Part shown: positions 1-64,000 of the stretch, piece by piece | Numbering within the stretch: position 1 is the first letter of the stretch | Layout: each line of letters starts with the position of its first letter | DNA from: Allonocardiopsis opalescens | GTDB lineage: Bacteria; Actinomycetota; Actinomycetes; Streptosporangiales; Streptosporangiaceae | Assembly (NCBI RefSeq): GCF_003002095.1 | Contig: NZ_PVZC01000008.1 | Location: 372,001-436,000 of the forward strand | Reading direction: 5' to 3' | DNA: 64,000 nucleotides | The notes under the pieces: model-generated | What the model was told of the DNA's origin: nothing | The model's database searches: none | Seen by the model: only the letters and a program-made list of their open reading frames with translations | Position numbers and translations under genes: made by a program

Positions 1-1
1 G

Positions 2-781
2 CTGGTCGTCTTCACCCTCGTGGAGGCGCGCAGCCCGCATCCGATGCTGCCGCTGCGGCTGTTCCGGGCCCGGCAGTTCACCGGCGCGAACCTGGTCACC
101 GTGGCGGTGTACGCGGCGCTGAGCGGCATGATGTTCCTGACCGCCGTCTACCTGCAGCAGATCGCCGGCTTCTCGGCGGTGGCGGCCGGCGCCGCGATGC
201 TGCCGGTCACCGTGCTGATGTTGGTGCTGTCGTCGCGGGCCGGGGCGCTGGCCGAGCGGATCGGGCCGCGGCTGCCGATGACGCTGGGGCCGGTCGTGAT
301 GGCCTGCGGCTTCCTGCTGCTGCTGCGGGTCGGCCCGGACCTGTCCTATCTGACCGTGGTGCTCCCCGCCATGATCGTCTTCGGGCTCGGCCTGTCCCTG
401 ACGGTCGCGCCGCTCACCGCCACCGCGCTGGCCGCCGTCGAGGACCGCTACAGCGGGATCGCGTCGGGGGTGAACAACGCCGTGTCGCGCGGCGCCGGGC
501 TGCTGGCCGTGGCGGTGCTGCCGGCCGCGTCCGGCCTGGGCGGCGACGCCTTCCGCGACCCGGCCGCGTTCACGGCCGGCTTCCACGCCGCGATGGCGGT
601 CTGCGCGGGGCTGCTGGTGCTCGGCGGGGTGCTGGCCTTCGTCACGATCCGCGACCGGCTGGCCCCGCCGGAGCCGCCGGCCGCGGCCCGCCGCCCGCAG
701 CGCACCGTGCACTGCGCCGTCGACGGTCCGCCGCTGGAGCGCCCGCGCGGCGCCGAGCCGGCCGCACCTCCCACCGACTGA
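2..781 (+). CDS. MFS drug exporter (DHA2 type), C-terminal part
   Basis: The reading frame is open at the left edge, so only about the last 260 residues of a larger transporter are present. The visible part has alternating hydrophobic helices and basic loops (an AERIGPRLPM turn near residue 80) and the 'LFRARQF' loop common in 14-helix DHA2 exporters of the EmrB/QacA group. A hydrophilic Pro/Arg/Ala-rich tail of about 45 residues follows the last helix. Proton-driven export of a toxic compound is inferred from the family; the substrate cannot be told. The GTG at 20 is an internal codon rather than a true start, since in-frame hydrophobic codons precede it. Confidence 0.8.
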   Translation: MVVFTLVEARSPHPMLPLRLFRARQFTGANLVTVAVYAALSGMMFLTAVYLQQIAGFSAVAAGAAMLPVTVLMLVLSSRAGALAERIGPRLPMTLGPVVMACGFLLLLRVGPDLSYLTVVLPAMIVFGLGLSLTVAPLTATALAAVEDRYSGIASGVNNAVSRGAGLLAVAVLPAASGLGGDAFRDPAAFTAGFHAAMAVCAGLLVLGGVLAFVTIRDRLAPPEPPAAARRPQRTVHCAVDGPPLERPRGAEPAAPPTD

Positions 782-895
782 CCAGGCCACAGGCGGTCCG
801 ACCGCCGTTTACCGGTCCCTTAACGCGGGGTAGCGGTGGCCACCGCGGCCGCCCCGGCCGCGACCCGACGCAGCCAGGAGAGGGACGCCACCGCC

Positions 896-2551
896 ATGAC
901 CCATGCGCCGAGCCCGGGACCGGGCGCCGGGGACCGCCCGACGCTGACCAACCGGCAGGGCCACCCCGTGCACGACAACCAGAACCAGCGGACGGTGGGG
1001 CCGCGCGGGCCCGCCACCCTGGAGAACTACCAGTTCCTGGAGAAGATCAGCCACTTCGACCGCGAACGGATCCCCGAGCGGGTGGTGCACGCCAGGGGCG
1101 CCACCGCGTTCGGCTACTTCGAGTCCTACGGTGCCTGGGGCGAGGAGCCCATCGAGCGCTACACCCGCGCCCGCCTGTTCAGCGGCCGCGGCAAGCGCAC
1201 CGAGATCGCGCTGCGCTTCTCGACCGTCATCGGCGGGCGCGACTCCGCCGAGACGGCCCGCGACCCGCGCGGCTTCGCGGTCAAGTTCTACACCGAGGAC
1301 GGCAACTGGGACCTGGTCGGCAACAACCTGGCCGTGTTCTTCATCCGGGACGCGATCAAGTTCCCCGACGTCATCCACGCGCTCAAGCCCGACCCGGTGA
1401 CCTTCCGGCAGGAGCCCAACCGCATCTTCGACTTCATGTCGCAGACGCCCGAGAGCATGCACATGCTGGTCAACCTGTTCAGCCCGCGCGGCATCCCGGC
1501 CGACTACCGGCACATGCAGGGCTTCGGCGTCAACACCTACAAGTGGGTGAACGAGCGCGGCGAGACCCACCTGGTCAAGTACACCTGGATGCCCAAGGCG
1601 GGCGTGCGCAGCATGACGGAGGCCGACGCAGCCGCGATCCAGGCCGAAGAGCTCGGCCACGCCACCCGCGACCTGCGCGAGGCCATCGACCGCGGCGACT
1701 TCCCCGAGTGGGAGCTGCTGGTGCAGATGATGTCCGACGACGAGCACCCGGAGCTGGACTTCGACCCGCTGGACGACACCAAGACCTGGCCGGAGCAGGA
1801 CTTCCCGCCCAGGCCGGTGGGCCGGATCGTGCTCGACCGCAATGTGCGCGACAACTTCGCCGAGAACGAGCAGATCGCCTTCGGCACCGGCGTGCTGGTG
1901 GACGGGCTGGACTTCTCCGACGACAAGATGCTGGTCGGCCGCACCTTCTCCTACAGCGACACCCAGCGGCACCGCGTCGGCCCCAACTACCTCCAGCTGC
2001 CGGTGAACCAGGCCAGGGCGGCGCGGGTGCGCACCAACCAGCGCGACGGCCAGATGACGTACTACGTGGACGAGGGCGGCGAGAACCCGCACGTCAACTA
2101 CGAGCCGTCCATCACCGGCGGGCTGTACGAGGACGGCGGCCCGGGCCACGACGAGCAGGGTCCGCTGCTGAGCGGCCGGCTCACCCGGGCCCGGATCCCG
2201 CGCACCAACGACTACCTGCAGGCGGGGCAGCGCTACTGCCTGATGGAGCCGTGGGAGCGCGACGACCTGGTGCACAACTTCGTCTCGCAGCTGGGCCGGT
2301 GCGACCGGCCGATCCAGCGGCGGATGGTGTGGCACCTGCTGCTGGTCGACGACGACCTCGGGCTGCGCGTGGGCGACGGCCTGGGCATCGGCCCCGAGGA
2401 CGTGTCCGACCTGGAGCCGCTGCCGAACCAGCGGCTGACCGACGAGGACCGAGCCCGCCTGGCCCGGCTGGGCAAGAACGGCTCGCGCGACGTCACCGGC
2501 CTGACCATGACGCACTGCGTGCCCAACGAGCGCGCCCGGACCCGTCCGTGA
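896..2551 (+). CDS. katA: Monofunctional haem catalase
   Basis: Converts hydrogen peroxide to water and oxygen in the cytoplasm. The 551-residue protein carries the clade hallmarks: distal His65 in VVHARG, the GNN motif at 142-144 (catalytic Asn), and the proximal haem-ligand Tyr353 in [11 protein letters not shown] start at ATG 896, which has AGGAGAGG about 10 bases upstream, rather than at the in-frame start 60 bases earlier, which lacks a site and adds an Ala/Arg-rich stretch unlike catalases. The length is near the usual 480-550 of small-subunit catalases with a modest N-terminal extension. It appears monocistronic. The gene symbol is the customary one for this family and is not proven by sequence. 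Confidence 0.95.
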
Positions 2552-2693
2552 GCCGCCGCGGAGCGGACTGAGCGGGGCGGGCGGGGCCGGAGTGGCCCCG
2601 CCCGCCGCCGCTTCCGCACGGCCCCGGGGAGCCGGCCCGTCCGTCCCGCCTGCGGACGGCCGCGCCTCCGGGGCCGGTCTGCGCGCCCGGCCG

Positions 2694-3773
2694 CTACACC
2701 ATCTGGCGCAGGTCGGTGACCGAGGGCGTGTCGGCGGTGCCGGTGACCGGGAAGCGCACCTCCAGGGCGAGGTCGGGCAGCTCGGTGACGGTGCCGCCCA
2801 TCCGGGCGGCCGCGCGCTGGGTCTCGCGGTCGTCGGCGGCCACGGTCATCCGCACCTCGGCCAGCCCCCAGCTCCTGGCGATCTCCAGCGCCAGCTGGAC
2901 CAGGCGGGTCGCCACGCCCAGCCGCCGCCAGCGCTCCTCCATCATCACGGCGACCTCGCCGATCCCGGAGTCGGAGGTGTACATCAGGTGGGCGAGGCCG
3001 ATGAGCACGGACTCGTCGGCCGACCACACCGCCAGGCTGGTGCCGCGGCTGCGGTCGCACAGCACCTCCAGCAGCCGCGGGCTGAGCCGCTCCAGTGCGG
3101 CGAAGCCGGGCAGGGTGCGCCCGTCGGCCGCGCAGCGCTGGTGCAGCTCCTGCACCTCGGCGAGGTCGGTGACGTCCACCTGCCGCACCACCAGGTTGGT
3201 GCTGCGGTTCAGCTTCAGCTGCCGCTCGCTCAGCGAGGAGGTGGTCGGCGGCAGGATGGAGCGGACCAGGGCGTCGGCCCTGGCCGCCTCGGTGAAGGTG
3301 AACGGGAGCCCGAGGCGGCGCAGCCGCACCGCGCGCAGGTGGCCCACCGGCACCACCAGCACGGTGCGGTCGGCCTCCTTGGCCGCTCCGGCGGCGCTCA
3401 CGCTCACCTCGTCGGGCTGGGTCCACGACGCCTCGTCGGCGTGCAGCAGCTCGGCGAGGACGTCGGGCAGGGTCGCCGGGGCGCTGCGCACGCGGGCGGC
3501 GAGCAGCAGGGCGCGGGTCGGCTCGTCGACCAGTTCGCCGAGTCCCGCCGACACGGCCACGGCGGACCAGTCGTCGGGTGCCGCACGGACCGCGTCGACC
3601 AGCTCCTCCTGGCCGTGCGGTGTGGACACCAGGATCTCGTCGACGACGCCGTCGGCGTCGACCTGGACGGACATGCCGAGGATGTTGCCCTCGGCCGCGG
3701 CCACCGCCTCGCTCAGCCGGGCCAGCTGGCCCGGCCGGTCCTCAACGTGTACCCGCAACCGCCACAGCGACAT
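2694..3773 (-). CDS. ACT-domain/GNAT acetyltransferase fusion protein
   Basis: Residues 1-75 form an ACT ligand-binding domain (opening LWRLRVHVEDRPGQLARL). Residues about 195-340 form a GNAT acetyltransferase, with a Gly/Ala-type acetyl-CoA loop after the acidic strand (EVAVMMEERWRRLGVATRL). The middle 120 residues are Ala-rich and match nothing I recognise. In characterised relatives, ACT or amino-acid-binding domains fused to GNAT domains give ligand-controlled acetylation, so allosteric protein or small-molecule acetylation is a fair guess, but the substrate is unknown. The neighbours (catalase, universal stress protein) only hint at stress metabolism. ATG 3773 is the first start of the ACT fold. 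Confidence 0.75.
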   Translation of the reverse strand: MSLWRLRVHVEDRPGQLARLSEAVAAAEGNILGMSVQVDADGVVDEILVSTPHGQEELVDAVRAAPDDWSAVAVSAGLGELVDEPTRALLLAARVRSAPATLPDVLAELLHADEASWTQPDEVSVSAAGAAKEADRTVLVVPVGHLRAVRLRRLGLPFTFTEAARADALVRSILPPTTSSLSERQLKLNRSTNLVVRQVDVTDLAEVQELHQRCAADGRTLPGFAALERLSPRLLEVLCDRSRGTSLAVWSADESVLIGLAHLMYTSDSGIGEVAVMMEERWRRLGVATRLVQLALEIARSWGLAEVRMTVAADDRETQRAAARMGGTVTELPDLALEVRFPVTGTADTPSVTDLRQMV

Positions 3774-4234
3774 GGGTCTCCCTCCGTAGGGTCCGCCGCG
3801 GACGTGCGGCGGACCACCCGAACCGGCTCACGCGTGCGTCGGGCGTCCGGGGTGCGTCCCCGGGGCTGAGGCGACCTGGCGGTCCGCTGACGCGGGCCGC
3901 CGCAGGCGCGTCGGCTCGCATCGTCCGCCACGGCGCTGTGACGGGCGGCGGCCCGACATCGGCGACGACACTCTCACCTTGTCGTGCGGCCGTTTCGGTC
4001 CTGGGTCCCTTGTGTCACGGCGAGGTTAAGCCGCTTGACCAGGCGTTATTCCGCACAGAGATCATTCGGTCACCTACCGTTCGCAGGCCGGCCGGCGGTG
4101 TCCGGCCCCGGGCGCCCCACGCGCCGCCGCGGCACATGGCCGCCGCGGCGCCGGGTATGCGCGCAGGTGGAGGGCCCGTGGCGCCTGGGGGCAGGCGGAC
4201 GCGGGCGGAGCGGAGCGACTCGGGGGGCGAGGTC
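3774..4234. other. Intergenic region between divergent genes
   Basis: No convincing gene lies in this 461-base gap. It must hold the divergent promoters of the ACT-GNAT gene and the universal stress gene. The stretch around 4015-4075 is less GC-rich than its surroundings and contains a TTGACC hexamer at about 4036, a possible -35 for the + strand gene, but I see no good -10 at normal spacing. Confidence 0.4.
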
Positions 4235-5230
4235 ATGGAGGGGACGCGGAGCGGTGGGGAGGCCGAGGGCGGACCGACCGCGGGCGCGGTCACCGTCGGG
4301 GTGGACGGCTCGCCCGCGAGCGGGCACGCGCTGGACTGGGCGGCCGAGGAGGCGCGGCTGCGGGGGGCGCGGCTGCACGTCGTCCACGCGCTGGCGCTGC
4401 CGCTGCTGGCCGCGGCGCCGTTCGCCGGGCCCAGGACACTGCCGCCGACGGAGCGGATGGCCGAGCACGCCGCCGAGGTGGTCGACGGCGCGCTGCGGCG
4501 GGCCGCCGCCGTGGCCCCCGGCGTGGTGACCGAGAGCTCGGTCTCGCCGCAGTCGGCCTCGGCGGCGCTGCTGGAGCTGGCCGAGCACAGCGCGCTGGTG
4601 GTGGTGGGCAGCCGAGGGCTGGGCGCCTTCGCCTCGATGCTGGTCGGCTCGGTCAGCATCCGGATGGCGGCGCACTCCCCCTGCCCGGTGGTGGTCGTGC
4701 CGCCGCCGCCCGAGGGGGAGCCGCCGCGGGAGCGCCGGGGCCGGGTGGTGGCCGGGGTGCACGGCGGCGAGCACGACGCCGACCTGCTGCGCTTCGCCTA
4801 CGCCGAGTCGCGGCGGCGCGGGGCCGAGTTGGTGCTGCTGCACGCCTGGCGGCTGCCGGTGGCGGTGGATCCGATGATGCTCGCCGTGCCGAGCATCGAC
4901 ATGGACCCCGAGGTGCTGACGGCGCGGGTGCGCGAGTACGTCGAGGAGGGCATGGAGCCGTTCCGCGCGGAGTTCGCCGACGTGCCCACCGAGATCCGGG
5001 TCGAGCAGGCCGAGGCGTCGCGCGCGCTGGTCGAGGCGGCCGAGCAGGCCGACCTGCTGGTGGTGGGCTCGCGGGCCCGGGGCAATCTGCGCGGATTGGT
5101 GCTGGGCTCGGTGAGCCAGTTCGCGTTGCGGCACGCGCCGTGCCCGGTGGCGGTGCTCCGGCGCCACGGCGACGGGCCTCCCCCGGGCCCGCAGCGGCTC
5201 GGCGGCGCGGGGGCGCGCCCGGCAGGCTGA
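4235..5230 (+). CDS. Universal stress protein, tandem UspA domains
   Basis: This 331-residue protein has two UspA domains, about 18-160 and 170-315. Both keep the ATP-binding signature G-2x-G-9x-G(S): VVGSRGLGAFASMLVGS in the first and VVGSRARGNLRGLVLGS in the second, each followed by a HxPCPVxV strand. Tandem-Usp proteins of actinobacteria bind ATP and are often induced in dormancy, hypoxia or stationary phase; that role is inferred. The start at 4235 follows a GGGGGGCGAGG site. The much longer upstream open frame is Arg-rich read-through with no Usp similarity. The last 15 residues are a Pro/Gly tail. Confidence 0.92.
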   Translation: MEGTRSGGEAEGGPTAGAVTVGVDGSPASGHALDWAAEEARLRGARLHVVHALALPLLAAAPFAGPRTLPPTERMAEHAAEVVDGALRRAAAVAPGVVTESSVSPQSASAALLELAEHSALVVVGSRGLGAFASMLVGSVSIRMAAHSPCPVVVVPPPPEGEPPRERRGRVVAGVHGGEHDADLLRFAYAESRRRGAELVLLHAWRLPVAVDPMMLAVPSIDMDPEVLTARVREYVEEGMEPFRAEFADVPTEIRVEQAEASRALVEAAEQADLLVVGSRARGNLRGLVLGSVSQFALRHAPCPVAVLRRHGDGPPPGPQRLGGAGARPAG

Positions 5231-5329
5231 GCGCTGCGGCGGCCGCGCCGCGCGCACCGGCCCCGCCCGGGCCTACCATCCTGGTCACGGGCGCGATCCG
5301 CCCCATCCGAGGACCAGGAGGACCCACCC

Positions 5330-6253
5330 ATGCTCCGCACCGCTCTGCTGGCCGCGGGCCAGTCCGCCGCGATCCGGCGCGCCGTCGAGACCCTGCCGCT
5401 GAGCCGTTCCGTGGTGAACAGGTTCGTGGCCGGCTCCCACCTGGACGACGCGGTCCGCGTCAGCTCCGCGCTGGCCGCCGACGGCCGACACGTCACCCTC
5501 GACTACCTGGGCGAGGACACCCTCGACGCCGACCAGGCCGAGGCGACCGTCGCCGCATACGAGGCGCTGCTGGCCGCGCTGGGCGAGCGCGGGCTGGGCG
5601 AGCGCGCCGAGGTGTCGGTGAAGCTGTCGGCCGTCGGCCAGCGACTGCCCTACGACGGCGAGAAGATCGCCCTGGACAACGCCCGCCGCATCTGCGCCGC
5701 GGCCGAGGCGGCCGGCACCACGGTCACCCTGGACATGGAGGACCACACCACCACGGACTCCACCCTGGACATCCTGCGCGCGCTGCGCGAGGACCACCCG
5801 GGCACGGGCGCGGTCCTCCAGGCGTACCTGCGGCGCACGGAGGACGACTGCCGGGCGCTGGCCGCGGCCGGCTCGCGGGTGCGGCTGTGCAAGGGCGCCT
5901 ACGCCGAGCCGGCCCGCGTCGCCTTCACCACCCGCGCCGAGGTGGACCGCTCCTATGTGCGCTGCCTGCGGGTGCTGCTGGCCGGCGAGGGCTACCCGAT
6001 GATCGCCACCCACGACCCCCGGCTGGTCGCGATCGCCGCGAGCCTGGTCCGCCGGTACGGCCGCTCCCCCGGCGACCACGAGTTCCAGATGCTGTACGGC
6101 ATCCGCGACGACGAGCAGCGGCGGCTGGCCGCGGCCGGCTCGACGGTGCGGGTCTACGTGCCCTACGGCGAGGAGTGGTACGGCTACTTCATGCGCCGGC
6201 TGGCCGAGCGCCCCGCCAACCTGGCCTTCTTCCTGCGGGCCCTGGTGCGCTGA
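5330..6253 (+). CDS. putB: Proline dehydrogenase (monofunctional)
   Basis: FAD enzyme oxidising L-proline to pyrroline-5-carboxylate, the first step of proline breakdown. The 307-residue TIM-barrel protein shows family motifs: SVKLSAVGQ, LDMEDHTTTD, AYLRRTEDD, RLCKGAY, IATHD and the C-terminal VPYGEEWYGYFMRRLAERPAN substrate-binding helix. No pyrroline-5-carboxylate dehydrogenase follows, so the second step is encoded elsewhere. ATG 5330 has an AGGAGG site seven bases upstream. The gene lies only about 50 bases before a TetR gene but is separated from it by that gene's operator. Proline synthesis genes proBA lie 35 kb away on the other strand. Confidence 0.93.
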   Translation: MLRTALLAAGQSAAIRRAVETLPLSRSVVNRFVAGSHLDDAVRVSSALAADGRHVTLDYLGEDTLDADQAEATVAAYEALLAALGERGLGERAEVSVKLSAVGQRLPYDGEKIALDNARRICAAAEAAGTTVTLDMEDHTTTDSTLDILRALREDHPGTGAVLQAYLRRTEDDCRALAAAGSRVRLCKGAYAEPARVAFTTRAEVDRSYVRCLRVLLAGEGYPMIATHDPRLVAIAASLVRRYGRSPGDHEFQMLYGIRDDEQRRLAAAGSTVRVYVPYGEEWYGYFMRRLAERPANLAFFLRALVR

Positions 6254-6267
6254 GCGTCACAGTAATT

Positions 6268-6291
6268 CAATACGACCGGTCGGTCGTATTG
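6268..6291. promoter_or_regulatory. TetR operator palindrome
   Basis: Two 10-base arms, CAATACGACC and GGTCGTATTG, are perfectly complementary around a 4-base spacer. The site lies 15 bases before the TetR start codon, in a promoter with little room for a leader, as expected of an autoregulated TetR operator. Confidence 0.75.
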
Positions 6292-6306
6292 TGCTAGCGT
6301 CGTGCC

Positions 6307-6969
6307 GTGACCGAGGAACCGACCACCGCGCACCGCCCCGACGGCCGCCGGCTGCGCGGCGAGCGCACCCGCGCCGCCGCGCTGGACGCGGTGGTCGCGC
6401 TCGCCTCCGTCGACGGCCTCAGCGGCGTCTCACTGGCGCGGCTCGCCGACGAGCTGGGGGTGAGCAAGTCCGGCCTGTTCGCGCACTGGCGCGACAAGGA
6501 GCAGCTCCAGCTGGACGCGGTCGAGCGGGCCCGGCGGATGTGGATCGACGAGGTGTGCCGCCCGGCGCTGGCCGAGCCGCGCGGCGTGCGCCGCCTGTGG
6601 GCCGCGCACCAGGCCCGGATGGACTTCTACCTGGCCGAACGGCTGCCCGGCGGCTGCTTCTTCGCCGCCGTGCTGGCGGAGTTCGGCGACCGGCCCGGGC
6701 CGGTGCGCGACCGGATCACCGAGGCGATCGCCGCCTGGCTCGCCTTCCTGGCCCGGCTGGCCGCCGAAGCCGTGGCCGAGGGCCAGCTGCGTCCCGGCAC
6801 CGACGTCGAGCAGCTGGCCTTCGAGATCGACGCCCTCGGCCTCGCGGCCGTCACCAACTCGCGCGTCATGGACCGCAGCGTCCTGACCGTGCGCTGCCGG
6901 CGCGCCGTGCTGGACCGGCTGCGCGCCCACTGCACCGATCCGTCACTACTCCAGGAGGAACCCGCATGA
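6307..6969 (+). CDS. TetR-family transcriptional regulator
   Basis: The 220-residue regulator has an N-terminal helix-turn-helix at about 28-70 (SLARLADELGVSKSGLFAHWRDKEQLQ) and a ligand-binding domain with the GGCFFAAVLAEFGDRPG segment typical of TetR_C_33/YxaF-like regulators. It overlaps the thioesterase gene by four bases (ATGA), so the two form one operon. A 24-bp palindrome sits immediately upstream, consistent with autorepression. The effector is probably an acyl or aromatic compound, judged only from the partner gene. Confidence 0.9.
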   Translation: MTEEPTTAHRPDGRRLRGERTRAAALDAVVALASVDGLSGVSLARLADELGVSKSGLFAHWRDKEQLQLDAVERARRMWIDEVCRPALAEPRGVRRLWAAHQARMDFYLAERLPGGCFFAAVLAEFGDRPGPVRDRITEAIAAWLAFLARLAAEAVAEGQLRPGTDVEQLAFEIDALGLAAVTNSRVMDRSVLTVRCRRAVLDRLRAHCTDPSLLQEEPA

Positions 6970-7433
6970 CGCTCCCCACCGCGGCGCCCGAGGCGTCCGG
7001 CGCCGGGCTGCAGGGCTGGACCGAGCCGGTCCAGGTCCACTTCGACGACCTCGACGCCATGGGCATGGTGCACAACGCGCGCTACCCGCTGCTCCTGGAG
7101 CGGGCGCTGATGACGTACTGGACCGCTCACGGCTGGTCCAGCGACCCGGGCCGCTCCGCCTTCGAGGACGTGTTCCTGGCCGTGCGCGAGTTCACCATCA
7201 CCTACCACGTGCCGATCGCGGCGGCCGGCACGATCGGGGTGCGCTTCTGGATCGACCGCCTGGGCAACACCAGCGTGGTCTACGGCTTCCAGGTGCTGTC
7301 GGCCGACGGCGCCACGGTGCACGCGGAGGGGCGCCGCGCCCAGGTCAGGATCGACCCGGCGACGCTGCGGCCGCAGCCGCTCAGCGAGCGGCTGCGCGAG
7401 CTGGCGCGGCCGCTGGTGCGCACCGCGGCCTGA
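6966..7433 (+). CDS. Hot-dog-fold acyl-CoA thioesterase
   Basis: A 155-residue single hot-dog domain of the 4-hydroxybenzoyl-CoA thioesterase/YbgC type. The N-terminal VHFDDLDAMGMVHNARYPLLLERA block includes the catalytic Asp in the D-x-D-x-x-G-x-x-(H/Y)N pattern. It hydrolyses acyl-CoA thioesters; chain length or aromatic preference cannot be told. Translation is coupled to the TetR gene through the ATGA overlap, so the regulator probably controls its own thioesterase. An AGGAGG site lies inside the end of tetR. Confidence 0.9.
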   Translation: MTLPTAAPEASGAGLQGWTEPVQVHFDDLDAMGMVHNARYPLLLERALMTYWTAHGWSSDPGRSAFEDVFLAVREFTITYHVPIAAAGTIGVRFWIDRLGNTSVVYGFQVLSADGATVHAEGRRAQVRIDPATLRPQPLSERLRELARPLVRTAA

Positions 7434-7446
7434 GCGGCCCCGGCCG

Positions 7447-8607
7447 CTAGTAGGCGATGTGCCGCCAGGGGCTCTCGGCCTCGTCGACCAGCAGCCGGTG
7501 CGCGAGGAGCGAGTCGGTGTAGCGCTCGCCGAACTCGCCGTTGTCGAAGTGCAGCATCCGGCCGAGCACGTACCCGGCCGAGAAGTCCAGCCACGAGGTG
7601 TAGCGGGCGTGGCAGAGCGCGCCCGCCCGCAGCACCAGCTGCTCGGCGGTGGCGCGGTCGCACAGCTGCGCGGCCAGCCCCCACCGCGCGACGCTCACCG
7701 CCCGGCCGTAGTCCCAGCCGTGCACGCTGCGCACGTAGGCGTTCGGCAGAAGCAGGCCGTCGGCGCGGAAGCGCTCCTCGTACCGCAGGATCAGGTCGGC
7801 GACCACCAGGTACTGCTGCTTGCGCTCATACGGCAGCCGCTCGGCGCGGCACCACTCCACCAGCGCGTCGCGCAGGGTGCGCTCGTCGACCGGGCGGCCC
7901 CACTGCCGGACCAGCCCGTCGCGCAGGTCCAGCACGGCGCTCGCCCCCGGCACGCCCGCCTTGTCGTCCAGCAGCGAGGCCATCACGGCCTGCCACTCCT
8001 CGCGGCTGCTCACGCCCCAGTCGTCGCGCAGCACGGTCACATCGGTGACGTAGCTGGTGAAGGTGGTGCGCAGCACGTTCCACGGCGCCTCGTTGAGCAC
8101 GGCCAGCGGCGCGCCGAAGGCGAGGGCGTGCGCCATCGGGCCGTAGAGGTGGCCGGTGCGCACCGTGACCAGGCGGTTGCCGTGGTCGGCCAGTGGGCGG
8201 ACGCGGTGGGCGTTGGCGCGCACCCAAGCGGCCAGCTCCACGGAGCGGAAGCGGGTCTCCACCGGGGTGCCGGGGTTCACCACCAGCCACCACTCGTACT
8301 CCGGCCAGCCCTCCCCCACCCACTTCACCGTGCACATGTCGTACACGAGGGCGTTGGGGCCGTAGGTCGCCTCGGGCAGGTAGCCGCGGGTGTAGACGTC
8401 CATCACGGTGTAGGGGCCCTCGGCGCGGGTGACCCTGTTGTAGCCGGTGCGGTGGCCGGACACCACCTGGTCGGCCTCGTCCTTGCGGATCGGCATGTAC
8501 AGCTCCGCACCGGCCAGCACGGAGAGGTATCCGCCGAGGTCGCCCCGGGCCCGGGCGTGGTAGAGCTGCTCTTCGACCACGGTCGGCGCCTGCCACCCTG
8601 CTGCCAC
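7447..8607 (-). CDS. SseB-like/DUF1266 protein
   Basis: The 386-residue protein has an N-terminal SseB-type domain (about 10-130: a two-helix start, then AELYMPI) and a C-terminal DUF1266 region (about 190-385, with [13 protein letters not shown] and [21 protein letters not shown]). No catalytic residues are recognised. DUF1266 proteins sometimes lie near polymorphic toxin or secretion loci, but nothing around this copy supports that. I start at GTG 8607, preceded by GGAG at -7; the longer frame adds a Pro/Arg-rich leader without similarity. It converges with the thioesterase and diverges from the YCII-sigma operon. Confidence 0.7.
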
Positions 8608-8692
8608 GATCTCCGGACACCTCCGCACTCGCTCCGTCGCTGTGCAGAATAGACCGCCGCCGGGCGGCCCCGTCCGGTCCCTCCGCGAACCC

Positions 8693-8719
8693 GGGGCGGT
8701 GAGAATTTTTTTCCGCCCC
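8693..8719. other. Hairpin with T-rich loop in divergent promoter region
   Basis: Arms GGGGCGG and CCGCCCC enclose a 13-base loop containing seven consecutive T, an AT-rich island in very GC-rich DNA. It lies between the divergent DUF1266 gene and YCII operon, just upstream of a probable sigma-factor promoter. It could be an upstream promoter element or a regulator site. Confidence 0.3.
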
Positions 8720-8721
8720 GA

Positions 8722-8747
8722 TGTCGAATCGGGCCGCGGCCGTTCGT
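8722..8747 (+). promoter_or_regulatory. Probable ECF42-type promoter
   Basis: TGTCGA (8722-8727) is followed after 17 bases by CGT (8745-8747). A TGTCGA -35 motif has been described for ECF42 sigma factors, and the operon that follows encodes one, so autoregulation is likely. Confidence 0.5.
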
Positions 8748-8801
8748 GTAGGGGGTGCGAGGCGGGCACAGGGCCGCCGACGATCCGACGAGGAGACGAC
8801 G

Positions 8802-9164
8802 ATGACGCAGCACTACCTGCTCAGCATCTACCAGCCCGGGCTGGCCGGGGAGGCGCCGCCGCCGGAGGTGCTGGAGCCGATCATGCGCGATGTGGAGGCG
8901 GTGAACCAGGAGATCCGCGCCGCGGGCGCCTGGGTGTTCTCCGGCGGCCTGCACCCGCCGACCAGCGCCACCGTCGTGAAGGCCCAGGGCTCCGACGTCC
9001 TCACCACCGACGGGCCGTACCTGGAGGGCAAGGAGCACATCGGCGGCTTCACCGTGATCACGGCCGACGACCTGGACGCCGCGCTCGAATGGGGCCGCAG
9101 GCTCGCCAGGGCGACCACGCTGCCGATCGAGGTCCGGCCCATGCAGGAGGGCAGCTGCGGGTGA
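8802..9164 (+). CDS. YCII-family (DGPF) protein
   Basis: A 120-residue ferredoxin-like YCII domain protein with the family block [18 protein letters not shown] and a conserved HYLLSIYQP start. DGPF/YCII proteins are regularly found beside ECF42 sigma factors; their biochemical role is not settled. Start ATG 8802 has GAGGAGACG upstream. Its stop codon overlaps the GTG start of the sigma gene (GTGA), so the two are translationally coupled. Confidence 0.88.
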
Positions 9165-10381
9165 GCCCGGACGTCGCACGCGTGTTCCGCGAGGAGCACG
9201 GCCGGGCGGTCGCCGTCCTGGTCCGCCTCCTCGGCGATATCGACCTCGCCGAGGACGCGGTGCAGGATGCCTTCGTCGAAGCCCTCCGGCGCTGGCCGGA
9301 GTCGGGCGTCCCGCCCTCCCCGGCCGGGTGGATCATCACCACCGCCCGCAACCGGGCGATCGACCGCCACCGCCGCGAGGCGGCGCGCACGGACAAGCAC
9401 GCCGAGGCCGCCCTGCTGCACGAGCCGGCCGAACCGGTCGAGGAGGGGCCCGTGCACGACGACCGCCTCCGGCTGATCTTCACCTGCTGCCATCCGGCGC
9501 TGAACACCGCGGCGCAGGTCGCGCTGACCCTGAAGCTGCTGGGCGGCCTGTCCACGGCGGAGATCGCCCGCGCCTTCCTGGTCCCCGAGGCGACCATGGC
9601 GCAGCGGCTGGTCCGGGCCAAGGCCAAGATCCGCGACGCACGCGTCCCCTACCGGGTGCCCAGGGAGTCCGACCTGCCCGACCGGCTGCGCGCCGTGCTC
9701 GCGGTGGTCTACCTGATCTTCAACGAGGGCTACACGGCCGGCTCGGGCGAGTCCCTGGTCCGCGAGGACCTGTGCGCCGAGGCGGTGCGGCTTGGCCGGC
9801 TGCTCGCCGGGCTCATGCCGGACGAGCCGGAGGTCATCGGCCTGCTCGCGCTCATGCTGCTCGCCGAGGCGCGCCGCCCCGCCCGCACCGCCCCCGACGG
9901 CTCGCTGGTGCGGCTGGCCGACCAGGACCGCACCCGCTGGGACCGCGGGCTCATCGTCGAAGGCCAGGACCTGGTGCGCGCCTGCCTGCGCCGCGACCGC
10001 CCCGGCCCGTACCAGATCCAGGCCGCCATCAACGCCGTGCACAGTGACGCCGCCACGACCGCCAGCACCGACTGGCACCAGATCGTCCGCCTCTACGACC
10101 AGCTGCTCGCGTTCGAACCCACCCCGGTCGTCGCCCTGCACCGCGCCGTCGCAGTCGCCGAGACCGACGGCCCCGCCCCCTCCCTGGCCCTGGTCGATGC
10201 CCTCGACCTGGACGGACACCACCTCTTCCACGCCGTCCGCGCCGAGCTGCTGCGCCGCCTCGGCCGCACCGCCGAGGCGTCCGCCGCCTTCGCCCGGGCC
10301 GCCGACCTCACCGCCAACGCGGCCGAACGCGCCTTCCTACTGCGGCAGAGCGCGGCGGCCTGCGCGGACTCGGCGGACTGA
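9161..10381 (+). CDS. ECF42-group RNA polymerase sigma factor
   Basis: 406 residues. Sigma-70 region 2 lies at about 4-75 ([21 protein letters not shown]), region 4 at about 110-165 ([28 protein letters not shown]), followed by the long C-terminal extension (DUF6596 plus TPR-like helices, [10 protein letters not shown] and HRAVAVAE...[12 protein letters not shown]) that defines ECF42. There is no linked anti-sigma factor; in this group the extension itself is known to control activity. Start GTG 9161 overlaps the YCII stop. It is expected to direct transcription of its own operon. Confidence 0.92.
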
Positions 10382-10419
10382 CGGCCACCGCCGCGGCGGC
10401 CTCCAGGGCGGAGACCGTC

Positions 10420-10932
10420 TCAACCGCCTGCCGGGAACGCCGCGGCGAGGGCGTCGGCGACCTGACGCCACCGGGGGAGCCTGTGGTCCGGGGCGCGCAG
10501 GAGGGTGACGTGGGGGACCTCCTCCAGGAGCCGGAGACTGCGGCCCCAGGCAGGGTGGCCGCTGAGCCCGTCCCCGGCCTTGGGCACGAGGAACGTGGGA
10601 ACGCCCCGCCCGATCATTTCGCAGACGAGCGCGACGGCGAAGGTGTCCGTGATGCCGAGCGCGGTCTTGTTCGTGCTGTTGAATGACCAGGGGCAGGCCA
10701 GAACGGCGTCTGAGGGCGGCAGGCTCCGGCCGGCGCCGGGGCGGCGGAAGTCCACCCGCACCGGCTCCCCGGTCAGCGCCTCCAGCGCGTCGCCGTCGTG
10801 GAAGCGGACGCCCGTCGGCGTGCACAGGACGGTGACCTTCCACCCCTCGTTCTGAAGCAGGCGGACCAGGTCGGGGGCGGTCTCCTCCGGCGTGGCGGAC
10901 GCGCCGGAGAGCGCGAGGTAGAGAGTTCCCAT
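10420..10932 (-). CDS. Flavoprotein (PPC-decarboxylase-like fold)
   Basis: 170 residues matching the flavoprotein superfamily of phosphopantothenoylcysteine decarboxylase and UbiX: an N-terminal LYLALSGASA phosphate-binding strand-loop, CPWSFNSTNKTALGITD (the Asn-rich region around the FMN and substrate site) and FLVPKAGD. The classical active-site HxSIAxY loop is not evident, so the decarboxylase reaction is uncertain. It lies 25 bases downstream of an XRE-TPR regulator on the same strand, a pairing common in actinobacteria, and probably shares its transcript. Confidence 0.75.
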   Translation of the reverse strand: MGTLYLALSGASATPEETAPDLVRLLQNEGWKVTVLCTPTGVRFHDGDALEALTGEPVRVDFRRPGAGRSLPPSDAVLACPWSFNSTNKTALGITDTFAVALVCEMIGRGVPTFLVPKAGDGLSGHPAWGRSLRLLEEVPHVTLLRAPDHRLPRWRQVADALAAAFPAGG

Positions 10933-10957
10933 GCCGCCAGTCTGTCCGATGCCCGGT

Positions 10958-12160
10958 TCAGAGGTGCATGCGCGCTACGAGGCCCCGCAGACCCTCGGAG
11001 TAGACCCGCTGGCGGTCTTGCAGGTGGGTCGCGACGGTACGCGCGGACGGGTGGTACCGGGTCATCTGGGGAGCGATCCGCTCCGCCTCCAGGAGCCGGG
11101 CGAGCGCCGGTCCATTCCGGCCCTGCTCCGCGTGGACGCGCGACATGTCGATGAGGTGGTGTGATCGGCGCTCCCGGACCAAGCTGTTCAGGACGTGCGG
11201 TGGGATGGCCGCGTCGCGCCGGACCGCCTCGTCGTAGTCGCCCAACTCGGTCGCCACCGCCGCTCCGTGGATGAGGATGTTCCCGGGAGAGAAGTACGTG
11301 CTGTACTCATCCAGGTGCGGGCGTCCTGCCCTGGCGCTGATCTCGGCCGCCCGCTCGAAGTGGTCCCAGGCGCTTCCGGAGTCGCCCAGGCGCCCAGCGA
11401 TGACGGCCGCCCGGAGATGGAGCGCCCCCGACACCTCCACGTCTCCCGGCCGTCCCTCCTCGATCATCGTCGTGCACCGGTCCAAGAGCCGGACGGCCGC
11501 TGCGAGGGCGCCGTGGTTGATGAGCACAAGAGAACGTCGCCAGGTGATGATGAGGGGCAGATGGGGGTCGCGCGCGAGCACCGCGAAGCGAGCCGCTTCC
11601 CTGAACATGGAGTCCGCCAGATCGCTGTACCCCAAGCGGCGGGACAGCTCACCGGCCGCGCAGGAAGCGTCAGACAACAGTCGCCACGCCCGTTGGGCGT
11701 TCGTGTCATGCGCGTGGAAGCTGAGTTCTTCCATGACCGCCGGGAGGAGCGTCCCAAGCCGGACGTGCTGCGCCAGTCGGCGGAGCCGCTTCGCCTCCTC
11801 CACCTCGGCCGCCAGGGTTCCCAGAGAGCGTGGAGGGCCCTCCAACTCGGGTGGCAGATCCGACCACGCCAGGGCGCGGCGCAGGTCGGGGATGGACCTG
11901 TGGACGCGGTCCGTCGACGGTGTATCGCCCCGGTAGGGCTGCCCGTACAGCTCGCCCATGTCCGCCTTGAGCGCGTCCGAGACCGCCGCGATGAACGCGG
12001 GAGTGGCGGCCTTGTGCCCGGCCTCGACCTGGGCGATGTGCGACCGGGAGTATCTGGTGCGTTGCGCGAGGCCCTGCTGGGTGAGGCCACGCCGCTTCCT
12101 GGCGCGGGCCACTCGCGCTCCGACGCCGCCCGACGGCCGTTGAGACCCTTGCTCGGTCAC
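10958..12160 (-). CDS. XRE-family regulator with TPR-like C-terminus
   Basis: A 400-residue protein with an N-terminal Cro/C1 helix-turn-helix at about 12-68 (RKRRGLTQQGLAQRTRYSRSHIAQVEAGHKA), then about 300 residues of helical repeats (such as LLDRCTTMIEEGRPGDVEVSGALHL) resembling tetratricopeptide modules. Such architectures are common in streptomycetes as ligand- or peptide-sensing regulators. I chose GTG 12160, which follows GGAGGGCGG at -8; the frame extends upstream but is Arg-rich and lacks similarity. The downstream flavoprotein is its likely partner. Confidence 0.82.
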   Translation of the reverse strand: MTEQGSQRPSGGVGARVARARKRRGLTQQGLAQRTRYSRSHIAQVEAGHKAATPAFIAAVSDALKADMGELYGQPYRGDTPSTDRVHRSIPDLRRALAWSDLPPELEGPPRSLGTLAAEVEEAKRLRRLAQHVRLGTLLPAVMEELSFHAHDTNAQRAWRLLSDASCAAGELSRRLGYSDLADSMFREAARFAVLARDPHLPLIITWRRSLVLINHGALAAAVRLLDRCTTMIEEGRPGDVEVSGALHLRAAVIAGRLGDSGSAWDHFERAAEISARAGRPHLDEYSTYFSPGNILIHGAAVATELGDYDEAVRRDAAIPPHVLNSLVRERRSHHLIDMSRVHAEQGRNGPALARLLEAERIAPQMTRYHPSARTVATHLQDRQRVYSEGLRGLVARMHL

Positions 12161-12342
12161 ATGCCCGCCCTCCACTGTGGGGATGGAGGATTCCAGCGTA
12201 GGCCGTGGGGGGTATTCGCATCGGTCGTCTCGGGCAGCGAGCGTCGGATGCGGCGGTCTCCCGCACGGGCGCCGCACGCTCGGCTCCGGCTCCGGTCGGG
12301 ACTCCCGCGCGGGGTCCGCCGTCCGGCCGCGTCCCGAGGCGC

Positions 12343-12906
12343 CTAGAGCCCGAGCGCCGCCCAGACGCGATCGAGCACCTGGTCGCGCCGGGCCGTGTCC
12401 ACCGGTCCCTCCTCCTCGAACCTCGCGACGATCATGCCGTTGACGACCACGTCCACGGTGTCGGCGACGGCCTCGGGGGCCGGTACTCCGGACTCGGCCA
12501 CGAATCCGCGCATGAGCGTGTCCCACCAGGCGTTGAACGCGTCCAGTTCCGCCCGCACCACCGGCTCGACCGGGGCGGCCAGTAGCAGGGCCAGCCAGAA
12601 GCGGTGCGCCTGGTCGTCCAGGTCCACGGTCGCCCAGCGCACCAGGGCCCGCAGGCCCGCCGCGCCGGACCGGCCGGCGATGGCCGCCTCCGCCTGGGAC
12701 CTGCGCCCGGCGATCTCCCGGCGCACGGCATGGCGGAGCAGCTCGTCACGGCTGGAGACGTAGTGGGTGACCGCCGAGGTGGACGCGCCCACCTGTTCGG
12801 CGACGGCGCGGATGGTCACGGAGGTGAAGCCGCGGTCGGCGGCGATGGCGATGACCGCGTCACTCAGGGAGTCACGTCGGGACGCATGGTCGACCTGGCG
12901 GGGCAT
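12343..12906 (-). CDS. TetR-family regulator of the divergent amine oxidase
   Basis: 187 residues with a helix-turn-helix at about 26-60 (IRAVAEQVGASTSAVTHYVSSRDELLRHAV) and a short C-terminal ligand domain. It is divergent from the FAD amine oxidase gene, with only about 50 bases between the start codons and a perfect palindrome lying over the oxidase start. That makes it the probable local repressor. The start is ATG 12906. The effector is unknown. Confidence 0.88.
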   Translation of the reverse strand: MPRQVDHASRRDSLSDAVIAIAADRGFTSVTIRAVAEQVGASTSAVTHYVSSRDELLRHAVRREIAGRRSQAEAAIAGRSGAAGLRALVRWATVDLDDQAHRFWLALLLAAPVEPVVRAELDAFNAWWDTLMRGFVAESGVPAPEAVADTVDVVVNGMIVARFEEEGPVDTARRDQVLDRVWAALGL

Positions 12907-12940
12907 GCGACCAGCATAGCTTTTAATGCATCAGGCGTTG

Positions 12941-12956
12941 TGCAACACTTGTTGCA
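12941..12956. promoter_or_regulatory. Palindromic operator overlapping start codon
   Basis: TGCAACA-CT-TGTTGCA is a perfect 7+2+7 inverted repeat whose last base is the A of the oxidase ATG. A related repeat (GTTGTGCAAC) overlaps it on the left. Bound TetR would block both initiation of a near-leaderless transcript and RNA polymerase. Confidence 0.7.
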
Positions 12957-14206
12957 TGGACGTGGTGGTCATCGGCGCGGGCTTCGCCGGTCTCGCGGCG
13001 GCCCGGGAGCTGCGCCGTAGCGGAGTCGACGTGACGGTGCTGGAAGCGGCGGAGCGGGTGGGTGGGCGCGCGCTGACCGTCCGGTCCGCCGGCGGTTCGG
13101 CGGTGGACCTGGGCGGCATGTGGATCGGCCCGGACCACACCCGGATGGCGCGACTCGCCGCCGATCACGGCGTGTCCACCTTCCCCACACCCACGCGGGG
13201 GAAGCCCGTGCTGCTGGACCGCGGCCGGGTCACCAGGTCCTTGCCGGCCCGCATCGTCGCCGGCGTCGCCCTGCTGCGCCTCCTCAAGCGGGCGCCCCAG
13301 GACGACCGGACGACGGTCGCCGACTGGCTGAAGGGGATCCCGCACCGGAGGGCGCGATCCCTGCTGGAGGTGATCGTCACGGGAAGCCTCGCGGCCGACG
13401 TCGACGAGGTGTCCCTGCACGCGTTCACCACCGGGGTCCACACGTCAGGAGGGCTCAGGTCGATGCTCGGCGTGGAGGGCGGCGCACAGGAGTCGCTGCT
13501 CACCGCGGGTGCCGGCGGACTCGCCGAGAGGATGGCCGCCGGACTCGACGTCCGGCTGGCCCGCCCGGTGACCGCGATCACCCGCACGCCCGACCACGTC
13601 GTGGTCGACACCCCGGGCGGCCCGATCCGCGCGGACCACGCCATCGTGGCCGTGCCGCCCCCGGTCGCCGCGGACATCCGGCACACCCCGCCGCTCCCCG
13701 CGGACCGCGCGGCGCTGGAGCGCGGTACCTTCATGGGCACCGTCTACAAGGCGATCGCCGTCTACGACACCCCGTTCTGGCGCGCGGCCGGCCTCAGCGG
13801 CGAGGTCACCGCCATCGATTCACCGGTCCCGGCGATCACCGACGTCTCACCGCCCGGCGGCCCCGGCCACCTCGCCGTACTCGTCCCCGGCCGGCGCGCC
13901 CGCGCCCTCGCCGCGATGACCCCGGGCGAACGCCGGAGCGCCGTGCTGCACGCCGCCGCCCGGGCGCTGGGCCCCGCCGCACACCACCCCGTGGAGTGGC
14001 ACGAGAAGGCATGGCACGAGGACCCGCACGTACGCGGCGGCTACTCGGCCCTTCCCCGGGTGGGCGCCCTCGCCGCCTTCACCGCGCCGCCGGTGCCCGC
14101 GGGCCGGGTCCACTGGGCGGGCACGGAGACGGCCCGGACCTGGACCGGATACCTGGAGGGCGCCGTCGAGTCCGGGCTGAGAGCGGCGGGCGAAGTGCCG
14201 GTCTGA
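12956..14206 (+). CDS. FAD-dependent amine oxidase
   Basis: 416 residues. The N-terminal Rossmann dinucleotide motif VVIGAGFAGLAAARELRRSG with acidic Glu at the end of the second strand, then the GGRALTVR motif of the flavin amine oxidase/protoporphyrinogen oxidase superfamily. The C-terminal WAGTETARTWTGYLEGAVESGLRAA contacts FAD. The substrate is an amine, polyamine or monoamine by family; it is not determinable here. I place the start at ATG 12956, as the earlier in-frame codons (MHQALCNTCC) precede the Rossmann strand and lie inside the operator. Divergent TetR control is likely. Confidence 0.9.
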   Translation: MDVVVIGAGFAGLAAARELRRSGVDVTVLEAAERVGGRALTVRSAGGSAVDLGGMWIGPDHTRMARLAADHGVSTFPTPTRGKPVLLDRGRVTRSLPARIVAGVALLRLLKRAPQDDRTTVADWLKGIPHRRARSLLEVIVTGSLAADVDEVSLHAFTTGVHTSGGLRSMLGVEGGAQESLLTAGAGGLAERMAAGLDVRLARPVTAITRTPDHVVVDTPGGPIRADHAIVAVPPPVAADIRHTPPLPADRAALERGTFMGTVYKAIAVYDTPFWRAAGLSGEVTAIDSPVPAITDVSPPGGPGHLAVLVPGRRARALAAMTPGERRSAVLHAAARALGPAAHHPVEWHEKAWHEDPHVRGGYSALPRVGALAAFTAPPVPAGRVHWAGTETARTWTGYLEGAVESGLRAAGEVPV

Positions 14207-14248
14207 CCGGCCCTGCCGTCCGGCCGCGCACCGGGGGACCGGCGCCCG

Positions 14249-14467
14249 TCAGTCGCCCCGCCGGCGCAGCGCGGACCGCTTGTGGACGGCCTCGCCACCG
14301 CTCTTGTCGCTGCGCACCAGGTACTGCGGTTCGTCTGCTGAGGCCCGGACGGTGCGGCCGGCGAGCTCCGTGTCCTGAGTGATCTTTCTCAGTACCTCGC
14401 CCTCGGCGGTTCCGCCGTGGCTGCTCCACTCCACCCGGTCACCCTTGCGCAGTTCGTCCTTCGGCAT
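14249..14467 (-). CDS. DUF2945 (HVA1-type) small protein
   Basis: 72 residues matching the DUF2945/hypervirulence-associated TUDOR-like domain: KGDRVEWSSHGGTAEGEV, then QYLVRSDKSGGEAVHKRSALRR. The small beta-barrel may bind nucleic acid, but its function is unproven. The start is ATG 14467. It converges with the amine oxidase, separated by 42 bases. Confidence 0.82.
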   Translation of the reverse strand: MPKDELRKGDRVEWSSHGGTAEGEVLRKITQDTELAGRTVRASADEPQYLVRSDKSGGEAVHKRSALRRRGD

Positions 14468-14835
14468 CGGTCCCCCACCGGTATCGCCTCGCGGCCGGGC
14501 ATGGGCGGCGAGCCGCCCGCTCCCGGGAACGCCGCTCCGTCATGCGCCGCAGTTACCCGCCCTCGCGCGGGCCACGCGCGGCCGGCCGGACGAGCTCGCA
14601 GGTCGCCGGGGGGTTCGCCCCAGGCGCCGGGGGTAGCCCGCGTCGCATGACGACTGCGCGCCCACGGGCCGACACGTCCGTCGCCCGGCCGATCGAGTAC
14701 CGCGCGGGGACTGTCTCCCGGCCTCCGACGGTCAGAGCCGGGTCAGCGGCTTCGTCGCGTACGTCGACACAGCGGCCTTCCTGAGGTCTGAGACCTCGGC
14801 CGGATGACCACGGGAACGGGGCAGGAGGCGACGCG
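14468..14835. other. Intergenic region upstream of nei
   Basis: 368 bases with no supported gene; the open frames here are Arg/Pro-rich shadows. It carries the promoters of the DUF2945 gene and the DNA glycosylase gene. I see no repeat or clear promoter hexamers. Confidence 0.35.
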
Positions 14836-15612
14836 GTGCCCGAAGGACACATCGTGCACCGGCTGGCACGTGAGCTGGCGGCCGACCTCGGCGGCCGGCG
14901 GCTGTCGGCGGCTTCGCCGCAGGGCCGGTTCGCCGCGGAGGCCGAACGGGTGGACGGCACGGTGCTGCGGCGCACCGAGGCGTACGGCAAGCACCTCTTC
15001 GTCGAGCTGTCGTCCGGCGATCGCATCCATGTCCATCTCGGCCGACTGGGCAAGTGGCTCCGCTCGGCGGAGGCGGGGCGGGCGCTCCCCCAGGTGCGGC
15101 TGCGCCTGGCGAGCGGCGGCGTGGCCTGGGACCTGATCGCGCCGGCCCGGTGCGAACTGGTGGACGCCGCCGCGGTGGCGGCCGTCGTGGACACGCTGGG
15201 TCCGGACCCGCTGCGCGCCGACGCGGACGCCGATGCCGCCGTAGCGGCGCTGGCGGCGGCACCGGGCGCCATCGGCGCGGCCCTGCTCGACCAGTCCGTC
15301 GTCTCCGGTGCCGGCAACGTGTTCCGCAGCGAGGTGCTGCACGCCGTCGGCATCGCGCCGAACCGGCCGTCCCGGGCGCTCAGCGCCGCCGAGGCCCGCG
15401 CGATCTGGACGACGCTGCACGGAATGATGGCGCGGGCGGTCGAAGACGGGCGGATCATCACGGTCGACGCCGCCGACCGGGCGGCGGTGCCCGAGGACGA
15501 GGCGCGCAAGGTCTACAAGCAGACCCGTTGCCGGGACTGCGGCGCCCCGGTCGTGACCGGCACGGTGGGCGGGCGCACGGCGTACCACTGCCCGCGCGAG
15601 CAGCCCGGGTGA
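14836..15612 (+). CDS. Fpg/Nei-family DNA glycosylase-AP lyase (Nei2-like)
   Basis: 258 residues. It begins MPEGH, giving the catalytic N-terminal Pro2 and Glu3 of endonuclease VIII-type enzymes that excise oxidised pyrimidines and cleave the abasic site. The H2TH region (GNVFRSEVLHAVGIAPNRPSR) is intact. The C-terminal zinc finger is unusual: Cys232, Cys235 and Cys252 are present, but the fourth ligand of the usual CPxCQ is replaced by Glu (YHCPREQ). GTG 14836 follows GCAGGAGGC. It is followed on the same strand by a pyrimidine-dimer glycosylase-like gene, suggesting a small repair cluster. Confidence 0.9.
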   Translation: MPEGHIVHRLARELAADLGGRRLSAASPQGRFAAEAERVDGTVLRRTEAYGKHLFVELSSGDRIHVHLGRLGKWLRSAEAGRALPQVRLRLASGGVAWDLIAPARCELVDAAAVAAVVDTLGPDPLRADADADAAVAALAAAPGAIGAALLDQSVVSGAGNVFRSEVLHAVGIAPNRPSRALSAAEARAIWTTLHGMMARAVEDGRIITVDAADRAAVPEDEARKVYKQTRCRDCGAPVVTGTVGGRTAYHCPREQPG

Positions 15613-15687
15613 GGACCGCGCCCGGCGCGCGGGCTCACAGAGCCGCGCCGGCGGCCGTTCCGACGACCCCACCGCCGTGCCGGCGGC

Positions 15688-15789
15688 GGGACGATCGATC
15701 CCAGGCCCACCACCGGCGCATTCGGGTCATACCGACGCGGGACGATCGCTCTCACGCCCGCCACCAGGGCTTTCGGGTTATGCCGACGC
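15688..15789. repeat. Two 51-bp direct repeats
   Basis: Two head-to-tail copies (15688-15738 and 15739-15789), each starting GGGACGATCG and ending CCGACGC, differ at roughly ten positions. The period of 51 is a multiple of three. They lie in the gap just before the dimer-glycosylase gene and may carry its promoter or a duplicated binding site. Confidence 0.75.
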
Positions 15790-15810
15790 GGCCCGGGTAC
15801 CCGCTGGAGC

Positions 15811-16296
15811 GTGCAGACCTTTCTGCCGTACCCCGACTTCGCGGAGACGGCCGCGGTGCTCGACGCGCGCCGGCTGGGCAAGCAGCGGGTGGAGGCGCTG
15901 CAGATCCTGCGGGGTCTGACGGTGCCCGGGTACGGCTGGCGGCACCATCCCGCGGTCAAGATGTGGGCCGGGTACGAGGAGGCCCTGGTCCGGTACGGGC
16001 TGGAGATCTGCCGGGTGTGGAGCGCCCAGGGCCGCGCCGACACCTGCGCCACCTCGCTCACCACCGAACTGGCGAGCCGGTGCGGTGTGTCCCCGGTGCG
16101 GCCGCAGCCAGAGCTGGCGGCGGCCCGCGAGCTGCCGCCCTGGCTGGGCGATCCGGCACTCCACGTCAGCCACCAGGCGGCGCTGCTGCGCAAGGACCCG
16201 GGCCACTACGGTCCGCGGTTCGACGCGGTCCCCGACGACCTGCCGTACGTCTGGCCGCCCTCGGACCGCCCTCCGGCCTGCCGGCCCTCGGAGTAG
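15811..16296 (+). CDS. Pyr_excise-family (MSMEG_6728-like) DNA glycosylase
   Basis: 161 residues of the family related to T4 endonuclease V pyrimidine-dimer glycosylase: QTFLPYPDFAETAAVLDARRLGKQRVEALQILRGL, then a conserved YGWRHHPAVKMWAGYEEAL. The Thr after Met matches the N-terminal nucleophile position only loosely (MQT), so lyase chemistry is uncertain. It would act in base-excision repair of UV damage and sits behind a Nei-type glycosylase. Start GTG 15811 lies 22 bases after the 51-bp repeats; no ribosome site is seen. Confidence 0.8.
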   Translation: MQTFLPYPDFAETAAVLDARRLGKQRVEALQILRGLTVPGYGWRHHPAVKMWAGYEEALVRYGLEICRVWSAQGRADTCATSLTTELASRCGVSPVRPQPELAAARELPPWLGDPALHVSHQAALLRKDPGHYGPRFDAVPDDLPYVWPPSDRPPACRPSE

Positions 16297-16438
16297 CGCG
16301 GGAGTCCGAGACCGTCCGGGCGGGTGACGGCGCCGGTTCCGTCCGCGAGCGGCGTGGCCGGGCGGACGTGCCGGCGCCGCTCCGCCGGCGTCCTCCGGGA
16401 CACGAGGGTCCCCGAGGACGCGGGCCACGGCCATGGGC

Positions 16439-16470
16439 GAGCACGCCGCCGGTGCAATGGCGGCACGCTC
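16439..16470. terminator. Hairpin between convergent genes
   Basis: An imperfect inverted repeat (GAGC...GCCGCC with GGCGGC...GCTC, 8-base loop) lies between the converging dimer-glycosylase and ABC-F genes. It has no T-run, so termination is inferred from position. Confidence 0.4.
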
Positions 16471-16487
16471 GGCCCCGGTCGTCGCGG

Positions 16488-18125
16488 TCAGCGGGCGTCG
16501 GGCGCGGCGGCCTCGGTCAGCCGCCCGTCGTCGAGCCGCAGCAGCCGCCCGACGTTGATCTCGGCCAGGAAGCGCTCGTCGTGGCTGACCACCACGAACG
16601 CGCCCCGGTAGGCGTTGAGCGCGCTCTCCAGCTGCGCGATGCTCACCAGGTCGAGATTGTTGGTCGGCTCGTCCAGCAGCAGCAGCTGCGGGGCCAGCTC
16701 GGCGTACAGGACGCAGGCGAGGGTGGCGCGCAGCCGCTCCCCACCGGACAGCGCGCCGACGGGGAGCTGGACGCGCGGGCCGCGGAATAGGAAGCGGGCC
16801 AGCAGGTTCATCCGCTCCGCCCGGGGCATCGCGGGTGCGAACTCGGCCAGGTTGTCGGCCACCCCGCGGTCGAGGTCGAGCAGGTCGAGCCGCTGGGACA
16901 GATAGGCGGCCCGCCCCGCGCGCCGCAGCTCCGCCGCGCCGTCCGGCTCCAGATCGCCGTTGACGATCCGCAGCAGGGTCGACTTCCCGGCCCCGTTGGG
17001 CCCGGTCAGCGCGATGCGCTCCGGCCCCCGGACCGCCAGGTCGAGACCGTCGCCGGCGTAGAGGTCGCGGCCGCCGCGCCGGACCTGGAGCCCTTCGCCG
17101 AGGAACACCGTGCGCCCGGCGGGCACGTCGGTGCCGGGCAGTTCGAGCGAGATCCGCTGATCGTCACGGCGGGCCCGCTCGGCCTCGTCCAGCCGGGCCT
17201 GGGCGGCGCTCACCCGCGCGGAGTGCATCTCGTTCGCCTTCCCCGCGGAGTTCTGCGCGTCGCGCTTCATCGTGCCGGCGAAGATCTTGGGCAGCCCGGC
17301 GCTGCCCAGATTGCGGGCCGCGTTGCCCGCCCGGCGCGCCGCGCGCTCCCTGGCCTGCTGGAGTTCGCGCTTCTCCCGCTTCAGCTCCTGCTCGGCGTGG
17401 CGGACGTTCTTCTCGGCCGCCTCGCGCTCGGCCTGGACGGCCTCTTCGTAGTCGGTGTAGTTCCCGCCGAAGAAGCGGACGTCGCCGCGGTGCAGTTCGG
17501 CGATGCGGTCCATCCGGTCCAGCAGCGCCCGGTCGTGCCCGACCAGCAGCAGGCACCCGTTCCAGTCGTCCAGCACCGCGTAGAGCCGGCGGCGCGCCTG
17601 CGGGTCGAGGTTGTTCGTCGGCTCGTCCAGCAGCAGGACGTCGGGCCGCGCCAGCAGCCGCGCCGCCAGCCCGAGCGAGACGATCTGCCCCCCGCTGAGC
17701 GTGTCCAGCCGCCGCCCGTACTCCAGCCCGCCGAGCCCCAGCCGGTCCAGCTGCGCACGGGTCCGCTCGTCGATGTCCCAGTCGGTGCCGATCGTCGTGA
17801 AGTGCTCCTCGCTCACATCGCCGGCCTCGACCGCGTCGATCGCCGCCAGCACCGGCGCGATCCCCAGCACCTCGGCCACCGTCATCTCGGCCGCCAGCGG
17901 CAGCGTCTGCGGCAGATACCCCAGCGTCCCCTCCACGGTGACGCTCCCCGCGCGGGGCCGCAGCTCCCCGGCGATCAACCTCAACAGCGTGCTCTTCCCC
18001 GCCCCGTTGGGCGCCACCAGGCCGGTCCGCCCACCGGGCACGCTGAACGACAGCCCTTCGAACACCGGCGAATCGTCCGGCCAGGAAAAAGACAGATTCG
18101 AGCACACGACAAAAGCACGAGACAT
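16488..18125 (-). CDS. ABC-F ATPase, probable ribosome-protection resistance protein
   Basis: 545 residues with two ABC domains and no membrane segments. Walker A motifs APNGAGKST and GPNGAGKST, signatures LSGGQ and LSGGE, and two copies of the Walker B LLLDEPTNNLD typical of ABC-F proteins. The basic interdomain linker (about 225-320) would reach the peptidyl-transferase centre. Family members dislodge macrolides, lincosamides or pleuromutilins from the ribosome. I start at ATG 18125 (MSRAFVV); the extra upstream residues come from the leader RNA. A leader peptide and a terminator hairpin upstream point to translation-dependent attenuation. Confidence 0.92.
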   Translation of the reverse strand: MSRAFVVCSNLSFSWPDDSPVFEGLSFSVPGGRTGLVAPNGAGKSTLLRLIAGELRPRAGSVTVEGTLGYLPQTLPLAAEMTVAEVLGIAPVLAAIDAVEAGDVSEEHFTTIGTDWDIDERTRAQLDRLGLGGLEYGRRLDTLSGGQIVSLGLAARLLARPDVLLLDEPTNNLDPQARRRLYAVLDDWNGCLLLVGHDRALLDRMDRIAELHRGDVRFFGGNYTDYEEAVQAEREAAEKNVRHAEQELKREKRELQQARERAARRAGNAARNLGSAGLPKIFAGTMKRDAQNSAGKANEMHSARVSAAQARLDEAERARRDDQRISLELPGTDVPAGRTVFLGEGLQVRRGGRDLYAGDGLDLAVRGPERIALTGPNGAGKSTLLRIVNGDLEPDGAAELRRAGRAAYLSQRLDLLDLDRGVADNLAEFAPAMPRAERMNLLARFLFRGPRVQLPVGALSGGERLRATLACVLYAELAPQLLLLDEPTNNLDLVSIAQLESALNAYRGAFVVVSHDERFLAEINVGRLLRLDDGRLTEAAAPDAR

Positions 18126-18195
18126 CGAAACAGACCTCAAAGAGTGGAAGCGCGCGCACCAGGCGCCAACGCGGCAACAGGGACCAGAAAACGAC

Positions 18196-18226
18196 AAAAA
18201 GACCGCCCGGCGAACCAGCGGCGGCC
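18196..18226 (-). terminator. Attenuator hairpin in the ABC-F leader
   Basis: On the - strand, GGCCGCC and GGCGGTC pair (one G-U) around a 12-base loop, followed at once by five U. It lies between the leader ORF and the ABC-F start, about 70 bases from the latter. The upstream GGCCCTGGGGCC segment could pair with its left arm as an antiterminator. Confidence 0.7.
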
Positions 18227-18236
18227 CCAGGGCCTG

Positions 18237-18266
18237 TCACCCTGAGATGTCGTCGTCCCCTACCAC
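18237..18266 (-). CDS. Nine-codon leader peptide of the ABC-F gene
   Basis: GTG-initiated ORF encoding MVGDDDISG, preceded by a strong GGAGGA site with a 5-base spacer. It ends 11 bases before the attenuator hairpin. A TAGGGT at 18304-18299 fits a -10 hexamer and would place the transcript start about 25 bases before the GTG. In known ABC-F resistance genes, drug-stalled ribosomes on such peptides prevent terminator formation. The peptide has no known stalling motif, so arrest is inferred. Confidence 0.65.
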   Translation of the reverse strand: MVGDDDISG

Positions 18267-18363
18267 GTCAGTCCTCCAAACCGAGATCACCAGCCTGCAC
18301 CCTACCCGACTCCCGTCCCCCAAGCCCGGACCTCACCCCCGATCCGACGTCACCGGCCTCCAC

Positions 18364-18698
18364 CCCCACAACGCGAGGCCAGACCTCAACCCACCCCGGT
18401 GGCAAAGGACGCAGCCCCACACGCGAACAACGGTGCCCCGCCCACCAGGTTGAGTCCGCCCCACACCGTGGAGGCGAGACCTCAACGACACGCGCCGGGG
18501 GCAAGGGGCACAGCCCCACACCCGCGAACAACGGCCCATCACCCACCCGATTCGATCCACCCCACATCGCCGAGATGAGACCTCAAGAATGTGCGGGGGC
18601 AAGGGGCACAGCCCCACACCCGCGAACGACGACCGGTCGCCCACCAGATACAACGAACCCCACATCGTTGCGGTGAGCCCGAACGATGTGGGGTGGCG
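18364..18698. repeat. Degenerate repeat array A (units of 95-101 bp)
   Basis: Units begin with CCCCACA at 18364, 18459, 18560 and 18658. Each contains GAGACCTCAA or a variant, then GGGGC...AGCCCC (a small hairpin), then CGCGAACAACGG. The + strand is A/C-rich and the - strand G/T-rich, quite unlike coding DNA nearby. No protein is supported. The array lies downstream of tRNA-Ala and runs into the ABC-F leader. Confidence 0.8.
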
Positions 18699-18775
18699 GG
18701 GGTCCAGGGGGGCGGCAGCCCCCCTGGTGTGGGGGGCTCCGGGGGGCCATGCCCCCCGGACCAACACAAACAGAC

Positions 18776-18812
18776 GACCCCGCGAGTTGGCCAACGGCCA
18801 ACGAGCAGGGTC
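18776..18812 (-). terminator. tRNA-Ala terminator
   Basis: Read on the - strand: GACCC, an inner TTGGCC-GTT-GGCCAA hairpin, then GGGTC, followed by GTCTGTTTGTG. It lies 10 bases after the tRNA end. Confidence 0.6.
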
Positions 18813-18822
18813 GCCCAGAGGA

Positions 18823-18895
<73 letters not shown>

Positions 18896-18978
18896 TTGCG
18901 GTGGTCCAAGCGTACCGGAGGTTGGGGGGCGTCTGGACCGGGTGGCCCGCCCGGCCCCGCGGCCGGGCGGGCTTGGGG

Positions 18979-19926
18979 TCAGCGCTGGTCGGCGGGGGTG
19001 TTGATCTGTTCGGCGATGTCGTCGGCGTAGGTGGTCACCCGGGTGTAGGCGCCGGGGAGGCCGGGCCTGGCGCAGCCGGCGCCCCAGGAGACGACGCCGG
19101 CGAGGGTGTTGTCGATGATGAGAGGGCCGCCGCTGTCGCCCTGGCAGCTGTCGACGCCGCCCTCGTCGTAGCCGACGCAGAAGTAGGACTCGATGTCGTA
19201 CAGGAAGCCGGCTTCGGCCAGGGCGTCGGTGCACTGCTGGTCGTCGACGGTGGGGGCCTGGGCCTGGCGGAGTATCGGGGAGCCCTCGCCGGAGCCTTCC
19301 CGGGTGTCGCCCCAGCCGAGGACGCGGCTCATGGTGCCGGGCTCGTAGAGGTCGGTCTGGTCGGGGGCGGCGTAGGCGATGGGCCGGTAGGGCATCTCGC
19401 GGTCCAGGGTGAGGACGGCGATGTCGGCGGGCGCCTGGACGTAGGGTTCGTCGGCGTGCGGTTCGTCGCGGCGGGGGGCGGGCGGGGCCGGCTCTTCCGT
19501 GGTGGTGGCGTCGGTCTGGGCGGCGGCCTCGAGGTAGTCGGGGTGCACCCAGATGTCGACGACGTCGCGCACGGTGCCGGCGTTGGTGCGCAGGTCGGTG
19601 CGGCCGCCGATGACCTGGACGTCGGAGGGGGTCACGAAGTCGGCGCAGTGCGCGGCGGTGACGACCTTGTCGGACGCGACGAGGGTGCCGCCGCAGGCCT
19701 GCGCGGACGGGCTGTCGGGATAGAGGTCGGGGTAGCTGATCGCGACGACCCACGGGTAGTCGTCGGTGCTGGCGGGGCCGCCGCCGACGATCATCGGTTC
19801 GTGGGTGGGCCCGGCGTCGGGGCTGTCGGCCGCGGCGGCCGCGACCGGTGCCGCGGCGCCCGCGGCCAGTACCGCGAGCAGGCCGACGCCGGCGAGGAGC
19901 AGGCGGCGCGGGGATGTCGTTCGCAT
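18979..19926 (-). CDS. Secreted trypsin-like serine protease (S1)
   Basis: 315 residues with a basic start, a hydrophobic signal peptide to about residue 35 and then an IVGG activation site, so it is probably exported as a zymogen. The catalytic triad is His93 (TAAHC), Asp168 (ADIAVL) and Ser265 (GDSGGPL); Asp six residues before the Ser predicts trypsin-like cleavage after Arg/Lys. A Pro/Glu/Asp-rich insertion of about 40 residues lies before the catalytic Asp. I favour ATG 19926, with GAGGG upstream; ATG 19941 or GTG 19959 are alternatives. It lies about 80 bases upstream of tRNA-Ala on the same strand. Confidence 0.93.
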   Translation of the reverse strand: MRTTSPRRLLLAGVGLLAVLAAGAAAPVAAAAADSPDAGPTHEPMIVGGGPASTDDYPWVVAISYPDLYPDSPSAQACGGTLVASDKVVTAAHCADFVTPSDVQVIGGRTDLRTNAGTVRDVVDIWVHPDYLEAAAQTDATTTEEPAPPAPRRDEPHADEPYVQAPADIAVLTLDREMPYRPIAYAAPDQTDLYEPGTMSRVLGWGDTREGSGEGSPILRQAQAPTVDDQQCTDALAEAGFLYDIESYFCVGYDEGGVDSCQGDSGGPLIIDNTLAGVVSWGAGCARPGLPGAYTRVTTYADDIAEQINTPADQR

Positions 19927-20147
19927 GGGGGCGGCCCTCATTTCCTGATGTTCCGTCACAAGAACCCGGCGAGGACCGCCGTTCGATGATTACCGAGCGG
20001 AGCGATCCGGTCACCGACGACAACTTTGCCAGTTCGGAGCCGTCTTCGCCCGCCCGCCGCACAGACAAAGCCGAACTTTCCTGACCGACAGTGGTCATCG
20101 CGTCACGGACAGCGCGGGCCGCTGCGCCGCCGCGCCTGTCACGGCGC

Positions 20148-20855
20148 TCAGAGCTGCGGCGCCTGCCCCACCGGACGGATCAGGATCTCGTTCACGTCGA
20201 CCGCGGGCGGCTGCCCGACCGCGTACAGCACGGCCCGCGCCACGTCGGCCGGGTCGAGCTTGGGGTCGCCGGCCCGGTCGGCCGGGATGCCGCCCGTGTC
20301 CACCAGGCCCGGCAGGACCAGGCTCACCCGCACGCCGGTGCCGACGCACTCGGCGCGGATGGACTGCGCCAGGCCGGTCACGGCCCACTTCGTCGCCGCG
20401 TAGAGGTTCCCCGGCCGCACACCGCGGCCCGCCGCAGACCCGGAGATGACGAAGTGCCCGCGACTTCGCACCAGCTCGGGCAGCGCGGCGCGCGCCGCGA
20501 TCGCCGGGCCGTAGACATTGGTGAGCACCATCTCCCGCCACTCCGGCGGCGGCGCGCCCCGGGTGCCCAGGAACGAGGTGTCGACGCTGACGCCCGCGTT
20601 GGCGAAGGCGACGTCGAGCCGGCCCCAGGTCCGCACCACCAGCCCCACGGCCTCGCGCACGGAGTCCCAGTCGGCGGCGTCGCAGGGCACGGCCAGCACC
20701 CGGTCGGGCGCCGCGATCTCCTCCGCCAGCCGGTGCAGTCCGGCCGCGTCGCGGGCCAGCAGCGCGACGCGGTGCCCGGCGCCGGCGGCGAGCCGCGCGG
20801 TGGCCGCGCCGATGCCGCGCGAGGCGCCCGTGATCAGGAAGGTTCCGCCGTCCAC
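20148..20855 (-). CDS. Short-chain dehydrogenase/reductase
   Basis: 235 residues of the classical SDR type: cofactor motif TGASRGIG, NAG at the fourth strand (FANAG), and the active-site Ser-(x13)-Tyr-x3-Lys in GSAAG...YAATK. The Arg residues after the second strand suggest NADP(H). The substrate is unknown. Start GTG 20855 diverges from the antiporter operon, whose promoter shares the 160-base gap. Confidence 0.9.
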   Translation of the reverse strand: MDGGTFLITGASRGIGAATARLAAGAGHRVALLARDAAGLHRLAEEIAAPDRVLAVPCDAADWDSVREAVGLVVRTWGRLDVAFANAGVSVDTSFLGTRGAPPPEWREMVLTNVYGPAIAARAALPELVRSRGHFVISGSAAGRGVRPGNLYAATKWAVTGLAQSIRAECVGTGVRVSLVLPGLVDTGGIPADRAGDPKLDPADVARAVLYAVGQPPAVDVNEILIRPVGQAPQL

Positions 20856-21015
20856 CGGGGCAGCGTAGCGCCGGGTGGAAGGCCGGTGGCAACGGTGCTC
20901 CGAACGCGTAAGGTGTGGGTGTCGAGGGCCGTCGAGAGATCCCCGTCACTCGGGGAATTGCGCCGCCGTCCTTCGCGGCTGTAGATCGCGGACCCAGGAA
21001 TTCGGGAGTAGTGCC

Positions 21016-21243
21016 ATGGGGCAGGGCGTCCACGTACAGGAACTGATGGGCATCGGCAAGCGCTACGACATCGACACCGGCGACCGCTCCACCCGCGTCT
21101 CGGTCGTCGTCCGGCGCGACGGCACCCGCGACCTCTACGTGTTCACCTCTGACTCCGAGGAGCCCACCGCGGTGCTCGAGCTGGACGAGGAGCACGCCCG
21201 CAAGATCGGTGCCGTGCTGGCCGGTACCTTCTTCGAGGCGTGA
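21016..21243 (+). CDS. Short antiporter regulatory subunit (KhtT N-domain-like)
   Basis: 75 residues resembling only the N-terminal part of actinobacterial cation/proton antiporter regulatory subunits: ELMGIGKRYDIDT, then VSVVVRRDGTRDLYVF. The usual C-terminal TrkA_C/RCK ligand domain is absent. The ORF ends cleanly before the transporter, so this is a short form rather than a frameshift as far as I can see. ATG 21016 lies 74 bases upstream of the antiporter gene on the same strand, implying an operon and a regulatory role on that transporter. Confidence 0.75.
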   Translation: MGQGVHVQELMGIGKRYDIDTGDRSTRVSVVVRRDGTRDLYVFTSDSEEPTAVLELDEEHARKIGAVLAGTFFEA

Positions 21244-21317
21244 GCCAGATCCCACCGCCGGCGGGCAAGGTGTCCGCTCCCCTCGTTCCTTCCCTGATGA
21301 CGTGAGGACGGACGACC

Positions 21318-22811
21318 ATGCACGGTGAGCTGCTGAGCCTCGGTGCACTGATCCTGATCGCCGCGCTGATCGCCCGGCTCGGCCGCCGCTTCGGCCTGCC
21401 CACGGTGCCGTGCTACATGATCGCCGGCATCGTCTTTGGACCCGGCACCCCCGGGCCCACCCTGATCGAGCACCCCGAGGACCTGAGCCTGCTGGCCTCC
21501 CTCGGCCTGGTGCTGCTGCTGTTCCACCTCGGCGTGGAGTTCCCGGTCGAGCAGGTGCTCGGCAGCGGGCGGCGGCTGTTCGTGGCGGCCGGCTGCTACA
21601 TCGGCCTGAACGTCACGGCCGGCCTGGTGTTCGGGCTGGCGCTGGGCTGGGGCGTGCCCGAGGCGCTGGTGCTCGCCGGCGCGCTCGGCATCTCCTCGTC
21701 CGCGATCGCCACCAAGCTGCTGATCGAGATGCGCCGGCTGACGAACGCGGAGACGCCGGTCATCCTGGGCGTGATCGTCATCGAGGACCTGTTCCTCGCC
21801 TTCTACCTCGCCCTGCTGCAGCCGGTGCTCTCCGGCGCCGAGTCGCCGCTCCTACTGGCCAGGGACATCGGCATCAGCTTCGGTTTCCTGGTGCTGCTGT
21901 TCGCGGTGGCCCGCTACGGCGCGCGGCTGATCGGCGCGCTGATCCACAGCCACGAGGACGAACTGCTCGCCATCGGCATGGTGGGCCTGGTGGCGCTGGT
22001 GGCGGGACTGTCGGCCGACGTCGGGCTCTCCGACGCGATCGGCGCGCTGATGATCGGGCTGGTGGTCTCGCGCACCTCGGTGCGCGACCGGGTGGAGCGG
22101 CTGGTGCTGCCGCTGCGCGACGTGTTCGCCGCGGTCTTCTTCGTCGCCTTCGGCCTGAGCATCAACATCGCCGACCTCGGCCCCGTCGTGGTGCCGGTGC
22201 TGATCGCGGTGGTGCTGACCGTGCTCACGAACGTCACCTCGGGCTTCATCGCGGCCCGCCTGTACGGCTTCAACCAGCGCGCGGCCGCCAACATCGGGCT
22301 GACGGTGCTGGGCAGGGGCGAGTTCTCCCTGATCCTGGCCACCCTCGCGCTCGCCGCCGGGCTGGACGAGCGCGTCGGCCCCTTCGTGGCGCTGTACGTG
22401 CTGATCCTGGCCGTGCTCAGCCCGCTGCTGGCCTCGCAGTCGCGCTACCTGGCGCGGGTGATGCCCGACCGGCTGCTCAACCCGAACTGGCGCTACGTGC
22501 GCGAGGAGACGATCAGCACCGCCTGCACCCATCTCGACCAGATCCGGATCGAGAACACCGACATCGACTACTGCCAGGCGTGCGGGGAGGACGGCGAGTG
22601 GGTGGAGCTGCGGCTCTGCACCAGCTGCGGCTTCGTCGGCTGCTGCAACGACTCCCCCAACCGGCACTCCGAGGCCCACTTCCGGGAGACCGAGCACCCC
22701 ATCATCGAGTCACTGCAGCCGGGCCAGGGCTGGGAGTACTGCTACGTGGACGAGACCCTGGTCCGCGAGCCGATGGGCAGCAACCGCTCGGAGAGCCGCT
22801 CCGAGAACTGA
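21318..22811 (+). CDS. CPA2 cation/proton antiporter fused to a UBP-type zinc finger
   Basis: 497 residues. Residues about 1-385 form a 12-13-helix monovalent cation/proton antiporter (GLPTVPCYMIAGIVFGP, SSSAIATKLL, LGRGEFSLI). The tail at about 400-480 is a UBP-type zinc finger: Cys403, Cys419/Cys422, Cys434/Cys437, Cys442, His450/His454 and His460. The tail replaces the RCK-N domain usual in KefB-like proteins. K+ or Na+ exchange is inferred. UBP fingers bind free C-terminal glycine tails in eukaryotes; the partner here is unknown. GAGGACGG precedes ATG 21318. Confidence 0.9.
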   Translation: MHGELLSLGALILIAALIARLGRRFGLPTVPCYMIAGIVFGPGTPGPTLIEHPEDLSLLASLGLVLLLFHLGVEFPVEQVLGSGRRLFVAAGCYIGLNVTAGLVFGLALGWGVPEALVLAGALGISSSAIATKLLIEMRRLTNAETPVILGVIVIEDLFLAFYLALLQPVLSGAESPLLLARDIGISFGFLVLLFAVARYGARLIGALIHSHEDELLAIGMVGLVALVAGLSADVGLSDAIGALMIGLVVSRTSVRDRVERLVLPLRDVFAAVFFVAFGLSINIADLGPVVVPVLIAVVLTVLTNVTSGFIAARLYGFNQRAAANIGLTVLGRGEFSLILATLALAAGLDERVGPFVALYVLILAVLSPLLASQSRYLARVMPDRLLNPNWRYVREETISTACTHLDQIRIENTDIDYCQACGEDGEWVELRLCTSCGFVGCCNDSPNRHSEAHFRETEHPIIESLQPGQGWEYCYVDETLVREPMGSNRSESRSEN

Positions 22812-22820
22812 GCGCCGCGG

Positions 22821-23414
22821 CTACCCGGCCGCGAGCCCGTCGAGCCAGCCGCGCACGACGGCGCGCAGCCGCTCGGGCGGCATGCGGTCGGGGAAGCTCA
22901 CGGCCTGGAGGGTGACGCCGTCGAGCAGCGCGCTCAGCTCGGCGGCGGCGGCCTCGGCGTCGGTGTCCGGCACCGCCTCGCCCGCCTGGACCAGGCGGTC
23001 GACCGCCTGCCTGCACAGGGCGAGGGCCTCGTCGTACATCGCGGTCACCGTGTGCCGGTACTCCGGTACGGCGCGGGCCTGCACCATGTAGGCGAGGACG
23101 ACGCGGTGCTCCTCGCGGCTGGCGTCGTCGAGCGGGAGCAGCGCCCACATCATGTCCTCGATGACCTGGCGCGGCGGCCGGCCGCGGTCGACCTTGGCCA
23201 GCCGCGCCTCCATCCGCTGGTCGATCAGCTCCAGCGCGTAGGCGCGCAGCGCGCTCTGGGAGCTGAAGTAGTGGCGCAGCGAGCCGGCCGAGAGCCCCGC
23301 CTCGACGGCGACGGCCCGCACCGAGGCCGCGCCGAAGCCGTCTCGCACGATGACCCGCCAGACGGCCTCGGCGACCGCCTGCCGCCGCTGCTCGGCGTCG
23401 ACCTTCCGTGGCAC
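22821..23414 (-). CDS. TetR-family regulator of divergent MFS gene
   Basis: 197 residues starting at GTG 23414 (VPRKVDAEQRR), with helix-turn-helix about 30-60 (VRAVAVEAGLSAGSLRHYFSSQSALR) and a TetR_C_6-like ligand domain. The long open frame upstream is antisense to the MFS gene. The start codons are 42 bases apart, with a palindrome and direct repeat between them, so it probably represses the MFS gene and itself. It converges with the antiporter. Confidence 0.88.
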   Translation of the reverse strand: MPRKVDAEQRRQAVAEAVWRVIVRDGFGAASVRAVAVEAGLSAGSLRHYFSSQSALRAYALELIDQRMEARLAKVDRGRPPRQVIEDMMWALLPLDDASREEHRVVLAYMVQARAVPEYRHTVTAMYDEALALCRQAVDRLVQAGEAVPDTDAEAAAAELSALLDGVTLQAVSFPDRMPPERLRAVVRGWLDGLAAG

Positions 23415-23431
23415 AGCCCCTACTATATGGC

Positions 23432-23455
23432 ACACTCGTACTAGTACACTCGTAC
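23432..23455. promoter_or_regulatory. Operator between divergent tetR and MFS genes
   Basis: ACACTCGTAC occurs twice, 14 bases apart (23432 and 23446), and a perfect palindrome GTACTAGTAC spans 23438-23447. It ends one base before the MFS ATG. Confidence 0.6.
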
Positions 23456-23456
23456 C

Positions 23457-25223
23457 ATGACCGAGGCTCCTCCGCGCACCGAGCGGCCCGCACGCGAGCG
23501 GCGCGCTCTGCTGAGCGCCACCCTCACCGCCGGAGCCGCCGAGGTCGTCGACTTCATGCTGCCGCTCTTCGCGGGGGTCGGGCTCGGCGCGTCGGCCACC
23601 GAGATCGGCGTGCTGCTCGCGGTGGAGCTGGTGCTGTCGGTGCTGGTGCGCCCGCTCGCCGGCGTGCTCGCCGACCGCCACGAACGGAGCACGGTCGCGG
23701 CGGTCGGTGCGGCGCTGTACGCCCTCGCCTGCGCCGGCTACGCCCTGGCGCCCGGCTTCGGCGCGGCCCTGGGCGCGGCCGCGCTGAGCGGCGTGGGCGG
23801 CGCGCTGCTGTGGGTGGCGCTGCGCGCCCTCGCCGGCGAGCGGCTGGGCGAGGACTCCGGCGTGTTCGCCCGGCTCGCCGCCGCCGAGTCCACCGGCGGC
23901 TGGGTCGTCTTCGTCCCCGCCCTGTTCGTCCAGTCCGCGGTGGGCTACCAGGGCATGTTCCTCGGCCTGGCGGTCTGCTGCGCCTGGGCGGCGGCCGCGC
24001 TGCTGAGCGCCCCGCGCCGTGCCGCCGGCCCCGAGGAGGCCGAGCCGCCCGGCGACGCCGCCGACCCCCGCGCCGCCGCCGCGCTCGGCTTCGGCCCGCT
24101 GGGCCGCCGGCTCGGCCCGATGCTGGCCGCCGTGGCCGCCACCATGGCGGCGGAGGCGGCGATCGGCCTGCTGCTCCTGCTGCACCTCCAGCGCGGCTTC
24201 GGCCTGGAGCCGATGCAGGTCGCCTACGTCTTCCTGCCCGGCGCGATCGCGATGAGCGTGCTGCCCGAGTACCTGCACGTCCTCGTCCGCCGCTTCGGGC
24301 GGCGGACGATGCTGGCCGCGTCATCGGTGGCCAGCGCCCTGTTCGCGGCCGGCCTCGCCATCGCCCCGAACCCGGTGGTCATCGCGGTGCTGTGGGTGCT
24401 GTCCGGGGTGGCCTGGGCGGTGGTCATCCCGGTGCAGCAGGCGGTGATCGCGGAGGCGGCCGGGCCGCGCCGCCTCGGGCGCGGTCTGGGCCTGTACGAG
24501 TCCGCCTGCCTTGTCGGCGCGCTCTTCGGCTCGCTCGGCGCCGGGGCGCTCTACGACTTCGGCTCGTGGGCCTGGGCCGCCGTCGTCTGCGCCGCCGTCA
24601 TCCTGGCCGGCGCGGTCATCGTGCCGCGAGCCGTGCGCGCCCTCGGCGTCCCCGACATCCCGTCCGAGCCACCGCCCGTTGAGGAGCCGGCGGACGGTCC
24701 GGAGGAGGCGGAGCCGGCGGCACGGCCGGCCGGCGGGACGGGCACGGACGCGGCCACCGCTCCGGAACCGGTAGGCGCCCGCCCGCCGCAGCAGGCCGGC
24801 ACGGCCGACCCGCCGCTCGGCGGCGCCGCTCCGCCGCAGCGGGCCGGGTCGGCCGACACGCCGCCCGGCGGCGGCCCTCCGGCCGACACCCAGGCATCGC
24901 CCACCGACTCCGAGCAGGCCCCGACCGCCACCCCCACCCGGCTCCTGCTCGTCCTCGGCGCGCACACGGCGGTATTCGCCGCGGCCATCGCCCTGGCCCT
25001 GCTTCTGGTCCCCGGCATGACCGCCAACGCCCTGTTCGGCGTCAACACCGGCGGCCTCGACGTCCTGCTGCGCGACCTGCTCACCGGCCAGGGCAACCTG
25101 TCCGACCTCGTCGCCCTGCTCACCCGCGTCTGGATGGTCGCCTACGCCATCGACCTGGTGAGCACCCTCTGGAAGGCGGGCGCCGCCCTGGCGCGCCGCC
25201 GCCGAGAGCATGGCCGGCGTTGA
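23457..25223 (+). CDS. MFS transporter with C-terminal extra membrane domain
   Basis: 588 residues. Residues about 15-405 form a 12-helix major facilitator (loop RPLAGVLADRHERS after helix 2). It continues with about 90 residues of Pro/Ala/Glu/Gly-rich linker, including two imperfect copies of PPQxAGxAD...GG, and a terminal segment with two or three hydrophobic helices (about 500-575). Such an appended membrane domain is unusual for MFS exporters. The substrate is unknown. A divergent TetR and an operator at the start suggest substrate-induced efflux. The start is ATG 23457. Confidence 0.87.
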   Translation: MTEAPPRTERPARERRALLSATLTAGAAEVVDFMLPLFAGVGLGASATEIGVLLAVELVLSVLVRPLAGVLADRHERSTVAAVGAALYALACAGYALAPGFGAALGAAALSGVGGALLWVALRALAGERLGEDSGVFARLAAAESTGGWVVFVPALFVQSAVGYQGMFLGLAVCCAWAAAALLSAPRRAAGPEEAEPPGDAADPRAAAALGFGPLGRRLGPMLAAVAATMAAEAAIGLLLLLHLQRGFGLEPMQVAYVFLPGAIAMSVLPEYLHVLVRRFGRRTMLAASSVASALFAAGLAIAPNPVVIAVLWVLSGVAWAVVIPVQQAVIAEAAGPRRLGRGLGLYESACLVGALFGSLGAGALYDFGSWAWAAVVCAAVILAGAVIVPRAVRALGVPDIPSEPPPVEEPADGPEEAEPAARPAGGTGTDAATAPEPVGARPPQQAGTADPPLGGAAPPQRAGSADTPPGGGPPADTQASPTDSEQAPTATPTRLLLVLGAHTAVFAAAIALALLLVPGMTANALFGVNTGGLDVLLRDLLTGQGNLSDLVALLTRVWMVAYAIDLVSTLWKAGAALARRRREHGRR

Positions 25224-25478
25224 CCCGCCTTCGCCGATCCCGGCGACGCCGCCCGACCGCCGGACCGACCGGGGCGTCCGCGGATCCCGTTCCGGTCGAG
25301 AAGCTTGCGCAGCGCTCGCCGGTCAGGCCGGCGCCGGATCACCTTCACCGATCCGGCACGGCCGTCCTGCCCGAAGAGCCCATGCGACGCGCGTCCGTCC
25401 GTCAGCCTCGAGCGCTTTCACCACCCCGGCACGACTGTCCCGACCGGGACACCGACGCGGCGCAGGCCGACCCGGCGG

Positions 25479-26315
25479 TCAGCGCCGGATGACCTCCACC
25501 AGGCCGGCGAAGCTCTCCCGGCCGCGTCCGGCCGCGATTCCGCGCGCCGTCAGCGACTGCACCAGCCTCGGCAGCGCGGAGTCGACGCCCCGCTGCTCGC
25601 TGGTCCTGACCAGGTGCTCCATCAGCGGAGCGTCCAGTTCCAGCCACTCCTGGTCGCCCGGATAGGCCCGGTCGTCGATCTGCCCGGCGTAGCCCTCGAT
25701 CACGTCGGCGACCGTCGTCCGCAGCCAGTGCGTGAGCAGCGGCGTCAGCGTGCGCGCGCCCACACCGTCGGTGCCGAGCAGCGCCGCCGTGTGCAGGTAT
25801 CCCGTCAGCGTCGCCCAGGCCAGGTTCAGCATCGCGAGATCGTAAAGGGACGCCGTACCGGGGTCCGCCCCCAGGTAGGTGGCGCCGCCCAAGCGGGCCA
25901 GCACGGTTTCCCGGTCGCGGAACACCTCGGCGGCACCGCTGTAGACCAGCACCGTCTCGGGCTCACCGACGTGTTCGGGATGGCCCATCAGCGCGCCGCG
26001 CAGGTACCGGCCGCCATGGTCGGCCACCCGTTCAGCCGCCTCGCGCGCCTCATCACCGGTCCCCGAGGTGAGGTCGACCACGTCGCGCCCGGCGAGCCGC
26101 CGTCCGGCCCGGTCGAGCAGACCGAGCAGCGCGCCGTGGTCCTCGGCGCATACCACCACGAGCCGCGCACCGGGCGGCAGCTCGACCGCCCCCGCCGCCA
26201 CCGGCAGGGCGACCGCGCCGCCCGCTTCCGCCAGCACCCGGCCCACCGCCGCGCCCCGCGCGTTGTCGCCGCCGACCACCGCCACCGCACCGGATCCGTC
26301 CGTCCCCGTGTCCAT
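25479..26315 (-). CDS. NAD(P)-binding imine-reductase-like oxidoreductase
   Basis: 278 residues. The N-terminal Rossmann domain is atypical: AVVGGDNARGAAVGRVLAEAG replaces GxGxxG. A helical C-terminal dimer domain (LYDLAMLNLAWATLTGYLHTAALLG...) matches imine reductase/6-phosphogluconate dehydrogenase-related enzymes. The degenerate nucleotide loop makes activity uncertain. I start at ATG 26315, which has AAGGAGG at -9, not at the upstream ATG. A 33-base palindrome lies 46 bases upstream. Confidence 0.75.
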   Translation of the reverse strand: MDTGTDGSGAVAVVGGDNARGAAVGRVLAEAGGAVALPVAAGAVELPPGARLVVVCAEDHGALLGLLDRAGRRLAGRDVVDLTSGTGDEAREAAERVADHGGRYLRGALMGHPEHVGEPETVLVYSGAAEVFRDRETVLARLGGATYLGADPGTASLYDLAMLNLAWATLTGYLHTAALLGTDGVGARTLTPLLTHWLRTTVADVIEGYAGQIDDRAYPGDQEWLELDAPLMEHLVRTSEQRGVDSALPRLVQSLTARGIAAGRGRESFAGLVEVIRR

Positions 26316-26361
26316 CCGCCGCCTCCTTCTCGCCGGTCCGCGCACCGCGGACCGATCCATC

Positions 26362-26394
26362 AACCTACGAAATGTAACTTACGTTATGTAGGTT
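26362..26394. promoter_or_regulatory. Long imperfect operator palindrome
   Basis: AACCTAC and GTAGGTT arms bound a 33-base imperfect palindrome in AT-rich DNA upstream of the reductase gene. It probably binds a dimeric repressor, perhaps the TetR encoded at 26804-27397. Confidence 0.6.
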
Positions 26395-26803
26395 AGCGGC
26401 ACGACAAGCGGCCTCGGAACGGGGTCGCCCGACCTCCGAAGCGCAGGCACACGCCGCCCGCGGCTTCAGGACACCGTCGCAACGATGAGGCCGCGCTAAC
26501 GGAGGCGAGCACAGGGGATGATCGCGTCCCGCTTCGACCAGCAGCCGGAACGGACGGCCGGACCTGCAGAGCGGAGCGACCACCGCGCTCCGCCCCGTAC
26601 CAACAGTCCGCCGGGTAGGACACGGTGAGGATGCGGCGCCGGACGCAAGCGGGACGGAGCGCATGCGGCGCGGGACGCGAGCCGGACGGGGCGGCTGCGG
26701 CACGGGACGGAAGCCGCATGGGAAGCGGCGCGGAACGGAAGCGAGGAGGGAAACTCGGGGGAACGCGGCGCGAGAGAACGCGAACAGACAGAGAGCAGCC
26801 GGA
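26395..26803. repeat. Non-coding gap with degenerate 32-bp tandem repeats
   Basis: No supported gene in 409 bases. From 26631 to about 26745 there are three to four degenerate units of 32 bases (starts 26631, 26663, 26695, 26727), each with GCGG-GGGACG-AGC-GGACGG-type blocks. Function unknown. Confidence 0.55.
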
Positions 26804-27397
26804 TCAGCGCCTCCGGGCGCCGTCCGGCGCGGTGAGGGCGCCGACGATGATCTCGGTGGACGCCGCCACCGCCTGGTCGCGGCTGACCCGCCCCGAGGCC
26901 GCCGCCCTGGCCAGCCCGTCCACCGTGCTGAAGACCCCGATCAGCAGGGCCAGATCAGCATCCCGCGACAGCGGCCGGTACGGCGCGAGCGCCGCCCGGA
27001 ACTCCTCGATGTAGAACTCCTGCGAGCGCGACCTGACCTCGCGCGTCCGCGGGTTCCCCGACAGCGCCGCCAGCACGTCCTCGCACTCAGGCCCCGCGTC
27101 GAGCACCCCGTCGACGTACGCCCCCGCCAGCACCGCCGCCACGTCCTCCAGCGACCGCCCTCCGGTGCGCAGCGCCGCCCGGATCGTCCGCCCGATCCCT
27201 TCGTCATAAGCCGCGTACAAGGCCGTCAAGAGCCCTTCCCGCGTACCGAAGTGGTCGTACACCACCGGCCGCGACACCCCGGCCCGCTCGGCCAGCCGAA
27301 CCAGGGTCAGCGCGTCGGTCCCCTCCCCGCGCACCACGTCCAAGGCCACCCGCAGCAGCTGCTCCCGCCGCTCTCCCCGCGGCAACCTCGCCCCCAC
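26804..27397 (-). CDS. TetR-family regulator
   Basis: 197 residues. Helix-turn-helix about 28-65 (LVRLAERAGVSRPVVYDHFGTREGLLTALY). The C-terminal domain resembles TetR_C_13/AcrR-type. Start GTG 27397. It lies between a DHFR-family gene upstream and the imine-reductase-like gene downstream, all on the - strand but separated by long gaps, so the target is not fixed by context; the palindrome before the reductase is the best candidate site. Confidence 0.88.
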   Translation of the reverse strand: MGARLPRGERREQLLRVALDVVRGEGTDALTLVRLAERAGVSRPVVYDHFGTREGLLTALYAAYDEGIGRTIRAALRTGGRSLEDVAAVLAGAYVDGVLDAGPECEDVLAALSGNPRTREVRSRSQEFYIEEFRAALAPYRPLSRDADLALLIGVFSTVDGLARAAASGRVSRDQAVAASTEIIVGALTAPDGARRR

Positions 27398-27479
27398 GGC
27401 ACCTCCCCGTCCCGACCGGCCACCCGAACCCTACGCCGCCGCACCGGACGGGAGGCGCAGGCCGGTCCCCCTCACGGGG

Positions 27480-28085
27480 TCACGCGCCCCCGGAGCGCAC
27501 CAGCCGGTAGCGGGCGTGGGTCACCAGTTCGGTACCGCGAACCTCCACCGGCTCGAAGGTCAGTTCGCCCACCCCGTCGAACAGCCGCTCACCGGCTCCC
27601 AGCGTGAACGGCACCGTGTGCAGCCACAACTCGTCGATGTGCCCGGCCGCGAGGTACTGGTTGATCGTCGCCGCCCCGCCCGCGATCGCCACGTCCGCAT
27701 CCCCGGCCGCCTCCCGCGCCCGCTCCAGCGCCGCCTCGATCCCGTCCGTCACGAAGGTATAGGTGGTCCCGCCCTCCATCACCAGCGGCTCCCGCGGATA
27801 GTGCGTCAGCACGAACACCGGCGCCCGGAACGGCGGCTCCTCCCCCCACCAGCCCTTCCAGTCCGGATCCCACTCCCCCCGCCCCGAAGCGAACATGTTC
27901 CGCCCCATCACATACGCCCCGGCCCCCAACTGCCCCGCGACCTCCGCCGCGTTCTCCTCCCCCCGCTCGAACATCCACGCATGCAAGCGCTCCCCCACCC
28001 CGACCCCGAACGGCTCCTCCAGACTCTGCCCGACCCCCGCCACAAACCCATCCAAGGAAACAGTGACCCCGCACCGAACCACCAT
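27480..28085 (-). CDS. Dihydrofolate-reductase-family (RibD C-like) protein
   Basis: 201 residues of the RibD C-terminal/DHFR fold: VVRCGVTVSLDGFVAG start, YVMGRNMF, PVFVLTHYPREP and DVAIAGGAATINQYLAAGHIDELWLHTVPFTLGAGERLF. Family members reduce deaminated riboflavin intermediates or unknown substrates with NADPH; most stand-alone copies in actinobacteria are uncharacterised. ATG 28085 has GAGGG four bases away; TTG 28088 is the alternative. Its 5' region is the tail of repeat array B. Confidence 0.85.
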   Translation of the reverse strand: MVVRCGVTVSLDGFVAGVGQSLEEPFGVGVGERLHAWMFERGEENAAEVAGQLGAGAYVMGRNMFASGRGEWDPDWKGWWGEEPPFRAPVFVLTHYPREPLVMEGGTTYTFVTDGIEAALERAREAAGDADVAIAGGAATINQYLAAGHIDELWLHTVPFTLGAGERLFDGVGELTFEPVEVRGTELVTHARYRLVRSGGA

Positions 28086-28273
28086 CAATCCCTCACCCGT
28101 CCCTAGCCACCGACATCATCCGCCCAACCAAACCACCAAGCCCTCACCCACCGCCACCGATCACCCAAACCCCAACCCCCAAGAACCAAGACACAAAGCC
28201 CCCACCCACAATCCACACAGCCTCATCAGCCCCGACCCACCCCACACCCCAGGCACACCCTCAACGGCCCCCA

Positions 28274-28821
28274 CCCCACACCGCCCAGCCCGAACCTCAA
28301 CACCCAGCCGACAAGAGCCCCAAGCCCACACCCGACAACAACGGCCCAGCCCCCACCAGACCCGATCCACCCACAACGCCGAAGCCCAAGCTCAACGCCC
28401 AGGGGACGAAGGACCAAGCCCCACAGCCGCGAACAACGGCCCAGCACCGACCAGATCCCATCCTCCGCACACAACGCAAGGCCGGACCTCAACACGCGGA
28501 GGCGAGGGGCGGAGCCCCACAGCCGCGAACAACGGCCCAGCCCCCACCAGATCCAATCCACCCCACACCGCCGAGGCCCGACCTCAACACGCGGGGGGCG
28601 AGGGGCGGAGCCCCACAGCCGTCAACGACGGCCCGGCACCCACCCAGATCCAATCGACCCCACACCGCCGAAGCCGAACCGCAAGGCTTAGGGGGCGAGG
28701 GGCGGAGCCCCACAGCCGCGAACGACGGCCCGGCACCCACCAGTTTCAATTCCCCCCACATCGTCGAGGCCCGGGCTCAACGATCCTCCCCCCTCATCGC
28801 TGAGGTGGGCCCGCACGGTGG
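28274..28821. repeat. Degenerate repeat array B (units of 95-97 bp)
   Basis: Unit starts at 28274, 28370, 28465, 28561, 28658 and 28754, a regular 95-97 base period. Each has CCCCACA, a CTCAACAC block, the hairpin GGGGCGGAGCCCC and CGCGAACAACGGCCC. Same family as array A, and likewise downstream of tRNA-Ala. The 28086-28273 stretch is an eroded A/C-rich continuation. Long open frames here are compositional artefacts. Confidence 0.85.
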
Positions 28822-28898
28822 GGGGTCCAGGGGGGCGGCAGCCCCCCTGGTGTGGGGGGCTCCGGGGGGCCATGCCCCCCGGACCAACACAAACAGAC

Positions 28899-28935
28899 GA
28901 CCCCGCGAGTTGGCCAACGGCCAACGAGCAGGGTC
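28899..28935 (-). terminator. tRNA-Ala terminator, copy 2
   Basis: Same GACCC / TTGGCC-GTT-GGCCAA / GGGTC structure and U-rich tail as copy 1. Confidence 0.6.
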
Positions 28936-28945
28936 GCCCAGAGGA

Positions 28946-29018
<73 letters not shown>

Positions 29019-29122
29019 CTGCGGTTCAGCGGCTGTCACCGCTGAACGCGTTGTCGACTATAGCGGACGGCGGGGTGCGGGGCGAAACGGTTTGGGCCCT
29101 GCGGCCGTGGGGGTGGTGCTGG

Positions 29123-29752
29123 TCAGCGGTCGTCGCTGAGGAGGGGTTCTTCGGGGAGGGTTCCGGCGTTGTGCTCCAGGAGGCGCCAGCCGCCGCCGTC
29201 GCGGCGTTCGCCGAGGACGGACCAGTTGCAGTTGGACAGGGGGCCGAGGACGGCCCACAGGTCGGGGGGGAGGCCGATGAGGCGGGCGATGGCCTGCCTC
29301 AGGGCGGCGCCGTGGCTGGCGACGACGAGGAGGCCGTCGGGCGGGAGGGCCGCGGCGGCGCGTTCGATGGCGGCGCTGGTGCGGTCGGCGACGTCGGTGA
29401 GGGGTTCGCCGCCGGGGGGTTCCCAGCGGGCGTTCTCCTCGGGCCAGCGTTCGCGGATCTCCTGCCCGGTGCGTCCTTCCCAGAGTCCGCCGTAGCGTTC
29501 GCGCAGGCCCTTGTCGTAGTCGACGGTGTGGCCGGTGTGCTGGACGAGCGCGGCGGCGGTGTCGGCGGCGCGGCGGAGGTCGGAGGAGACCACGGCGTCG
29601 GGTCTGAGGGCGGCGAGGAGCCGCCCGGCGCGTTCGGCCTGGGCGCGGCCGGTGTCGTCGAGGGGGATGTCGGTCTGGCCCTGGAAGCGGTTCTCGGCGT
29701 TCCAGGTGGTCTGGCCGTGCCGCCAGCAGACGATGCGCCGGCCTTTAGACAT
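29123..29752 (-). CDS. Histidine phosphatase (phosphoglycerate-mutase family)
   Basis: 209 residues with the catalytic RHG motif (CWRHGQT, His12), NAENRFQG, SSDLRRAADTA, acid Glu in LRERYGGLWEG and second His in VVASHGAALRQ. Genes at this position after rsfS in actinobacteria include glucosyl-3-phosphoglycerate phosphatase (gpgP), but a general broad-specificity phosphatase is equally possible. Its ATG overlaps the end of rsfS by eight bases, so it belongs to the nadD-rsfS operon. Confidence 0.9.
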   Translation of the reverse strand: MSKGRRIVCWRHGQTTWNAENRFQGQTDIPLDDTGRAQAERAGRLLAALRPDAVVSSDLRRAADTAAALVQHTGHTVDYDKGLRERYGGLWEGRTGQEIRERWPEENARWEPPGGEPLTDVADRTSAAIERAAAALPPDGLLVVASHGAALRQAIARLIGLPPDLWAVLGPLSNCNWSVLGERRDGGGWRLLEHNAGTLPEEPLLSDDR

Positions 29753-30161
29753 CGGCCTCTCCCGCCATGCGGAGCCGCTGCCGGTGCTCGTTGTGCTGGG
29801 CGACGCCGCTGGGCAGCTGGAGTTCGGGGCAGTCCTTCCAGAGCCGTTCGAGGCCGTAGAAGCCGCGCTCCTCTTCGTGCTGGATGTGGATGACGATGTC
29901 GACGTAGTCGAGCAGCACCCAGCGGCCCTCGCGTTCGCCTTCGCGGCGGACGGGCTTGGCGCCGGCGTCGCGGAGGCGGTCTTCGACCTCTTCGACGATC
30001 GAGCGGACCTGGCGGTCGTTGGCGGCGGAGCAGAGCATGAACGCGTCGGTGATGACGAGTTGTTCGCTGACGTCGTAGGCGATGATGGCGTCGGCGAGCT
30101 TCTCCGCGGCCGCCTCCGCCGCGATGTTCACGAGCTCGATGGCCCGGTCGGTTGCGGTCAC
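29745..30161 (-). CDS. rsfS: Ribosome silencing factor RsfS
   Basis: 138 residues (RsfS/Iojap). The family block [29 protein letters not shown] and [32 protein letters not shown] are intact. RsfS binds ribosomal protein L14 and blocks subunit joining in starvation. GTG 30161 overlaps the nadD stop (GTGA), coupling translation. Confidence 0.95.
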
Positions 30162-30811
30162 GATGGGTGTGCTGCCCTCCTGGCTGGTTCCTGGCCGTCC
30201 GGGTCACGGTACAGCCCGGTCTTGTTGATGTACTGCACGATGCCGTCGGGTACCAGGTACCAGATCGGTTCGCCGGCGCGCACGCGTTCGCGGCATTCGC
30301 TGGACGAGATGGACAGCGCGGGGATCTCCACCAGGCTGACTCCGCCCTGGGGGAGGCCGCGGTCCGACAACTGGTGCCCGGGGCGGTTACAGCCTACGAA
30401 ATGCGCGAGCTTGAACAGGTCGTCGGCGTTGCGCCAGCTGAGGATGGCGGCCAGCGCGTCGGCGCCGGTGATGAAGAACAGGTCGACGTCGTCGCCGTGG
30501 TGGTCGCGGAGCTGGCGCAGGGTCTCGACGGTGTAGGTGGGTCCGCCGCGGTCGACCTCGATGCGGCTGACGGTGAACCGGGGGTTGGACGCGGTGGCGA
30601 TGACGGTCATCAGGTAGCGGTCCTCGGCCGGGGAGACCGAGGTCTTGTCCTTCTGCCAGGGTTCGCCGGTGGGAACGAAGACGACCTCGTCGAGGTCGAA
30701 GAGGTGCGCGACCTCGCTGCCCGCGACCAGGTGGCCGTGGTGGATGGGGTCGAAGGTGCCGCCCATGATCCCGATGCGGCGCCGTCCGGGCGCTCCGCTG
30801 CTGCTTCGCAT
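30158..30811 (-). CDS. nadD: Nicotinate-nucleotide adenylyltransferase
   Basis: 217 residues. Adenylyltransferase motif [15 protein letters not shown] (HxGH-type), then PWQKDK and [14 protein letters not shown]. It makes nicotinate adenine dinucleotide from NaMN and ATP in NAD synthesis. I start at ATG 30811; the frame upstream adds a short unrelated stretch. The gene is divergent from the M48 protease. In many relatives proA lies directly upstream; here 9.6 kb separate them. Confidence 0.95.
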
Positions 30812-30881
30812 GCTGCCGACTGTAGCCGGAGGCCGGATCGGGACCGGGAACGCATACCCGACTCGGATCGTCGTAAGTAGC

Positions 30882-31949
30882 ATGGCGAACATGGCGACAA
30901 CACCTGACCGCAGCCGCGTCCGATTTCCCGGGATCAGCTCTCGGGCCTATGAGCACCCGGCGGATCGCGGCGCCCTGGTGGCGCTGCGCTCGCTCAGCGG
31001 GTTCGACACGATCTTCCGCCGCCTCTCGGGGCTGTTCAGCGAGCGCAGTCTGCGCCTGCTCTTCCTCAGCAATGCGGTGCGGGTGGACGAGAACCAGTTC
31101 CGCGACCTCTACGACTACGTGCGCGACGCCGCGTACATCCTGGACCTGCCCCGGGTCCCCGAGCTGTATGTCACGCAGAACCCCATCCCGAACGCGATGG
31201 CGATCGGCAGCGACCGCCCGTTCATCGTGATCAACACGGGTCTGTTCGACCTGCTCGACGCCGAGGAGCAGCGCTTCGTCGTCGGCCACGAGGTGGGCCA
31301 CATCCTGTCGGGCCACGCGGTGTACCGCACGATGCTGCTGGCGCTGACGGCGCTGGCGCTGCGGGTGGCGTGGATCCCGCTGGGCTACATCGGGCTGCGC
31401 GCGATCGTGATGGCGCTGGAGGAGTGGTACCGCAAGTCGGAGCTGTCGTGCGACCGCGCGGGCGTGCTGGCGGGGCAGGACCCCGAGGCGGGCAAGCGCG
31501 CGCTGATGAAGCTGGCGGGCGGTTCGCGGCTGGCCCAGATGAACACCGAGGCCTTCCTGGAGCAGGCACGCGAGTACGACTCCGGCGGCGACGCCCGCGA
31601 CGGCCTGCTGAAGCTGCTGAACCTGATGGGCCGCACCCACCCGTTCGCGGTGATCCGCTTCGCGGAGCTGGACCGCTGGACCCGCGAGGGCGAGTACTCC
31701 GCGATCCTGAACGGCAACTACCCCCGCCGCGAGGACGACAAGAACGCCAAGATCGGCGAGGAGGTCAAGAACGCGGCGAACTCCTACCGCGAGGCCTGGA
31801 ACCGTACGGCCGACCCCTTCGTGGGCACGCTGCGCGATGTCGCGGGCAGCGCGGCCGAGGGCGCGGGCAAGCTGTTCGACGCGGTGGCGAGCCGGGCGCG
31901 CCGGGCCGGGAACGGCGAGGGCTCCGACCGCTCCAGCAACGGCACCTGA
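30882..31949 (+). CDS. M48-family zinc metalloprotease
   Basis: 355 residues. The HExxH site is in [15 protein letters not shown], with the third ligand Glu in ELSCDRAG further on. A hydrophobic stretch ([26 protein letters not shown]) lies between, as in HtpX/Ste24-like enzymes, so membrane association is likely. M48 peptidases handle membrane protein quality control. No ribosome site precedes ATG 30882 or ATG 30891; TAAGTA just upstream could be a -10 for a leaderless mRNA. Confidence 0.88.
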
Positions 31950-31973
31950 TCCCGGGGGCGGTGTTCTGCCGGG

Positions 31974-32028
31974 AACCGCCGGACGGTGCGGCCGCGGGTG
32001 CGGCCGGACCGTCCGGCGGTTTCCTTTT
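31974..32028 (+). terminator. Strong two-stem terminator
   Basis: Outer arms AACCGCCGGACGGT/ACCGTCCGGCGGTT (14 pairs) enclose an inner CGGCCGC/GCGGCCG hairpin, then TCCTTTT. It lies 24 bases after the M48 gene. Confidence 0.85.
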
Positions 32029-32048
32029 GCACGGTGGGAGGTGGCGGG

Positions 32049-32726
32049 GTGCGGGTCACACGGGTGGTGGATCTGAGCCGCACGGTGGGGCCGCGGACGC
32101 AGGTGTACCCGGGCGACCCGGTGCCGTCGTCGCGTCCGCTGGCCACGGTGGAGCGCGACGGCTTCGCGCTGCACGAGGTGGTGCTGGGCTCGCAGAGCGG
32201 CACCCATCTGGACGCCCCGGCGCACTTCCGCGCCGACGGGGCGCCGGTGGACCGGGTGGATCCGGCCGACTGCGTGGGTCCCGGCGTGGTGGCCGACCTG
32301 ACCGGCCGGGCGCCCCGGCATCCGGTGGACTGGCCGGAGCTGGCGCCGTACGCGCCGCTGCTCGGCCGGGGCACGGTGCTGCTGCTGCACACGGGCTGGG
32401 CGGCGCGGTACGGCACACCGGAGTACTTCGACCACCCGTATCTGACCGGCGCGGCGGCGCGGGGCCTGCTGGCGGCGGGGGTGCGGGCGGTGGGCGTGGA
32501 CGCGCCGAGCGTGGACGAGACGCCGGGCCCGGGCGGCCCGGACGGCGGTGCCGCGGACTTCCCGGCGCACCGGGCGATCGCCGCGGCGGGCGGGGTGATC
32601 GTGGAGAACCTGTGCCGCCTGGAGCAGATCGACTTCCCCGACCCGCTGGTGAGCGTGCTGCCGATCCGGCTGGCCGGGCTGGACGGTGCGCCGGTGCGGG
32701 CGGTGGCCATGCGGATCGAGCCCTGA
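32049..32726 (+). CDS. Cyclase-family (kynurenine-formamidase-like) hydrolase
   Basis: 225 residues of the metal-dependent cyclase/formamidase family: VVDLSRTVGPRTQVYPGDP start, the metal motif GTHLDAPAH (HxDxxxH) and VDAPSVDE. Family members hydrolyse N-formylkynurenine or related amides; the substrate is uncertain. GTG 32049 has GGGAGGTGG eight bases upstream; the longer frame runs into the M48 terminator. The next gene starts 60 bases later behind its own promoter. Confidence 0.85.
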   Translation: MRVTRVVDLSRTVGPRTQVYPGDPVPSSRPLATVERDGFALHEVVLGSQSGTHLDAPAHFRADGAPVDRVDPADCVGPGVVADLTGRAPRHPVDWPELAPYAPLLGRGTVLLLHTGWAARYGTPEYFDHPYLTGAAARGLLAAGVRAVGVDAPSVDETPGPGGPDGGAADFPAHRAIAAAGGVIVENLCRLEQIDFPDPLVSVLPIRLAGLDGAPVRAVAMRIEP

Positions 32727-32748
32727 GGAAGCGGATCCGCCGCAGCAG

Positions 32749-32779
32749 TTGACCTCAACTTAGGTTGAGGTCACAGAAT
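32749..32779 (+). promoter_or_regulatory. MerR-type promoter with 19-base spacer
   Basis: -35 TTGACC (32749-32754), -10-like CAGAAT (32774-32779), spacer 19 bases. The perfect palindrome TGACCTCAAC-TTAG-GTTGAGGTCA (32750-32773) lies between them, as MerR/SoxR activators require. The start point would be at about 32786-32787, on the ATG. Confidence 0.8.
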
Positions 32780-32786
32780 CGTGTGC

Positions 32787-33491
32787 ATGGCGCTCACCGA
32801 CACAGCGGCCCGTCGCGGCTACCGCGACCTGCCGTACCTGATCAGTCTGATGACCGGGGACGAGAAGCACACGGCGGCGGCCGAGTCGACACTCGACGTG
32901 CTCTGGGTGCTCTACGACCGCGTGCTGCGGGTCTCGCCCGGCACCGCCGAGGACCCCGACCGCGACCGCTTCCTGCTCTCCAAGGGCCACGGCCCGATGG
33001 CCTTCTACGCGGTGCTCGCCGCCAAGGGCTTCATCGGCGAGGACGAGCTGCCCGGCTGGGCCGGGGCCGGCTCGCGGCTCGGCCACCACCCCGACGGGCG
33101 GCTCGTCCCCGGCGCCGAGATCGGCAGCGGCTCGCTCGGCCACGGCCTGCCGCTCGCCGTGGGCACCGCGCTGGGCCTGCGCGCCCAGGGCCGCACCGCC
33201 CGCACGGTGGTGCTGGTCGGCGACGGAGAGCTGGACGAGGGCAGCAACCACGAGGCGATCGCGCTGGCCGGGCGGCTCGGCCTGGGCCGGCTGACGGCCG
33301 TGGCCGTGGACAACGCCTCCAGCAGGCACGGCTGGCCGGGCGGCATCGCCGAGCGCTTCGCGGTCGAGGGCTGGTCCACCGCCACCGTCGACGGACGCGA
33401 CCACGGCGCGCTGTACCGAGCCTTCACCGACCACCCCGGCGACCGCCCGCACGCGGTGGTGGCCCGCATCCGCCCGGGAGGCGCGCGATGA
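32787..33491 (+). CDS. Transketolase-like N-terminal subunit (ThDP-binding)
   Basis: 234 residues. SKGHGPMAFYAVLAAKGF, GSGSLGHGLPLAVG and the ThDP/Mg motif GDGELDEGSNHEA...DNASS are those of the split transketolase N-subunit. It transfers two-carbon units with its partner encoded next. The proposed leaderless start is ATG 32787; GTG 32781 is alternative. Overlap with the C-subunit (ATGA) indicates coupled synthesis. Confidence 0.9.
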   Translation: MALTDTAARRGYRDLPYLISLMTGDEKHTAAAESTLDVLWVLYDRVLRVSPGTAEDPDRDRFLLSKGHGPMAFYAVLAAKGFIGEDELPGWAGAGSRLGHHPDGRLVPGAEIGSGSLGHGLPLAVGTALGLRAQGRTARTVVLVGDGELDEGSNHEAIALAGRLGLGRLTAVAVDNASSRHGWPGGIAERFAVEGWSTATVDGRDHGALYRAFTDHPGDRPHAVVARIRPGGAR

Positions 33492-34498
33492 CGCACACGA
33501 TCGATACGGCGGCACCCGGCCTGGCGCTCAGGCCCCGGCTCGGCGCGCACGAGCGCCCCGGCCCGGCCGTCCCGGCCGGCGCCGAAGCGCCCTTCGCGAG
33601 CATGCGGGACGCGTTCACGCACACCGTCTCGGCCGCGCTGGACCGCCGCGAGGACCTGGCGGTCGTACTGGCCGAGATCTCCGCCGACGCCTTCGCCGCG
33701 GCGGCCGCCGCCCACCCCGACCGCGTCGTCAACACCGGCATCAGGGAGCAGGCGATGGTCGGCGTGGCCGGCGGGCTCGCCCTCGCCGGGATGCGCCCGG
33801 TGCTGCACAGCTACGCGCCCTTCGTGGTGGAGCGCCCCTTCGAGCAGCTGAAGCTGGACCTGGGCCACCAGGGCGTGGGCGCGGTGGTGGTCAGCATCGG
33901 CGCCTCCTACGACTGGACCGAGGGCGGGCGCACCCATCAGGCGCCGGGCGACGTGGCGCTGATCAACACGCTGCCCGGCTGGACGGTGCACGTGCCCGGG
34001 CACCCGGTCGAGGCGGCCGAGCTGGTCGCCGACGCGCTGGCCGGAACCGGCCGGGTCTACGTCCGGCTGTCCAACCGCGCCAACGCGCTGGCCTGGCCCA
34101 CCGGCGCGGGCTTCCAGCGGCTGCGGGAGGGGCGCGAGGGGGTGGTGCTGGCGGTGGGCCCCGCGCTGGACGCGGTCCTGGCGGGCACCGCCGGCCTGGA
34201 CGTGACCGTGCTGTACGCCGCCACCGTGCGCCCCTTCGACGACGCGGGGCTGCGCGCGGCCGTCGCCGCCACCGGGGCGGACGGCGCCCGGATCGTGCTG
34301 GTGGAGCCCTACCTGCGCGGCACCTCGTCGCCGTTCGTGCACGCCGCCCTGGAGGACTCACCGCACCGGCTGCGCGCCCTGGGGGTGGACCGCGACGCCG
34401 AGCTGCGCCGCTACGGCACCCCGGCCGACCACGACGCCGCGCACGGCCTGGACGCGGCGGGCGTCCGGCGGTCGGTGCGCGACTTCCTCGGCGGCTGA
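33488..34498 (+). CDS. Transketolase-like C-terminal subunit
   Basis: 336 residues. After about 35 variable residues come the pyrimidine-binding domain (VNTGIREQAMVGVAGGLALAGMRPVLHSYAPF, with the conserved Glu of IREQ) and the C-terminal regulatory domain (VVLAVGPALDAVLAG). It forms the active site with the N-subunit. The split enzyme may serve sugar catabolism or a special pathway; no pentose-phosphate genes are nearby. Start ATG 33488. Confidence 0.9.
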   Translation: MTHTIDTAAPGLALRPRLGAHERPGPAVPAGAEAPFASMRDAFTHTVSAALDRREDLAVVLAEISADAFAAAAAAHPDRVVNTGIREQAMVGVAGGLALAGMRPVLHSYAPFVVERPFEQLKLDLGHQGVGAVVVSIGASYDWTEGGRTHQAPGDVALINTLPGWTVHVPGHPVEAAELVADALAGTGRVYVRLSNRANALAWPTGAGFQRLREGREGVVLAVGPALDAVLAGTAGLDVTVLYAATVRPFDDAGLRAAVAATGADGARIVLVEPYLRGTSSPFVHAALEDSPHRLRALGVDRDAELRRYGTPADHDAAHGLDAAGVRRSVRDFLGG

Positions 34499-34513
34499 GC
34501 GCCGTCCGCAGAC

Positions 34514-34556
34514 CGGCGGCACCGGGACGTCCATGGTCCCCGTTCCGGTGCCGCCG
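34514..34556. terminator. Hairpin between convergent transketolase and tetR genes
   Basis: Arms CGGCGGCACCGG/CCGGTGCCGCCG (12 pairs) with an inner GGGAC...GTCCC stem. Confidence 0.65.
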
Positions 34557-34575
34557 ACCCGCCCGCCGCGGCCCG

Positions 34576-35187
34576 TCAGCCGCCGGCCGGCGCGGCTCCC
34601 CCGGCGGCCAGCCCGGCGAGGAAGCGGTCGAGCAGCCGCAGCTGGCGCTCGGCCGGGATGTGCCCGGGGGCGAACAGCGCCTGCACGACCAGGCCGTGCG
34701 CGAAGGAGGCGGCCACCAGGGTGAGGTCGCCGGGGTCGGCGTCGGCGGGCAGCTCGCCGAGGCGCTGCGCCGCCTCGACATGGGCCCGCAGGCCCGTCCG
34801 CCACCGGGCGTAGCGCTCGGTCTCGCGCCCGCCCAGTTCGGGGTCGCTCAGGGCGGCGTCCCAGGAGCTCACCCAGACGCGGTTCATCGCGGTGGCCTCG
34901 GCGGTCAGCGGCAGCACGTCGAGCAGGGCGGCGCGCAGCGCGGCCAGCCCGGGGCCGCGCGGCGCCGTGCGCTCGCGTGCGGAGGTGTGCTCGTCGGCGA
35001 CGTCCAGGGCATGGCGGAGCAGCTCGCGCTTGGACGGGAAGTAGTGGGTGAGCAGGCCGGTGCTGGCGCCCATCTCCGCCGCCACCGCGCGCAGGGTGAG
35101 CCCGCCGAAGCCCCGGGCGGCCAGCACCCGCCACACGGCGGCGGAGACGTCTCTGCGCCGGGCGTCGTGGTCGCCCCGAGCGGGCAT
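34576..35187 (-). CDS. TetR-family regulator (BetI-like)
   Basis: 203 residues; HTH about 22-52 (LRAVAAEMGASTGLLTHYFPSKRELLRHALD), ligand domain of the TetR_C_6/BetI type (MNRVWVSSWDAALSDPELG). ATG 35187 is chosen; a run of in-frame codons upstream covers the operator. Divergent from a GNAT gene with a 26-base palindrome between, so probably controls it and itself. Confidence 0.88.
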   Translation of the reverse strand: MPARGDHDARRRDVSAAVWRVLAARGFGGLTLRAVAAEMGASTGLLTHYFPSKRELLRHALDVADEHTSARERTAPRGPGLAALRAALLDVLPLTAEATAMNRVWVSSWDAALSDPELGGRETERYARWRTGLRAHVEAAQRLGELPADADPGDLTLVAASFAHGLVVQALFAPGHIPAERQLRLLDRFLAGLAAGGAAPAGG

Positions 35188-35227
35188 GCGGGTCCCCCTG
35201 ACCGTGGTCGGCTCCGATACGGCTATC

Positions 35228-35253
35228 ATACGTACCGAACGTTTGTTACGTAT
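35228..35253. promoter_or_regulatory. TetR operator palindrome
   Basis: ATACGTA and TACGTAT arms around a central AACGTT form a 26-base imperfect palindrome between divergent tetR (start 35187) and GNAT (start 35305) genes. Confidence 0.7.
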
Positions 35254-35304
35254 CGGATCGGACGAGGTGCCCGCTCCTCGTCCCAGGCACGGCCGGAGGC
35301 CGCC

Positions 35305-35880
35305 ATGCTCACCCTCCCCCTCGGCGACGGTGCCGAGCTGCGCGCGCTCGAACCCTGGAACGCCGAGGAGTTCGCCGCCTTCATCGAGCGCGAGCGCCCG
35401 GCCCTGGCGCCGTGGCTGGTGTGGGGCTCCACCATCGTCGACGCCGAGGGCGCCCGGGCGATGCTGCAGCGCTACGCCGACGAGCAGGCGGCGGGCCGGG
35501 GCCGCATCTACGGCATCTGGCGCGGCGGCACGCTGGTCGGCGGCACCCTCTTCCGGGTCTTCGACACCGAAGCGGGCGTGTGCGAGCTGGGCGTGTGGCT
35601 GGCGGCGGGCGAACGCGGCCGCGGCCTGATCACCAAGGCGTCGCGGCTGATGATCGACTGGGCCGTCCACCACCGCGGCATGGCCCGGGTGGAGTGGCGC
35701 ACCATCCCGTCCAACGCCGCCAGCCTGGCGGTGGCCGAGCGCCTGGGCATGCGCCGCGACGGCCTGCTCCGCGGCGGCTACCCCTTCAACGGCGAGCGCC
35801 ACGACGTGGAGGTCTGGGCGCTACTGGCCGAGGAGTGGCGCGCGGCCGGGCCGGCCGGCGCCGATTCGCCGGCTCACTGA
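35305..35880 (+). CDS. RimJ/RimL-type GNAT acetyltransferase
   Basis: 191 residues; full GNAT fold with CELGVWLAAGERGRGLITKASRLMIDWA (acetyl-CoA loop) and IPSNAASLAVAERLGMRRDGLLR. RimL-like enzymes acetylate ribosomal protein N-termini, amines or drugs; the substrate is unknown. GGAGG precedes ATG 35305. Its end overlaps the converging tetR gene by seven bases. Confidence 0.9.
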   Translation: MLTLPLGDGAELRALEPWNAEEFAAFIERERPALAPWLVWGSTIVDAEGARAMLQRYADEQAAGRGRIYGIWRGGTLVGGTLFRVFDTEAGVCELGVWLAAGERGRGLITKASRLMIDWAVHHRGMARVEWRTIPSNAASLAVAERLGMRRDGLLRGGYPFNGERHDVEVWALLAEEWRAAGPAGADSPAH

Positions 35881-36479
35881 AGGTCCGCGCGCCCCAGCGC
35901 CACCGCGACCGCGCGCCGCACCAGCTCGGGCAGCGGGCGGGCCGGCTCGCCGCCGCTGAGCGCGCCGCCCGCCACGGCCAGTACCGCGCCCACCACCGCG
36001 CCGGTGAGCGCGTCGGCGTCGGTCGCGTCCAGCCGGTCGGGGAAGGCGGCCAGCAGCAGTCCGCTCCACTCCCGCTGCAGCTCGGCGATGTCGCGAACCG
36101 CGCGGGCCCGCAGCTCGGGCACGGTCGCCATCAGCCGGGCGCGCACCGCCACCAGCTCGCCGTCCGCGTCGAGGCTGCCCGACGGGGCGGCGAGCAGGGC
36201 CTCCACCGCCTGGACCACCGCCTCCCCCGGCGTGGCCGCCGCCGTGCCGGCGAGCGCGTCGGCCAGCAGCTCGACGCGTAGCGCCCGGTCGGCGAAGACC
36301 ACGTCCTCCTTGCTCGGGAAGTAGTTGAAGAAGGTGGCCCGCGACACCCCCGCCGCCGCCGCGATCTCGGGGACCGTGGTCGCCTCGTACCCCTTCGCCT
36401 CGAACAGCCGCAGCGCGGCGGCGACGATGGCGCGGCGGGTCTCCCGCTTCTTCCGCTCCCGCAGGCCCGATTCGGTCAC
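35874..36479 (-). CDS. TetR-family regulator of divergent SDR
   Basis: 201 residues with HTH at about 29-60 (TVPEIAAAAGVSRATFFNYFPSKEDVV) and an AcrR-like C-domain. GTG 36479. It is divergent from an SDR gene; a 23-base operator overlapping the SDR promoter separates them. Confidence 0.9.
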   Translation of the reverse strand: MTESGLRERKKRETRRAIVAAALRLFEAKGYEATTVPEIAAAAGVSRATFFNYFPSKEDVVFADRALRVELLADALAGTAAATPGEAVVQAVEALLAAPSGSLDADGELVAVRARLMATVPELRARAVRDIAELQREWSGLLLAAFPDRLDATDADALTGAVVGAVLAVAGGALSGGEPARPLPELVRRAVAVALGRADLQ

Positions 36480-36501
36480 CAGGAGATCTTAGCCCACATC
36501 C

Positions 36502-36535
36502 AAATTTAGACTGCGTCTAGATTTCTTGCTATAAC
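36502..36535 (+). promoter_or_regulatory. Operator and leaderless promoter of SDR gene
   Basis: AAATTTAGAC-TGC-GTCTAGATTT (36502-36524) is a near-perfect palindrome with one mismatch. TAGACT (36507-36512) and TATAAC (36530-36535) are 17 bases apart and place the start at about the ATG at 36542. Repressor binding would cover the -35. Confidence 0.75.
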
Positions 36536-36541
36536 GGTCCC

Positions 36542-37432
36542 ATGGACACGCTCAAGGGGACCACCGCCTTCATCACTGGCGCCGCGCGGGGCGTCGGCCT
36601 CGGCATCGCCCGGAGTCTGGCCCGGCGGGGCTGCGCCCTCGCCCTCACCGACCTGGACGCCGAAGCGCTCGACACCGCGGCGGCCGAACTGGCCGCCACC
36701 GCCCGGGTGCGGGTCTTCCGGCTCGACGTGCGCGACCGGGCCGGCTTCGCCCGGGTCGCCGACGAGGCCGAGGAGGCGCTGGGCCCCGTCTCCGTACTGT
36801 GCAACAACGCCGGCATCGCCTTCCCCGAGACCGCCGAGGACATGGCCTACGAGCTGTGGGACCTGGCCCTGGACATCAATCTCGGCGGCGTCGTCAACGG
36901 CGTGCAGACCTTCCTGCCCCGGATGCTGGCGCGCGGCGGGCCCGGTCACATCGTGAACACCGCGTCGGCGGCCGGGCTGGTCGCGCGGACCGGGCCTATG
37001 TACACCGCGTCGAAGTTCGCCGTGGTCGGACTCTCGGAATCGCTGCGCGGGCAGCTGGAGGCGGCGGGGCACCCCGTCGGCGTCACCGTGCTGTGCCCGG
37101 GCGGCGTCGCCTCCGCCATCGGTGCCAGCACCCGGGCGGTCCTCGACGCGGCGCACGGCGGTCCGGCCTTCGAGCGCGCCCGCACCCGGCTGCGGCGGGC
37201 CGCGCCCGCCATCGACTCCACGCTGGCCGAGATGGGCGTGGCCCCGGACCGCGTCGGCGAGCAGGTCGCCGACGCCGTCCTCGCCGACCGCTCGCACGTG
37301 CTGACCGACCGCGCCGGGATCGACCTCATCCGGGCCAGGACCGCGACGCTGCTGGCGTCGATGCCCGCCGCGGACACCACCGACGCCACCTTCGAGCGGT
37401 TCCGATCGGCTGTGGGCGAGGACGGTCGCTGA
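36542..37432 (+). CDS. Short-chain dehydrogenase
   Basis: 296 residues. Cofactor loop TGAARGVGLGIA, NNAG, and catalytic Ser-Tyr-Lys in NTASAAGLV...YTASKFAV. Asp after strand 2 (LTDLD) suggests NAD(H). The extended C-terminus resembles SDRs acting on hydrophobic alcohols or acyl compounds. ATG 36542 appears leaderless. Divergent TetR control is likely. Confidence 0.9.
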   Translation: MDTLKGTTAFITGAARGVGLGIARSLARRGCALALTDLDAEALDTAAAELAATARVRVFRLDVRDRAGFARVADEAEEALGPVSVLCNNAGIAFPETAEDMAYELWDLALDINLGGVVNGVQTFLPRMLARGGPGHIVNTASAAGLVARTGPMYTASKFAVVGLSESLRGQLEAAGHPVGVTVLCPGGVASAIGASTRAVLDAAHGGPAFERARTRLRRAAPAIDSTLAEMGVAPDRVGEQVADAVLADRSHVLTDRAGIDLIRARTATLLASMPAADTTDATFERFRSAVGEDGR

Positions 37433-37477
37433 CCGCGCCGGTCGGTGTGCCCGCGCCGGCCTGGGAGGATGGCGGGC

Positions 37478-38404
37478 ATGTCCGTCCGTGAACTCGTGGT
37501 CCTCGGCACATCGAGCGCGGTGCCGACCCGGCGGCGCAACCACAACGGCTACTTCCTGCGCTGGGACCGGCACGGTGTGGTGTTCGACCCGGGCGAGGGC
37601 ACCCAGCGGCAACTGCGGCTGGCCGGGCTGTCCGCGCACGACATCACCCGCATCTGCGTCACCCACATGCACGGCGACCACGCGCTCGGGGTGCCGGGGC
37701 TGGTGCAGCGCATCGCCCGCGACCAGGTCGCGCACCCGGTCCTGGCCGCCTTCCCCGCCTCCGGCCGCCGCTACTGGGACCGGCTGCGGCACGCCACCGC
37801 CTTCGGCGACACCGACGTCATCGTGGAGCAGCCGGTCAGCGGGGCGCGGGCGCTGCTGGAGGGTGAGGACGACCTCGTGGTGACGGCGCTGCCGCTGCGG
37901 CACCGCATCGACACCTACGGCTACCGGCTGGCCGAGCCCGACGGCTGGCGGATGCTGCCCGAACGGCTGGCCGAGCGCGGCGTCACCGGTCCGGCGGTGG
38001 GGGTGCTGCAGCGCGAGGGCGAGGTCCGCAACGCGGCCGGGGAGCGGGTGCTGCTGGCCGACTGCGCCGAGCCGCGCCCCGGCCAGGTCTTCGCCTTCGT
38101 GATGGACACCGCGCCGTGCGCGAACGCGGTCCGGCTGGCCGAGGGGGCGGACCTGCTGGTGGCGGAGTCCACCTACCTGGAGGCCGAGGCGGCGCTGGCC
38201 GCCGACTACCTGCACCTCACCGCCGGCCAGGCCGGCCGGATCGCGGCCCGCGCCGGGGTGCGCACCCTGGTGCTCACCCACATCTCCGAGCGCTACGAGG
38301 CAGGCGACGACGCGCGCTTCGTGGCGGAGGCGGCCGCGGAGTTCGGCGGCGAGGTGGTGCTCGCCGCCGACCTCGACCGCATCCCGGTCCCCCGGCGCCG
38401 CTGA
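37478..38404 (+). CDS. RNase Z-like metallo-beta-lactamase protein
   Basis: 308 residues. The Zn motif THMHGDH and later His/Asp ligands (VMDTAP, LTHISERY) are intact, with GTSSAVPTRRRNHNGYFL at the start as in RNase Z, the tRNA 3'-processing endonuclease. The long insert (flexible arm-like) around 90-170 fits the family. ATG 37478 follows GGGAGG. It is downstream of the SDR gene on the same strand, perhaps by chance. Confidence 0.88.
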   Translation: MSVRELVVLGTSSAVPTRRRNHNGYFLRWDRHGVVFDPGEGTQRQLRLAGLSAHDITRICVTHMHGDHALGVPGLVQRIARDQVAHPVLAAFPASGRRYWDRLRHATAFGDTDVIVEQPVSGARALLEGEDDLVVTALPLRHRIDTYGYRLAEPDGWRMLPERLAERGVTGPAVGVLQREGEVRNAAGERVLLADCAEPRPGQVFAFVMDTAPCANAVRLAEGADLLVAESTYLEAEAALAADYLHLTAGQAGRIAARAGVRTLVLTHISERYEAGDDARFVAEAAAEFGGEVVLAADLDRIPVPRRR

Positions 38405-38444
38405 CGGCCGCCGCCGGCCGGTGCGGTGGTGGCGCAGCCCATAT

Positions 38445-38464
38445 TGAACCGACCTGTACAGAAC
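38445..38464. promoter_or_regulatory. TetR operator, copy 1
   Basis: TGAACCGACCTGTACAGAAC lies 17 bases before the tetR ATG. The same motif (16 of 20 identical) recurs before the MFS gene at 39099. Confidence 0.7.
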
Positions 38465-38480
38465 CTGTTATGGTCTCCCC

Positions 38481-39053
38481 ATGGCACGACCGAGGACCTT
38501 CGACGAGGAGCGCGCCGTCGACGCGGCGATGCGCACCTTCTGGCGCTCGGGCTACGAGGCGACCTCGACCCAGGACCTCTGCGAGGCGACCGGCCTCGGG
38601 CGCAGCAGCGTGTACAACGCCTTCAGCAGCAAGCGGGAGCTGTTCGGCACGGCGCTGCACCGGTACATGGAGCTGCGCACCGCCCGCACAGTCGACCTGC
38701 TGGCCGGCGAGGCGCCGATCCGCGAGAAGCTCCGCACGCTGCTGTGGTGGATCGTCGACGGCGACGCCGAAGAGCCGACCGGCTGCCTGGTGGTGAACTC
38801 CACCGTCGAACTGGCCCCGCGCGACCCCGAGGTCGCCGACGCGCTCCGCCGCGACCGCGAGCGGCGCTTCGAGGCGCTGCGCAGCGCCCTGGACGCCGCC
38901 CGGCGCGCCGGGGAGATCGCGCCCGACCGCGAGCCCGCCGCCCTCGCCCACTTCTTCATCGCCGCCATCAGCGGGATGAACGTCGCCGCCTGCGGCGGCG
39001 CCGACCGCCAGACGCTGGCCGCCATCGCCGAGACCGCGCTCAGGAGCCTGTGA
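38481..39053 (+). CDS. TetR-family regulator
   Basis: 190 residues; HTH about 24-58 (STQDLCEATGLGRSSVYNAFSSKRELFGTALH), ligand domain with GCLVVNSTVELAPRDPEVAD (TetR_C_11-like). The MFS gene follows 78 bases later on the same strand. Shared operator copies before both genes suggest it represses itself and the exporter. Start ATG 38481; TATGGT upstream may be a -10. Confidence 0.9.
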   Translation: MARPRTFDEERAVDAAMRTFWRSGYEATSTQDLCEATGLGRSSVYNAFSSKRELFGTALHRYMELRTARTVDLLAGEAPIREKLRTLLWWIVDGDAEEPTGCLVVNSTVELAPRDPEVADALRRDRERRFEALRSALDAARRAGEIAPDREPAALAHFFIAAISGMNVAACGGADRQTLAAIAETALRSL

Positions 39054-39098
39054 GCCGGCCACGCCCCGGCGCGCGGGGACCGCCGCACGCCCCGATTC

Positions 39099-39118
39099 TG
39101 AACCAAGCTGTCCAAAAC
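39099..39118. promoter_or_regulatory. TetR operator, copy 2
   Basis: TGAACCAAGCTGTCCAAAAC matches the site at 38445 in 16 of 20 positions and lies 13 bases before the MFS ATG. Confidence 0.7.
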
Positions 39119-39131
39119 AAGGAGATCCGCG

Positions 39132-40349
39132 ATGCCCCCTGCCGTCTACGTGCTGGGCCTGGCGATATTCGCCCAGGGCACCTCCGAGCTGATGCTGGCC
39201 GGCCTGCTCCCGGAGATGTCCGCCGACCTCGGCGTCTCCATCCCGGCGGCCGGGATGCTGATCTCCGCCTTCGCCCTCGGCATGCTGGTGGGCGCGCCGG
39301 TGCTCGCGGTGGCGACCCTGCGCTGGTCGCGCCGGACCGCGCTGCTCGCCTTCATGGCCGTCTTCGCGCTCACCCATGTCGCGGGCGCGCTGGCCCCCGA
39401 CTACGGGCTGCTGCTCGCCACCCGGGTAGTCAGCGCCTTCGTCTACGCGGGCTTCTGGGCACTGGCCGCCACCACCGCGACCAGCCTGGTCCCGGCCGAC
39501 CGGCGCGCCCGCGCGATCGGCGTGGTGACCAGCGGCCTGACCGTCGCCAGCATCATCGGCCTGCCGCTGGGCACCGTGATCGGCCAGCAGCTCGGCTGGC
39601 AGAGCGCCTTCTGGGCCGTGGCCGCCATGTCGCTGCTCGCCCTGGCCGGAGTCGCGGCCACCATCCCGGGCGGCCGCCCGGCCGCGGCGCAGGCGCCGAG
39701 CATCCGCGCCGAGCTGCGGGTGCTGGCCGACCCCTGGGTCTGGCTCGCCTACGGCACCACGATCCTGTCCATCTCCGCGCTGATGGGCACCTTCAGCTAC
39801 CTGTCGCCGCTGCTCACCGAGGTGACCGGGCTGGCCGCCGCCTGGGTGCCCGCCGTGCTCGCCCTCTACGGGCTCGGCGCGTTCATCGGCATCAGCGTCA
39901 GCGGCCGCATCGCCGACCGGCGGCCCTTCGGGACCCTCTACACCGGCGTGATCGGGCTGATCGCCGCCTCGGTGGCGCTGGGCCTGGCGGCCGGATCACC
40001 GCTGCTCGCGGTACCGCTGGTGCTGCTGCTCGGCGGCTTCGGCTTCGGCCTGAACCCCGCGCTCAACGTCCGGGTCTTCACCCTCGCCGGCCAGGCCCCC
40101 ACGCTGGCCAACGCGGTGCACGTCTCCGCCTTCAACGCCGGCATCACCCTGGGCCCGCTGCTGGGCGGGCTGGCCATCGACGCGGGCGCCGGCTTCACCT
40201 CGCCCACCTGGATCGGCGCGGGCCTCGGCGTGCTGGCCCTGGGCGCGGTCGCCCTGGCCGCCCGCGGGGCGCCGCGCACCGCGGCCGTGCCCGCCGTCCC
40301 GGCGGCCGAGCGGCCGGCACCGGTCCCGCAGGCCGAGCCGCCTGCCTGA
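39132..40349 (+). CDS. MFS drug exporter (Cmx/CmrA-like, DHA1)
   Basis: 405 residues with 12 predicted helices. FAQGTSELMLAGLLPEMSADLGVSIPAAGMLISAFALGM and the long loop RWSRRTALL are typical of Cmx/CmrA-type and arabinose-exporter-like DHA1 proteins. Chloramphenicol or another hydrophobic drug is possible; not proven. GGAG lies before ATG 39132. A TetR gene and its operator lie immediately upstream. Confidence 0.9.
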   Translation: MPPAVYVLGLAIFAQGTSELMLAGLLPEMSADLGVSIPAAGMLISAFALGMLVGAPVLAVATLRWSRRTALLAFMAVFALTHVAGALAPDYGLLLATRVVSAFVYAGFWALAATTATSLVPADRRARAIGVVTSGLTVASIIGLPLGTVIGQQLGWQSAFWAVAAMSLLALAGVAATIPGGRPAAAQAPSIRAELRVLADPWVWLAYGTTILSISALMGTFSYLSPLLTEVTGLAAAWVPAVLALYGLGAFIGISVSGRIADRRPFGTLYTGVIGLIAASVALGLAAGSPLLAVPLVLLLGGFGFGLNPALNVRVFTLAGQAPTLANAVHVSAFNAGITLGPLLGGLAIDAGAGFTSPTWIGAGLGVLALGAVALAARGAPRTAAVPAVPAAERPAPVPQAEPPA

Positions 40350-40355
40350 GCACGG

Positions 40356-40386
40356 CGGCGCCCCCGGCACGGGGCCGGGGGCGCCG
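40356..40386. terminator. Hairpin between convergent MFS and proA
   Basis: CGGCGCCCCCGGC/GCCGGGGGCGCCG, 13 pairs, 5-base loop, no T-run. Confidence 0.6.
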
Positions 40387-40391
40387 CACCG

Positions 40392-41663
40392 CTACCGGGT
40401 CTGACCGTCGCCGGTGACGATGTACTTGGTGGAGGTCATCTCGGTCAGCCCCATCGGCCCGCGCGCGTGCAGCTTCTGGGTGGAGATGCCGATCTCGGCG
40501 CCGAAGCCGAACTCGCCCCCGTCGGTGAACCGGGTGGAGGCGTTCACCAGCACGGCGGCGGAGTCCACCCGCGCGGTGAAGTAGCGCGCGGTCGGCTGCG
40601 AGCGGGTCACGATCGCCTCGGTGTGCTGCGAGGAGTACCGGCGGATGTGCGCGATCGCCGCGTCGACCGAGGGCACCACGGCGGCCGCGATGTCGTAGGA
40701 GAGGTACTCCTCCGCCCAGTCCTGCTCGGTCGCCTCGGCCACCGGCACCCCCGCCGCCTCGCCGTGGCCGCGCACCGCGTCGTCGCCGTGCACCGTGACG
40801 CCCGCCTCGTGCAGCTCCTTGAGCGCGCGCGGCAGGAACTCGGCGGCGATGCCGGCGTGCACCAGCACGGTCTCGGCCGCGTTGCAGACCGACACCCGCT
40901 GGGCCTTGGAGTTCAGCAGCAGCGAGACGGCCATGTCCAGGTCGGCGTCGGCGTCGACGTAGACGTGGCAGTTGCCGACGCCGGTCTCGATCACCGGCAC
41001 CGTCGACTCGGTCACCACCGTGTTGATCAGCGAGGCGCCGCCGCGCGGGATCAGCACGTCGACCAGGCCCCGGGCCCGCATCAGCTGGTGCACGGACTCG
41101 CGCCCGGTGCCCGGCACCAGCTGGACCGCGTCCACCGGCACCCCGCCGTCGAGCCCGGCCAGCGCGTCGCGCAGCACGGAGACGATCGCGGAGTTGGAGT
41201 CATAAGCCGAGGAGGAGCCGCGCAGCAGCGCCGCGTTGCCGCTCTTGAGGCAGAGCGCGGCGGCGTCGGCCGTGACATTGGGCCGCCCCTCGTAGATGAT
41301 GCCGATCACGCCGAAGGGCACCCTGAGCTGGCGCAGCTCCAGCCCGTTGGGCAGGGTCGAGCCGCGCACCACCTCGCCCACCGGGTCGGGCAGGTCGGCG
41401 ACGTGCCGCACGGCGTCGGCGATGGCCGCGACGCGCTCCGCGGTCAGGGTCAGCCGGTCGACCATCGCCTCCGAGGTCCCGGCCGCCACGGCCCGGGCGA
41501 CGTCGGTCAGATTGGCCGCGATGATCTCGTCGGAGCGGGCCACCAGGGCGTCGGCCATCGCGCGCAGCGCGGCGTCCTTGGCCGCGCGGGTCAGCGGCGT
41601 CAACTCGGCCGCCGCCTCGCGGGCGCGCAGCGCCACTGCGTGGACCTGCTGCTCGTCCCCCAT
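40392..41663 (-). CDS. proA: Gamma-glutamyl phosphate reductase
   Basis: 423 residues. Catalytic Cys260 in [38 protein letters not shown] and [28 protein letters not shown] are full-length family blocks. It reduces glutamyl phosphate to glutamate semialdehyde with NADPH. Start ATG 41663. It follows proB by 59 bases, so proBA is an operon; the usual downstream nadD is 9.6 kb away. Confidence 0.97.
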
Positions 41664-41722
41664 GTCGGTTCTCCTCGTCTCTGCGTGTCTCGTCGTGGAG
41701 TTCGGTCGGCTCCCGGCGCGGC

Positions 41723-42853
41723 TCAGCTCGCGGCCAGGATCACCATGTCGTCGCGGTGCACGATCTCGCGCTCGTACTCGGGGCCCAGCTCGCGGGCCAG
41801 CCAGCGGGTGGACCGGCCCATCAGCTCGGGCAGCTCGGCGGCGTCGTAGTTCACCAGCCCGCGGGCGACCGGCACACCGCGGGCGTCGCACAGGTCCACC
41901 GGGTCCCCGGCGTGGAACTCGCCCTCGGCCCTGACCACGCCGGCCGGCAGCAGCGAGGCGCCCCGGCGGACCACGGCGTCGACCGCGCCGTCGTCCAGCC
42001 ACACCCGGCCCCGGCCGGTGGTGGCGTGCGCCAGCCACAGCTGGCGGGTGGAGGGGCGGCGGTCCTGCGGGTGGAAGTAGGTGCCGACGGCCTCGCCGGC
42101 CAGCGCGGCCCCGGCGTTGGCGGCGGAGGTGAGCAGGGTGGGCACGCCCGCGCCGGTGGCGATCCTGGCCGCCTCCACCTTGGTGACCATGCCGCCGGTG
42201 CCCACACCGCGGGCACCGGGGCGGCCCAGCTCGACGCCGTCGAGGTCGGCGGGGTCGCGCACGTCGGTGATCGGCAGCGCGCCCGGCCTGCGCGGGTCGC
42301 CGTCGTAGAGCGCGGCCACGTCGGACAGCAGCAGCAGCGCGTCGGCCCGCACCAGGTGCGCCACCAGCGCGGCCAGCCGATCGTTGTCGCCGAAGCGGAT
42401 CTCATGGGTGGCCACGGTGTCGTTCTCGTTCACGATCGGCACCGCGCCGACGGCCAGCAGCCGCAGCAGGGTGCGCTGCGCGTTGCGGTGCTGCACCCTG
42501 CGGATCATGTCCTCGACGGTGAGCAGCACCTGGCCGACGGTGAGGCCGTGCCGGGCGAAGGCGGCGGTGTAGCGGGCCACCAGCAGGCCCTGGCCCACAC
42601 TGGCCGCCGCCTGCTGGGTGGCGAGGTCGCGCGGCCGGCTGGCCAGGCCGAGCGGGCCGATCCCGGCCGCGATCGCGCCGGAGGAGACCAGCAGCAGCTC
42701 GGTTCCCGCCAGTCTGCGCGCCGCCAGCACCTCCGACAGCCGGGTGACCCGGTCGGTGTCGATGTGACCGTCGGGGGTGGTCAGCGACGAGGAGCCGACC
42801 TTGACCACGATCCTGCGGGCCGCGGCCACGGGCGCTCGCGTGTCGGCGTGCAC
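41723..42853 (-). CDS. proB: Glutamate 5-kinase with PUA domain
   Basis: 376 residues. The amino-acid kinase domain (about 12-255: [35 protein letters not shown]) is followed by a PUA domain (about 280-370). It phosphorylates glutamate as the first, proline-inhibited step of proline synthesis. GTG 42853 is preferred; the upstream frame is unrelated. An inverted repeat separates it from obgE. Confidence 0.96.
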
Positions 42854-42899
42854 GGTTTCCGTCCTGGGGTTCGGGTGGTGGATGCGGACTGCCCGGCCC

Positions 42900-42929
42900 G
42901 GTGCCCCGCCCGCGTGCGGGCGGGGCACC
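42900..42929. terminator. Perfect inverted repeat between obgE and proB
   Basis: GGTGCCCCGCCCGC and its complement with a 2-base centre; no T-run. It overlaps neither gene and may partly terminate the obgE transcript. Confidence 0.5.
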
Positions 42930-42951
42930 GCTTCGCTCTCCCCCGGGGCGG

Positions 42952-44316
42952 TCAGCCGAGTCGCAGGTCGGTGCCCCGGGGGCCGAGCGGGAGGTCGTCG
43001 CCGGCGACGGTGGGGTCCCAGTCGAAGACGACGGGGTCGTCCTCGTCGCCGATGTACACCTCGGCGCCCTCGGTGGCGCCCGCCTTGGCCAGCGCCTCCT
43101 CGATGCCGAGCCGGGCCAGCCGGTCGGCCAGGTAGCCGACGGCCTCGTCATTGCTGAAGTCGGTCTGGTTCACCCAGCGGCGCGGCTTGTCGCCCTTGAT
43201 CAGGAAGGCGTTCTCGCCCTTTCTGACCACCTCGAAGGGCACCTCGCGCATCGGGGTGGGCCGCAGCACGATCCGGGTGGGCTCCTCGGGCGGGCGCTGC
43301 GCGCGGGCGCCGGCCACCAGCCGGCCCATCTCGAAGGCGAGCTCGCGCAGCCCCTCGCGGGTGGCGGCCGAGACCCGCAGCACCCGCAGGCCGCGCTCGG
43401 CCAGCATCGGCTCGACCATCTCGGCCAGTTCGCGCCCCTCGGGCACGTCGACCTTGTTCAGCACCACGATCCGGGGCCGGTCGGCGAGGTCGAGCCCCTG
43501 CGCCGCGGAGTAGGCGCTCAGCTCCGCCTCCAGCGCCTCGAAGTCCGAGACCGGGTCGCGGCCGGACTCGTAGGTGGCGCAGTCGAGCACGTGCACCAGG
43601 GTCGAGCAGCGCTCGATGTGGCGGAGGAAGTCCAGGCCCAGCCCGCGGCCCTCGCTCGCGCCGGGGATCAGCCCGGGCACGTCGGCCACCACGAACTGCA
43701 CCTCGCCCGCCTCGACCACGCCGAGGTTGGGCACCAGGGTGGTGAACGGATAGTCGGCGATCTTGGGCCGCGCCGCGGACAGCGCCGCGATCAGCGAGGA
43801 CTTGCCCGCGCTGGGGAAGCCGACCAGGCCGACATCGGCGACGGTCTTCATCTCCAGCCGGACGTCGAGCCGCTCGCCCTCCTCGCCCTTGAGGGCGAAG
43901 CCCGGCGCCTTGCGCTTGGTGGAGGCCAGCGCGGCATTGCCCAGGCCGCCGCGGCCGCCCTGCGCCACGACCAGCCGGGTGCCCTCGCCGACCAGGTCGC
44001 CCAGCACCTCGCCGTCCAGGCGGGTGACCACGGTGCCGTCGGGCACCTTCAGCACCAGTTCGGCGCCGTTGGCCCCGGCGCGGTGGCCGCCCTGGCCGGG
44101 GCGGCCGTTGCCGGCCCTGCGGTGCGGGCGGCGCTGGTAGTCCAGCAGGGTGGTGGTGTCGCGGTCGACCTCGAGCACGACGTCGCCGCCCCCGCCGCCG
44201 TTGCCGCCGTCGGGGCCGCCGAGCGGCTTGAACTTCTCGCGGTGGATGGAGGCGCAGCCGTGCCCGCCGTCGCCTGCGGTGATGTGCAGGACGGCTTCGT
44301 CCACGAAGTCGGGCAT
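42952..44316 (-). CDS. obgE: Obg-family GTPase
   Basis: 454 residues: Gly-rich Obg fold (about 1-158), G domain ([17 protein letters not shown]), and the C-terminal OCT domain typical of actinobacteria. Assists 50S assembly and stress signalling. Start ATG 44316. It follows rplU-rpmA but after a T-rich terminator. Confidence 0.97.
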
Positions 44317-44345
44317 CGCGCCCCTCCTGGTAGGTCGGCAGAGAC

Positions 44346-44382
44346 AAAAACGCAGGGCGGACCCGTTACCGGTCCGCCCTGC
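44346..44382 (-). terminator. Terminator after rpmA
   Basis: GCAGGGCGGACC/GGTCCGCCCTGC, 12 pairs, followed on the - strand by GTTTTTG. It probably sets the obgE level by read-through. Confidence 0.85.
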
Positions 44383-44405
44383 TCACAACGTTTCGCCGGC
44401 GGAAC

Positions 44406-44663
44406 TTACTCCGCCGCCGGGATGATGCTGACGGCCTTGCGGCCGCGCTTGGTCCCGAACTGAACCGTGCCCGCGGTGAGCGCGAACAGGGTGTCGTCAC
44501 CGCCGCGGCCGACGTTGTCGCCCGGGTGGAAGTGGGTGCCGCGCTGGCGGACCAGGATCTCGCCCGCCTTGACGACGTGGCCGCCGAAGCGCTTGACCCC
44601 GAGCCGCTGGGCGTTGGAGTCGCGGCCGTTCCGGCTCGACGACGCGCCCTTCTTGTGTGCCAT
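44406..44663 (-). CDS. rpmA: 50S ribosomal protein L27
   Basis: 85 residues beginning [19 protein letters not shown]; no N-terminal extension of the firmicute type. It lies 41 bases after rplU. Confidence 0.98.
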
Positions 44664-44704
44664 GACGCCTACCTCCCGTGGTCAGCCCCGTGGGAAGGGG
44701 GAAC

Positions 44705-45025
44705 CTACTTGCCCTTGCCCTTGTCGATACCGGTGATCTTGACCTGGGTGTACTTCTGGCGGTGACCCTGGCGCTTCTTGTAACCGGTCTTGTTCTTGTA
44801 CTTCAGGATGTTGATCTTGGGTCCGGAGGCGTCGCCCACCACCTCCGCGGTGACGCGGTAGGCGCCCAGCTCCGACCGGTCGCTGATGACCTCGCCGTCG
44901 TTGACCACCAGCAGCGGCGACCAGGTCACCGTCGAACCGACCTCGGCGGCCACCTTGTCGATGGTGACGATGTCGTCGACCGCCACCTTCTCCTGCCTGC
45001 CGCCCGCTCGCACGATCGCGTACAC
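44705..45025 (-). CDS. rplU: 50S ribosomal protein L21
   Basis: 106 residues from GTG 45025, giving the canonical (M)[13 protein letters not shown] start with AGGAAG 11 bases upstream. GTG 45037 is four codons earlier but touches its ribosome site, so it is less likely. It forms an operon with rpmA. Confidence 0.95.
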
Positions 45026-45051
45026 CGGGAAACTCACTTCCTACGAATTCG

Positions 45052-45069
45052 CCCCGCGATACCGCGGGG
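45052..45069. promoter_or_regulatory. Leader hairpin before rplU
   Basis: CCCCGCG-ATAC-CGCGGGG lies just upstream of the ribosome site of rplU. It could be a site for autoregulation by L21, but this is only positional inference. The rest of 45026-45237 shows no gene. Confidence 0.4.
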
Positions 45070-45237
45070 AAGTCTCACTGGCGCCGGGGCTCTCGGCCCG
45101 CCACACGCGGACCGGCCGAGACCACCCGAGCAGGGATGGCCGCCTGGACGCGGTCTGATGTGGGAACGCGGGGAGCGCACACCGATGAGCGCACTCCATG
45201 CACCGATAGCCCACTTTAGCACCCGCGGCGGGTGGTC

Positions 45238-45272
45238 GGTCCCGGTCGGCGGGGCGCCCGCCGACCGGGACC
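45238..45272 (-). terminator. Hairpin terminator of rne
   Basis: GGTCCCGGTCGGCGGG and its complement (16 pairs), 3-base loop, six bases after the rne stop. Confidence 0.7.
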
Positions 45273-45278
45273 GGCGGG

Positions 45279-47891
45279 TCAGTCGCCGTCGTCGGCGGCG
45301 GAGTTCTCCGGCCCGGAGTCGGCCGGGGCGGCCGCCTCCTCGGGCTCGGGCGGCGGTCCGGCCGGGCGGCGCGAGCGGCGCCGCTTGGGCCGCTCCACCA
45401 CCTCGGGCTCCGGCTCCGACAGGTCCAGCGGCTCGATCGGCTCGGCCGGCTGCAGGGGGTCGACCGGTTCGTCGGCATCGACCTCGGCGGTGTCGGCGTC
45501 GGCCGCCGACACCGTGGTGTCGGCCTCGGCCTCCGCCTCGGCGGCCTGCGCCTGGGCGGCCTTGCGGCCCTTGCGGCGGCCGTTGCCGCCGCCGTTGCCG
45601 TTGCCGCCGCCCGACGGCTGGTCGACCAGCTCGCCGGAGACGATCAGGCCGCGCCCGTTGCAGCAGTCGCACGGCTGCGAGAAGGCCTCGAGCAGGCCCT
45701 GGCCGACCCGCTTGCGGGTCATCTGCACCAGGCCCAGCGAGGTGACCTCGGCGACCTGGTGCTTGGTGCGGTCCCTGGCCAGGCACTCCAGCATCCGCCG
45801 CAGTACCAGGTCGCGGTTGCTCTCCAGCACCATGTCGATGAAGTCGACGACGATGATGCCGCCGATGTCGCGCAGCCGCAGCTGCCGCACGATCTCCTCG
45901 GCCGCCTCCAGGTTGTTCTTGGTGACGGTCTCCTCCAGGTTGCCGCCCTGGCCGGTGAACTTGCCGGTGTTGACGTCGATGACCGTCATGGCCTCGGTGC
46001 GGTCGATCACCAGCGAGCCGCCGCTGGGCAGCCACACCTTGCGGTCCAGCGCCTTGGCGATCTGCTCGTCGATCCGGTAGGCGGTGAAGACGTCGCGGTC
46101 CTCGTCCCAGTTGCGCAGCCGCTCGGTGAGGTGCGGGGCGACGTGCTCGACGTAGTCCTCGACGGTCTGCCAGGCGCCGTCGCCGGAGACGACCAGGCTG
46201 GCGAAGTCCTCGTTGAAGATGTCGCGCACCACGCGCACGGTGAGGTCGGGCTCGCTGTTGAGCAGCGCGGGCGCGGTGGCGGTCTTGGCCTTGCGCTTGA
46301 TGGTCTGCCACTGGCCGGCCAGCCGGTTGATGTCGCGCTCCAGCTCCTCCTCGCTGGCGCCCTCGGCGGCGGTGCGCACGATCACCCCGGCGTTCTCCGG
46401 CATGACCCTCTTCAGGATCTGCTTGAGCCGGGTGCGCTCCTTGTCGGGGAGCTTGCGGCTGATCCCGGTCATCGAGCCGTCGGGCACGTACACCAGGTAG
46501 CGGCCGGGCAGGCTGACCTGGCTGGTCAGCCGGGCGCCCTTGTGGCCGACGGGGTCCTTGGTGACCTGCACCAGCACCGACTGCCCGGACTTCAGCGCCG
46601 ACTCGATCCGCTTCGGCTGCCCCTCCAGGCCGGGGGCGTCCCAGTTCACCTCGCCCGCGTACAGCACGGCGTTGCGGCCCTTGCCGATGTCGACGAAGGC
46701 GGCCTCCATCGACGGCAGCACGTTCTGGACCCGGCCCAGGTAGACGTTGCCCACGTAGGACTGGTGGGTGGAGCGGTCGACGTAGTGCTCGACCAGCACG
46801 CCGTCCTCCAGCACCGCGATCTGGGTGCGGTCCTCGATCCTGCGGATCACCAGGTCGCGCTTGACCGACTCGCGGCGGGCCAGGAACTCCGACTCGGTGA
46901 CCACCGGCGGACGGCGGCGGCCCTGCTCGCGGCCCTCGCGGCGCCGCTGCTTCTTGGCCTCCAGCCGGGTGGAGCCCTTGACGGACTGCACCTCGTCCTC
47001 GATGGAGCCCGCGGCTCGCGGCTCGCGCAGCTCGCGGACCCGCACCACCGTGTTCGGCGGGTCGTCGGGGCGCGGTGCGGCGGCGTCGCCGTCGGTGCCG
47101 GCCGAGCGGCGCCTGCGGCGGCGTCGGCGGCTGGAGCCGCCCGACGCGTCGGCATCGTCATCGCCGGCGGTGTCGGCCTCGGCGTCCTGAGCGGCGGCGG
47201 TGTCGGCCGGCTCGGCCTCGGCCTCGGCGGCGGCGCCGCGGCGGCGGGTGCGCCGGCGGCGGCCGCCCTCGGCGGGCTCGGCCGGGGTCTCGGCAGCTGG
47301 CTCCTCGGCCTGCTGCTGGTCCTCGAGCTGCTCATCCTCGCCCTTGCCGCGGCCGCGGCCCCGGCCGCCGCGGCGGCGCCGCCGGCGCGAGCCGCGCCCG
47401 GCGCCCTCGCCGTCGTCGTCGGCGTCGTCGTCGGAGTCGTCGGTGACGACGGAGTCGCGGGCGTCCTCGGAGCCGCCGTCGCGGTCGTCGTCGGCGGTGT
47501 CGGCGTCGAGCCCGCTGTCGTCGGTGTCGTCGCCGTCGTCGGCCTCGTCGTCGGCGTGGGCGGCGACGCCGTTCACCCGCCGGCCCGGCGCGGGCACCGG
47601 CGGCTGGAACACCACGACCGGCGGCTGGAAGGTCAGTGCGGGCCCGGCGGTGAGCCGGGTCTGCGGCGCCTGCTCCTCGTCGTCGGCGCCCTCGGCCGTG
47701 GCGAAGGGGTCGGGCGGCGGCCCGGCGGGACGGGTGACGGCGCGGCGGCGGGGCGCCTGCACGCGGCCCACCGCCGAAGCGGTGTCGTCGGCCTCGGCCC
47801 GCCGCTGACGCTCTTCGGTTGTCATCACTTCTTCTGCTTCTGGTCCTTCGGCGCTGCTGTCAGCATCGCCGGTCGGCTCGTTCTCGAGCAT
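45279..47891 (-). CDS. rne: Ribonuclease E/G
   Basis: 870 residues. About 270 residues of acidic, Arg-, Pro- and Ala-rich disorder precede the catalytic core (S1 domain at about 365-455; active-site Asp in VIDVNTGKF and VVDFID; Zn-link Cys in CDCCNGRG). An Asp/Glu/Ala- and Arg-rich tail follows. The main mRNA- and rRNA-processing endonuclease. Start ATG 47891. Confidence 0.96.
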   Translation of the reverse strand: MLENEPTGDADSSAEGPEAEEVMTTEERQRRAEADDTASAVGRVQAPRRRAVTRPAGPPPDPFATAEGADDEEQAPQTRLTAGPALTFQPPVVVFQPPVPAPGRRVNGVAAHADDEADDGDDTDDSGLDADTADDDRDGGSEDARDSVVTDDSDDDADDDGEGAGRGSRRRRRRGGRGRGRGKGEDEQLEDQQQAEEPAAETPAEPAEGGRRRRTRRRGAAAEAEAEPADTAAAQDAEADTAGDDDADASGGSSRRRRRRRRSAGTDGDAAAPRPDDPPNTVVRVRELREPRAAGSIEDEVQSVKGSTRLEAKKQRRREGREQGRRRPPVVTESEFLARRESVKRDLVIRRIEDRTQIAVLEDGVLVEHYVDRSTHQSYVGNVYLGRVQNVLPSMEAAFVDIGKGRNAVLYAGEVNWDAPGLEGQPKRIESALKSGQSVLVQVTKDPVGHKGARLTSQVSLPGRYLVYVPDGSMTGISRKLPDKERTRLKQILKRVMPENAGVIVRTAAEGASEEELERDINRLAGQWQTIKRKAKTATAPALLNSEPDLTVRVVRDIFNEDFASLVVSGDGAWQTVEDYVEHVAPHLTERLRNWDEDRDVFTAYRIDEQIAKALDRKVWLPSGGSLVIDRTEAMTVIDVNTGKFTGQGGNLEETVTKNNLEAAEEIVRQLRLRDIGGIIVVDFIDMVLESNRDLVLRRMLECLARDRTKHQVAEVTSLGLVQMTRKRVGQGLLEAFSQPCDCCNGRGLIVSGELVDQPSGGGNGNGGGNGRRKGRKAAQAQAAEAEAEADTTVSAADADTAEVDADEPVDPLQPAEPIEPLDLSEPEPEVVERPKRRRSRRPAGPPPEPEEAAAPADSGPENSAADDGD

Positions 47892-48083
47892 CCGGGTGGT
47901 CTCCCGTCAGGTCCCCGGGCGCCTCAGCGGTCAATGGGCCTCATGGCGGCGTGAGCGGCCATGCGGCCATTGCTTCCGTCTGACGCGCCGCGCGGGGACG
48001 CACGTTGTTTTCACACACGCCGACGCCATCGGGGCGCCGACGCGAAGTCGGTTGACAGTTCCCCGCCCTCGGGGCGGCCGGAC

Positions 48084-48758
48084 TCATCGGTCCTGGCCTT
48101 CCCTGGCGAGGGGGTTGGCGATCACGCCGCTGGCCTCATCGAGCGGCCCCTGCGCCAGCCGGGTCACCAGAGGCGGTGACGGCGGCGCCAGGCCAGCCAC
48201 CTGATGGAGGCCGGTCAGTACGTCGTCAGGTCGTACGGCAGGTGTCGTATGCCGGACAACCATGCGAATTATCGCATACGCGGACTGCGCTTCCCGCGTG
48301 CCCGCCGGCTCCACCCGCAGGTGGGCGACGGCGGCCCGTGTGTCGAAGCGCCTGCGGCCCTTCTTCGTCAGGCGCTCGACCTCGACGGTGTCGGCGGCAA
48401 GGAAGGCCGCGGCCGCGGTTCCGGCCCGCTCCGCGTCCACTCCCGGCAGTTCGATCCGCCAGTCGGAGGCGGTGAGCCGGTCGGCCAGGCTCCCCTCTCC
48501 GGCGAACACCGCGTCCAGCACATCGATTCCCTCGGGCATCGAGTCGTCGAGCGCGGCGCGGACCGTCTCGGGCGGCAGGTCCGCGCTGAGCGTCAACTCG
48601 AAGTACTCCGCCTCGCTGGCCACCCCGGTGGGCGCGGCGCCCGCATAGGAGATCTTGGGGTGCGGGCTGAACCCGGCCGAGTAAGCCACCGGCAGGCCGG
48701 CCCGGCGCAGCGCGCGCTCAAGAGCGCGCGCGATGTCGCGGTGGCTCGCGAATCTCAT
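48084..48758 (-). CDS. TIGR03936-family radical-SAM-linked protein
   Basis: 224 residues from ATG 48758 (MRFASHRDIARALERALRRAGLPVAYSAGFSPHPKISYA). Partner of TIGR03960 radical-SAM proteins; function unknown, possibly RNA-related since it precedes rne. The frame stays open to 48902, encoding RVRVRYAKRGR just before the ATG, a stretch usual in this family, but no ATG, GTG or TTG is found there; CTG 48836 is the only candidate. The true start is probably upstream of 48758. Confidence 0.9.
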   Translation of the reverse strand: MRFASHRDIARALERALRRAGLPVAYSAGFSPHPKISYAGAAPTGVASEAEYFELTLSADLPPETVRAALDDSMPEGIDVLDAVFAGEGSLADRLTASDWRIELPGVDAERAGTAAAAFLAADTVEVERLTKKGRRRFDTRAAVAHLRVEPAGTREAQSAYAIIRMVVRHTTPAVRPDDVLTGLHQVAGLAPPSPPLVTRLAQGPLDEASGVIANPLAREGQDR

Positions 48759-49174
48759 CCGGCCGCGCTTGGCGTACCGGACGCGGACGCGCTGAGCGGT
48801 CGGGGAGACGGCTGGTCCCTCGGGTGCGGGGGGCAGTGCTCTTCCGTCCTTTCTGTCCGGGCCCGGCGGGCCGTTGCGGCCGACCGATAGGTAATGGGTC
48901 GGTTACCAGGGTACGGCGCGTCCGGACGGGCCGGGGCCGGTGGCCGCCGACGGCCGGACCGCCGCTGCGGTCCGGTGCGGCGCCGGGTGGGCGTCCCGGC
49001 CGCGCCGAACATCATCGATCTTCCCGCGCCGCACGGAGTTCAAAAGTTCGGACGCGCACCGATAAGCGGCGGTTCTCGCAGGCAGTGCGCGCACGGAGCG
49101 CCGCCGCGGCGCGCGTCCGGTCCGGCCACGAAGAAAATCGCAGATTTCTCCGCAAAGTTGTCAACCCTCGCGGC

Positions 49175-49196
49175 AACCGGCTCGTCCTATCTACGT
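49175..49196 (+). promoter_or_regulatory. ECF-type promoter candidate
   Basis: AAC (in GGCAACC) at 49175-49177, a 16-base spacer and CGT at 49194-49196 follow the general ECF sigma promoter pattern. It points at the sigma-like gene 200 bases downstream. Confidence 0.4.
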
Positions 49197-49229
49197 GCGG
49201 CCCGATGCGAGCGGGGCATCGGGCCGCAC
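49195..49229 (+). terminator. Perfect hairpin in the 5' region
   Basis: GTGCGGCCCGATGC and its complement (14 pairs), 7-base loop, followed by ACCTTTCTCC. It starts at the -10-like CGT, about 150 bases before the sigma-like gene; an attenuator or factor-binding site is possible. Confidence 0.5.
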
Positions 49230-49382
49230 ACCTTTCTCCACGGCCCTGCGCCGCGGCACTCCCCCGGGCCCGCCTCGGGAGTGGCCGGAATCGGCATGGA
49301 ATACCCCCTTTCGACCAGCTCGCGCCGGTATTCTGCCACCGCCGCCCCTTTTGCGGCCTCTGTCCGCCGGACCCCCTAGGGG

Positions 49383-50843
49383 TTGAGAACACTGGTTGAC
49401 GCCCAGCGGCCGCCCGTGCGCCCGCACTCCCTCACCCCGTGGCCCTCCGTCGACGGCGCCCGCGACGCCGCCGCGGTCAAGGAGCTGCGCGGCGGCGACA
49501 AGTCCGCGCTGTCCCGGATGTACGACGCCTACGCCGCGCGCCTGCACGACTACGCCGCCGCGCTGCTCGGCGACTACGCCGAGGCCCACGAGGTGGTCGC
49601 CGACACCTTCACCATCGCCAAGATCCACATCCACCGGCTGGCCGAGCCGGCGCGGCTGGGCCCGTGGCTGTACGCGCTGGCGCGCGCCGAGTGCCTGCAC
49701 CGCGACGCCGACGGCTTCACCCGCGCCCCCGGGCTCCCCGTCCCCTCCCCCGTGCGTGCCACGCCGCCCGACGGCGTCCCGCTCCCGGCCGGACTGGCCG
49801 ACCTCATGTCGATGGCGACCCCGTCCGCGTCCGAGGGCGCCGAGGGCGCCGCCGACGACCTGCGCACCGCGATGGCGGCCGCCACGCCCGCCGAGCAGGA
49901 GGCGGTCCGCCTCACCGAGGTGCACGAGCTCGGCGTCGCCGAGCTGGCCGCGGTGCTGGGCGTGCGCGAGCAGCTCGCCGAGCAGCTGGTCGACGGCGGC
50001 AATGTCGCCTTCTCCGAGGTCGCCACCGCGCTGCTGCTGGCCCGCGCCCACCCGGGCGGCTGCCCGGAGCTGCGCGAGCTGACCGATCCCGACGCACCCG
50101 GCGAGGACTGGCTGAGCCCCGAGCACCGCAAGGCGCTCGCCCGCCACCTGGACCAGTGCGTGCGCTGCTGGCAGCGGCGCGCCGAGCGGCGGCTGAACGC
50201 CGACATCCGGCAGGCACAGCCGCCTCCGGTGGCGGTCCCCGACGACCTGCGCGAACTGGTGAGCACCACCGCCTTCGGCACCGGCCGGGTCCGCTACCGC
50301 GCCGAACTGGGCAAGCGCACCGGCCCCACCCTGGGCCCCGACGGCTTCCCCAGGCCGCGCACCGCCCGCCGCCGACTGCCCTTCGCGCTGGCCGGCGGCG
50401 CCGTGGCGGCGGCGGTCGCCGGCACCGTGATCGCGGTGCAGCTGGCCCAGGGCGCCTCGGTGGCACCGGTCTCCGAGGGCGCGTCGCCGCAGGACCAGGT
50501 CGAGCAGGTCAGCACGGCGCCGAGCCCGAGCCCCAGCCCCTCGCCGTCGGCCTCCGAGCCGTCCGCGGCGCCCTCCGTCCAGGTGCCCGCGCCCTCGGAG
50601 TCCGCGCCCGAGATCCCGGTGTACGTGCCGCCGGTGGTGGAGGAGGAGCCCGACACCACCCCGACCAGCGAGCCGCCGCCCGACCCGGATCCGGAGCCCG
50701 AACCCGAGCCCGAGGTGCCGGAAGATCCGAGCGGTGGGCCTACGACGGGTCCCGAGCCCTCCGGAGAACCCTCGGCCGGAGGAGTGGCCGCGCCCCGTTT
50801 CACCGCCGTGGACCGCCTCGTCACGGTTCTTCCCGTCTTGTGA
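49383..50843 (+). CDS. Membrane-tethered ECF sigma-like protein with zinc motif (paralogue 1)
   Basis: 486 residues. Sigma-70 region 2-like at about 30-105 (LSRMYDAYAARLHDYAAALLGDYAEAHEVVADTF), region 4-like at about 165-205 (LTEVHELGVAELAAVLGVRE), then His255-x3-Cys259-x2-Cys262 (HLDQCVRC) as in zinc anti-sigma domains. A single membrane helix lies at about 332-355, and a 130-residue Ser/Pro/Glu-rich tail outside the cell. A sigma/anti-sigma fusion, perhaps released by proteolysis, is the inference. TTG 49383 is uncertain; GTG 49416 is an alternative. It separates two usually adjacent radical-SAM genes. Confidence 0.75.
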   Translation: MRTLVDAQRPPVRPHSLTPWPSVDGARDAAAVKELRGGDKSALSRMYDAYAARLHDYAAALLGDYAEAHEVVADTFTIAKIHIHRLAEPARLGPWLYALARAECLHRDADGFTRAPGLPVPSPVRATPPDGVPLPAGLADLMSMATPSASEGAEGAADDLRTAMAAATPAEQEAVRLTEVHELGVAELAAVLGVREQLAEQLVDGGNVAFSEVATALLLARAHPGGCPELRELTDPDAPGEDWLSPEHRKALARHLDQCVRCWQRRAERRLNADIRQAQPPPVAVPDDLRELVSTTAFGTGRVRYRAELGKRTGPTLGPDGFPRPRTARRRLPFALAGGAVAAAVAGTVIAVQLAQGASVAPVSEGASPQDQVEQVSTAPSPSPSPSPSASEPSAAPSVQVPAPSESAPEIPVYVPPVVEEEPDTTPTSEPPPDPDPEPEPEPEVPEDPSGGPTTGPEPSGEPSAGGVAAPRFTAVDRLVTVLPVL

Positions 50844-50940
50844 TGATGCGGTAGTGAACCAAACGCGCCGTGTTGTATGCGAACATGCAGGGGTTCTGTG
50901 AGAGACCCCAGACCTGCTCTGGGCGAGAAGGCGGCGGCTG

Positions 50941-52197
50941 ATGGATCCGGAACGCGACACTGACGACGGGGGCACCACCGGAGGCGGCTCCGGTCTGCCC
51001 CCGCTGGACCGCGCACGCGACCGCGCGATCGTGGCGGCGCTGCGCCGCAACGACCGCTCGGCCCTCACCCGGCTCTGCGACGCCTACGCGGCCCGGCTCT
51101 ACGACTACTGCGCCATCCTGCTGGGCGACCAGCACAAGGCGACCGAGGCCGTCGCCGACACGATCACCACCGTGTGGATCCACGTCGACGGCATCAGGGA
51201 GCCCGGCGAGCTGGGCCGCGTACTGTACGCGGCCGCCCGCGCCGAGTGCGCCTTCCGGCTCGACGCGGCGGCCGACGAGATCCCCGAGGCGCTGACCGAG
51301 CTGCTGTCACTCGCGTCGCCCTCCGACAACCAGCGCAAGTCCTCCCGGCGCGGCGGCCGCCGGTACGCCGTCAGCCGCGAGCAGGAGGCCGTCCAGCTCG
51401 CCGACGTGCACGAGCTGTGGCCCGCCGACATCGCCGCCGTGCTCGGCGTGCGCCAGTCCACCGTCAGCCACCTCATCGACGACGATCAGAGCGACGGCGC
51501 CGAGCGTTTCCCGCCGCTCACCCCGCCGGCCGACCTCACCCCGATCGTCCTGAACAACGCCTTCGGCGCCCACCTCGCCGACCACCGCCGGGCGCTGGCC
51601 CGCCGCACCGGCTCCGCCGGCGACGGGGGCGGCGGACCCTCCGCGTCCACGGCGGCCGCCGCGTCGGCCGGCGACGGCTTCGACGGCGAGGGCGAGGAGC
51701 CGCCGCGCAAGCGCCGCTCCATGGCCATGGTGCTGGTCGCCACCGGTCTGGTCGCGGGCCTGCTGGTCGGCTTCACCCTGGTCGGCAACCTGTGGCTCAA
51801 CTCCGAGCCGCAGTCGGACTCTCCGCCCGCCCCCGCCCCGGACGCCGGCGAACTCGCGCCGCTGCCCTCGGCCTCGCCCAGCGACGCCTCGCCCTCGCCG
51901 TCGCCGTCGGAGCCCTCGCCCTCGCCTTCGGTCTCCCCCTCGGCGGTGAACTCGCCGCCGCCCGCGGTCGAGCAGCCGCCGGCCGAGAACCCCCAGGAGC
52001 CCGAGCCGCGGCCGACCACCTCCAGCCAGCGCCCGCCCGACCCGCCGGACGACGACGAGACCGAGGACCCGGACCCGACGGATCCGCCGGACCCCGACCC
52101 GTCCTCGCCGGACCCCGACCCGAGTCCGACCGGCGACCCGGAGCCCACGGCCTCCGGCCCGTCGCCCGGCGCCGTGTCGCCGAGCACCACGGCCTAG
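50941..52197 (+). CDS. Membrane-tethered ECF sigma-like protein (paralogue 2)
   Basis: 418 residues with the same plan as the gene before it: region 2-like about 30-105 (LTRLCDAYAARLYDYCAILLGDQHKATEAVADTI), region 4-like at about 145-185 (LADVHELWPADIAAVLGVRQSTVSHLIDD), a linker, a membrane helix at about 261-287 and a long Pro/Ser/Asp tail. Unlike paralogue 1 it has no Cys-x2-Cys anti-sigma motif. ATG 50941 lies 97 bases after paralogue 1, so one transcript is likely. Function is inferred from fold only. Confidence 0.75.
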   Translation: MDPERDTDDGGTTGGGSGLPPLDRARDRAIVAALRRNDRSALTRLCDAYAARLYDYCAILLGDQHKATEAVADTITTVWIHVDGIREPGELGRVLYAAARAECAFRLDAAADEIPEALTELLSLASPSDNQRKSSRRGGRRYAVSREQEAVQLADVHELWPADIAAVLGVRQSTVSHLIDDDQSDGAERFPPLTPPADLTPIVLNNAFGAHLADHRRALARRTGSAGDGGGGPSASTAAAASAGDGFDGEGEEPPRKRRSMAMVLVATGLVAGLLVGFTLVGNLWLNSEPQSDSPPAPAPDAGELAPLPSASPSDASPSPSPSEPSPSPSVSPSAVNSPPPAVEQPPAENPQEPEPRPTTSSQRPPDPPDDDETEDPDPTDPPDPDPSSPDPDPSPTGDPEPTASGPSPGAVSPSTTA

Positions 52198-52205
52198 CCG
52201 CCGCG

Positions 52206-52228
52206 GGGCCGCCCTGAGCGGGCGGCCC
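52206..52228. terminator. Hairpin between convergent genes
   Basis: GGGCCGCCC-TGAGC-GGGCGGCCC, nine bases after the second sigma-like gene and before the radical-SAM stop. Confidence 0.6.
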
Positions 52229-52236
52229 GGGCGGGC

Positions 52237-54177
52237 TCAGCCCTTGCCGACGACGCTGAGCGGCAGCAGCTTCCTGCCGGTGGGGCCGATCTGGATCTCG
52301 GTGCCCATGCTCGGGCAGACGCCGCAGTCGTAGCACGGCGTCCAGCGGCAGTCGTCGACCTCGACGGCGTCCTCGCCGTGCAGGGCGTCCTGCCAGTCCT
52401 GCCAGAGCCAGTCGCGGTCGAGCCCGGCGTCGAGGTGGTCCCAGGGCAGCACCTCGTCGCGCTCGCGCTCGCGCGTGGTGAACCAGTCCAGGTCCACACC
52501 GTGGGGCGCCAGCGCCCGTTCGGCGCAGTCGTGCCAGCGCTGGTAGGAGAAGTGCTCGCTCCAGCCGTCGAAGCGGCCGCCGTCGGCCCACACCGCCTCG
52601 ATCACCGCGCCGACCCGGCGGTCGCCGCGCGAGAGCAGGCCCTCGATGGTGGACGGCTCGCCGTCGTGGTAGCGGAAGCCGATCGCGCGGCCGTACTGCT
52701 TGTCGGCGCGCAGGGTGTCGCGCAGCTTGCGCAGCCGGGCGTCGACCACGGTGTGGTGGGTCTGGCCGACCCACTGGAACGGCGTCTGCGGCTTGGGCAC
52801 GAAGCCGCCGATGGAGACCGTGCAGCGGATGTCGCGGCGGCCGGTGACCTCGCGGCCGGCCCGGATCACCTCGGTGGCCAGCCGGCCGATCTGCAGCACG
52901 TCGTCGTCGGTCTCGGTGGGCAGCCCGCACATGAAGTACAGCTTCACCTGCCGCCAGCCCGCCGCGTAGGCGGCGGTGACCGTGCGGATGAGGTCGTCCT
53001 CGGTGACCATCTTGTTGATGACGCGCCGCATCCGCTCGCTGCCCCCCTCGGGCGCGAAGGTGAGCCCGGACCGGCGGCCGTTGCGGGTCAACTCGTTGGC
53101 GAGGTCGATGTTGAAGGCGTCCACCCGGGTGGAGGGCAGCGACAGTCCGGTGTTGGTGCCCTCGTAGCGGTCGGCCAGCCCCTTGGCGATGTCGCCGATC
53201 TCGCTGTGGTCGGCGCTGGACAGCGAGAGCAGCCCGACCTCCTGGAAGCCCGACGCCTTCAGGCCCTGCTCGACCATGTCGCCGACGGTGGTCAGGCTCC
53301 GCTCGCGCACCGGGCGGGTGATCATGCCCGCCTGGCAGAAGCGGCAGCCCCGGGTGCAGCCGCGGAAGATCTCCACGCTGTAGCGCTCGTGCACCGACTC
53401 CGCCAGCGGCACCAGCGGCCGCTTGGGGTACGGCCAGGCGTCGAGGTCCATCACGGTGTGCTTGGCGACCCGCCACGGCACCCCGGGCCGGTTCGGCGTG
53501 TAGGCGGCGATCCGGCCGTCGGGGTGGTAGGAGACGTCGTAGAACTTGGGGACGTAGACCCCGCCGGTGGCGGCCAGCCGCTCGAGCAGGCCGTCGCGGC
53601 CGCCCGGACGCCCCTCGCGCTTCCACTCCCGGATCAGCTCCGTGACGGCCAGCGCGATCTCCTCGCCGTCGCCGAGCACGGTGGCGTCCAGGAAGTCGGC
53701 GACCGGCTCGGGGTTGAAGGCGGAGTGGCCGCCGGCCAGCACCACCGGGTGCTCGTCGGTGCGGTCGGCCGCGTGCAGGGGCACACCGGCCAGGTCGAGC
53801 GCGGTGAGCAGGTTGGTGTAGCCCATCTCGGTGGCGAAGCTGACGCCGAGCACGTCGAAGGCGCCGACCGGGCGGTGCGCGTCGACGGTGAACTGCGGCA
53901 CGCCGTGCTCGCGCATCAGCGCCTCGAGGTCGGGCCAGACCGCGTAGGTGCGCTCCGCGAGTACGCCCTCGCGCTCGTTGAGCACCTCGTAGAGGATCTG
54001 GATCCCCTGGTTGGGCACGCCGACCTCGTAGGCGTCGGGGTACATCAGCGCCCAGCGCACCTCGGCGGCGTCCCACTCCTTGACGACGGAGTTCAGCTCA
54101 CCGCCCACGTACTGGATGGGCTTGGCCACCCGAGGCAGCAGCTCCTCCAGCCGACCGAAGATCGACTCCACGGGCAT
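52237..54177 (-). CDS. TIGR03960-family B12-binding radical-SAM protein
   Basis: 646 residues. An N-terminal B12-binding-like domain, then the [4Fe-4S] motif CTRGCRFC in the radical-SAM barrel, and a C-terminal Cys cluster CYDCGVC. Usually paired with TIGR03936 before rne; the reaction is unknown. I start at ATG 54177 with GGAGGGG five bases away. Here 3.4 kb with two sigma-like genes separates the partners. Confidence 0.93.
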   Translation of the reverse strand: MPVESIFGRLEELLPRVAKPIQYVGGELNSVVKEWDAAEVRWALMYPDAYEVGVPNQGIQILYEVLNEREGVLAERTYAVWPDLEALMREHGVPQFTVDAHRPVGAFDVLGVSFATEMGYTNLLTALDLAGVPLHAADRTDEHPVVLAGGHSAFNPEPVADFLDATVLGDGEEIALAVTELIREWKREGRPGGRDGLLERLAATGGVYVPKFYDVSYHPDGRIAAYTPNRPGVPWRVAKHTVMDLDAWPYPKRPLVPLAESVHERYSVEIFRGCTRGCRFCQAGMITRPVRERSLTTVGDMVEQGLKASGFQEVGLLSLSSADHSEIGDIAKGLADRYEGTNTGLSLPSTRVDAFNIDLANELTRNGRRSGLTFAPEGGSERMRRVINKMVTEDDLIRTVTAAYAAGWRQVKLYFMCGLPTETDDDVLQIGRLATEVIRAGREVTGRRDIRCTVSIGGFVPKPQTPFQWVGQTHHTVVDARLRKLRDTLRADKQYGRAIGFRYHDGEPSTIEGLLSRGDRRVGAVIEAVWADGGRFDGWSEHFSYQRWHDCAERALAPHGVDLDWFTTRERERDEVLPWDHLDAGLDRDWLWQDWQDALHGEDAVEVDDCRWTPCYDCGVCPSMGTEIQIGPTGRKLLPLSVVGKG

Positions 54178-54278
54178 CGAACCCCTCCGAACGAACGCAT
54201 GGCGCATGGCACTGACGTACCGGCCAGGCTACCGGCGCGGCCTGCCGCCCGGAGCCGATCCGCCCGGCGCCCGGGGGC

Positions 54279-55412
54279 TCACTCGAAGGTGCGCACCCTC
54301 GACTGCACGCCCAGGACGAGGCCGAGGGCGAGCAGCCCGGCCAGGGTCGCGGTGCCGCCGTAGGAGACGAAGGGCAGCGGGACGCCGGTGACGGGCATCA
54401 TGCCCATGGTCATGCCGATGCAGACGACGCCCTGGACCGTCATCCAGCAGGCGACGCCCGCGGCGATGAGCCGGCCGTAGGGGTCGGCGCACTGGGCGCC
54501 GATGGTGAGCATCCGCCAGATGACCAGGCCGAGCAGCACGATCACGGCGGCGGCGCCGAACAGGCCCAGTTCCTCGCCGGCCACGGTGAAGATGAAGTCG
54601 GTGTGCTGCTCGGGGACGAACTGGCCCGAGGTCTGCTCGCCGTTGAACAGGCCCTTGCCGCCCACCCCGCCGGAGCCCACCGCGATCATGGACTGGTTCA
54701 CGTTGTAGCCCGCGCCGCGCGGATCCAGCGACGGGTCGGCGAAGGCGGCGAACCGCGCCACCTGGTAGTCCTCCAGGATGCCCACCTGCCAGACGGTGAA
54801 GGCGCCGGCGATGCCCGCCCCGACCAGCCCGCCGACCCAGGCCAGCGGCGCTCCGGAGAGCATCAGCACGCCGAGGAACATCGCCCCGATCACCAGCGTG
54901 GTGCCCAGGTCGGGCTGGAGCATGATCAGCACGGTGGGCAGTGCGAGCACGGCGAGGGAGACCAGCACGTCGCGGGTCATCGGCGCGCCCGCGTCGCGGT
55001 GCGGCTCACCGAGCAGCCAGGCCAGCATCAGCACCAGCGCGACCTTGGCCAGCTCCGAGGGCTGGAGCTGGAGGCCGGGGCCGAAGACCACCCAGGAGTG
55101 CGAGCCGTTGATGGTGGCGCCCAGCGGCGTGAAGATCAGCAGCAGCGCGACGATGGCCAGCGCGTAGGCGTACAGCGCATAGGCCTTCAGCACCCGGTAG
55201 TCGATCATGGCGACCGCCGCGCACAGCACCGCGCCGATGGCCACGTTCACCAGGTGCCGCCACAGGTACTCCTGCGGGGAGGCGCCCAGCTGGAGCTGTT
55301 CGGCGTGGGTCGCCGACCACACCAGCAGCGTCCCGATCAGGGTCAGCCCGCCGACGGCGCCGATGAGCACCCAGTCGAGTCGCCCGGCCTGCGCGGGCAG
55401 CCGCGGCCTCAC
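54279..55412 (-). CDS. rodA: Peptidoglycan glycosyltransferase RodA (SEDS)
   Basis: 377 residues, about 10 helices; GLQLQPSELAKVALVLMLAWLL, the Asp of QPDLGT and the end motif PFVSYGGTA. It polymerises glycan strands for elongation with PBP2. GTG 55412 overlaps the mrdA stop (GTGA). Confidence 0.96.
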   Translation of the reverse strand: MRPRLPAQAGRLDWVLIGAVGGLTLIGTLLVWSATHAEQLQLGASPQEYLWRHLVNVAIGAVLCAAVAMIDYRVLKAYALYAYALAIVALLLIFTPLGATINGSHSWVVFGPGLQLQPSELAKVALVLMLAWLLGEPHRDAGAPMTRDVLVSLAVLALPTVLIMLQPDLGTTLVIGAMFLGVLMLSGAPLAWVGGLVGAGIAGAFTVWQVGILEDYQVARFAAFADPSLDPRGAGYNVNQSMIAVGSGGVGGKGLFNGEQTSGQFVPEQHTDFIFTVAGEELGLFGAAAVIVLLGLVIWRMLTIGAQCADPYGRLIAAGVACWMTVQGVVCIGMTMGMMPVTGVPLPFVSYGGTATLAGLLALGLVLGVQSRVRTFE

Positions 55413-57622
55413 CGCTCACCGACCCGCGCGATGCTGCCGTCGGGACGGATCGCCGGCAGCTCCTCGGGCGGGCGGCCGCCGGGCAGCAGCGGGCTCGTCG
55501 GGATCTCGGCCCGGTCCTCCTGGCCCTCCTGCTGCTCGGTGCTCGGGGGCTGCCCGCCCTGGCTCGTGTCGCCGAGCCCGTAGATCCCCTCGTAGATGCG
55601 GCGGGCCACCGGGGCGGCGGCCGAGCCGCCGCCGCCGGCGTGGTCGACCATAATCACCACGGCGAACTGGGGATCGTCGGCGGGCGCGTAGGAGGCGAAC
55701 CAGGCGGTGCCGTCCTCACTGCCGGTGATGGTGGCGGTACCGGTCTTGCCCGCGACGGGGATCTCGTCCAGCGGGAAGCCGGCGAAGGCTCCCCGGGCGG
55801 TGCCCTCGACGGGTACGTCGGCCAGCGCGTCGCGCATGTAGGCCAGCACCTCGTCGTCGACCGGCAGCTCGCCGGCGACGATGGGCTCGATCTCGCGCAC
55901 CTGGCTGCCGTCCGCCGAGATCAGCGCGCGGCCGACCCGGGGCTCGTAGCGGGTGCCGCCATTGGCGATGGCCGCGTAGGCGACGGCGAGCTGCAGCGGT
56001 GTGACCAGCACGTCGCCCTGCCCGATGGCGAAGTTGGCGCTGTCGCCGGCCCGCACCAGGTAGCCGTCGACGCAGTTCTCCTGGGCCATCTGCTGCAGCA
56101 ACGTTGCCCGCGCGGGGTCGGTCTCGGCCACGTCGGGGTAGCCGTTCTCGGCGCGGGCGCAGGTCGCCTCGCGGTTCATCTCCCAGTACTCGCGCTTCCA
56201 GCTGCGGTCGGGGACGCGGCCCTCCGCCTCGCTGGGCAGGTCGACGCCGGTCACCGAGCCGAAGCCGAAGGCGTGCGCCATGGCGGCCACCGGCTCCTGC
56301 GCCTGGCCCTCCTCGGGGTGCAGCCCGCCGTCGCGCAGCCACAGCTCGTGGCCGAAGCGGTAGAAGATCGTGTTGCACGACACGACCAGGGCGCGGTGCA
56401 GGTCGATGGTGCCGTGCGCGCCGCCCTCGTAGTTCTCGAAGGAGCGGTCGCCCACCTGGTAGGAGCCGGGGCAGCCGTAGCTGCCGCGCAGCGGGTAGCC
56501 CGCCTGCACCGCCGCCGCCATGGTCGACACCTTGAAGGTGGAGCCGGGCGGCACCAGCCCCTGGGTGGCGCGCGAGATCAGCGGTTCCCCGGCCTCCTCG
56601 GAGAGCAGGTTCTGGTAGGTGTCGGTGGTGATGCCGCCGTCCCACACCTCGGGGTCGTAGGTGGGCAGGCTGGCCAGCGCGACCAGCCGCCCGGTGCGCA
56701 CGTCCATCACCACGCCCGCCGCCGACTCCGAGGGCAGGTTCTGGTTGCGCGCGGTCTGGATCGCGGTGGCCAGCTCGTCCTCCAGCAGGTCCTGCACACC
56801 CGCGTCGATGCTGGTCACCAGGTGCGCTCCCGCCTGCGACGGCTGCTCGGAGACGGTTCCGGTCACATTGCCCCGGGCGTCGACGGCCAGGGTGCGCACC
56901 CCGGAGACGCCGCGCAGCCACTCGTCGTAGACGGCCTCGACGCCGTCCCGGCCGACCAGGTCGAGTCCGCTGAACTGGTCGCGCAGCCCCTCCCTGGACT
57001 CCAGCTCCTCGGCGGTGGCCGGCGACAGGTAGCCCAGCGCCTGCACCGCGCGCTCACCGCCGGTGTACTCGCGCACCGCCTGCTGCTGGGCGATGACGCC
57101 GGGGAAGTCCTCGGGGCGCTCCAGGATCTGCAGCGCCCGGCGCGGGTCGGCGTCGGTGTCCAGCGGGATGGGCTGGTACGGCGAGCCCTGCCAGCAGGGC
57201 TGACCCACCTCCGGGCCGCACAGCCGGGTGCGCAGCCGCAGCTGCTCGTAGGGCTGCTCCAGCACCTCGGCGAGAGCGCGCAGCACCGCCTCGCCGCCGT
57301 CGTCCTGGCGGGCCAGCGCGTGGTAGTCGACCGAGACGACCAGGTCGGTGCGGTTGCGCACCAGCGGTCTGCCGGTGGCGTCCAGGATCTGGCCGCGCAC
57401 GGCGGGCACCATCAGGTCGCGGGTGCGGTTCTCCGCCGCGACCTGCTGGAAGTGCTCCGTCGCCGGCACCTGGAGGAACCACAGCCGGCCGAGCAGGCTG
57501 GCGAAGAGCACCAGCACCATCACCTGCACCACCGCGAAGCGCAGGCGGGTGTGCTCCGCGGTCTCCCAGCCCAGCCGGGGATTGCGGGGATCGCGGGCGC
57601 GCCGACGCCGTCTGGTGCCCAT
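55409..57622 (-). CDS. mrdA: Penicillin-binding protein 2
   Basis: 737 residues: one N-terminal membrane helix (about 27-50), a dimerisation domain, then the transpeptidase with Ser361 (STFK), Ser415 (SCN) and Lys626 (KTGT). A Pro/Glu-rich tail ends it. It cross-links lateral wall and pairs with RodA, whose start overlaps its stop. ATG 57622 lies two bases after the mreD stop; the longer upstream frame is antisense to mreD or its neighbour. Confidence 0.96.
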   Translation of the reverse strand: MGTRRRRRARDPRNPRLGWETAEHTRLRFAVVQVMVLVLFASLLGRLWFLQVPATEHFQQVAAENRTRDLMVPAVRGQILDATGRPLVRNRTDLVVSVDYHALARQDDGGEAVLRALAEVLEQPYEQLRLRTRLCGPEVGQPCWQGSPYQPIPLDTDADPRRALQILERPEDFPGVIAQQQAVREYTGGERAVQALGYLSPATAEELESREGLRDQFSGLDLVGRDGVEAVYDEWLRGVSGVRTLAVDARGNVTGTVSEQPSQAGAHLVTSIDAGVQDLLEDELATAIQTARNQNLPSESAAGVVMDVRTGRLVALASLPTYDPEVWDGGITTDTYQNLLSEEAGEPLISRATQGLVPPGSTFKVSTMAAAVQAGYPLRGSYGCPGSYQVGDRSFENYEGGAHGTIDLHRALVVSCNTIFYRFGHELWLRDGGLHPEEGQAQEPVAAMAHAFGFGSVTGVDLPSEAEGRVPDRSWKREYWEMNREATCARAENGYPDVAETDPARATLLQQMAQENCVDGYLVRAGDSANFAIGQGDVLVTPLQLAVAYAAIANGGTRYEPRVGRALISADGSQVREIEPIVAGELPVDDEVLAYMRDALADVPVEGTARGAFAGFPLDEIPVAGKTGTATITGSEDGTAWFASYAPADDPQFAVVIMVDHAGGGGSAAAPVARRIYEGIYGLGDTSQGGQPPSTEQQEGQEDRAEIPTSPLLPGGRPPEELPAIRPDGSIARVGER

Positions 57623-57624
57623 CG

Positions 57625-58146
57625 CTACCACCCCATCGCGGTGTCGCCGCCGGTCACCCGGCGGTATCCGGTGAAGATCAGGAAGAGCGCGAACGGGCTC
57701 AGCAGCAGCGTGCACAGCCAGGTCCACGGCACCACGTGCAGCACGGAGCCGAAGCCGATCCGCGGATCGCCCAGCAGCGCGCCGAGCAGCGCGTACAGCA
57801 CCCCCGCGGCCAGCGTCGCGGCGGCCGTGACCGCGAAGGGCATCACCGGGGAGCGGACCGCCAGCGCACCGACCCGGCCGGTGGCGTACCCGACCAGGCA
57901 CAGCACCAGCGCCGACAGCCCGAGCGGCCCGGCCGCGGCCGGCATCAGGTCGGCGGCCAGCCCGGCCGCGAAGCCGAGCACCGCGCCCGAGCGGGCCCCG
58001 GTCAGCAGGGCCAGCGCCACCACGACCAGCAGCGCCAGGTCGGGCACCACCCCGAAGGGCAGCCCGAGCCGGTTCACCACCGCCACCTGCGCGACCACCG
58101 CGAGCAGCAGGACGACGGCGCAGAAGACCACCGGCACCCGCCTCAT
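57625..58146 (-). CDS. mreD: Rod-shape protein MreD
   Basis: 173 residues, about five hydrophobic helices; PDLALLVVVALALLTGARSGAVLGFAAGLAADLMP is the family core. ATG overlaps the mreC stop (ATGA). Confidence 0.92.
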   Translation of the reverse strand: MRRVPVVFCAVVLLLAVVAQVAVVNRLGLPFGVVPDLALLVVVALALLTGARSGAVLGFAAGLAADLMPAAAGPLGLSALVLCLVGYATGRVGALAVRSPVMPFAVTAAATLAAGVLYALLGALLGDPRIGFGSVLHVVPWTWLCTLLLSPFALFLIFTGYRRVTGGDTAMGW

Positions 58147-59231
58147 CCGACACCTCCGGGGCCCTGCACCGGCTGGCCGGCCGGCTGCTGCTGGGTGACC
58201 ACGTCGGCCGGGTCGGCCGGCGCGGACGGGTCCGCCGGCACGGCGGGGTCGGCGGGCACGGACGGATCGACCGGGACGGCGGAGGGCGCCGGGGCGGCCG
58301 GATCGACCGGCAAGGAGGGGTCGACCGGGACGGCCGCGCCGCCCGTACCGGCCACCTCGGCCGCGTCGGGCGCGTCGGGGTCCCGCGGCAGCACGGAGTC
58401 GCGCGGGTCCTCCTCGGGCGGGCGCACCACGATCCCGACGACCTCCAGCCGGCTGAGGTCGACGGCGGGGCGGATCAGCGCGGTGCGGGTGAGCGCGCCC
58501 GGCGTCTCGACCAACTCCTCCACCGTGCCGATCGGCACCCCGGGCACGAACGGGGCGTTGCCCACCGAGCCGAGGGTGACCGCCCGCTCCCCCACCTCGA
58601 TGCGCGCGTCGGGGTCGAGCATCTCGAAACGGAGCAGCTGGTCGCTGTCGTTGCGGCCGTGCACGGCGCCGATCTCGCGGGAGCCGGCCAGCCGCGCCCC
58701 CGACGCGAAGGTCGCGTCGCTGACCAGCTGGACGGTGGCGCTGTCGGCGGTCACCGAGGTGACCCGGCCGACCAGCCCCTCGGCGGCCAGCACCGTCATC
58801 TCCGGCGCGACCCCGTCATCGGAGCCGGCGTCCACGGTGAGCACGTCGGCGTAGGCGGGCCCGGCCCGCAGCGACAGCGGCTCGGCGGCGACGACCTCGT
58901 AGCCGCCGAGGCCGGCCAGGCCGAGCATCCGGTCGAGCTGGGCCGCGCGCTCCTGGTCGATCAGCCCGGTCTCCACCTGGGCGCGCAGCTCGGCGTTCTC
59001 CCGCTCCAGCGCGGCGATCCGGTCGGCGGCGGCCGGCGCACCGGCGAGCATGGTGGTGACGTCGTGGACGGGGCGCAGCACCGCGGCGCCGGCCCGCTCC
59101 AGCGGCCCGTAGGCCGCCGCCGCGGCCGAGCGCAGCACCGTGCCGCCGCCCCGCTGGTCCAGTACGACCAGCGCCACCGCGGCGATCAGCAGCACGCCCA
59201 GCACGATCCTGGTTCCGCGGGTGTCCCGCAC
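58143..59231 (-). CDS. mreC: Rod-shape protein MreC
   Basis: 362 residues: one N-terminal helix, a coiled-coil (about 60-100), two beta domains (about 110-265), and a 75-residue Pro/Val/Asp-rich tail with repeated PxDP units. It links MreB to the elongation enzymes outside the membrane. Confidence 0.93.
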   Translation of the reverse strand: MRDTRGTRIVLGVLLIAAVALVVLDQRGGGTVLRSAAAAAYGPLERAGAAVLRPVHDVTTMLAGAPAAADRIAALERENAELRAQVETGLIDQERAAQLDRMLGLAGLGGYEVVAAEPLSLRAGPAYADVLTVDAGSDDGVAPEMTVLAAEGLVGRVTSVTADSATVQLVSDATFASGARLAGSREIGAVHGRNDSDQLLRFEMLDPDARIEVGERAVTLGSVGNAPFVPGVPIGTVEELVETPGALTRTALIRPAVDLSRLEVVGIVVRPPEEDPRDSVLPRDPDAPDAAEVAGTGGAAVPVDPSLPVDPAAPAPSAVPVDPSVPADPAVPADPSAPADPADVVTQQQPAGQPVQGPGGVG

Positions 59232-59285
59232 CTGGCCTCCCTGTCCCGATGTCCCGGCCGGTCGGTACCGGCCCTGCGGTGCGGC

Positions 59286-60317
59286 TCAGTGGCGCCGTTC
59301 GGGGATGAGCACCTGCTGCAGCCGCTCGAAGTCCTCCACGCAGGTGCCCGAGCCGAGCACGACGGAGTCGAGGGGGTTGTCGGCGACGTGGATCGGCATG
59401 CCGGTCTCCTCGCGCAGCCGCTCCGACAGGCCGCCGAGCATGGCGCCGCCGCCGGTCAGCGCGATGCCGCGGTCCATGATGTCGCCGGACAGCTCCGGCG
59501 GGCACTTGTCGAGGGTGATCCGAACCGCGTCGATGATGGCCGAGACCGGCTCCTCCAGCGCCTCGCGGATCTCGTCCGGGGAGACCACCACGGTCTTGGG
59601 CAGGCCGGTGACCAGGTCGCGGCCGCGGATCTCGGCGTGGGCGTCGTCGCCGGTCGGGTAGGCCGAGCCGATCGCGATCTTCATCTCCTCCGCGGTGCGC
59701 TCGCCCAGCATCAGCGAGAACTCCTTCTTGACGAAGGTGATGATCGCCTGGTCGAGTTCGTCGCCGCCGACGCGGATGGACTGGGACGTGACGATGCCGC
59801 CCAGCGAGATGACCGCGACCTCGGTGGTGCCGCCGCCGATGTCGACCACCATGTTGCCGGTGGGCTCGTTCACCGGCAGGCCGGCGCCGATGGCGGCGGC
59901 CATCGGCTCCTCGATGATGTACACGCGCCTGGCCCCGGCCTGGTAGCCGGCCTCCTTCACGGCCCGCTGCTCCACCCCGGTGATCCCGCTGGGCACCGCC
60001 ACGATGATGCGCGGCTTGGCGAAGTGCCGCCGCTTGTGGATCTTCTGGATGAAGTAGCGCAGCATCCGCTCGGTCACGTCGAAGTCGGCGATCACGCCGT
60101 CCTTGAGCGGGCGGACCGCGACGATGTTGCCGGGCGTGCGGCCGATCATCCGCTTCGCCTCGCTGCCGACCGCGACGATGCGGCCGGTCGAGGTGTTCAG
60201 CGCCACCACCGAGGGCTCGTTCAGCGTGATGCCGCGTCCGCGCACGTAGACCAGGGTGTTGGCGGTGCCAAGGTCGACCGCCATGTCGCGGCCGAGAAAA
60301 GCGAGGTTGTTGATCAT
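59286..60317 (-). CDS. mreB: Actin-like MreB
   Basis: 343 residues; [34 protein letters not shown] and ALTGGGAML nucleotide motifs. Filaments direct wall synthesis. ATG 60317 has GAGGAC at five bases; ATG 60320 is too close. A TACGAT at 60419-60414 on the - strand may be the promoter -10. Confidence 0.97.
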
Positions 60318-60546
60318 CATTAGTCCTCGACAGCCCACGGCGGCGCAGCTGTCACGTCAGCGTCCGGAAACGGGCACGGCCCTGTTCCGGACTGGGCCGC
60401 TGATTGCCCTCGCATCGTAACGCGCTGTGCTTGATCCGCTACGGAAAAACGCCACAGACTTGCCGAAAGGACCAAGGGATCACCGTGCCGGGGCCGGATC
60501 CGTTCGCGGCGGCCCTCGGGCGTGTCATCGGGGCCGCAGACGACGG

Positions 60547-60589
60547 CGGGCCGCCGGTGGCGCGCCACGGGCGCGCCACCGGCGGCCCG
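60547..60589. terminator. 20-pair hairpin after ndk
   Basis: CGGGCCGCCGGTGGCGCGCC and its exact complement with a 3-base loop, 22 bases after ndk on the - strand. It separates ndk from the mre operon. Confidence 0.75.
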
Positions 60590-60611
60590 TCGAAGGGTCC
60601 GCCCGGCCTGC

Positions 60612-61022
60612 TCAGGCCAGATCGGGGAAGAACAGCTTGATCTCGCGCTCGGCGGAGTAGGTGGAGTCGGAGCCGTGCACGATGTTGGCCTGCACCTCCA
60701 GGCCGAGGTCCCCGCGGATGGTGCCGGGCGCCGCGTTCACCGGGTCGGTGGCGCCGGCCAGCGCGCGGAAGCTCTCGATGGCGCGGTGCCCCTCGACCAC
60801 GGCGGCCACCAGCGGTCCCGAGGTGATGAACTCGACCAGCGAGTCGAAGAACGGGCGCTGGGCGTGCTCCTCGTAGTGGGACTTCGCGGTGTCGGCGTCC
60901 AGAGTGCGCAGGTCGAGTGCGACGATGCGCAGGCCCTTGCGCTCGACGCGCGTCAGGACCTCGCCGACGAGGCCGCGGCTCACGCCGTCGGGCTTGATCA
61001 GGATGAGGGTGCGCTCCGACAC
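60612..61022 (-). CDS. ndk: Nucleoside diphosphate kinase
   Basis: 136 residues; catalytic His116 in [38 protein letters not shown]. Balances nucleoside triphosphate pools. GTG 61022. Confidence 0.97.
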
Positions 61023-61175
61023 GGGTGTTCGCTCCTTGCTTCGGGGGTCCCCGACCGCTGGCCGATCGGCGCGGACGGGGAGCGAGGTCCGGTAAGGCCC
61101 CGGGGGCGCGTTCGCCCGGCCGGAGCCGTCACGGCGCAGCTTACTGCTTCCGGGCGCGGCGGCGTCCGGACCGGC

Positions 61176-61553
61176 TCAGTGCGGCCGGGACGGGCCGGGC
61201 TCGCCGTCGGTCTCGCCGCCGAGCACGGACGGGGTGCGCCCCGCCTCGACCCGGGCGCCCAGCCACAGGGTGGCGGCCCACAGCAGGGTGAAGGCGATGC
61301 CGAGCAGCAGCAGGTCGGGCAGGATCAGGGCGCTGGCCAGGTAGCCGACCTGGAGGGCCCAGCCGAGGTAGGGGCCGGCGGCGAAGCGCTGCACCCCCGC
61401 GATGACCAGCGCGGCCACGGCCAGCCCGCCCCACAGCGGCCCGGCGGTGGCGGCCGGGATCCCGGCGACCTGGATCGCCACCGGAAGCGAGAGCCCGATG
61501 GTGATCGCCTGCAGGACCAGCACCATCGCGCAGATGCGCCGCACGCCGGTCAC
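61176..61553 (-). CDS. DUF4233 membrane protein
   Basis: 125 residues, four hydrophobic helices with a short polar tail. Conserved beside folC in actinobacteria; function unknown. GTG 61553 overlaps the folC stop, so it is coupled to it. Confidence 0.9.
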   Translation of the reverse strand: MTGVRRICAMVLVLQAITIGLSLPVAIQVAGIPAATAGPLWGGLAVAALVIAGVQRFAAGPYLGWALQVGYLASALILPDLLLLGIAFTLLWAATLWLGARVEAGRTPSVLGGETDGEPGPSRPH

Positions 61554-62896
61554 CTCCCACCCAGTAGCAGCCGGGCGTCGCCGGCGGTGACGACGGAACC
61601 GGTGATGAGCACGCCGGTGCCGGAGAACTCCCCGGTCTCCTCGGCGAGGGTGACCGCGGCGTCGATGGCGTCGTCGAGCTGCGGCGCGGGGTGCACCCGC
61701 TCGGCGCCGAAGACCTGCACGGCCAGTTCGGCGAGCTCCTCCACCGGCATTGAGCGCGGCGAGGAGTTGCGGGTGACCACCAGCTCGGTGAGCAGCGGCT
61801 CCAGCGGCTCCAGCAGCCCCACCACGTCCTTGTCGGCCATCGCGGCGACCACCCCGACCAGCCGGGTGAAGGTGAAGGCGTCCTCGACGGCGGCGGCGGT
61901 GGCCGCCATCCCGGCCGGGTTGTGCGCGGCGTCGACCATGACGGTGGGGCTGCGGCGCATCACCTCCAGCCGGCCCGGGGAGTCCACCCCGGCCAGCGCG
62001 TTGCGCACCAGGTCGTCATCGAGCCGGACGTCGCCTTCGCCGGGGGCGGCGAAGGCCTCCACGGCCGCGATCGCGCAGGCGGCGTTGGCGGCCTGGTGCG
62101 CGCCGTGCAGCGGCAGGAACAGGTCCTCGTAGCCGCCGCGCAGCCCCTTGACCGAGATCTGCTGGCCGCCCAGCGCCACCTCGCGGTTCACCACGCCGAA
62201 CTCCAGGCCCTCGCGCGCCACGGTGGCGCCGGTGTCGGCGATCCGCCGCAACAGCACCTCGGCGGCGGCCGGCTGCTGGGCGGCCATCACCACCACGCTG
62301 CCCGGTTTGATGATCCCGGCCTTCTCCGCCGCGATCTGCTCGATCTCGGTGCCGAGGTAGTCGGTGTGGTCGAAGGCGATCGGGGTGATCACCGCGACCT
62401 GTCCGTCGGCGACGTTGGTGGCGTCCCAGGTGCCGCCCATCCCGGTCTCGACCACGGCGACGTCGACGGGGGTGTCGGCGAAGGCCGCGTAGGCCATCGC
62501 CGTCAGCACCTCGAAGAACGACAGCCGCTGGTCCTGCCCGGCGTCGACCAGCTCCAGGTAGGGCTCGACATCGCGGTAGGTGGCGGCGAAGCGCTCCTCG
62601 GAGATCGGCTCCCCGTCGACGCTGATCCGCTCGCGCATCGTGGCCAGGTGCGGACTGGTGTAGCGCCCCACCCGCAGCCCGCGCTCGCGCAGCAGCGCGT
62701 CGGTCATCCGCGCCACCGAGGACTTGCCGTTCGTACCGGCGATGTGGATCACCGGATAGGCCCGCTGCGGCTGCCCCAGCACGTCGAGCAGGGCGGCGAT
62801 GCGGTCGAGTGCCGGATCGAAGTCCCACTCGACGGGCCGCGCCCTGATCGCGGCGACGACGGAGCCGTACTCGCCGCTGTCGTCCTGCCGGGTCAT
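61550..62896 (-). CDS. folC: Folylpolyglutamate/dihydrofolate synthase
   Basis: 448 residues: ATP motif GTNGKSS, YTSPHL, ERISVDGEPISEE, ETGMGGTWDATNV, FDHTDYLG, DAAHNP. Adds glutamate to folates. ATG 62896; divergent from a FolC-like ligase gene 222 bases away. Confidence 0.96.
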   Translation of the reverse strand: MTRQDDSGEYGSVVAAIRARPVEWDFDPALDRIAALLDVLGQPQRAYPVIHIAGTNGKSSVARMTDALLRERGLRVGRYTSPHLATMRERISVDGEPISEERFAATYRDVEPYLELVDAGQDQRLSFFEVLTAMAYAAFADTPVDVAVVETGMGGTWDATNVADGQVAVITPIAFDHTDYLGTEIEQIAAEKAGIIKPGSVVVMAAQQPAAAEVLLRRIADTGATVAREGLEFGVVNREVALGGQQISVKGLRGGYEDLFLPLHGAHQAANAACAIAAVEAFAAPGEGDVRLDDDLVRNALAGVDSPGRLEVMRRSPTVMVDAAHNPAGMAATAAAVEDAFTFTRLVGVVAAMADKDVVGLLEPLEPLLTELVVTRNSSPRSMPVEELAELAVQVFGAERVHPAPQLDDAIDAAVTLAEETGEFSGTGVLITGSVVTAGDARLLLGGR

Positions 62897-63016
62897 GCCG
62901 CGCCGCCCGCGGCCTGCTGGGTCCTCGTGCTCACGTCTAGCAGCCTACTAAGCCCGCCGAGCACTCCACCGGCACCCGCCCGCACCCCGCCGCGGCGGCC
63001 GCCCTCGCCGCTGGAC

Positions 63017-63121
63017 GTGCGGCTGAACCCGGCCGCCCCGGTCGTCGCTATCCTCGTGCCCGTGGTGCTGCTCTGCCTGTCGGTCCGGCTGCGCGGGAAC
63101 CCGCGCGGGCGGGTGCCGTGA
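63017..63121 (+). CDS. Possible 34-residue membrane peptide
   Basis: GTG-started frame with MRLNPAAPVVAILVPVVLLC, then SVRLRGNPRG: one hydrophobic helix followed by a basic end. Its stop overlaps the GTG of the next gene (GTGA), as in coupled genes. No ribosome site is seen, so it may instead be chance or an upstream extension in another frame. Confidence 0.35.
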   Translation: MRLNPAAPVVAILVPVVLLCLSVRLRGNPRGRVP

Positions 63122-64000
63122 GCGCCGACGGCGCCTTCTTCGCGGAGTGGTCGCGCCGCGGCCCCGGTGAGCGCCGCAGCCTCGACCGGGCCCGTGCGCT
63201 GGCCGAACGGCTCGGCATCGACCCGGCTGGGCGGCCGGTGCTCACGGTGGTGGGCTCCAAGGGCAAGGGCACCGCCGCCGCCTACGCTTCGGCGCGGCTG
63301 GCAGCGGCCGGGCTGCGCACCGTCACCGTCACCAGCCCGGCCTACCGCGACAACCGGGAGCGGATCAGGCTCGACGGCGCCGCGGTCTCCGCCGAGCGGC
63401 TGGCCGCGCTGGCGGCCCGGCTCGACGCGGCGTGCCGCGGGCTGCCGCCGCGCCGCCGGCACGGCGGCTACCTGTCCCCCGCCGGCCTGTTCACCCTGGC
63501 GGGCGCGCTGTTCGCGCAGCTCGAACAGGCGGATGTGCTGGTCGCCGAGGCGGGCATGGGCGGCCGGTCCGACGAGGTGAGCCTGCTGCCGCCGGCGGTC
63601 GTCGCGATCGGCCCGGTGTTCGCCGAGCACATCGGGGTGCTGGGCGACAGCACTGTGGAGATCGCCCGCGAGAAGGCGGCGGTGGCCGCGCCCTCGACCC
63701 GCGCGGTGCTGACCGTGCCGCAGCCGCCCGAGATCGCGCGGGCCGTGCGCGAGACCGTCGCCGAGCGCACCGGCGGCGCGGTGGTGCCGGCCGAGGTGGG
63801 TCCGGGGTCGAGCGGGCTCGCGCCCGAGCTGCTGCCGGCCGGGCTCGCGGCCGCCTCGGCCGAGCTCGGCACGGCCGCGGCGGCGCGGCTGCCGGCCGCC
63901 GAAGGCCGGCCGCCGGTGCGGGAGGCGCGGCTGCGCGCCGTGCTGGCCACCCTGCGGCTGCCGGGGCGGCTGTCCTGGCACCGGGTCCCCGGCGGCTCGA
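63118..64000 (+). CDS. FolC-like Mur ligase, cut by the right edge
   Basis: At least 294 residues; no stop within the window. GSKGKGT at 46-52 is the ATP loop; RERIRLDG (near 82), EAGMGGRSDEVSLL (about 148) and EHIGVLGDSTVEIAREKAAV match folylpolyglutamate synthase blocks, but TSPHL is TSPAY and the FDHT His/Asp block is FAEH. The C-terminal domain lies partly outside. It is a divergent paralogue of folC with unknown amino-acid substrate. Confidence 0.85.
   Translation, partial: MSADGAFFAEWSRRGPGERRSLDRARALAERLGIDPAGRPVLTVVGSKGKGTAAAYASARLAAAGLRTVTVTSPAYRDNRERIRLDGAAVSAERLAALAARLDAACRGLPPRRRHGGYLSPAGLFTLAGALFAQLEQADVLVAEAGMGGRSDEVSLLPPAVVAIGPVFAEHIGVLGDSTVEIAREKAAVAAPSTRAVLTVPQPPEIARAVRETVAERTGGAVVPAEVGPGSSGLAPELLPAGLAAASAELGTAAAARLPAAEGRPPVREARLRAVLATLRLPGRLSWHRVPGGS

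Follow-up and report, generated by a model that had tools for sequence, protein, structure and literature searches.

The window, a stretch of 64,000 nucleotides from Allonocardiopsis opalescens (contig NZ_PVZC01000008.1, positions 372,001 to 436,000 of the forward strand), carries two consecutive + strand open reading frames, here called P1 and P2, which the first-pass annotation had described as tandem membrane-tethered sigma-like proteins. Both frames are found where that annotation placed them, between a TIGR03960 gene and a DUF2344 gene. Ahead of P1, at 49160–49229, lie a promoter and a hairpin on which the annotation was silent. The features of the locus are as follows:

48084–48758, − strand: DUF2344/PF10105 protein, divergent neighbour (160 bits)
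49160–49186, + strand: ECF-type promoter GTCAACC-N16-CGTC, exact match (−35 at 49160–49166, −10 at 49183–49186)
49195–49229, + strand: conserved hairpin of 35 nt (14-bp stem, GAGCGGG loop), where a transcript would be expected to begin
49383–50843, + strand: P1, 486 aa, TTG start uncertain; sigma region 2, weak sigma region 4, zinc motif, membrane helix, Ser/Pro tail
49518–49700, + strand: P1 sigma region 2 (residues 46–106)
49857–49982, + strand: P1 sigma region 4, weak (residues 159–200)
50145–50168, + strand: P1 zinc motif H255-x3-C259-x2-C262
50382–50438, + strand: P1 membrane helix (from residue 334)
50941–52197, + strand: P2, 418 aa, ATG start; sigma region 2, region-4-like helices, membrane helix, Ser/Pro tail, no zinc motif
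51727–51783, + strand: P2 membrane helix (from residue 263)
52237–54207, − strand: TIGR03960 B12-binding radical SAM protein, convergent neighbour (689 bits)

RNase E/G lies to one side of this group and RodA, PBP2, and MreC lie to the other, which bears out the wall and RNA-decay setting assigned to the pair. P1 and P2 separate the TIGR03960 and DUF2344 genes, the split having been proposed for TIGR03960 and TIGR03936; among 21 loci having both TIGR03960 and DUF2344, chosen because their radical-SAM proteins are the most similar, the two genes are adjacent in 19 and a sigma gene stands between them in 2, the window and one sister genome. With sigma genes there in 2/21 loci, the synteny of this gene pair was rejected as the key to the finding.

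In terms of domain architecture, the sigma-like N-terminus proposed for P1 holds for region 2, which scores 26.4 bits against Pfam Sigma70_r2 (cut-off 24), whereas region 4 reaches 15.4 bits against Sigma70_r4_2, below the cut-off of 25.7, and appears as helices in the structure model. The zinc anti-sigma motif is likewise present as H-x3-C-x2-C in the P1 sequence, but its zf-HC2 match of 16.0 bits falls short of the cut-off of 22.2. The single membrane helix and Ser/Pro-rich tail attributed to both proteins are evident from hydropathy and sequence; the mean hydropathy of the helix is 2.13 in P1, where the model also shows a helix, and 2.41 in P2. NCBIfam ECF models match both P1 and P2 weakly. 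The model of P1 (residues 13–363, 64 sequences) has a mean pLDDT of 83.3. Among PDB chains it comes closest to SigW as bound in the SigW/RsiW complex (5wuq; E 2.6e-4, TM normalized by target 0.76); a polymerase-bound SigL chain scores 0.33. The predicted fold fits a chain held in an inhibited form, and because the best fold match comes from a sigma/anti-sigma complex, the proposal of a sigma factor and a zinc anti-sigma domain in one membrane-anchored chain would suit P1.

P2 is a different case. Its sequence lacks the zinc motif, and P2 is therefore not the self-inhibited sigma/anti-sigma pair that had been suggested. A Pfam search gives no region-2 match for P2 and a region-4 score of 16.2 bits against a cut-off of 25.7, so that its sigma-like N-terminus is suggested instead by the weak NCBIfam ECF matches and by its structure model (mean pLDDT 78.3), which has confident region-2 helices, region-4-like helices, and a confident juxtamembrane helix pair.

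The two proteins share 50% identity over P1 residues 20–205 (44% by tblastn), and their paralogy, as first noted, is supported by a tree of 69 rows in which they are sisters (100/99). They are joined next by the same-locus gene of the sister genome (93/79) and then by a Thermomonosporaceae clade; the support of this last fork is just 85/75. A third paralogue of the same genome (C5, 541 aa) falls in a different clade. A search with P1 at E ≤ 1e-8 matches 68 of 80 sampled genomes of the family, many of these matches being ORFs of ordinary ECF size. The motif H-x3-C-x2-C is present in 39 of 42 homologue sequences from the best matches of the family search, two genes being counted twice there, once truncated and once complete. 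Three sequences differ: P2, a protein without region 4 and zinc motif (L016:2800-3981), and one with H-x4-C-x2-C (L020). By their sequences, P1 and P2 are duplicates specific to their lineage, and the actinobacterial family they belong to combines an ECF sigma factor with a zinc anti-sigma domain and a membrane anchor in a single chain.

The idea that a duplicated pair might be new does not survive comparison. In 74 named related loci, mainly of Actinomadura and Actinoallomurus and also of Thermomonospora and Spirillospora, two family genes lie ≤600 bp apart in 42 and further apart in 1, three genes are found in 5, and a single gene in 26, where one three-gene case (L168) is counted by a fragment and some single-gene loci are cut by contig ends. 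The tandem itself was accordingly rejected as the novelty. What can be seen from the sequences is that the outer domains of the relatives are missing from P1 and P2. The name "BACON-like" for those domains is a label that reflects resemblance, a motif pattern, and a single Pfam match that falls short of its threshold (19.8 vs 25).

Whether P1 and P2 act as sigma factors is doubtful from their sequences, because the outer domains and several conserved arginines have been lost. The first-pass annotation had taken loss of the promoter-recognition residues to argue against sigma function, and that argument applies in part: among the 70 positions at which ≥90% of 62 relatives agree, 25 are changed in P1 and 32 in P2, where 13 of the changes are deletions. 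Several conserved arginines are altered in both proteins. Region 2 of P1 still scores above its cut-off. Reduced relatives bear on the same question. All 14 inspected loci, chosen for matches mainly to sigma region 2 (11 from a profile search and 3 from the P1 search), encode a protein of 177–260 aa with region 2, the juxtamembrane motif, and a hydrophobic helix, lacking the zinc motif and too short to hold region 4. These loci are syntenic with the one that harbors the third paralogue in the genome studied here. The dN/dS values of the reduced proteins, 0.17–0.30 in five pairs, indicate that they are kept by selection. Region 4 or the zinc motif has thus been lost more than once in the family, with region 2 and the anchor preserved, which raises the question of what role a membrane-held half sigma factor plays.

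One reading of these data is that P1 and P2 are no longer sigma factors and that what they retain, region 2 together with the juxtamembrane part and anchor, serves another purpose, for example to hold polymerase or a partner at the membrane. The changed arginines in both proteins, the absence of the zinc motif from P2, and the selected-for region 2 and anchor proteins without a zinc motif at 14/14 inspected loci are in its favor, whereas P1 retains both region 2 above the Pfam cut-off and the zinc motif, and the promoter at 49160–49186 is retained as well. We regard this reading as a serious contender, though one that would sooner prove wrong than right.

The promoter upstream of P1 recurs in the family. 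Of 126 related ORFs, 51 are preceded by its exact motif, and 49 of these 51 are the first gene of their locus; within those loci (731 kb, both strands) the motif occurs 53 times in total. At least 19 of the 91 sigma-E promoters of Streptomyces coelicolor listed in Table 1 of PMC6767563 read AACC-N16-CGTC, with GTCAACC at sco3098 and GTGAACC at mprF as examples, and by this likeness of sequence the P1 promoter belongs with those of sigma-E, the envelope-stress factor of S. coelicolor. Recognition by other ECF factors is also conceivable, as AACC-N16-CGTC is a short sequence. In the genome studied here, the exact motif occurs 12 times, compared with 3 for a reversed control pattern. The P1 site lies outside a coding-like frame; 8 of the 11 other matches lie within such frames and 3 are ambiguous, which gives no sign of further target genes, and a genome-wide promoter set was rejected. 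Within the window, the pattern used finds no strict sigma-E-like site upstream of mreB.

Eight bases past the promoter lies the hairpin, with the sequence GTGCGGCCCGATGC-GAGCGGG-GCATCGGGCCGCAC. The segment 49193–49245 folds with −32.7 kcal/mol (z −4.68), and the hairpins of four relatives have z values of −4.6 to −5.3. A pattern with a fixed GGCCCG core and the GAGCGGG loop collected 116 distinct hairpins in related loci, of which 111 match a promoter pattern that also permits CGTT or AGTC; the spacer is 16 bp throughout. The five that do not match comprise two inner copies of an array, two with GACAACC, which is outside the pattern, and one with AACG.

Pairing in the stem was evaluated in an alignment of 30 of 40 distinct hairpins, whose rows were collected by the GGCCCG core. 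Paired cells amount to 96.4%, compared with 80.9 in shuffled alignments; 72 cells are changed on both sides, compared with 28.9 (reached by 0/500 shuffles; slid controls ≤14); and the covariation score is 0.441, compared with 0.166 (0/500; slid ≤0.106). Two of the five covariation measures are no better than the shuffles, namely the number of pairs with change on both sides (7 vs 6.2; 177/500 shuffles reach 7) and that of further pair types (17 vs 16.5; 260/500 reach 17). The rows are related, and the stem changes are not independent events. Pairing is partly lost toward the loop, where 24 of the 116 hairpins lack the fourth inner pair. The fourth outer position varies in type (56 Watson-Crick, 43 G.U, 7 A.C, 10 other). 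Overall, the hairpin has the covarying stem expected of a structured RNA. Rfam offers no name for it: across the window and five loci, tRNAs alone reach the gathering score, and at E up to 10 the segment 48750–49450 matches solely isrL (9.6 bits, E 3.4), outside the hairpin.

An inverted repeat of this kind might also be a DNA operator for a dimeric regulator. The half-site GGCCCG is identical in 30/30 aligned rows, although these rows were collected by that very core, and operators too can change symmetrically. The loop, however, is asymmetric; the length of the arms covaries on both sides; and in the six stem pairs left free by the pattern, three outer pairs and three inner pairs beside the core, every one of the 10 departures seen across the 116 related hairpins is a G.U, with none of the A.C or another kind. 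We find an operator very improbable.

With one match of 59.6 bits, followed at 22.1 by the next best, the hairpin is present in its own genome as a single strong copy. In the family, 89 of 150 genomes have a match at E ≤ 0.01, and 58 of the 150 have matches of ≥45 bits by the count of the matches listed, a single one in all but two. A class-wide search at E ≤ 1e-5 finds matches in 31 of 394 genomes, of which 27 belong to this family and 4 come from outside it (41.8–45.0 bits); these large searches were run with stricter filters. The GAGCGGG loop is absent from the three of the four out-of-family matches that were fetched, as it is from a weak in-family match (G068), and a wide distribution across the class was rejected on the strength of the 27/31 in-family matches and the three loopless outsiders. 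Viral contigs yielded 0 exact matches.

Three settings can be distinguished. In Thermomonosporaceae, promoter and hairpin lie upstream of sigma genes. In the second setting, the hairpin lies between the radical-SAM gene and DUF2344, as found with the strict pattern in 21 of 28 loci with the most similar radical-SAM protein (L060–L087), where there is no P1/P2 match; the window and the sister genome (L088) combine this setting with the sigma genes. Across these 21 loci, mean pairwise identity is 0.95 in the hairpin, 0.90 in the −35, and 0.98 in the −10 element, compared with 0.44 in the spacer and 0.35 downstream. The third setting comprises nine further loci (L258–L265, L267) with no sigma match in the stretch read, one of which is the second hairpin copy of the sister genome. 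Among the ORFs scanned at these loci, the convergent ones of L258, L260, L261, and L262 encode APH-family phosphotransferases; of the rest, those at L262 and L265 match SBP_bac_11, L265 also matches VWA, L264 is slightly below the VWA cut-off, and the remaining ORFs of L258 and L260 and one of L265 match nothing. In two genomes the hairpin forms arrays, of four copies in L261 and of three in L264, the third of which was read by eye. An early reading of the P1 search, that 13 hairpin genomes had no fused sigma factor at all, was dropped when a profile search matched long frames in several of them. As these frames are of ≥500 aa, control of the hairpin by a sigma factor of the P1 family is possible.

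These settings also bear on two simpler accounts of the hairpin. It could be the ordinary transcription terminator of a convergent gene, as it is GC-rich, lies just beyond the 3′ end of the radical-SAM gene in 21 relatives, and is followed by a short CTTTCT in the window. Its stem core, however, starts 10–15 nt past an ECF −10 element, the flanks read contain no long T-run, the strand with GAGCGGG scores about 20 bits above the opposite strand in the model where both are listed, and in other genera the hairpin stands before sigma genes. We therefore find a terminator improbable. That same position before the sigma genes, seen in Thermomonosporaceae, would be expected if P1 were an ordinary, self-contained ECF52-like receptor, autoregulated from 49160–49186, with a hairpin that merely stabilizes the 5′ end of the message. 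This account is unlikely, as the unit is kept without an adjacent sigma gene at 21/28 radical-SAM loci and at nine other loci.

The least expected part of these results is this promoter-hairpin unit, which would be an element of its own, retained in relatives that have no sigma gene next to it. A functional RNA under envelope-stress-type control is the reading of the hairpin that we judge most likely, probably as a leader or an envelope-stress RNA of a kind not described before. We infer that transcription most likely starts from the sigma-E-class ECF promoter, with a transcript that opens with the GAGCGGG-loop hairpin. P1 is probably kept inactive by its zinc and juxtamembrane part, from which it may be released by cleavage; P2, which the zinc part could not hold, may serve, tethered to the membrane, as a partner or a decoy. 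Taken together, the fused-chain duplicates, the sigma-E-class promoter, the hairpin-led transcript, and the roles suggested for P1 and P2 form a picture that we believe to be correct with some, but not great, confidence.

A bolder version, on which we are evenly divided, is that the hairpin takes part in the envelope-stress response of actinobacteria as a small RNA not described before. It would consist of an ECF promoter followed by a stem-loop of about 35 nt with a fixed GAGCGGG, usually in one strong copy per genome and sometimes in an array, whose loop would bind a protein or an RNA. In some lineages it would also form the 5′ end of the message of a membrane-tethered sigma factor, so that one transcript would serve as RNA regulator and sigma receptor. 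Should the hairpin prove to be a functional RNA, the actinobacteria would gain an undescribed RNA under envelope-stress-type control with a precisely placed promoter; the fixed loop could be used as bait, and the single copy would ease deletion.

The membrane-anchored sigma design is already known, and the hairpin is apparently undescribed: the listings of a literature search contained no such element, and the relevant parts of the sigma-E promoter paper (PMC6767563) do not mention it. The relevant sections of PMC8999054 describe ECF48 and ECF53 as C-terminal fusions that carry a zinc finger as well as one or two membrane helices, for which proteolytic activation is expected, and those of PMC5826349 describe ECF52 (SCO4117 of S. 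coelicolor) as a single chain made up of an ECF sigma factor, a zinc finger, a membrane helix, and a proline-rich outer part. The earlier suggestion of a sigma and its anti-sigma in a single chain, possibly freed by proteolysis, would thus suit P1; that design, with its presumed proteolytic release, had been described for ECF48, ECF52, and ECF53 (PMC8999054, PMC5826349). Compared by published description, P1 resembles ECF48 and ECF53 in its C-terminal fusion of zinc motif and membrane segment, and ECF52 in its sigma domain, membrane helix, proline-rich extension, and actinobacterial host. P2 shares with ECF52 the membrane helix and proline-rich extension and differs in lacking the zinc motif; the gene neighborhood of ECF52 differs from that of both. 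Unlike ECF52, neither P1 nor P2 has a carbohydrate-binding outer domain that Pfam matches up to E 10, nor did any other outer domain match, and P1, which would work like an ECF52-type fused sigma/anti-sigma, is for want of the carbohydrate-binding feature not assigned to that group. SigW–RsiW, the closest fold to P1, consists of two chains where P1 has one. As for the promoter, the sigma-E promoters of S. coelicolor in PMC6767563 have AACC-N16-CGTC in common with it, including GTCAACC and GTGAACC variants.

Two further relatives of the sister sigma-like proteins P1 and P2 were located outside the window:

L057:8655-10277, - strand, third P1/P2 paralogue of the same genome (contig C5), full length
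L016:2800-3981, + strand, third gene of the L016 sigma array, region 4 and zinc motif lost

The third paralogue carries the zinc motif and ends in an outer-domain-like segment, and the L016 product retains the anchor and tail despite its losses. Fourteen loci (L268-L281) encode conserved proteins of 177-260 aa that comprise sigma region 2, a juxtamembrane motif, and a membrane helix, without region 4 or a zinc motif. These loci are syntenic with that of the third paralogue, and dN/dS is 0.17-0.30 in five pairs.

The window contains two tRNA genes, ~10 kb apart, that score identically in Rfam:

18823-18895, - strand, tRNA gene, Rfam 71.4 bits
28946-29018, - strand, tRNA gene, Rfam 71.4 bits

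A second AACC-N16-CGTC site in the window, at 49077 (- strand) upstream of the DUF2344 gene, may be a chance occurrence.

The hairpin upstream of P1 recurs elsewhere as tandem arrays of four copies (L261:1754-1946) and three copies (from L264:2504-2739 onward), the latter with G.U changes within the stems of its later copies. The sister genome, G026, has a second copy at L265:4670-4708 (- strand), next to an ORF that matches both SBP_bac_11 and VWA.
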